A stretch of 24,541 nt of DNA. It comes from a virus. Location of the stretch: IMG/VR virus record IMGVR_UViG_3300025828_000185, positions 1 through 24,541 of that record. One strand, written 5' to 3'. How positions within the stretch are numbered: position 1 is the stretch's first letter; each line of letters starts with the position of its first letter. The position numbers were made by a program, and so were the translations under genes. Positions 1-24,541 of this stretch are shown piece by piece. The notes beneath the pieces were generated by a model. It did no database searches, was not told the DNA's origin, and was given only the letters and a program-made list of their open reading frames with translations.

Positions 1-444
1 GACAAACTTAACGAGGCTATGAATCCTGAGTTTGAAGATGAATCACCATGCAATCCCTTTGATTTTTGGGAAGGTGCTGATTTGAAACTCAAGATTCGTA
101 ATGTGGAAGGTTATCGCAACTACGATAAGTCTGAGTTCGATAGTCCATCTCCACTTCTTGAAGGTGACGATGATAAACTTGAAAAGGTTTATGAATCACT
201 ATATTCGCTTCAAGATTTTCTAGACCGTAAGCACTTTAAGTCTTATGCAGAACTGCAAGCAAGACTGAATCGTGTTCTTGGTTTGGATGGTTCATCACCT
301 CAACCTCGCACAACTGCTGAAGATAATGTTGTGGAAGCACCAGTAGCAAAGTCTGCGCCTGCTCCTAAACAGGCTTCGGTAAGTGTGGGAGATGATGACG
401 ATGATACACTCTCCTTCTTTGAGAAACTTGCTGAAGAAGATTAA
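1..444 (+). CDS. gp32: Single-stranded DNA-binding protein gp32, C-terminal part
   Basis: The reading frame is open from base 1, so the gene starts outside the window; an ATG at 19 is internal. Reading from base 1 gives about 147 residues. The segment with NPFDFWEGADLKLKIR followed by GYRNYDKSEF matches the end of the T4 gp32 core, where T4 has a WEGANFVLKV-like strand and NYDESKF. A helical segment follows (LEKVYESLYSLQDFLDRKHF), then an Ala/Pro-rich linker, then an acidic tail ending DDDDDTLSFFEKLAEED. In T4 this acidic tail contacts replication and recombination partners, while the core coats single-stranded DNA during replication, repair and recombination. The gene is followed directly by an intrinsic terminator and by the end of the convergent late operon. 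Family identity is confident; only the part inside the window can be judged. Confidence 0.93.
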   Translation, partial: DKLNEAMNPEFEDESPCNPFDFWEGADLKLKIRNVEGYRNYDKSEFDSPSPLLEGDDDKLEKVYESLYSLQDFLDRKHFKSYAELQARLNRVLGLDGSSPQPRTTAEDNVVEAPVAKSAPAPKQASVSVGDDDDDTLSFFEKLAEED

Positions 445-445
445 C

Positions 446-458
446 CGTCACTCTGACG
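446..458 (+). other. Small inverted repeat just after gp32
   Basis: CGTCA, CTC, TGACG forms a 5-bp stem with a 3-nt loop starting 2 nt after the gp32 stop codon. It lies 9 nt before the strong terminator hairpin at 468. It may protect the transcript end or assist termination, but it is short enough to be chance. Confidence 0.35.
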
Positions 459-467
459 CAAGAAACT

Positions 468-494
468 GAGGGGGCTTTCGCCCCCTCTTTTTTT
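468..494 (+). terminator. Rho-independent terminator of gp32
   Basis: GAGGGGGC (468-475) pairs perfectly with GCCCCCTC (480-487) across a TTTC loop and is followed at once by seven T residues (488-494). It is by far the most GC-rich hairpin I noticed in the window. The T tract overlaps the stop codon of the convergent gene (493-495). Read leftward, the same hairpin is preceded by an A tract and followed by a weaker AGTTTCTT stretch. It may therefore also stop the late minus-strand transcript, but rightward termination is the better-supported use. Confidence 0.9.
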
Positions 495-2736
495 AACCGT
501 ATTGTAGTTTAGCAAGTCTTGCTCGTTTTCTATCAATCCTTGCTACTTTCCTTTGATAAGGTGACATTGAAGCAACAGTAGTACTCTGCACACTGTTCTG
601 TGTGTTGTTTGTAATTGCTGTGGTTGTAGTATTATCTGTAACTGATGGAGCGGCTGCCGCAGTTGCTACTTCAGAACTTCTTACATCAATCTCTGCACCA
701 GTCGTAGCAGTCATTGCATTTGGATTGATAGCCATTTGCAGTTCTTTAATTCTTTTTGTCGCTTGCTCAAATTTAATGTCTGGTGATGCAAGTCCTTTGA
801 TGGTTGTACCAGAACTGAAGAAACCTTCACCTACTACTCCACCCATAATAGCGGTTTCAATCGCTGGAATTGCTCTCATCAAATCATTAGCAAAATCTGT
901 CATATTGATGTTTGAACCATCAAACTTCAAACCAGAAATTTTATTTAATGCGTCACCAACTTTATCAATAGCATCAGCACCAGCAAAAATATCAGCGGCT
1001 CTATCAGCAACATTTAACATTTCTTGAATTGGTGATTCGCTACCAGATAAGAAGTTTAGGAATGCTGTTCCAGCATCAGCAAGCCCTGCTACAAATTTAC
1101 CACCAGCAAATTTCATAAGACCACTTGAGATGGTGCCCATCACTCTGCTGAATATATTTGCTTTTTCTTCTGCTACTGCACCCTCTTCTGTCAGTGTCAA
1201 TAATGTTTTAACTTGTCTGACAATCCTATCAGCCATGTCTTCTTCACTAGCAAACTTATTGACTGCTTCTGCAACTCCAGCGGCGCCAGAACCAAATGCG
1301 AATGCCGCAAGACCAGCACCAATACCAGACATGGTGAGGAAGAATGCTCCACCAGACTTCAACATTTCCCAATTTCCACCTAGTGAATCTTTAATACTTA
1401 AAAGAGTGATAACATTCTGTTTAATCTGTTCAGCCCAGTTACCACCAGTAAATTTATCAACCGCTTCTCCAGCACCAGCGGCGGCCGCTCCAGCAACACC
1501 ACCGACTGCAAATGCAACAAGACCTAGGCCTATTCCTGCCATCGCCGCCGCAAATACAGCAGAATCAATAAACATTGACAGATTACCACCAGCCTCATCT
1601 TTGATGGATAGCAAGGTGAGAACATTTTGTTTGATTGTTTCAGCCCAGTTACCGCCACTAAAGGTATCTAACGCTTCTCCCATACCGCCACCAACAGCAG
1701 ATGCACCTTCACCAATAGCAAAGAAGAAAAGACCTAATCCCAATCCAGCCATAGCGGCGGCAAAGAATGCCGCATCTGTTAGGAAGGATAGATTACCGCC
1801 AGCCGCATCACCAATAGATAATAGAGTTAAAACATTTTGTTTTATACTTTCTGCCCAATTACCGCCAGTGAAATAATCTAAAGTTTCTGACATACCACCA
1901 CCAACAGCAGATGCACCTTCTCCTATAGCAAAGAAGAATAAACCTAAACCTAGACCTGCCATTGCGGCCGCAAAGAAAGCGGCGTCTGTTAAGAAACTTA
2001 AATTGCCACCAGCGGCGTCACCAATACTAAGAAGTGTCAAGACATTCTGTTTTATACTTTCTGCCCAGTTTCCTCCAGTAAAGTAATCTAAAGTTTCAGT
2101 CATGCCTCCAGCGAGACCTGATAGACCTTGTCCTAAAGCAAAAGCGGCAAGACCTAAACCGATACCAGCCATCGCTAAGAAGAATGTTCCAGACTCTTTG
2201 AAGAACTCACCAGCACTACCAAATTCATCTTTGATGGATAAGAGTGTCATAACACTTTGCTTAACTTTATCTGCATCAAAGTCGCTTAGTGCAGTAAGAA
2301 GATAACCAGCACCGCCTGCAAGAATACCAGCGCCAGCAAGTAATGCACCACCCCCAACACCTAGTCCAGAGAATAGTCCGCCAATTGCACCTGTAATACC
2401 TTTACCTATTTTACCAAGAAAGGAGTTACTTTTTCCAGCATCAAGATTGACATCACCATTGATAGTAGTGTCGCCATCACCACCGCCACCAAGGCCACCA
2501 CCTCTAGATGCTTCTCTAGCGGCTTCCAAATCCAAGCCAGCCTGCATTGCCTGTGCATCCCACCCTGCTTTTTGCATTTCATACAAATCACGCAAGGTAT
2601 TGTGCATACCATCAACAGATTTAACGACATTCAAAAGACCTGCTCTAAGACTTTTCTGCAATCTTTGTCGATTGTCAGTCTCGTTTGCTATCTGGTCTTT
2701 TCCTATCTGTTCATTGATATCAGGCAATTCAGCCAT
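493..2736 (-). CDS. Large repeat-containing hydrophobic protein, candidate tail tape measure
   Basis: 747 residues. Residues 1-75 look helical and charged; 76-90 are Gly-rich; about 105-150 are hydrophobic and Gly/Ala-rich. Roughly residues 145-490 form about five tandem units of about 70 residues, each with WAExIKQNVLTLLSI, then GGN, a strongly hydrophobic 20-25-residue stretch (FFAAAMAGLGLGLFFFAIGE in two units), then ETLDYFTGGN. A sixth decayed unit follows. The C-terminus is Thr/Asn-rich, then basic (YQRKVARIDRKRARLAKLQYG). Length, helical repeats, membrane-like segments and position downstream of gp26/gp51 resemble a tail tape measure, the ruler that sets tail length and is ejected with the DNA. 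At 0.15 nm per residue a fully helical protein would be about 112 nm. I see no specific similarity to T4 gp29, so a different internal virion protein is possible. The start is supported by AAGGA six bases upstream of ATG. Confidence 0.55.
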   Translation of the reverse strand: MAELPDINEQIGKDQIANETDNRQRLQKSLRAGLLNVVKSVDGMHNTLRDLYEMQKAGWDAQAMQAGLDLEAAREASRGGGLGGGGDGDTTINGDVNLDAGKSNSFLGKIGKGITGAIGGLFSGLGVGGGALLAGAGILAGGAGYLLTALSDFDADKVKQSVMTLLSIKDEFGSAGEFFKESGTFFLAMAGIGLGLAAFALGQGLSGLAGGMTETLDYFTGGNWAESIKQNVLTLLSIGDAAGGNLSFLTDAAFFAAAMAGLGLGLFFFAIGEGASAVGGGMSETLDYFTGGNWAESIKQNVLTLLSIGDAAGGNLSFLTDAAFFAAAMAGLGLGLFFFAIGEGASAVGGGMGEALDTFSGGNWAETIKQNVLTLLSIKDEAGGNLSMFIDSAVFAAAMAGIGLGLVAFAVGGVAGAAAAGAGEAVDKFTGGNWAEQIKQNVITLLSIKDSLGGNWEMLKSGGAFFLTMSGIGAGLAAFAFGSGAAGVAEAVNKFASEEDMADRIVRQVKTLLTLTEEGAVAEEKANIFSRVMGTISSGLMKFAGGKFVAGLADAGTAFLNFLSGSESPIQEMLNVADRAADIFAGADAIDKVGDALNKISGLKFDGSNINMTDFANDLMRAIPAIETAIMGGVVGEGFFSSGTTIKGLASPDIKFEQATKRIKELQMAINPNAMTATTGAEIDVRSSEVATAAAAPSVTDNTTTTAITNNTQNSVQSTTVASMSPYQRKVARIDRKRARLAKLQYG
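1262..2310 (-). repeat. Five tandem ~210-bp (70-codon) repeats inside the candidate tape measure
   Basis: Units fall at about 2101-2310, 1891-2100, 1681-1890, 1471-1680 and 1262-1470, in reading order. The two central units (1891-2100 and 1681-1890) encode peptides identical at 69 of 70 positions by hand alignment, yet their DNA differs at about 40 of 210 bases, nearly all at synonymous sites. The outer units are progressively more divergent. Phase is kept at exactly 210 bp in the three best units. Confidence 0.9.
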
Positions 2737-2745
2737 GGATTATCC

Positions 2746-3078
2746 TTACTTTTTCTTTAATGCGTCTGCGCCAAAGAAGGCTGAGACCAATACTGCAATT
2801 GATGCAAAATATGTTGGGGCGATATCAGCAATTAGATTGGCCGCTGTATCTAGTCCAAGCAATGAAGTTACTGCAATACCAATTGGATATACTAACAATC
2901 CAAAGAGCGAGAACCATGCCATCTTACGAATAGCATCTCTCTGTGCATCAGCATCTTCTAGTGCTTTCCTCTTAAATTCCAAATGCATCTCCATTTCTTC
3001 TGCTGAGATGTGACCATCACCATTTGCGTCCATGCCTTCTACAGCGGCCGCATCAATGGTTTTCTTATCTTCTGCCAT
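2746..3078 (-). CDS. EF-hand protein with two transmembrane helices
   Basis: 110 residues. Residues 17-28 (DANGDGHISAEE) fit a canonical EF-hand calcium loop: D1, N3, D5, G6, I8 and E12 are all present. A charged helix follows (about 29-51), then two hydrophobic segments at about 53-74 and 84-104, and a Lys-rich C-terminus. This predicts a small membrane protein with a cytoplasmic or periplasmic calcium-binding head. I recall similar proteins next to gp51/gp26 in marine T4-like phages, where they are unassigned. Its size and two helices would allow a holin-like or membrane-anchor role, but its place between hub-assembly genes and the candidate tape measure argues equally for a tail or DNA-entry role. 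The start has GAGGT eight bases upstream. It ends 9 bases before the next gene, so they are surely co-transcribed. Confidence 0.7.
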   Translation of the reverse strand: MAEDKKTIDAAAVEGMDANGDGHISAEEMEMHLEFKRKALEDADAQRDAIRKMAWFSLFGLLVYPIGIAVTSLLGLDTAANLIADIAPTYFASIAVLVSAFFGADALKKK

Positions 3079-3083
3079 GTGAC

Positions 3084-3266
3084 TTACCTCTTTCGTTGTC
3101 TTGCTTTGTGTTTTTCTTCTTCTTCCTCAAGATGTTGTTTTAGCAAAGTCACATAGATATTCCTCTCAAAAGGAATCATGTTATCTAGTTCAGTTAATGA
3201 ATATTTATGATGTTGCATAAGTGCAAAGTTCATATGATACATATTCGTCAGAGAATCGTGTATCAT
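3084..3266 (-). CDS. gp51: gp51-like baseplate hub assembly protein (short marine form)
   Basis: 60 residues containing MYHMNFALMQHHKYSLTELD, then NMIPFERNIYVTLLKQHLEE and a run of charged residues. The HHKYS...MIPFER...Y...L..H pattern is what I know from short proteins annotated as gp51 in marine T4-like phages; T4 gp51 itself is about 249 residues. In T4, gp51 acts catalytically in assembling the baseplate hub and is not found in the finished particle. The ATG overlaps the gp26 stop (ATGA, 3263-3266). No Shine-Dalgarno lies at normal distance: the nearest purine box, GGAGGG, is 24 nt away. The start codon also sits inside a predicted 8-bp stem. Expression is therefore likely by coupling to gp26 or by the candidate -1 frameshift. 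Confidence 0.65.
   Translation of the reverse strand: MIHDSLTNMYHMNFALMQHHKYSLTELDNMIPFERNIYVTLLKQHLEEEEEKHKARQRKR
3202..3209 (-). promoter_or_regulatory. Candidate T4-type late promoter CATAAATA
   Basis: Read on the minus strand the octamer is CATAAATA, fitting the NATAAATA late motif described for T4-like phages. It lies inside gp51, about 125 bases before the EF-hand gene, and could give that gene and the candidate tape measure extra transcript. Such 7-mers are expected several times by chance in AT-rich DNA, so this is weak. Confidence 0.3.
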
Positions 3267-3296
3267 CGCAAGGTAAAAAAACTTTGCAGGCCCTCC
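3234..3296 (-). promoter_or_regulatory. Candidate programmed -1 frameshift cassette, gp26 to gp51
   Basis: In mRNA order: GGAGGG (3296-3291), 9 nt, the heptamer T TTT TTT (3281-3275) read as AGT TTT TTT in the gp26 frame, 8 nt, then an 8-bp perfect stem ATGATACA (3266-3259) with TGTATCAT (3241-3234) and a 17-nt loop. Slipping back one base gives TAC CTT GCG ATG and continues in the gp51 frame with no stop. The result is a predicted 297-residue gp26-gp51 fusion (234 + 3 + 60). The same three elements stimulate -1 shifts in dnaX, and lambda-type tail genes use a -1 shift to make a G/GT chaperone pair. No frameshift is known to me for T4 gp26. Confidence 0.6.
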
Positions 3297-3976
3297 ACCA
3301 CCATTTCTTCATCTTCACCGCATTTAGGACATTTCCAAGTTATCGTATGTTTCAACTTGGGCATATCTTCAAAGAATGCACTAACATTTTTGAATTGTCC
3401 TTGATTTAGATTGTTTACCCAATCAGAGAGTTCTTCTCTTGTGAAGTCACTCTCACCATAAATCTTCTCTTTATCATAAATGTATTCGATGCAATCTAGA
3501 ATCATATTAAATAAAGATTCAGCATCCTCACCTTTCATTTTCATTACTGTTCCTAATGTTGGATATCTCATCTTAACACCAACATCTTCAGTAATCATTA
3601 CTTTACCATCTTTGATATCGCCTTGCACTTTGATATCATCAATGTTTATCTGTATTTCTGTTTTGTGTTTACACTCACTATCTTCAGAAGTGTGTCCAAC
3701 ACTTGCATTGATAACCTCACCAACAGACTTACCTCTTACTTTTAGAAAAAGGTATTCAATGTCAAATGTTGACAACTTATCAATATTAATATCACCCATA
3801 ATACAACTTTTAAGAAGTCTCATAATTGCATGGGAAATCTCTTTATTATCTTGTCCTTCTAATGCAATCAAAAGAGTCTTTTCTTCACCAACCAAAAACG
3901 GACGGTATTTAATCTCTTGTTGTGTTGAAGGAATCTTATCAAAAAACTCTGGTGTAGAGATTTTAGGTAAAGCCAT
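3263..3976 (-). CDS. gp26: Baseplate hub subunit / tail assembly protein gp26
   Basis: 237 residues; T4 gp26 is about 208. The order EIKYRPFLVGEEKTLLIALE, then FDIEYLFLKVRGKSVGEVI, then MRYPTLGTVMKM is the pattern of the T4-type baseplate protein family (gp26, PF12322-like). Four potential metal ligands (C102, H104, C216, C219, the last two in CPKCGE) suggest a small zinc-binding element that ties the middle to the C-terminus. In T4, gp26 is needed to build the central hub. The start is well supported by AGGAG seven bases upstream of ATG. The gene ends in the ATGA overlap with gp51, and its last codons contain an in-phase T TTT TTT heptamer. A tail-assembly-chaperone role is inferred from the gene order chaperone-like pair then candidate tape measure. 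Confidence 0.82.
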   Translation of the reverse strand: MALPKISTPEFFDKIPSTQQEIKYRPFLVGEEKTLLIALEGQDNKEISHAIMRLLKSCIMGDINIDKLSTFDIEYLFLKVRGKSVGEVINASVGHTSEDSECKHKTEIQINIDDIKVQGDIKDGKVMITEDVGVKMRYPTLGTVMKMKGEDAESLFNMILDCIEYIYDKEKIYGESDFTREELSDWVNNLNQGQFKNVSAFFEDMPKLKHTITWKCPKCGEDEEMVVEGLQSFFTLR

Positions 3977-3996
3977 AATTTACTCCTATTATGTAA

Positions 3997-4692
3997 TTAG
4001 AATCGAATCGCACCAAACGGCGTATTCACATTTCCGACCGCTCCTAGTCCAGTTTGTCCAGAAATATTGCCAATGCCTGGGATTCTTGCAGATGCCGCTA
4101 GTCCACCAGGCCCAAATGAGAATGAGAAAGACGCTCCAAGACCAGGCTGGTCTGAACGATAAAATACAACCTTGTAATCTTTATATGCCATTGTTACTGC
4201 AAGTTCTGCTGGATTTTCATCACTCCAGTTCATTCCCACTTCACCAATAACAAGTGGATATGCTTCTGTGAGTGTATGAATGCTGTTCAGTTGACCTGCT
4301 TCACCATACTGTCTAATATTGACAACACCAGTGATGACATCATAATATTCAATGTTGTGCTTTGCTCTTCCTAGTCCAAATGTATTTGAACCAACAATGC
4401 GTTCATGCCATTTCTCAAAGTATTCCTTTTCTCTCATATCCTCACTGAGAATAACAGTAAAACTCGCATCAGTATATGTAGCACCATATGGAATCTTTTG
4501 AATAGGTCCATATATTTTATACTCTGCTGTTGATATGGTACGCCCAGGCAATGATGCTTGAGACACTCTAGCCATCATATCTCTTTCCATATCAGATTCA
4601 CCGACACCAGTAATCTGAACTTCAAAATGTGAGTTCTTTGCAATACCACTCTTGTTGAGAGATGCAATAAGGTTCTGAGGATTGAAAGTCAT
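3997..4692 (-). CDS. Tail-tube-fold protein, probable gp54-like tube initiator
   Basis: 231 residues. The N-terminal part has SHFEVQITG, then ARVSQASLPGRTISTAEYKI, then GATYTDASFTVILSEDM and YFEKWHERIVG. These are the strands and helix of the T4 gp19/gp54 tube-protein fold. The stretch PLVIGEVGMNWSDENPAELA with VTMAYKDYKV closes the fold. The last 40 residues are Gly/Ala/Ser-rich and look flexible. Proteins of this fold stack into the inner tube (gp19) or form its first rings on the baseplate (gp54, gp48). Because gp26, gp51 and gp48 are neighbours and the major tube gene is normally beside the sheath gene, gp54 is the better assignment. A second gp19 paralogue is the alternative. The start overlaps the upstream gene by ATGA. 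Confidence 0.6.
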   Translation of the reverse strand: MTFNPQNLIASLNKSGIAKNSHFEVQITGVGESDMERDMMARVSQASLPGRTISTAEYKIYGPIQKIPYGATYTDASFTVILSEDMREKEYFEKWHERIVGSNTFGLGRAKHNIEYYDVITGVVNIRQYGEAGQLNSIHTLTEAYPLVIGEVGMNWSDENPAELAVTMAYKDYKVVFYRSDQPGLGASFSFSFGPGGLAASARIPGIGNISGQTGLGAVGNVNTPFGAIRF

Positions 4693-5273
4693 GTTATCAT
4701 ATTCCTACTGTCTTTCCAGACTTGTGATTTACTTGCCTTCTCAAATCTTTCAACTGGAAGGAACAATGCAATATCCCACTCAGAAGCCTCTATCAGCACA
4801 AATCTTGAACGAACATGACTATTGAGATACTTCTTGAATGTTGGCTTAAAGTATCTATATTTAGACGCACCGTTTAATAAATCATAAGACAATCTTAATT
4901 TAGTGCTTTCATCATATTTGTTATTGCTGGTTATATCATATAAAGCATCCATAAGTTTTGCTCTAAGTTTATATGGGAGATAATGTAAGTTGATACCGTA
5001 AAAACCACCCTGTGTGTTTGCTACTTTGAAGATAAGTGGAAATCTATCATAGTAAGGTAAAGTCTTCTTACCTTTAGGGTCGTAGAAAAAGAAATACATA
5101 TTACCAATAGCCGCACGATTCTTTAATCTGTCTCTGTCTTTAGATAGAGCCATTGGTGATGTTTGTGTTCTTCTTGCTTGGTTGCGAAACCAATCTCTAG
5201 ACGATGCTTGTCGTGCAGGCACTTCACCAGCACGAACACCTCTAAGCAAAAGGTCATCAAAGACTGTTGCCAT
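4689..5273 (-). CDS. Conserved T4-like late protein beside gp4, possibly gp2-type DNA end protector
   Basis: 194 residues. It has a basic N-terminal helix (SSRDWFRNQARR), then MYFFFYDPKGKKTLPYYDRF, then GGFYGINLHYLPYKLRAKLM and a C-terminal EWDIALFLPVERFEKA followed by DSRRM-like DSRNMIT. I recognise this as a family conserved in marine T4-like phages but cannot fix its function. The location next to gp4 suggests the DNA end protector gp2, which caps packaged DNA ends against RecBCD and which in T4 lies next to gene 4. A tail-completion role of gp3 type is the alternative. It starts at a TAATG overlap with the gp4 stop and ends in an ATGA overlap with the tube-fold gene, so translation is probably coupled on both sides. 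Confidence 0.5.
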   Translation of the reverse strand: MATVFDDLLLRGVRAGEVPARQASSRDWFRNQARRTQTSPMALSKDRDRLKNRAAIGNMYFFFYDPKGKKTLPYYDRFPLIFKVANTQGGFYGINLHYLPYKLRAKLMDALYDITSNNKYDESTKLRLSYDLLNGASKYRYFKPTFKKYLNSHVRSRFVLIEASEWDIALFLPVERFEKASKSQVWKDSRNMIT

Positions 5274-5713
5274 TAGTATTTAATCCCTAGTTCTTTTTCT
5301 GTAATAATCATAAATTTCCATTTTCTATCTTTACAGAAGTCTATTGCGGCTTCCCATTTACTCTTATTTATACCCCATGTCTTCACTTCGTATAAATACT
5401 TCTTAGTAAGACGCTTTTGTGGTTTTGGTTCTTTCGTTTCCTTAGAAGGTTTCACCTCAATCATGATAGTCTCCAGTTTACCTTCTTTATTCTTGACACG
5501 AATAAGAAAGTCTGGAAAGTAACGATGATAACGACCGTCAATGGGTGATTTATAAGGTACAATGACTTCTTCAGAACTCCATTGCAAAACATTTGGATTC
5601 TGGTCAAAGTATCTCATACAGTTCCTTTCCCACAAGGAACGATAAATAATGTTTGTAGGGTCGCCACGATATTTTTGTGGGTACTTTGGACGAAATTTAC
5701 CTTTATAAGCCAT
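5273..5713 (-). CDS. gp4: Head completion protein gp4
   Basis: 146 residues; T4 gp4 is about 150. It begins MAYKGKF, like MAYSGKW in T4, which fixes the start even though no Shine-Dalgarno is visible. Shared features are KYRGDPT...YRSLWERN near residues 14-31, the RYFPDFLI strand (D68), IMIEVKPSKET (E86-V87-K88), and YEVKTWGINKSKWEAA followed by ...FMIITEKELG. E29, D68 and E86-x-K88 form the layout of a PD-(D/E)xK/TnsA-like nuclease core. T4 gp4 (with gp50) completes filled heads before tail joining, and the nuclease core suggests a DNA-end trimming activity. The gene diverges from gp48 across 12 bp. This is one of the safest assignments in the window. Confidence 0.92.
   Translation of the reverse strand: MAYKGKFRPKYPQKYRGDPTNIIYRSLWERNCMRYFDQNPNVLQWSSEEVIVPYKSPIDGRYHRYFPDFLIRVKNKEGKLETIMIEVKPSKETKEPKPQKRLTKKYLYEVKTWGINKSKWEAAIDFCKDRKWKFMIITEKELGIKY
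5365..5372 (-). promoter_or_regulatory. TATAAATA late-promoter match, leftward
   Basis: The minus strand reads TATAAATA, the exact T4 late consensus. It lies inside gp4, about 92 bases before the next gene's start at 5273, and could give the genes after gp4 their own late transcript. A matching rightward octamer lies at 5391-5398. Confidence 0.4.
5391..5398 (+). promoter_or_regulatory. TATAAATA late-promoter match, rightward
   Basis: Exact T4 late consensus on the plus strand inside the minus-strand gp4 gene, 335 bases before the gp48 start. It is back-to-back with the leftward octamer at 5365-5372, with 18 bp between. A transcript from here would be antisense to most of gp4 before reaching gp48. 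Confidence 0.35.
5641..5648 (+). promoter_or_regulatory. Candidate late promoter of the gp48 operon
   Basis: GATAAATA fits the NATAAATA late motif. It lies 77 bases before the gp48 ATG, inside the 5' end of the opposite-strand gp4. Because only 12 bp separate gp4 from gp48, any promoter for gp48 must lie in gp4. This is the best-placed match. Confidence 0.45.
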
Positions 5714-5725
5714 ATGGATATTTAG

Positions 5726-6853
5726 ATGTCAACAATTAAAAAACCAAGCATCAATGTAAGAGACAGTCAGTTATCAGCATCAGGTACACTTGACACATCT
5801 GGCGGCACTGGTGCATTCTCTGTTTCTGCTGGGCCTAATGGTATTTCCGCAGACTTCTCTTTCAGAGAGAAAATCAACAGAGCCGTACAAAGCAGTAGAA
5901 CAAGAGGCCCTCTTGCACCATTATATAGACCTAATGGTGGTAAGACTAACAGACCTATTATTTATCCTCTTGATTTGGACGATGAACATTACATGATTTA
6001 CAATGTAATTGAAAGAAGACGCCCTAGTCAAAAGGATGAGGGAACTAAAAGAATTATTCGTAGTATTGTTCTTCCTGTTCCAGCAAACTTATCAGTTCAA
6101 TATCAGGCTGGATATGAGAACTCTTCACTTGGTATTCTTGGTTCAATGGCTCAAGGTTCTATGGGTGGTAATGAAATCAAAGGTGCTATGTCCTCAATCT
6201 CTGACTTTGTTGGTGAAAAAGTAGAGGCCGCTAAATCCGCTTTCAAAAACGATACATCAGATGCGGTAACTAAAGCCGCTAGTATTGGACTTGGTGGTGC
6301 GGCGATTGCTGGTCTTGCCGCTGGTGGTGGTGTGGTTGGTGCAACACTAGGTTTAGGTGGTGTAGAAAATGTTGTTACTGGTTTGATGCAAGATGAAGGG
6401 CTTGCTATCAATCCACACATGGCTGTTGTGTTCAAAGGTGTTGACTTCAGAACACACCAATTCCAATATAAGTTTATTGCTAAGAATCAAGTAGAGAGTG
6501 ATAGACTAAAAGAACTAATTCATGTTATGAGACACCATATGCTTCCAGCATATAAATTTGGAACAGAGAGAGCAGGCTTTGCATTTGTTTATCCAGATGA
6601 ATTTACAATTGAATTTGGCGAAAAAATTAAACCGTATCTATATGATATTGGAACATCAGTAATGACTGACTTGACTGTAAATTATAATGGCGAGGGTGTT
6701 CCAACATTCTTCGAGCAAACTGGTGCGCCCGTATCAATTGATATTTCAATGTCATTCCAAGAAACTCGTATTCTCACTAGAAACGGATTTGGTGATACTG
6801 AAGAGTTTGCATCAGATAATTTAGATGCATCAGGTAGAGATAGTAGGTTGTAA
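5726..6853 (+). CDS. gp48: Baseplate tail-tube cap gp48
   Basis: 375 residues; T4 gp48 is about 364. After a Ser/Gly-rich N-terminus (to about residue 60) come MIYNVIERR and RIIRSIVLPVPANLSVQYQ. Then a Gly/Ala-rich hydrophobic segment (about 185-215) precedes a tube-fold C-terminal half containing NPHMAVVFKGVDFRTHQFQY, RHHMLPAY, FVYPDEFTIEF and ISMSFQETRILTR. The last is the characteristic end of the family. In T4, gp48 caps the hub and, with gp54, starts tail-tube polymerisation. There is no good ribosome-binding site: only GGA seven bases before ATG. Start choice rests on the 12-bp gap to gp4 and on the lack of another candidate. It leads the rightward late operon; gp53 follows 2 bases after its stop. 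Confidence 0.8.
   Translation: MSTIKKPSINVRDSQLSASGTLDTSGGTGAFSVSAGPNGISADFSFREKINRAVQSSRTRGPLAPLYRPNGGKTNRPIIYPLDLDDEHYMIYNVIERRRPSQKDEGTKRIIRSIVLPVPANLSVQYQAGYENSSLGILGSMAQGSMGGNEIKGAMSSISDFVGEKVEAAKSAFKNDTSDAVTKAASIGLGGAAIAGLAAGGGVVGATLGLGGVENVVTGLMQDEGLAINPHMAVVFKGVDFRTHQFQYKFIAKNQVESDRLKELIHVMRHHMLPAYKFGTERAGFAFVYPDEFTIEFGEKIKPYLYDIGTSVMTDLTVNYNGEGVPTFFEQTGAPVSIDISMSFQETRILTRNGFGDTEEFASDNLDASGRDSRL
5959..5966 (-). promoter_or_regulatory. Candidate late promoter of the gp4 operon
   Basis: The minus strand reads GATAAATA. It lies inside gp48, about 245 bases before the gp4 start, and would drive the leftward operon from within the rightward one. It faces the candidate at 5641-5648, so both transcripts would overlap for about 300 bases. 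Confidence 0.35.
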
Positions 6854-6855
6854 TC

Positions 6856-7428
6856 ATGTCTAATTACTTTTCATATTTTCCAACAACACCACATGATGTC
6901 AGAAATACTGGACGCAAAACTATTGCAACCAATATTCTTCGTAGATTTAAGGTAAGAGATAGTCTCAGTGAAAGAACAGATGTATTTTATGAGTACAGTA
7001 TTCAAGAAGGTGACAGACCTGATGTGATTGCTGAGAAGTTTTATGGTAATGCAAATTATGCTTGGGTAGTGTTACACTATAACAATATTATTGACCCTCA
7101 GTTTGACTGGCCACTATTTGGAAGAGACTTTGACAGATTTATCATAGGTAAGTATGGTAGTATACAATCAGCAGTTACCACAATAAAAAATTATTATAAA
7201 ATTATTAGAGCGGCTACCGTAAAAAACGATGGCACTAGACTGGAAGCATATGAGGTTATAGTTGATGAGACAACATACAATTCGCTATCACCTAGTCAGC
7301 GCAGAAGTGAAACACAATACGATTGGGAAGTAGAGCAAAATGAAGCAAGAAAACAAATTCGTTTGCTTGAACCAAGATACTTATCAAAAGTAATTGATGA
7401 AGTAGAGACAATCCTACAGGAAGCATAA
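6856..7428 (+). CDS. gp53: Baseplate wedge protein gp53
   Basis: 190 residues; T4 gp53 is about 196. The key stretch is YSIQEGDRPDVIAEKFYG, then YAWVVLHYNNIIDPQFDWPL, a LysM-like layout (G-D...IA..FYG...W..I...N.I.DP) typical of gp53. The second half, with YKIIRAATVKNDGTRLEAYE, QYDWEVEQNEARKQIRLLEP and a C-terminal helix, also fits. In T4, gp53 clamps neighbouring wedges together around the hub, closing the six-fold baseplate. The gene starts two bases after the gp48 stop and ends two bases before the hub gene, in a tight cluster. Confidence 0.88.
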   Translation: MSNYFSYFPTTPHDVRNTGRKTIATNILRRFKVRDSLSERTDVFYEYSIQEGDRPDVIAEKFYGNANYAWVVLHYNNIIDPQFDWPLFGRDFDRFIIGKYGSIQSAVTTIKNYYKIIRAATVKNDGTRLEAYEVIVDETTYNSLSPSQRRSETQYDWEVEQNEARKQIRLLEPRYLSKVIDEVETILQEA

Positions 7429-7429
7429 T

Positions 7430-8767
7430 ATGGCCGTTGAAGGTTACAGACAAGCCGGCGATGTAGAACTTAATACCATTGCTTTAGTTGCTCGTTCAGG
7501 TCAGATATTTGACTTGAGTGAAGTGATGCTTGAAATAAACATATTTCAGAATCTATATGAAAAAGAAATGACTTGTGAAGTTGTTGTTTCCGATGCAACA
7601 GGTCTTATTGATTTTATGAAACCAAACAGTGAAGATATTGGTGGTTTCACTGGTATGGAAGCAGTATTCCTATCTTATAGAACACCAGATGAGGGTACAC
7701 CAAAGAACAAGCATTTGTTTATTATGAATAGTCTAGAAAATAGACAGAGTGTTGATGAGAAGATTGAGACATATGTGTTGACAGGAACATCACTGGAAAC
7801 TATTTCGATTGCTGATAAAAAGATTTCTCGTAGTTATGGTGGTAGTAAAGGCAACACGATTGCTAACATGATTAAGAGTGTTCATAAAGAGTTTTATGAG
7901 ACACAGGATATTAAGAAAACATACACCAACTTAGATGAAGCAAACTTTAGAATAAATAAAAAACTTACAGCAGATGATACAAAAGGTTTGCAAAAATATG
8001 TGATACCAAATCTATCAGTAGAGGATACAATCGACTTCTTTGTTAATGAAGCACAGGGTGACGATATTGCATCATTGTATACATTCTATGAAGATAGTAA
8101 TGGATATCACTTTAGAAATGTTTCTAATCTTGTACAAAGTGAAATAAAGGAAACATACAAGTGGGAGCCTTCTAACTATACGGAAGGTGGAGAAGGTGCT
8201 GGTGCAGAAAACTTAGATGCTTTCAAAATTATATCATATGAAGTTATAAAAGAAGCAGACTTTCTTGATAACAAGGAAAGTGGACTATACGCTTCAAAAA
8301 CTATATTGATTGACAATCTCAGAAAGAAAAAGATTGAAAGAGATTTTGATTATAAGAAGCAACATGATAAGTTTAAGAAACTACAGAGGTTTCGTATTCC
8401 AGGCTCCGCTTCAAGCACAGCAATTGTTGATATGTTTACCACTCGTTTTCAACATGACCAGTTGGATATTTTCAGAGATGAGAATGTCAGACCCAAGACA
8501 CTTGAAAGAACAGTTCAGTTCAGAAGAAGTTATGCATCGCATTTGAATAACAAAACACTAGAAGTGACAATTCATGGTAACTCCAAACTCAATGTTGGAG
8601 ATACTGTATTCCTCAGTTTTCCAGTAATGAGTACTGGAGAGGAACAAATGCGAGAAGATAAATATATGACAGGTAAACACCTTATCACTGCTTTGCGTCA
8701 CAAGATAGATAAGGAAACTCATGTAACAGTAATGGAATGTATCAAAGACACAGGATTTAAGAGATGA
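7430..8767 (+). CDS. gp27: Baseplate hub protein, gp27-like
   Basis: 445 residues; T4 gp27 is 391. It opens with DLSEVMLEINIFQNLYEKEM and CEVVVSDATGLIDFM, then GGFTGMEAVFLSYRTPD. Later come FFVNEA, YTFYEDSNGYHFRNVSNL and a C-terminal LEVTIHGNSKLNVGDTVFLS followed by GKHLITALRHKIDKE. This matches the hub fold shared by gp27, P2 gpD and VgrG: two tube-like beta domains plus a domain ending in the G.s.l.vGD.v motif. The hub trimer adapts the six-fold tube to the three-fold spike gp5, encoded two genes downstream. The start has AGGAAG eight bases upstream. The stop overlaps the next start by ATGA. Confidence 0.72.
   Translation: MAVEGYRQAGDVELNTIALVARSGQIFDLSEVMLEINIFQNLYEKEMTCEVVVSDATGLIDFMKPNSEDIGGFTGMEAVFLSYRTPDEGTPKNKHLFIMNSLENRQSVDEKIETYVLTGTSLETISIADKKISRSYGGSKGNTIANMIKSVHKEFYETQDIKKTYTNLDEANFRINKKLTADDTKGLQKYVIPNLSVEDTIDFFVNEAQGDDIASLYTFYEDSNGYHFRNVSNLVQSEIKETYKWEPSNYTEGGEGAGAENLDAFKIISYEVIKEADFLDNKESGLYASKTILIDNLRKKKIERDFDYKKQHDKFKKLQRFRIPGSASSTAIVDMFTTRFQHDQLDIFRDENVRPKTLERTVQFRRSYASHLNNKTLEVTIHGNSKLNVGDTVFLSFPVMSTGEEQMREDKYMTGKHLITALRHKIDKETHVTVMECIKDTGFKR
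8657..8664 (+). promoter_or_regulatory. Candidate late promoter before the kinase-like gene
   Basis: GATAAATA lies 99 bases before the kinase-like ATG, inside the hub gene. It fits NATAAATA and would allow separate late expression of the kinase and gp5. It is weak alone because the motif is short. Confidence 0.25.
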
Positions 8768-9639
8768 TACTAGGACTAAAAGAATATTTTGTAGATAAGT
8801 TGTATAAGCAACTTGACGAAAAATTGATTATGTATAATCAAGGCAAACGGTATGGACAGGTTGTCTTCCTCGCCGGTGGTGCTGGTTCTGGTAAAGGTTT
8901 TGCTATTCAGAACTTTATGGAAGGTGATAAGTTCAAGATTCGTGATGTGGATGAGTGGAAAAAAGCATTCATTAAGATTGACGAACTGAAAAAGAAATAT
9001 CCAGAGGTTCGTGGACTAAATTTGCGTGAACCAAAAGATGTTTTCAAGTTGCATATGTTTGTGAAGAAAGCAGGCATTAAAGAGAATACACTAAAAGTGA
9101 TGCTGGACGACTTAGTACGCTCAGGCGCCGCATCCAAGGGAACTCTACCAAATATAATCTTTGACATTACACTGAAAGAAATTGGTGATATCACAGAAGT
9201 TCTTCCTCAGTTGAAAAAGATTGGTTATGATTCTAAGAACATTCATGTAACTTGGGTATTGACAAACTACCACACGGCTGTTAAAAATAATGCAGGGCGT
9301 GAAAGAGTTGTGCCTAGTGATATTCTTTTGCAGACGCATGAAGGTGCGGCTAAAACGATGTCACAAATTATTAAGGGTAAACTACCAAGAGGTATCAACG
9401 GTGCAGTAAATGTCATTTTGAATAACAGAGAAAACACTATTCCTTGGACAGACAAGGACGGCAAACCAATCAAGACTAGTGCTGGTGGAATTGTCGTCAA
9501 GGATTTTACATATGTAAATCTGAAGAAGGAAGGTAAAAAGTTTAGAAGAGAAAGTGATGTTCAGCAACAGATTTATGATTGGATTAAAGACAATGTTCCT
9601 GATACAGCACTTAAAGCAATTGACGAACCAGAGCAATAA
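8764..9639 (+). CDS. P-loop kinase-like (zeta-toxin-like) protein inside the baseplate operon
   Basis: 291 residues. FLAGGAGSGKGFAI places a Walker A-type loop at residues 38-45 (GGAGSGKG). The usual Ser/Thr after the Lys is Gly, so nucleotide binding is likely but catalysis is less certain. Further motifs are KIRDVDEWKK, NIIFDITLKEIGDITEVLPQ (hydrophobic strand ending in Asp, Walker B-like), VTWVLTNYHTAVKNN and GRERVVPSDILLQTH. The C-terminal part is charged. The fold looks like the zeta-toxin or small-molecule kinase group of P-loop proteins. I recall similar proteins in other marine T4-like phages, all unassigned. The gene overlaps the hub gene by ATGA and precedes gp5, so it is expressed with structural genes. 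A virion or assembly role is possible, as is a late metabolic role. Confidence 0.65.
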   Translation: MILGLKEYFVDKLYKQLDEKLIMYNQGKRYGQVVFLAGGAGSGKGFAIQNFMEGDKFKIRDVDEWKKAFIKIDELKKKYPEVRGLNLREPKDVFKLHMFVKKAGIKENTLKVMLDDLVRSGAASKGTLPNIIFDITLKEIGDITEVLPQLKKIGYDSKNIHVTWVLTNYHTAVKNNAGRERVVPSDILLQTHEGAAKTMSQIIKGKLPRGINGAVNVILNNRENTIPWTDKDGKPIKTSAGGIVVKDFTYVNLKKEGKKFRRESDVQQQIYDWIKDNVPDTALKAIDEPEQ

Positions 9640-9651
9640 AAGGAGATAGAT

Positions 9652-9828
9652 ATGCCATTGCCAGGGTCACCTAGAGAAAAGCAGATGCAGAAACAGTTTC
9701 TTCAAGAGATTGTAGAACCAGAAGTTCAAGTTGAAGAATCAGTTGAGGAAGTTGCAGATGAAGCACCTAAACCAAAGGCTAAGAAAAAAGCCGCTAAAGG
9801 AAGAAAAAAAGTCCTCGGCATCTTTTAA
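9652..9828 (+). CDS. Small Lys/Glu-rich protein, possibly the first half of a frameshifted gene
   Basis: 58 residues starting MPLPGSPREKQMQKQF, then an acidic stretch (VEPEVQVEESVEEVADEAP), then a basic Ala/Lys stretch (KPKAKKKAAKGRKK), ending VLGIF. It has one of the best ribosome-binding sites in the window (AGGAG, six bases before ATG). The last five residues follow an A7 run (9804-9810) and look unlike the rest. A frame +1 from here stays open to 9949 and reads as a good helical protein. So this may be the start of a single protein of about 98 residues. No function is recognised; the acidic-then-basic composition suggests a flexible adaptor. Confidence 0.6.
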   Translation: MPLPGSPREKQMQKQFLQEIVEPEVQVEESVEEVADEAPKPKAKKKAAKGRKKVLGIF

Positions 9829-9949
9829 TCATTTAAGTGATTGGGTGGACGAGAAAGAAAAAACAAAAGAAACTCTGAAGAATGGACTTTTGAGTTTTCT
9901 AAAGTATGTAGAAAAGGTGGAAGATGAGAAACTTCCTAGGCAGAAATGA
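9758..9949 (+). CDS. Continuation ORF of the small Lys-rich gene, frame +1
   Basis: The convincing part is 9812-9949, which reads SSASFNHLSDWVDEKEKTKE, then TLKNGLLSFLKYVEKVEDEK and LPRQK. It is an amphipathic helical protein segment filling what would otherwise be a 95-base gap before gp5. The upstream part in this frame overlaps the 58-residue ORF. An ATG at 9758 has GAGGA eight bases before it, so independent initiation is possible, although its first 18 residues (Lys/Leu/Arg-rich) look like a shadow of the KPKAKKKAAKG coding in the other frame. I favour one gene split at the A7 run. The stop overlaps gp5 by 26 bases. Confidence 0.45.
   Translation: MKHLNQRLRKKPLKEEKKSSASFNHLSDWVDEKEKTKETLKNGLLSFLKYVEKVEDEKLPRQK
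9804..9810 (+). other. A7 run at a candidate frameshift or indel site
   Basis: Seven A residues are read as AGA AAA AAA GTC in the upstream frame. Losing one A, a +1 or a -2 shift, or polymerase slippage here joins the 58-residue ORF to the downstream ORF that overlaps gp5. A -1 shift does not reach that frame. Confidence 0.5.
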
Positions 9950-10775
9950 TTTTATATGGTTCTTCGGAGTCGTGGAAGACCGTAATGACCCTATACGACT
10001 CGGCCGGGTCCGTGTACGGTGTTATGGTTTCCACACCGATGATAAAGACAAGATACCTACTGAACACCTCCCATGGGCTCAGCCAATTCAAGATATCACC
10101 TCTGCGGCTGTTAGCGGAAAGGGAAGAAGTCCAACAGGATTAGTAGAAGGTTCGTGGGTAGTTGGATTTTTCTTAGACGGTGAAAGGGCTCAAGAACCAG
10201 TCATTTTAGGAAGTCTTGCTGGTATTCCAGCAGAACTCGCAGATACCACAAAAGGTTTCAATGACCCTAGTGGTAACTTTCCAACATATGTGGATGAAAG
10301 TGATGTAAACAAACTCGCAAGAGGAACAAACAGCATCACCAAGTCACCAGACAGTGTTACTGGAGAACCAGCGTCACCATACGCCGCACAGTATCCAAAG
10401 AACCATGTATATGAATCTGAATCAGGTCATGTAGTAGAAATTGATGATACTGCTAATGCTGAAAGGATTCATATCTATCATAAGTCTGGAACTTTCATTG
10501 AGATGCATCCTAATGGTGATGTTGTTACACATCATAAGAATGGATTCAGAACTGTGACTGGTAATGATAAACTTCATGTCACTGGAGATTTGAATATTGT
10601 TGCTGATGGTAATATTACAATGGATGGTAAAACAATCAATCTAAACAGTGGTACAAAAGGTGCGGCAAGACTAGATGATACAGTAGATACTGGTGATGAC
10701 CCAGCAGGGATATCTGGTTCTGATGGTTCTAATAAGATTGAATCTGCATCACAGACAGTGTTTATTGGAGACTAA
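9924..10775 (+). CDS. gp5: Central spike / hub protein gp5 without a lysozyme domain
   Basis: 283 residues, against 575 in T4. The N-terminal OB-fold is clear: FIWFFGVVEDRNDPIRLGRV and RVRCYGFHTDDK, then LPWAQPIQDITSAAVSGKGR, GLVEGSWVVGFFLDG and QEPVILGSLAG (to about residue 98). A linker then leads directly to HVYESESGHVVEIDDTANAE and RIHIYHKSGTFIEMHPNG. A short beta-helix follows (HVTGDLNIVADGNITMDGKT with INLNSG). The roughly 170-residue lysozyme domain of T4 gp5 is absent. This is a trimeric membrane-piercing spike sitting on the gp27-like hub, similar in layout to P2 gpV. The start fits the T4-type opening and has GGTGG just upstream. A separate tip protein (PAAR/gp5.4) is not seen here. 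Confidence 0.87.
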   Translation: MRNFLGRNDFIWFFGVVEDRNDPIRLGRVRVRCYGFHTDDKDKIPTEHLPWAQPIQDITSAAVSGKGRSPTGLVEGSWVVGFFLDGERAQEPVILGSLAGIPAELADTTKGFNDPSGNFPTYVDESDVNKLARGTNSITKSPDSVTGEPASPYAAQYPKNHVYESESGHVVEIDDTANAERIHIYHKSGTFIEMHPNGDVVTHHKNGFRTVTGNDKLHVTGDLNIVADGNITMDGKTINLNSGTKGAARLDDTVDTGDDPAGISGSDGSNKIESASQTVFIGD

Positions 10776-10841
10776 ATATTTTATTGGATAGATTACAGAA
10801 TCATTCTAACAACAATTTTATAATTTGTCAAGGGCAAAACG
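10776..10841 (+). promoter_or_regulatory. Short AT-rich gap after gp5 with CTAAATAT
   Basis: A 66-base non-coding stretch. CTAAATA at 10772-10778 overlaps the gp5 stop and resembles the T4-type late motif less its first T. No hairpin with a T tract is visible, so I do not call a terminator. It may carry a weak promoter for the two small genes that follow. Confidence 0.25.
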
Positions 10842-11015
10842 ATGAATAATCATGATAATTTAGTAAATTTGTTTGAGACTTATATCACAGAAAGTGAAAA
10901 GTTTGAGAACGGAAATAAGACAGCAGGCACAAGAGCAAGGAAAGCATTAGCAGAGATATCAAAACTCTGTAAGGATAGAAGAAAAGAAATCCAAGATGCT
11001 AAAAATGCTTCCTAA
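10842..11015 (+). CDS. Histone H1-like (Hc1-type) mini-protein
   Basis: 57 residues. Residues 21-50 read FENGNKTAGTRARKALAEIS followed by KLCKDRRKEI. This follows the chlamydial Hc1 pattern of GNKxAxxRxRxxxxxLxKxxKxxRKExxxA (PF07432-like). The N-terminus is an acidic helix (LVNLFETYITESEKF). Hc1 condenses DNA in Chlamydia elementary bodies. I recall single-domain relatives in marine T4-like phages, where a role in packaged DNA or host nucleoid binding is only guessed. Start: ATG with AGGG seven bases upstream. It lies between gp5 and gp25, so it is late-expressed with the baseplate. The match is by eye to a short motif, so it needs a profile search. Confidence 0.6.
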   Translation: MNNHDNLVNLFETYITESEKFENGNKTAGTRARKALAEISKLCKDRRKEIQDAKNAS

Positions 11016-11035
11016 ATAGAGACAAGGATTCTGAA

Positions 11036-11224
11036 ATGAAGACGAAGATACCCATGAAAAGTGCAGACGAATATGATGCACTGACAAGATGGAAGAAGTT
11101 TATTGCTTGGAGACCTGGTCAAAGAAAGCGTATTAAGAATGCATACAACAGACGCATTCGCAGACAAGGAGACTTGTCGCTACATCGACTTCATACAACG
11201 AAGTATGAAGATTTATGTATGTAA
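11036..11224 (+). CDS. Small highly basic protein upstream of gp25
   Basis: 62 residues, MKTKIPMKSADEYDALTRWK at the start, then a very basic centre (FIAWRPGQRKRIKNAYNRRI with RRQGD). The ribosome-binding site AAGGA is seven bases upstream of the ATG. Over a quarter of the residues are Lys or Arg. I do not recognise a named family. The basic amphipathic stretch could bind nucleic acid or membrane. It sits 11 bases before gp25 and beside the Hc1-like gene, making a pair of small basic late proteins. Confidence 0.6.
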   Translation: MKTKIPMKSADEYDALTRWKKFIAWRPGQRKRIKNAYNRRIRRQGDLSLHRLHTTKYEDLCM

Positions 11225-11234
11225 GGAATAACAA

Positions 11235-11633
11235 ATGGCAGGTGCAAAAGAAAAGGTAGTTTTTAGTGACTTGGATAGTCTATTCATACCAAATCCAATC
11301 ACTAGACAACTAGCAAGAAATACAAACAGAGAAGCGGTTAAAGAATCGGTGAGAAACCTGATTCTTACAAACTACTTTGAGCGTCCGTTCAAATCAGATA
11401 TCGGTTGCTCTATTCGTTCTTTTCTTTTTGAACTTTGGAGTCAAGCAACCAAACAACAAATGGAAAATGCAGTTCGTGAGGTCATACGAAATTATGAACC
11501 AAGGGCTGATTTGATTGATGTACTAGTGCAAGACTATTCTGAACAGAATGCTATTTCTGTCACTGTCGCCTTTATGGTTCGCAATGATGTTGTTCCAGTA
11601 GAATTAAATGTAATTTTAGAGAGAGTTAGGTAA
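11235..11633 (+). CDS. gp25: Baseplate wedge protein gp25
   Basis: 132 residues, the same length as T4 gp25. The family signature is FSDLDSLFIPNPITRQLARN, then VRNLILTNYFERPFKSDIGC and SIRSFLFELWS, then AVREVIRNYEPRADLIDVLV. It matches the gpW/gp25 family (PF04965). In T4, gp25 sits at the inner baseplate, links wedge to sheath and helps start sheath assembly. The start has AAGGA eight bases upstream. Its TAA stop shares an A with the gp6 ATG (TAATG, 11631-11635). Confidence 0.95.
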   Translation: MAGAKEKVVFSDLDSLFIPNPITRQLARNTNREAVKESVRNLILTNYFERPFKSDIGCSIRSFLFELWSQATKQQMENAVREVIRNYEPRADLIDVLVQDYSEQNAISVTVAFMVRNDVVPVELNVILERVR

Positions 11634-13396
11634 TGGCCGCTAACACATATCTACAAGTAACCGAATTAGACTTTGAGGACATTCGTTCTAATCTAAAATC
11701 ATATCTTGCGGCGCAGACGCAGTTCAGAGATTATGACTTTGAGGGTAGTAACATGGCTGTGTTGCTAGACTTGCTTGCATATAATACACATTATAATGCA
11801 TTCTATGGAAACATGATTGCTAATGAAATGTTCTTGGATACGGCACAACAAAGAGATAGTGTTGTGTCAAGAGCAAAAGAACTAGGATATAATACTCGTT
11901 CTGCAAGAGGTGCAACCGCTAATGTGTCAATTACATTTACTGGTGTGTCTAATAATATATCACAGTTTACTCTTCCTAAAAACTCTAAGTTTACAACAAC
12001 TATTGACGATATTTCATATACATTTGTTACACCAGAAGCACAGACAATAAGAAATGGCTCAAATACATTTACGAAAGCAATCTCTATTACAGAGGGTGAA
12101 CCGCTAACACAAAGATTTACAGTGAATACTAGTAATCCAATAAGATATGTTCTTCCAAACAAAAATATTGATACAAGAAGCATTACAGTAAGAGTACAAG
12201 AATCTGCGTCTAATTTTGCGAATACTGCATATACAAGAGCAACAAATATTAGAGCGGTCACCTCCACTTCACCTGTTTTCTACCTACAAGAGTGTGCTGA
12301 TGAACAATATGAAATATTCTTTGGAGATGGGCCTTTAGGTAAACCTGTTAAAAATAACAATATCATTATTGTTGATTATCGTGTATGTAACGGACCTATA
12401 ACAAATGGTGCTAACTCATTCTCAGTTGACACTATTACAATTGACCCTAGTTATGCATCAGTTTCAGTATCAGCCGTTAATTCTCCAGCAAGAGGTGGAC
12501 ATGAAATTGAAACAATTGATAGTATAAAATTTAATGCTCCAAGAAGTTATGAAGTTCAAAATAGAGCCGTTGTAAATAATGACTACCAAAGAATTATTCT
12601 AAATGAAAATACTGACTTGCAATCTGTAACTGCTTTCGGTGGGGAACTTGCTGACCCTCCTGTTTATGGTAAGGTATATATTGCTGTCAAGCCTTTTGGT
12701 GAAAATTTTATTACAAGTATTAGAAAGAATGAAATTAAATTGAGTATTGCTGATAGAACACCACTTGCTGTTGACCCTATTATTATTGATGCTGATTACA
12801 CATATGTCATTCCTTCAGTAACAACATATTATGATTCGCTAAAGACATCTTTGTCAACATCACAAATTATCAATGATATTAAGACTGCTATTGATGCATT
12901 TTCAAGCACAAACCTACAAAGATTTGGTAATAAATTAAGATACTCTCGTTTTGTTCGTGCATTGGATAATACAAATGAATCTATATTGAACAACGAAGTT
13001 ACATTAAAGGTTCAAAAGAGATTTGTTCCAAATGTTAATAGAGCAGAAAAAGTAACTCTAAAGTTCAACAATGCTTTAAGAGCAAACACTGTCACATCGA
13101 CTAAGTTTACATATCAAGGATTTGATGCTTTTCTAGAAGATAACGGTTCGGGCGCAATCAATATCTATAGATTTAATGCAAGTAAACAGAAAGTTAATAT
13201 TGTTGCTGGTGCTGGAACAATCAATTATACAACAGGACAAATTGACATTGAAAACTTCTTACCAAGTGCATATGAAGGGATAGAGATAAAGGTAACAGTA
13301 GAAACCCTAAACCTAGATGTAACACCAATTCGTGAGCAAATTCTTCTCATGAACTCAAATGATGCGACTATCACTGCTGTTGCTGAGGCTGATTAA
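11633..13396 (+). CDS. gp6: Baseplate wedge protein gp6 (baseplate J-like)
   Basis: 587 residues; T4 gp6 is 660. The N-terminal section LQVTELDFEDIRSNLKSYLA, then YDFEGSNMAVLLDLLAYNTH and YNAFYGNMIANEMFLDTAQQ with RDSVVSRAKELGYNTRSARG is diagnostic. The middle holds EQYEIFFGDGPLGKPVKNNN and YRVCNGPITNGAN, typical of baseplate J. Dimers of gp6 form the inner ring that holds the six wedges together in T4. Start and stop both overlap the neighbours by TAATG (at 11633 and 13396), so gp25, gp6 and the gp7-like gene are probably translationally coupled. Confidence 0.93.
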   Translation: MAANTYLQVTELDFEDIRSNLKSYLAAQTQFRDYDFEGSNMAVLLDLLAYNTHYNAFYGNMIANEMFLDTAQQRDSVVSRAKELGYNTRSARGATANVSITFTGVSNNISQFTLPKNSKFTTTIDDISYTFVTPEAQTIRNGSNTFTKAISITEGEPLTQRFTVNTSNPIRYVLPNKNIDTRSITVRVQESASNFANTAYTRATNIRAVTSTSPVFYLQECADEQYEIFFGDGPLGKPVKNNNIIIVDYRVCNGPITNGANSFSVDTITIDPSYASVSVSAVNSPARGGHEIETIDSIKFNAPRSYEVQNRAVVNNDYQRIILNENTDLQSVTAFGGELADPPVYGKVYIAVKPFGENFITSIRKNEIKLSIADRTPLAVDPIIIDADYTYVIPSVTTYYDSLKTSLSTSQIINDIKTAIDAFSSTNLQRFGNKLRYSRFVRALDNTNESILNNEVTLKVQKRFVPNVNRAEKVTLKFNNALRANTVTSTKFTYQGFDAFLEDNGSGAINIYRFNASKQKVNIVAGAGTINYTTGQIDIENFLPSAYEGIEIKVTVETLNLDVTPIREQILLMNSNDATITAVAEAD

Positions 13397-16300
13397 TGGC
13401 TATTTCTCAGAAGATATCTGCAATATTAGAAAATCAGTTTCCTGATTTCTATAAAGAAGAGGGAGAGAATTTTATTCTCTTCCTAAAGGCTTATTATGAG
13501 TATATGGAACAGACTGGCAAACTTACTCATGAAATGCATAATCTTCTTGACTATAAAGATATTGACTTAACAACCAATGAATATCTAGAATACTTTCGTA
13601 GAACACTTCTTGCAGAAATACCAGATTATGCTCTTGCAAATAAGAGATTGCTTGCAAAGAGAATTAAAGATTTCTATCAGTCAAAGGGTACATTTGAATC
13701 TTACAAACTTTTATTTCGCATTCTTTATAATGAAGATGTAGAGATTAATTATCCTGCCGACCAGTTGCTCAAAGTTTCTGACGGTGATTTTAGAATTGAA
13801 AGATATCTTGTCACCACTCATGATGAAAATAATGGAAGATTGTTTATTGGTAGAACTATCGTTGGACAGGATTCTGGTGCTGAAGCACTGGTTGAAAATA
13901 TTGTAAAAAGAACAATTCGTGAAAGAGTTATTGACCAGATATATCTTTCAAATATCAAAGGAACATTCCAACACTTAGAACCAATTAAAGTAAAGTTTGA
14001 TGGTGGCACCACTCCACATACACCAATTGTAGAGGCTGGAATTAGAAGTTTTACAATTACCAGTGCTGGTGCTAAGTATGAGCCTGGCGATGTCGTTGAA
14101 CTTATATCAGCAGATAAAGGTAAGTTTGCGAAAGTTGTTGTCACGCAGACTGTTGACTTGGGGGGTGCATTAACATTTAATCTAGTTGATGGTGGTTCTG
14201 GTTATACATCAAGTGTTAATGATACAACTAAAATTGAGTTTATTGGGGGCGATGGTTCAACTCCAGCAAGTTTCCAAATCTTTAGAGGTGACTTGAATGA
14301 CAACTTTGCAATTTCCCTCAACACAAATCTTGTAAGCAGTAATAATCGCTTTGGTGTTCTTGCTCCAATTGTTTCTGGACTTGGTAGAATGGATAAGTAT
14401 GCAAATACTCCACTATCATCACCAGATTTCGGATTTCCAGAATCAGGAGAAACTCTTGTAGCAGGTCGTAACTTTAGAACAAATGCAAATGCTGTTATTG
14501 TTCTTGCTAATACATCTGACCCGGGCGTGATTGTTGGGGATAGTCTCTATGGGGTTACATCAGGTGCAAACGGAACTGTGCAAGCAATCAGAAGAGCATA
14601 TAATAGTGCTAATGTTGTTATTGCTTTGGACACATTCAAAAACTTTGCTGGTGGAGAAAAGGTAAATAAAGCAACCGCAGGCGGAACAACAGTAGGAACT
14701 GTGTCTCAATTTGCGGCTAACACGATTGGTTATCATGTACTTCAGTTTGGTAATACTGCTGGACAAGTTGTCATTGCTGGCAATGAGTTAGTTGGTAGAA
14801 CATCTGGTGCTTTTGGTGTAGTCAAAAAAGTAATTAGCACACAAGCGAATGGTTATACTAGAGGTGTGGGTGGTGCTGACGATAGAGACTTAATAACAGT
14901 TCAAGTGACAGCAAACACATCTGCTAATCTCTCAAACCAGTTTGATGCTGGACCTATGAGAGCATTTATTGAAAATGAAGGATTGCGTCTTGTTGGTGCT
15001 AATACTACGGTTGGTAATGTCGTATCAACAACTTCTAATACAAAGATTGAAAATATCTATACGAAACTCCAAGATTCGTTGCTGTTCACTTCTGCCGCAG
15101 TAGGAACTATTCAACAGTTATCAAATCGTATTGGTGGTTCTGGTTTCAGTATCGCTCCTACTATTCGTGTTACTGACACAAATGTTTCTGCATTAGGTAT
15201 CGGTGAGCAATATCTAACTCTTCAGTTTGAGGATGGAAACTTTGGAACTGGTAACAATTCTATAACAGAGATTGATACTAACGATAGAATTGGACAATCA
15301 AATACTGGTGCGATTGGTGATGTCAAAGAAAGAACACAATCAAGAGTAAGATTTGCTAACGGAACATATCAAACTATTGTTCGTGTGTGGCAAGACGAAT
15401 TACAGCGTGACCCTGGCAATATTACATTCTCAAATAATCAATTTGTTGATGTATATTTCTATACTTCAGCGGCACAAGACACTTTAACAAGTGCGCCGGT
15501 TAAAAATCCAGGCAACGCTAAAATTGTAAGCATTCAAGATGAAGGTGTATTGGGTAAAAATGCAAACATTACATCTACGGTAGGTGCTAACGGTACAATC
15601 ACAGGATTGAGATTAGTTGACTCTGGTTTCTCGTATAAAGATGGAGAAACTGTGACTGTCGCCGCTACCACTAGAGTAGATTCATCATCTGCTAGAGTTA
15701 ATCTAAATTTAGATGGTGTTGCGAATGCTGAAGGTTATTATGCTTCTACAAGAAGTCATGTCTCTTCAAAGAGAGGTTTTATACAAGATAGTCGTTTCTA
15801 TCAAGAGTTTTCTTATCAGATTGAAGCGCCTCTTGCTTTGCAGAGATATAGGGATATTGCTCTAAGACTTGTGCATCCAGCAGGTCAAGCAATTTTTGGT
15901 AAGTTTAAGACTTCAAGTAATGTTGATGTTGATGTCGTAACTTCTTCAATAAACAAAAAGAGAGCAACCTCAAATGGCACAATTTCCATCAGTAAGCCTG
16001 CCGCCTCTGGAACTATTGCTATCACAAACAACACTGCAAATTTGGTTGGAACTTCCACAGCCCTTTCAACTGAATTTTCTAATAATAGTTCCATTTTGAT
16101 TGAGTCTTCACACAATAAGTTCTTTGAAGTAAGACTAAATACTGTTACAAGTGCAACATCAGCAAACATTGGTGAGACTTGGACATTTGGTACAATAAGC
16201 GGTGCAAATGTCTACTATGCAAATGCGTTTAATATCGTTGGTTCTTCAACCACACTAACTTCAGAGTTTGCAAATGGTGATACGATTGTGATTGAAACTG

Positions 16301-16431
16301 CTGATAAAGTCTACAAGAGTGTTACACTAAATAAAGTAAATAGTGCAACCACCGCTAACCTTGTCGCTAACTGGACATTAACTGATGTGTCTGGTGCTAA
16401 CGCTTATTATTATACAGGAAATATAGCATAA
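13396..16431 (+). CDS. Large baseplate wedge protein, gp7-like
   Basis: 1011 residues, close to T4 gp7 (1032). The N-terminal 130 residues are conserved: ISAILENQFPDFYKEEGENF, AYYEYMEQTG, then NEYLEYFRRTLLAEIPDYAL and RIKDFYQSKGTFESYKLLFR. The rest is beta-rich, with repeated short modules such as GDSLYGVTSGANGTVQAI, GNELVGRTSGAFGVVKKV and GGSGYTSS. Near the end are EFSYQIEAPLALQRYRDIAL and HPAGQAIFGKF, then two tandem 64-residue repeats. T4 gp7 ties the inner wedge to the periphery. Length, place between gp6 and gp8 and the helical N-terminus support gp7-like; some marine phages name this gene VrlC. Start has GAGG seven bases upstream and a TAATG overlap with gp6. Confidence 0.65.
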   Translation: MAISQKISAILENQFPDFYKEEGENFILFLKAYYEYMEQTGKLTHEMHNLLDYKDIDLTTNEYLEYFRRTLLAEIPDYALANKRLLAKRIKDFYQSKGTFESYKLLFRILYNEDVEINYPADQLLKVSDGDFRIERYLVTTHDENNGRLFIGRTIVGQDSGAEALVENIVKRTIRERVIDQIYLSNIKGTFQHLEPIKVKFDGGTTPHTPIVEAGIRSFTITSAGAKYEPGDVVELISADKGKFAKVVVTQTVDLGGALTFNLVDGGSGYTSSVNDTTKIEFIGGDGSTPASFQIFRGDLNDNFAISLNTNLVSSNNRFGVLAPIVSGLGRMDKYANTPLSSPDFGFPESGETLVAGRNFRTNANAVIVLANTSDPGVIVGDSLYGVTSGANGTVQAIRRAYNSANVVIALDTFKNFAGGEKVNKATAGGTTVGTVSQFAANTIGYHVLQFGNTAGQVVIAGNELVGRTSGAFGVVKKVISTQANGYTRGVGGADDRDLITVQVTANTSANLSNQFDAGPMRAFIENEGLRLVGANTTVGNVVSTTSNTKIENIYTKLQDSLLFTSAAVGTIQQLSNRIGGSGFSIAPTIRVTDTNVSALGIGEQYLTLQFEDGNFGTGNNSITEIDTNDRIGQSNTGAIGDVKERTQSRVRFANGTYQTIVRVWQDELQRDPGNITFSNNQFVDVYFYTSAAQDTLTSAPVKNPGNAKIVSIQDEGVLGKNANITSTVGANGTITGLRLVDSGFSYKDGETVTVAATTRVDSSSARVNLNLDGVANAEGYYASTRSHVSSKRGFIQDSRFYQEFSYQIEAPLALQRYRDIALRLVHPAGQAIFGKFKTSSNVDVDVVTSSINKKRATSNGTISISKPAASGTIAITNNTANLVGTSTALSTEFSNNSSILIESSHNKFFEVRLNTVTSATSANIGETWTFGTISGANVYYANAFNIVGSSTTLTSEFANGDTIVIETADKVYKSVTLNKVNSATTANLVANWTLTDVSGANAYYYTGNIA
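16039..16422 (+). repeat. Two tandem 192-bp repeats at the C-terminus of the gp7-like protein
   Basis: Units 16039-16230 and 16231-16422 encode 64 residues each, aligning without gaps at about 29 of 64 identical positions. They share N[LI]VG[TS]ST.L..EF, then I.IE, V.LN.V.SAT.AN, W and SGAN.YY. They look like two beta-rich modules added at the protein end. A related module occurs in the DUF4815-type giant near 20021. Confidence 0.85.
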
Positions 16432-18203
16432 TGCCGGCCTATACTAGTAAAGAATTAAGTGTACTCAATGCAAAGGCTTTTGTTGAGTCTTTGACACATG
16501 AAGACGGAAGAAATACAAAAGCGTCAAATATTCTCTATGCTTTGCTTGGGAAGATTGAAACTTGGACAAACGAACCAACTCCAGATACTCCTGTTGAAAC
16601 AGATTATGATAAGCAAAGAGATATTTGGAGACACGCTATTGGCGCAAAGAGAATACAGCCAGGCAATGTAAGTCATGTTGTTCCTAGATACAATTGGACG
16701 GCAGGAACAGTGTATGCTATGTATCGTGATAGAGACACTAATCTATATTCTCGTCCATTCTATGTGATGACTGATGAGAACAATGTATACAAGTGTTTAT
16801 ATAATAATAAGGGTGGAACATCTACAATTAAACCAACCGACTTATCTACTCTTCCTTTTACACTAACTGATGGTTACACTTGGAAATACTTGTATACTAT
16901 TTCTTTGGGTGAAGCAGACAAGTATCTAACTGCGGCTCATATGCCTGTTAAAACTATTGGAGCAACAGATGGTTCTGTAGAGGGTGATAGACAAGTTGCT
17001 GTTCAAAATGCGGCAGTAAATGGTTCTATTGATATTATCGAAACATTTTCTCCTGGCTCTGGATATCATAAAATTGCAAATGGCGTTGTAGAAACGGCTT
17101 CAACAACTACAATTAAGTTATCAGCGGCGGCTGATAATCCTCCATCGTCAATTGACAATTTTTACAATGGTTCAAGCATCTACATTAATAGTGGAACTGG
17201 TGCTGGACAACTCCGTAGAATTATTAACTATGTCGGTGCTACAAAAACATTCACTGTAAATTCTGCTTTTACTACAATTGCTAATACAGATTCTAGAGTT
17301 ATTGTGTCACCATCAATTGTAATTCGTGGAGATGGTAGAGGTGCGCTTGCTTATACAGTGGTTGATACACAAGGAACAATTGCAAATGTAAATGTTATAT
17401 CGCCAGGGCAAGACTATACAGAAGCATATGCGGCTATTAGTGCCAATGCTATTCATGGTGGTGGAGCAACTGCTAATGTTATCATTTCTCCTGTCGGTGG
17501 ACATGGTAAGGATTGTATTCGTGAACTTGGTGGAGATAAAATTCTTCTAAATGTTCAATTTGATGGTTCTGAGGGAGTGTCTGCAAACGGTAATGGATTT
17601 ATTCCAGCAAATACAGATTTCCGTTCTATTAGCATTTTGAAAGACCCTATTCTGAAGTGTGATGCAAATAATAATTTTGTTAGTGTAGAGCGTATTGCAA
17701 ATACATCAAATAGTCCTAATACACTAAGACTTACAACAAGAGCATTGGTTTCGTATACACAAATGAGTGGAGACACACCAGTTAATGAAATTGTTGCTGG
17801 TGATGTATTATCAAATGAAAGGATAAGGCTTCTTGCAGAAAATGGTGAACTAGAATTTATAACTGAACTCAATCCAAATAAAAGAGCAGTTCAAGCGGCA
17901 AACAATGCAGTTCTAGGTGCAAATGCAGATGTCGTTTTCACTAAAAGAGCAGAGACAGAAGCAGACACATCCTTCTATAATATTTACCTAAATAATGTAC
18001 AGAGTTATAGTAATCGTGTTCCTTTTACTAATGATGACGAACTTATTAAACGAGGTTTTGCAACAAAGATTGCAACTATCTCAAGTATTAAGGGACCCGA
18101 AGCAAATACATATTCTGGCGAAATCCTTTATACAGAGAATATTGAAAAAGTAACAAGGGATGTTGACCAGACAGAAGACATTAAAATCATTCTGGATTTC
18201 TAA
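16431..18203 (+). CDS. gp8: Baseplate wedge protein gp8, enlarged
   Basis: 590 residues; T4 gp8 is 334. The conserved gp8 part is the first 190 residues: RDTNLYSRPFYVMTDENNVY with KCLYNNKGGTSTIKPTDLST and FTLTDGYTWKYLYTISLGEA. The family's end is seen in SFYNIYLNNVQSYSN...IKGPEANTYSGEILYTENIE and the final DVDQTEDIKIILDF. Between them are added beta-rich modules, one with FYNGSSIYINSGTGAGQLRR (about residues 240-260), a type common in phage fibre and baseplate proteins. In T4, gp8 dimers bind gp10 and gp7 in the outer wedge. Start overlaps the gp7-like stop (TAATG); AGGAAA lies upstream. Confidence 0.85.
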   Translation: MPAYTSKELSVLNAKAFVESLTHEDGRNTKASNILYALLGKIETWTNEPTPDTPVETDYDKQRDIWRHAIGAKRIQPGNVSHVVPRYNWTAGTVYAMYRDRDTNLYSRPFYVMTDENNVYKCLYNNKGGTSTIKPTDLSTLPFTLTDGYTWKYLYTISLGEADKYLTAAHMPVKTIGATDGSVEGDRQVAVQNAAVNGSIDIIETFSPGSGYHKIANGVVETASTTTIKLSAAADNPPSSIDNFYNGSSIYINSGTGAGQLRRIINYVGATKTFTVNSAFTTIANTDSRVIVSPSIVIRGDGRGALAYTVVDTQGTIANVNVISPGQDYTEAYAAISANAIHGGGATANVIISPVGGHGKDCIRELGGDKILLNVQFDGSEGVSANGNGFIPANTDFRSISILKDPILKCDANNNFVSVERIANTSNSPNTLRLTTRALVSYTQMSGDTPVNEIVAGDVLSNERIRLLAENGELEFITELNPNKRAVQAANNAVLGANADVVFTKRAETEADTSFYNIYLNNVQSYSNRVPFTNDDELIKRGFATKIATISSIKGPEANTYSGEILYTENIEKVTRDVDQTEDIKIILDF

Positions 18204-18214
18204 AGGTAAGATAA

Positions 18215-21200
18215 ATGACAATTGAAACCAATCTAAACCAAAGTCCGTTTTTTGACGACTACAATGAGAATAAAGACTTTCATCGCATTCTCTTTCGTCC
18301 AGGCTTTGCTGTACAAGCAAGAGAATTAACTCAACTTCAGACTATTCTTCAAAAGCAAGTCGAAAGATTTGGCGACCATATTTTTGTGGATGGAACAGTT
18401 GTAACTGGTGTTGGTCTAACCACAGATAATGTTGACTTTGTAAAACTAAGAGATAAAGATGCTAACAATAGAGTCGTTTTGGTTTCCGACTTTAACTCTG
18501 GCGGTTCTCTTATGAACCTTGTTGCAGTTCAAGCATCTACTGGTATGACTGCTAAACTTGTAAACATCACTGAAGGTTCGGAAGCCGCCGCACCTAATTA
18601 TCTTACTGCACATCTATTCTATACAAACTCTGGCGCAAATAACACAACTAAAGTTTTTGCTGATGATAGTCCTATTGTATTCCGTCATGCTGGTAATAAT
18701 GCTTTTGTCGTAGCCGCTAATTCTATTCAAACAAGTTCAACTGGACTTGGATTGAAAGCAAGCACGACTGATGGTATTGTGTATCATAAAGGACACTTCA
18801 TCCGCACAGCAAGACAATCTGCTATCATTGGAAAATATACAACGACACCTAGTGTGGTTCTTGGATTTAGAACTGTTGAAAGCACCATTGATTCAAATCA
18901 AGACAGTTCTCTTCTTGATAATGCAACAGGTTCTACCAATGCATCTGCGCCAGGCGCATCGAGACTAAAACTAGTTCCTACTCTCACATCATATAATTAT
19001 GGTTTTGCAAACACTGTAAACTTCTTCCAAATCGCAAAGATTAAAGATGGTTCTGTAGAACAGAGAAATACAAAGACAATCTATAATGAGTTGGGTAATT
19101 ATATTGCAGAGAGAATCTATGATACAAATGGTGACTATGTGGTTGACCCATTTGGTATTCGTATCCGTGAACACCTAAAGAAGACAAATAGTCTTGGGCG
19201 TTACACTGTAGCAGAGAGTGGAAACAACTCACTTCTTGTTGCAGAGATTGAGAAAGGTAAAGGTTATGTAAACGGTTATCAGGTTGAGTTGGCTGGTTCA
19301 AAATATCTGAATATGGATAAAGCAACCACAACTCTTACAGAAAATGCTATAACTATTGGACAAGCATACGGTAACTATGTTCTCTGTAAAGAGGTTGCTG
19401 GAACTTGGGATTTTGCAAACCACAAGACAGTTTCTATTAGAGATGCCGCACAACAAACAATTTCTAGAAAGAATTTTGGAACTGCGGCCGCACAAGGTAG
19501 TGAGATTGGAACTGCAAAAGTAAGAGCATTCCAATGGGATAGTGGAACATCTGGCACATACAATGCACAGTATCGTATTTACATTTTTGATGTTCAAATG
19601 AACTCTGGTAAGTCATTCGCTGATGCTCGTAGTTTATATATTAACAACACATCTGGCACAGACAGTTTTGCTGATATCATTTTGAATGCAAGCGGTAATG
19701 CTAAAATTCAAGAGGGTAATCTTAGAGGACTTGTATTTGGACTTGGTTCAAAGGGCGCAAAACAATTTACAGATGAGAATGGAACGAGAGACACTCAGTG
19801 GGTTGTTCGTAAAAGACTTAGTTCTGTAACTTTTGCTACTGATGGAACAGCCCAGTTTGGTGTTGGTAATACCGCTACTGGTGGAACTGAGACACTCAAC
19901 GATACTGGTTCACCTATTTCAAATGCAGATGAAAGAAACTATATCATTGTCTCTAAGACTGGAACACGCACCGCATATCATACTGGTAATATTACGACAA
20001 TTAGTGGTAATACAATTACTGGTTCTGGCACAGCATTCAACACCACATTCAAGGTTGGTGACTTAATTCGTATCGAAGACAGTGCTAATACTTACATTGA
20101 GCGTATTACCGCTATTGGTGGAGCGACATCACTCTCTACTGCTAATACTATTTCAGTAACTCGTTCTGGCGCATCCATGAACTATAGCACAGAGTTGCCC
20201 GCTGGTAAAATTTGGGATTTATCAACGAACGGCTCAATCTCAACTGTAAGTTCACCTACACCAACTGCTACGGTTGATTTGGGTATTCATACACTCAATA
20301 GCACATTCAATGCAGAAGTTTATTATAATGTTAATAGAACTGATGCTGACCCTGCTAAGAAGACCGTATTTAAGAATAGATATGTTCACTTGAATCTTGG
20401 TAGCAATCCAGCAAACAGACTAGGACCATGGCCTCTTGGTGTGTCTGATGTATTCAATATTTCTGCTGTTTACAAGGGTTCTAATACTGGTGTAACTACT
20501 GCTGGCACTGATGTAACCTCACACTTTGAACTTGATACAGGTATGAAAGATGCATTCTATGATACATCATATCTTGTGAAGAAAGAGGACAGTAATCTAA
20601 CCTTGGCCGCCAGTGATGGACTTCTAGTTAAGTTGGATTATTTTGGAAGAGACACATCAACTGGATATGGTTTCCTCAATGTAGATTCTTATGCAGACAT
20701 TATTGACGATGATAATCCAGGCGCCGCAACATCAATTACGACACAAGAAATTCCTATCTTTGTTTCGCCTACCTCTGGTAGAACATACGATTTAAGAGAT
20801 AGTGTTGATTTCCGTCCTATTAAGAAAAATTCATACACTCCTTCTACAACTGGAACAGCGGCCGCCGCACCTACCAATCCTGCCGCTAACACAGATTTCT
20901 TGTATGATGTAAACTTTAGCATTTATACACCTACTCCTGATGAGAATTTCCAAGCGGATGTTCAATTCTATTTGCCTCGTAAGGATAGAATTGTTGTCTC
21001 TCAAAGAGGCACATTCAGTGTGATTAAAGGAACACCTTCTAGAGACCCTAAGACCCCAGGCGCTCCAGGCGGCACTATGTCGCTTGGTGTCGTAGATGTT
21101 CCTGTATATCCATCTCTATCACCTTATGTGGCAAAGCAGTACAAGCGTCCAGATTATCAAGTGAAACTTGACTTGGATAACAATCGTAGATATACTATGA

Positions 21201-24139
21201 AAGATTTGAGAGGTGTTGAGCAAAGAGTTAAGACTCTTGAATATTATTCAACTCTTAATTCACTAGAAAATGCGGCTAAGAACAAGCAATTGTTTAGTGA
21301 TGCTGGTAGTGAAAGATTCAAGAACGGTTTCTTTGTGGATAACTTTGATGGACACAATCTAGCAGATGTTAAAAATCCATATTACAAGGCCGCTATTGAT
21401 AAGACTAGAAAGCAACTAAGACCTACCTTCCTCAGAAGAGATATTAGTCTTGGTAAAGATGAAACTTTCACCTCAACGAATGTTCAAGTGACTGGTGATT
21501 TGGTAACTCTTCCTTACACTGAAACTGCAATGGTTGACCAGCCTTATGCAACTAAGGTTCGTAATCCAGTGCAAGAACTTCTCTTCAACTGGAGAGGACA
21601 GGTATTACTTGACCCTGAAGCAGATAATACACCTGACATTACAACTCTACCTGATGTACAGATTGACTTTGATGGTTTGAATGAAACGCTTGAAGAACTT
21701 ATTGAAGCAACTGGTATCACCAATGGACTAGACTACGGCACATGGCAAGTTGTAAGCGGTGAGCGTAGAGAAGGTGGACGAATTGTTCGTGATATTGAGC
21801 AAACCGTTATTGAAACAAATGTAAGCACCGTTGAGGAAACCATTTCATTTGGTAACTTTGTACAGGATGTTTCTATTAAAGAATATATGCGTTCAAGGGA
21901 GATTAACTTCACTGGTGTTCGTATGCGTCCTAATACTAGAGTGTATGCATACTTTGATGATGAGAAGGTATTTGACTATGTAACTCCAGCAAACTCTACC
22001 TTTGGTAAAACTGGAACAGAGGGTGCAAACCTTGTAACAGATTCAACTGGTACGGTTTATGGTGTCTTCCGTATTCCAAATGATGACACTTTGAAGTTTA
22101 GAACTGGTACAAAGCAATTTAAGTTGCAAGATATTAACGACCCTATTGTTGAAGCAGATGTAGCAACGACCACCGCTATTGGTTCGTTCACAAGCACACC
22201 TTTGGATATTGTTCAAAGAGGTGCATCTGTAAACATGAAGATTCCTCAGATTTCTAAGGATGTTAATGTTATTCAAAAGCAACAGTGGACGGTGCTTGAC
22301 AGAGACAATGGTTGGCAAGACCCAATCGCACAGACATTCTCTGTAAACATCTCTGGTAGCACGACTGGTGTTTATGTAACAAAGATTAATCTATACTTCA
22401 AAGAAAAGTCTAGCACATACCCAATGACACTTCAAATCCGTGAAGTGGACAATGGTTTCCCAACTGACATCATTGTTCCAAATGGACAGAAGACGCTACA
22501 GCCTAGTGAGATAAGTGTGTCCAGTGATGGTTCTACTGCTACAACATTTACCTTTGCATCTCCTGTATTCTTAGAGAACCAAAAGGATTTTGCTCTTGTA
22601 GCAATTCCAGGCGGTAACTCTGATGATTATACAATGTGGGTATCTGAATTGGGTGGAACTGACCAAATATCTAATACTTTAGTATCTAAGCAACCTTACA
22701 CTGGTGTTCTGTTCACATCTTCTAACGACAATACTTGGAGTGCTATCCAAGCAGAAGATTTGAAGTTTGAAATCTATAGAGCAGTATTTGATACAAGTGT
22801 AACTGGTACTCTATATCTTGAAAATAAAGATTTGGAATATCTATCTGCTGATAACTTTAGTGGTAACTTTAGAATTGGTGAAAATGTTGTCGCCGAATCA
22901 ATCATTACACTACATGGAGTAACAGGTAATACGGCTGGTAACTATCTACAAGTTGGTGATGTGATTGCAAACGCAAGTGTCTCTGGTTCAGCGGCTAACG
23001 CAACCATTCGCTCTGTGATTACAGAAAATGCAAATGGCACAGTTGTTGTTAAGGTTGACCCGCTAAACACTGCTGGTTTCACATCTCTTGCTTCATCAAA
23101 CGGCACTGTAAATATCTATGGTAGTAACTTCACTAGTGGTGCGGCTCAAGTATCAACATTTGCGGCTAATACGCTCAGTGGAACTGCTTCAAAGGTTTAC
23201 TTTGTGCATCCAGCAAATAATCATCTACACCTTGAAAATTCATCTGGTGGATTTGCAAATGGTTGGGTAAGAGGTCAAACCTCTGGCGCAGTTGCAAGAG
23301 TTACATCAGTTGATAATATCAAGATGAATATTATTGTTCCTAAAGTTCCAGAATTAGCATATGCTAAAACAACAACTTCATGGCAAGCAAGAACAACTTC
23401 AACTTCTGGTGTAATTGGAAGCACATTTAAGGATGTGAATCTAAGTCAAGAAAATCTACTCACAGATGGTGAAAAGAGAATTTACTCTAAAACCAATGAA
23501 AGTGGATTGACTGCTGTTGCTGGTTCTAAGAAGTCACTTGTTCTAAAGGGAACATTAAACTCAACCTCAGATTCACTATCACCTGTTGTTGACTTGAGTA
23601 GAACAAATTCAATTATCTTAGCAAACATCATCAATAATGATGTGACAGATGAACACAAGAATGCTGGTAATGCAAAGGTTCGTTACACAAGTAAGAAGAT
23701 TGAACTTGCAGACGGACAAGATGCTGAAGATATGGTTGTCTTTGTCTCTGCATATAAACCTCAAACAACAGACATTGATGTCTATGCAAAAATTCTCAAT
23801 GATGAAGACCCAGAAGACTTCAGCAAAAAGGATTGGACACCACTAAGACAGGTTACTGCAAGTAATACTTTCTCAGAGGGCTTTGATGGAACTGATTTCA
23901 AAGAGTATGAGTTTACATTTAGCGCAAACACAGATGGCGATAATTTCCTTGCCGTTGCGTCTGCTAACTCTCATGCGAAACTAAATACTGGTAATAACAA
24001 TGTCGTATCTTATATGTCACAAGATGGTGCTATATACCATACATACAAGACATATGCAATTAAAATTGTAATGACTGCGGCAGGAACAAATATCGTTCCT
24101 CTCGTAAGAGATATGAGAGCCATCGCATTGCAGAGATAA
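18215..24139 (+). CDS. Giant DUF4815-type baseplate/tail structural protein
   Basis: 1974 residues, the largest gene here. The N-terminus is very conserved: NLNQSPFFDDYNENKDFHRI, LFRPGFAVQARELTQLQTIL and QVERFGDHIFVDGTVV, the start of the DUF4815 family. The body is beta-rich. A module with GSGTAFNTTFKVGDLIRIED lies at about 603-622. A conserved central part with RPDYQVKLDLDNNRRYTMKD precedes a helical segment. Late parts include MRSREINFTGVRMRPNTRVY, WQDPIAQTFSV and a C-terminal DWTPLRQV...YHTYKTYAIKIVM with VPLVRDMRAIALQ. The place after gp8 suggests a gp9/gp10-like outer-baseplate role carrying fibres; T4 gp10 has 602 residues and is not obviously related over its length. It has a ribosome site AAGGTAAG. 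No enzymatic motif is seen. Confidence 0.72.
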   Translation: MTIETNLNQSPFFDDYNENKDFHRILFRPGFAVQARELTQLQTILQKQVERFGDHIFVDGTVVTGVGLTTDNVDFVKLRDKDANNRVVLVSDFNSGGSLMNLVAVQASTGMTAKLVNITEGSEAAAPNYLTAHLFYTNSGANNTTKVFADDSPIVFRHAGNNAFVVAANSIQTSSTGLGLKASTTDGIVYHKGHFIRTARQSAIIGKYTTTPSVVLGFRTVESTIDSNQDSSLLDNATGSTNASAPGASRLKLVPTLTSYNYGFANTVNFFQIAKIKDGSVEQRNTKTIYNELGNYIAERIYDTNGDYVVDPFGIRIREHLKKTNSLGRYTVAESGNNSLLVAEIEKGKGYVNGYQVELAGSKYLNMDKATTTLTENAITIGQAYGNYVLCKEVAGTWDFANHKTVSIRDAAQQTISRKNFGTAAAQGSEIGTAKVRAFQWDSGTSGTYNAQYRIYIFDVQMNSGKSFADARSLYINNTSGTDSFADIILNASGNAKIQEGNLRGLVFGLGSKGAKQFTDENGTRDTQWVVRKRLSSVTFATDGTAQFGVGNTATGGTETLNDTGSPISNADERNYIIVSKTGTRTAYHTGNITTISGNTITGSGTAFNTTFKVGDLIRIEDSANTYIERITAIGGATSLSTANTISVTRSGASMNYSTELPAGKIWDLSTNGSISTVSSPTPTATVDLGIHTLNSTFNAEVYYNVNRTDADPAKKTVFKNRYVHLNLGSNPANRLGPWPLGVSDVFNISAVYKGSNTGVTTAGTDVTSHFELDTGMKDAFYDTSYLVKKEDSNLTLAASDGLLVKLDYFGRDTSTGYGFLNVDSYADIIDDDNPGAATSITTQEIPIFVSPTSGRTYDLRDSVDFRPIKKNSYTPSTTGTAAAAPTNPAANTDFLYDVNFSIYTPTPDENFQADVQFYLPRKDRIVVSQRGTFSVIKGTPSRDPKTPGAPGGTMSLGVVDVPVYPSLSPYVAKQYKRPDYQVKLDLDNNRRYTMKDLRGVEQRVKTLEYYSTLNSLENAAKNKQLFSDAGSERFKNGFFVDNFDGHNLADVKNPYYKAAIDKTRKQLRPTFLRRDISLGKDETFTSTNVQVTGDLVTLPYTETAMVDQPYATKVRNPVQELLFNWRGQVLLDPEADNTPDITTLPDVQIDFDGLNETLEELIEATGITNGLDYGTWQVVSGERREGGRIVRDIEQTVIETNVSTVEETISFGNFVQDVSIKEYMRSREINFTGVRMRPNTRVYAYFDDEKVFDYVTPANSTFGKTGTEGANLVTDSTGTVYGVFRIPNDDTLKFRTGTKQFKLQDINDPIVEADVATTTAIGSFTSTPLDIVQRGASVNMKIPQISKDVNVIQKQQWTVLDRDNGWQDPIAQTFSVNISGSTTGVYVTKINLYFKEKSSTYPMTLQIREVDNGFPTDIIVPNGQKTLQPSEISVSSDGSTATTFTFASPVFLENQKDFALVAIPGGNSDDYTMWVSELGGTDQISNTLVSKQPYTGVLFTSSNDNTWSAIQAEDLKFEIYRAVFDTSVTGTLYLENKDLEYLSADNFSGNFRIGENVVAESIITLHGVTGNTAGNYLQVGDVIANASVSGSAANATIRSVITENANGTVVVKVDPLNTAGFTSLASSNGTVNIYGSNFTSGAAQVSTFAANTLSGTASKVYFVHPANNHLHLENSSGGFANGWVRGQTSGAVARVTSVDNIKMNIIVPKVPELAYAKTTTSWQARTTSTSGVIGSTFKDVNLSQENLLTDGEKRIYSKTNESGLTAVAGSKKSLVLKGTLNSTSDSLSPVVDLSRTNSIILANIINNDVTDEHKNAGNAKVRYTSKKIELADGQDAEDMVVFVSAYKPQTTDIDVYAKILNDEDPEDFSKKDWTPLRQVTASNTFSEGFDGTDFKEYEFTFSANTDGDNFLAVASANSHAKLNTGNNNVVSYMSQDGAIYHTYKTYAIKIVMTAAGTNIVPLVRDMRAIALQR

Positions 24140-24142
24140 ATA
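24135..24142 (+). promoter_or_regulatory. GATAAATA overlapping the giant gene's stop
   Basis: Fits NATAAATA but covers the stop TAA and the first base of the next ATG. It could only serve genes from 24357 onward or produce a leaderless-like message. Low confidence. Confidence 0.25.
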
Positions 24143-24360
24143 TGAATAGAGATTATGTGAAGATAGAAGATAATCCAAATCTGGTAAGAGATAAAGACAG
24201 TAATGCAGTATTGAATACAGATTTGGATGCTCTTCAAAAATACAGAATGAAGAGAAATATAGACAGACAAAGAGATGACGAAATCTCTGAACTAAAAAAA
24301 GAGATGTCGGAGATAAAATCTCTGCTTTACCAAATGGTTAATAAAGAAGGTAGCAAATGA
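24142..24360 (+). CDS. Small coiled-coil protein conserved next to structural genes
   Basis: 72 residues, MNRDYVKIEDNPNLVRDKDS at the start, NAVLNTDLDALQKYRMKRNI, then a heptad-rich helix (DEISELKKEMSEIKSLLYQM). I recall the NPNLVRDKDSNAVLNTD motif in small proteins beside virion genes of many T4-like phages; the function is unknown. A trimeric or dimeric coiled coil linking baseplate or fibre parts, or an assembly chaperone, would fit. It starts 3 bases after the giant gene's stop and its stop overlaps the next start by ATGA (24357-24360), so it is coupled on both sides. Confidence 0.75.
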   Translation: MNRDYVKIEDNPNLVRDKDSNAVLNTDLDALQKYRMKRNIDRQRDDEISELKKEMSEIKSLLYQMVNKEGSK

Positions 24361-24541
24361 CTGTTACAGTATCAAATACAAATTTAACTGATAGTTTTAA
24401 TACATGGCGGCTTAATACGAATCTAGCGGCTACTGTTCTTAGTAACAATGTTGTTACTGTAAGCAGAGCAGGCTCAGCAAATAGAGGTGGAGCCGCAAAG
24501 GGTAATGGTCATGTATCAGGTACTTTCAGCGCAAATGAACT
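24357..24541 (+). CDS. Start of a further virion structural gene (partial)
   Basis: The first 61 residues are inside the window: MTVTVSNTNLTDSFNTWRLN, then TNLAATVLSNNVVTVSRAGS and a Gly/Ala-rich stretch ending GHVSGTFSANE. The pattern SNTNLTDSFNTWR is one I know from marine T4-like phage structural or fibre proteins following the DUF4815 gene. It has GAAGG seven bases before ATG and an ATGA overlap with the preceding gene. The gene runs past the window edge, so its length and role cannot be judged. Confidence 0.7.
   Translation, partial: MTVTVSNTNLTDSFNTWRLNTNLAATVLSNNVVTVSRAGSANRGGAAKGNGHVSGTFSANE

What the first reader, a model, noticed from the sequence alone, without database searches (positions are those of the whole stretch)
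3234..3296. Complete-looking programmed -1 frameshift cassette fusing gp26 to gp51
Read on the minus strand, the last codons of gp26 are CAA AGT TTT TTT ACC TTG CGA TGA. T TTT TTT is an in-phase slippery heptamer. A -1 slip continues as TAC CTT GCG ATG in the gp51 frame with no stop, giving a 297-residue fusion. GGAGGG ends 9 nt before the heptamer, 24 nt from the gp51 ATG and so too far to be its ribosome site. An 8-bp perfect stem starts 8 nt after the heptamer. These are the three elements of the dnaX signal, in similar spacing. Many long-tailed phages make a G/GT-type tail chaperone pair by frameshift just before the tape measure, and the candidate tape measure lies two genes downstream. 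An ATGA overlap always gives a -1 relation, so the frame alone is not evidence; the combination is. I know of no such shift for T4 gp26/gp51.
Basis: partly seen in the sequence, partly recalled or inferred. Interest (0 to 1): 0.87.

Follow-up and report, generated by a model that had tools for sequence, protein, structure and literature searches.

The report
Tail-chaperone frameshift signal in T4-like phage
A marine T4-like virus carries a three-part signal that makes some ribosomes slip back one letter and join two tail-assembly proteins (gp26 and gp51) into one longer protein; nearly all related marine viruses checked here keep the signal, so it is very likely real, but it belongs to a class of phage frameshift that is already known.

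Summary
Read on the minus strand, gp26 (3976-3263) ends ...GGAGGG-9 nt-T TTT TTT-8 nt-8 bp stem, and gp51 follows in the -1 frame; a slip gives 234+63 = 297 residues. Comparative tests strongly favour a working signal. In-phase T TTT TTN occurs in 57 of 57 non-redundant relatives chosen by gp26 similarity alone (24.4 expected from synonymous codon use, P about 10^-21 if independent), and in distant isolates (Melnitz, phiM12, Ah1, LPCS28, Vibrio phages). The Glu codon of the purine box is GAG in 42/54 (27% background), and the downstream RNA folds better than synonymous shuffles (mean z -2.0 to -2.2; -0.4 further down). The ATGA overlap is unique to the window (1/57), and many relatives have no gp51 start codon. 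gp51 is therefore mainly the C-terminal part of a gp26-gp51 fusion. gp26's N-terminal domain resembles the HK97 tail assembly chaperone, so this looks like a lambda G/GT-type pair. In T4, gp51 is itself a gp26-like protein plus this extension, so duplication appears to replace the frameshift. Vladimirov et al. 2022 already identified the T4-like chaperone genes. New member of a known kind.

The parts
3263..3976 (-). gp26: short tail assembly chaperone (237 aa; G-like), PF12322 / phrog_150
   Evidence: PF12322 3.8e-66, phrog_150 5.3e-70; predicted fold pLDDT 93.4, N-terminal domain like HK97 gp13
3275..3281 (-). slippery heptamer T TTT TTT, in phase with gp26
   Evidence: sequence; T TTT TTN in 57/57 relatives
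3291..3296 (-). purine-rich Shine-Dalgarno-like box GGAGGG, 9 nt before the heptamer
   Evidence: sequence; GAG (not GAA) favoured at this Glu, 42/54 vs 27% background, P 8e-15
3234..3266 (-). downstream hairpin; 8-bp arms 3266-3259 and 3241-3234, starting 8 nt after the heptamer
   Evidence: covariation in a relative subclade
3084..3275 (-). gp51 region read in the -1 frame after the slip (63-aa extension, T-like)
   Evidence: phrog_634 1.6e-25; conserved from the slip point onwards, including residues before the ATG
3084..3266 (-). mechanical ATG-initiated gp51 ORF (60 aa); the ATG lies inside the hairpin and is probably an internal Met codon
   Evidence: ATGA overlap in 1 of 57 relatives only
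493..2736 (-). candidate tape measure protein two genes downstream (747 aa)
   Evidence: position and length; the gene at the same place in phiM12 is annotated as similar to tape measure proteins; no family match in the window protein itself
3997..4692 (-). tail tube (gp19-like) just upstream of gp26
   Evidence: phrog_45 2.8e-23

Best explanation
A -1 programmed ribosomal frameshift makes two tail assembly chaperones from one start. Most ribosomes stop at the gp26 TGA and make the 237-aa short form. A minority pause at T TTT TTT, helped by the purine box pairing with 16S rRNA upstream and by the hairpin downstream. The P- and A-site tRNA-Phe re-pair one base back and translation continues through gp51, giving a 297-aa gp26-gp51 fusion. 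By analogy with lambda gpG/gpGT, the two forms coat the tape measure protein and recruit tube subunits, and neither remains in the virion. Shown here: sequence elements, their conservation, open -1 frame, fold resemblance. Inferred: that slippage occurs, its rate, the roles of box and stem, and the chaperone function in this phage.
For: Heptamer in-phase in 57/57 relatives at <80% identity and 26/26 at <60%, against 24.4 and 11.5 expected from synonymous codon use. It also occurs in Kyanoviridae isolates, Melnitz, phiM12, Ah1, LPCS28, D491s, D479 and phi-Grn1. L028, L083 and L087 have Leu TTA in place of the second Phe codon but keep T TTT TTA, so the nucleotides are conserved rather than the residues. 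Elsewhere in the same genes only 14 such heptamers occur in 12,255 codons, and another conserved FF site has it in 1/47. gp51 homology starts at the slip point; 24/56 lack any ATG and 8/56 any ATG/GTG/TTG before residue 10. GAG preference in the box, P 8e-15. RNA folding z -2.0 to -2.2 next to the site and -0.4 further down; compensatory pairs in a subclade. phrog_150 itself extends into gp51-like sequence, and T4 gp51 is a gp26-like+gp51 protein. The HK97 tail chaperone is among the best structural matches to gp26 residues 1-95.
Against: No direct evidence of slippage: no peptide, reporter or ribosome profile. The window's own gp51 has an ATG overlapping the gp26 stop, so some independent gp51 by re-initiation is possible. 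The hairpin is not the same in all relatives and is not detectable in some. The HK97 match is partial (N-terminal domain) and Z 7.5 is below the level at which a match is secure. Ackermannviridae and Tevenvirinae gp26 genes lack the heptamer. The P values assume independent sequences.
Confidence: 0.92

Rival explanations
1. gp51 is a separate protein started at its own ATG by termination-reinitiation at the ATGA overlap, and the heptamer is incidental.
For: The window has a classic ATGA overlap and a plausible 60-aa ORF; GenBank records annotate gp51 as a separate gene.
Against: ATGA occurs in 1/57 relatives and a start overlapping the stop in 5/57, whereas the heptamer is in 57/57. Many relatives have no start codon before conserved gp51 residues. 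The conserved extension includes residues upstream of the window's ATG. The ATG lies inside the hairpin and its nearest purine box is 24 nt away.
Confidence: 0.05
2. Transcriptional slippage on the T run, not ribosomal frameshifting, makes the fusion.
For: The site is a run of T (7 in the window).
Against: The run is only 6 T in 44 of 57 relatives and never over 8, short for known transcriptional slippage (general knowledge). The seventh base is mostly C, and the purine box and downstream structure are features of ribosomal signals.
Confidence: 0.03
3. The FF dipeptide and codon bias alone conserve the T run; there is no frameshift.
For: FF is invariant in gp26, and TTT is the commoner Phe codon (74%).
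Against: 24.4 expected vs 57 observed. Another conserved FF site carries it in 1/47. Three loci keep T TTT TTA though the residue is Leu. The preceding residue varies (Ser, Asn, Asp, Ala, Gly) but its codon always ends in T.
Confidence: 0.01

Closest known systems
Lambda gpG/gpGT and the conserved tail-chaperone frameshift of long-tailed phages (Xu et al. 2004; cited in PMC10885494, PMC12859696)
   Same: -1 frameshift near the end of the short chaperone gene, just upstream of the tape measure gene, giving short and long forms
   Different: lambda slips on G GGA AAG (own knowledge); here T TTT TTY with purine box and hairpin; gp26 is larger than gpG, with an extra C-terminal part
Tail assembly chaperones of T4-like phages (Vladimirov, Gautam and Davidson 2022, Virology 566:9-15; not held, known here only through citing papers)
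   Same: Same gene families as far as the citing papers and the T4 gp51 architecture show; poly-T signals in T4-like TAC genes are credited to it by PMC12846349
   Different: The title stresses a mechanism other than frameshifting (short gene plus long fusion gene, per PMC10885494); in this window and its relatives the frameshift arrangement is present
E. coli dnaX -1 frameshift signal
   Same: Shine-Dalgarno-like box about 10 nt upstream, slippery heptamer, downstream hairpin
   Different: dnaX slips on A AAA AAG and shortens the product (own knowledge); here the slip extends it
Vandenendeviridae/Andersonviridae TAC frameshift, GTTTTT motif (PMC12846349)
   Different: other phage families; motif GTTTTT rather than T TTT TTY; homology of the chaperones not tested here

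Membership tests
[quoted passage not shown]
Phage tail assembly chaperone frameshift pairs (G/GT type) | Downstream ORF in -1 frame, homologous from the slip point, dispensable own start | tested here: met
Phage tail assembly chaperone frameshift pairs (G/GT type) | Location between tail tube gene and tape measure gene | tested here: inconclusive
   tail tube upstream by phrog_45; tape measure called by position, length and phiM12 annotation only
Phage tail assembly chaperone frameshift pairs (G/GT type) | Tail assembly chaperone fold in the short protein | tested here: inconclusive
   HK97 chaperone 2ob9 Foldseek prob 0.85, Z 7.5 over 83 residues, unrelated rows 2.4 or less; N-terminal domain only
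Phage tail assembly chaperone frameshift pairs (G/GT type) | Both products made in vivo in a fixed ratio | not testable with these tools
   needs reporter or proteomics
T4 gp26/gp51 family | Sequence homology to T4 gp26 and gp51 | tested here: met
   PF12322 and phrog_150 for gp26, phrog_634 for gp51; T4-type gp51 hits the same families
dnaX-type three-element signal | SD-like box, heptamer and downstream hairpin with suitable spacing | tested here: met
   contribution of box and stem to slippage not tested

The most novel reading that the evidence does not exclude
The frameshift is the ancestral and predominant way of making the long tail chaperone across T4-like phages (Kyanoviridae and several Straboviridae and rhizobial lineages), with a full dnaX-like three-element signal, and T4 and its close kin replaced it by duplicating gp26 into gp51; this would qualify the published emphasis on a non-frameshift mechanism for T4-like phages.
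Probability: 0.35. Interest if true: 0.55.

Novelty: new member of a known kind. Interest (0 to 1): 0.42.

Why it matters
It corrects the annotation of a whole gene family: the 'baseplate hub assembly catalyst' gp51 of marine T4-like phages is mostly the tail end of a frameshift fusion, often misannotated with a late start or not annotated at all. It ties T4's long-puzzling hub assembly proteins gp26 and gp51 to tail-length chaperones, and offers a natural case of a frameshift replaced by gene duplication.

Tried and rejected
A search with the wide gp26 alignment failed for lack of conserved stretches; a closer alignment was used. The outer helix, which pairs the slippery site itself with GAACTTTGC, was not pursued: a ribosome on the site would melt it and the downstream half encodes conserved NFA. 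No sequence match of the gp26 profile in the PDB. Vladimirov et al. 2022 is not held, so its exact coverage of cyanophages could not be read. Re-initiation, transcriptional slippage and plain codon bias were considered and are disfavoured. Pseudoknots were not tested.

Full report
What is there. The window is a virus record with T4-like tail genes. On the minus strand lie head closure (gp4), DNA end protector (gp2), tail tube, gp26, gp51, a small membrane-like protein and a 747-aa candidate tape measure. The predicted fusion is 234+63 = 297 aa.

Is it more than chance? I collected 80 loci from viral contigs by gp26 similarity, so that neither gp51 nor the heptamer entered the selection, and reduced them with the window to 57 at under 80% and 26 at under 60% identity. 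All 57 carry in-phase NNT TTT TTN near the end of gp26, against 24.4 expected if the residues were fixed and codons free (log10 P -21.5; -9.5 for the 26). The P values treat sequences as independent and are thus optimistic. Outside the last 20 codons the same genes hold 14 such heptamers in 12,255 codons; another conserved FF site holds it in 1 of 47. In a further set selected by gp51, three loci (L028, L083, L087) replace the second Phe by Leu but keep T TTT TTA.

Breadth. Named phages with the heptamer: Sf-CH8, P-RSM6, S-RSM4, S-CRM01, Melnitz, phiM12, Vibrio D491s, D479 and phi-Grn1, Cronobacter LPCS28, Aeromonas Ah1. Without it: RB55 and Melville (Tevenvirinae), A221, Salmonella phage 38 and Vibrio D533.

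Is gp51 read as a fusion? Homology begins at the slip point (R/Y-x-A-L/M-x-H-x-S-L). Of 56 relatives with enough sequence, 24 have no ATG and 8 no ATG/GTG/TTG in the first nine codons. A start overlapping the gp26 stop occurs in 5 of 57, the ATGA form only in the window. The PHROG profile for gp26 (phrog_150) runs on into gp51-like sequence and is hit by gp51. T4-type gp51 (RB55) matches PF12322 over residues 1-201 (7.7e-55) and phrog_634 over 147-246: it is a gp26-like protein with the gp51 extension attached, a separate long-form gene.

Stimulators. At the Glu codon of the box, GAG is used 42 of 54 times against 27% elsewhere in these genes (P 8e-15). The 45 nt after the slip fold better than shuffles that keep the gp51 protein (mean z -2.01 and -2.22 for two overlapping stretches, SEM about 0.24) and the effect fades to about -0.4 further along. 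In one subclade an 11-bp stem shows 91% paired cells and compensatory change concentrated in one pair (U-A, A-U, G-C), above all 500 shuffles for the covariation score, which relatedness can inflate. The window's hairpin: z -1.9, p 0.03 against synonymous shuffles. The stem therefore varies by lineage; the heptamer is invariant and the box nearly so.

Function. The gp26 model is confident (pLDDT 93.4). Its residues 1-95 match the HK97 tail assembly chaperone (2ob9, Z 7.5) and 3fgx (Z 7.6), with 5ir0 next at 4.9 and unrelated rows at 2.4 or less; Foldseek gives 2ob9 probability 0.85. This is supportive, not proof. A review lists T4 gp26 and gp51 as hub assembly chaperones and gp51 as required for assembly but absent from the particle (PMC3004832).

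What is known. Xu et al. 2004 described the conserved tail chaperone frameshift. Vladimirov et al. [quoted passage not shown] I could not read it. PMC10885494 says it reports that some T4-like phages carry a short gene and a long fusion gene instead of frameshifting; PMC12846349 credits it with poly-T -1 signals in T4-like TAC-N genes. So the class, and probably this signal in some relatives, is known. The window is a new member, here with a quantified three-element signal.

Verdict. Observation confirmed; interpretation supported; novelty modest. Slippage itself remains to be shown by experiment.

Noticed in passing
window 2746-3078 (-): 110-aa protein between gp51 and the candidate tape measure with a weak EF-hand-like loop (DANGDGHIS; PF13202 below cut-off) and hydrophobic stretches; a similar EF-hand-like protein (DTNGDGKVSDEE) sits at the same place in Methylophilales phage Melnitz (L008:1704-2033).
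   Followed up: partly
L014, L179 (Ackermannviridae-type gp26 loci): gp51-like sequence follows in the -1 frame but without T TTT TTY; a TAATG stop-start overlap is present instead, perhaps a switch to re-initiation.
   Followed up: no
L006, L008, L013, L015, L178, L180: Public records begin gp51 too late or leave it unannotated, as expected when the real product is a frameshift fusion.
   Followed up: partly
L012:1501-2241 (Salmonella phage 38): gp26 is cut short by an apparent frame change near its end while sister phages match full length in one piece; possibly a sequencing error.
   Followed up: no
window 8764-9639 (+): 291-aa protein with a P-loop (GGAGSGKG) kinase-like start among baseplate genes; no family match in NCBIfam.
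   Followed up: no
window 493-2736 (-): The candidate tape measure holds long near-identical repeats (GNWAESIKQNVLTLLSIGDAAGGNLSFL...).
   Followed up: no
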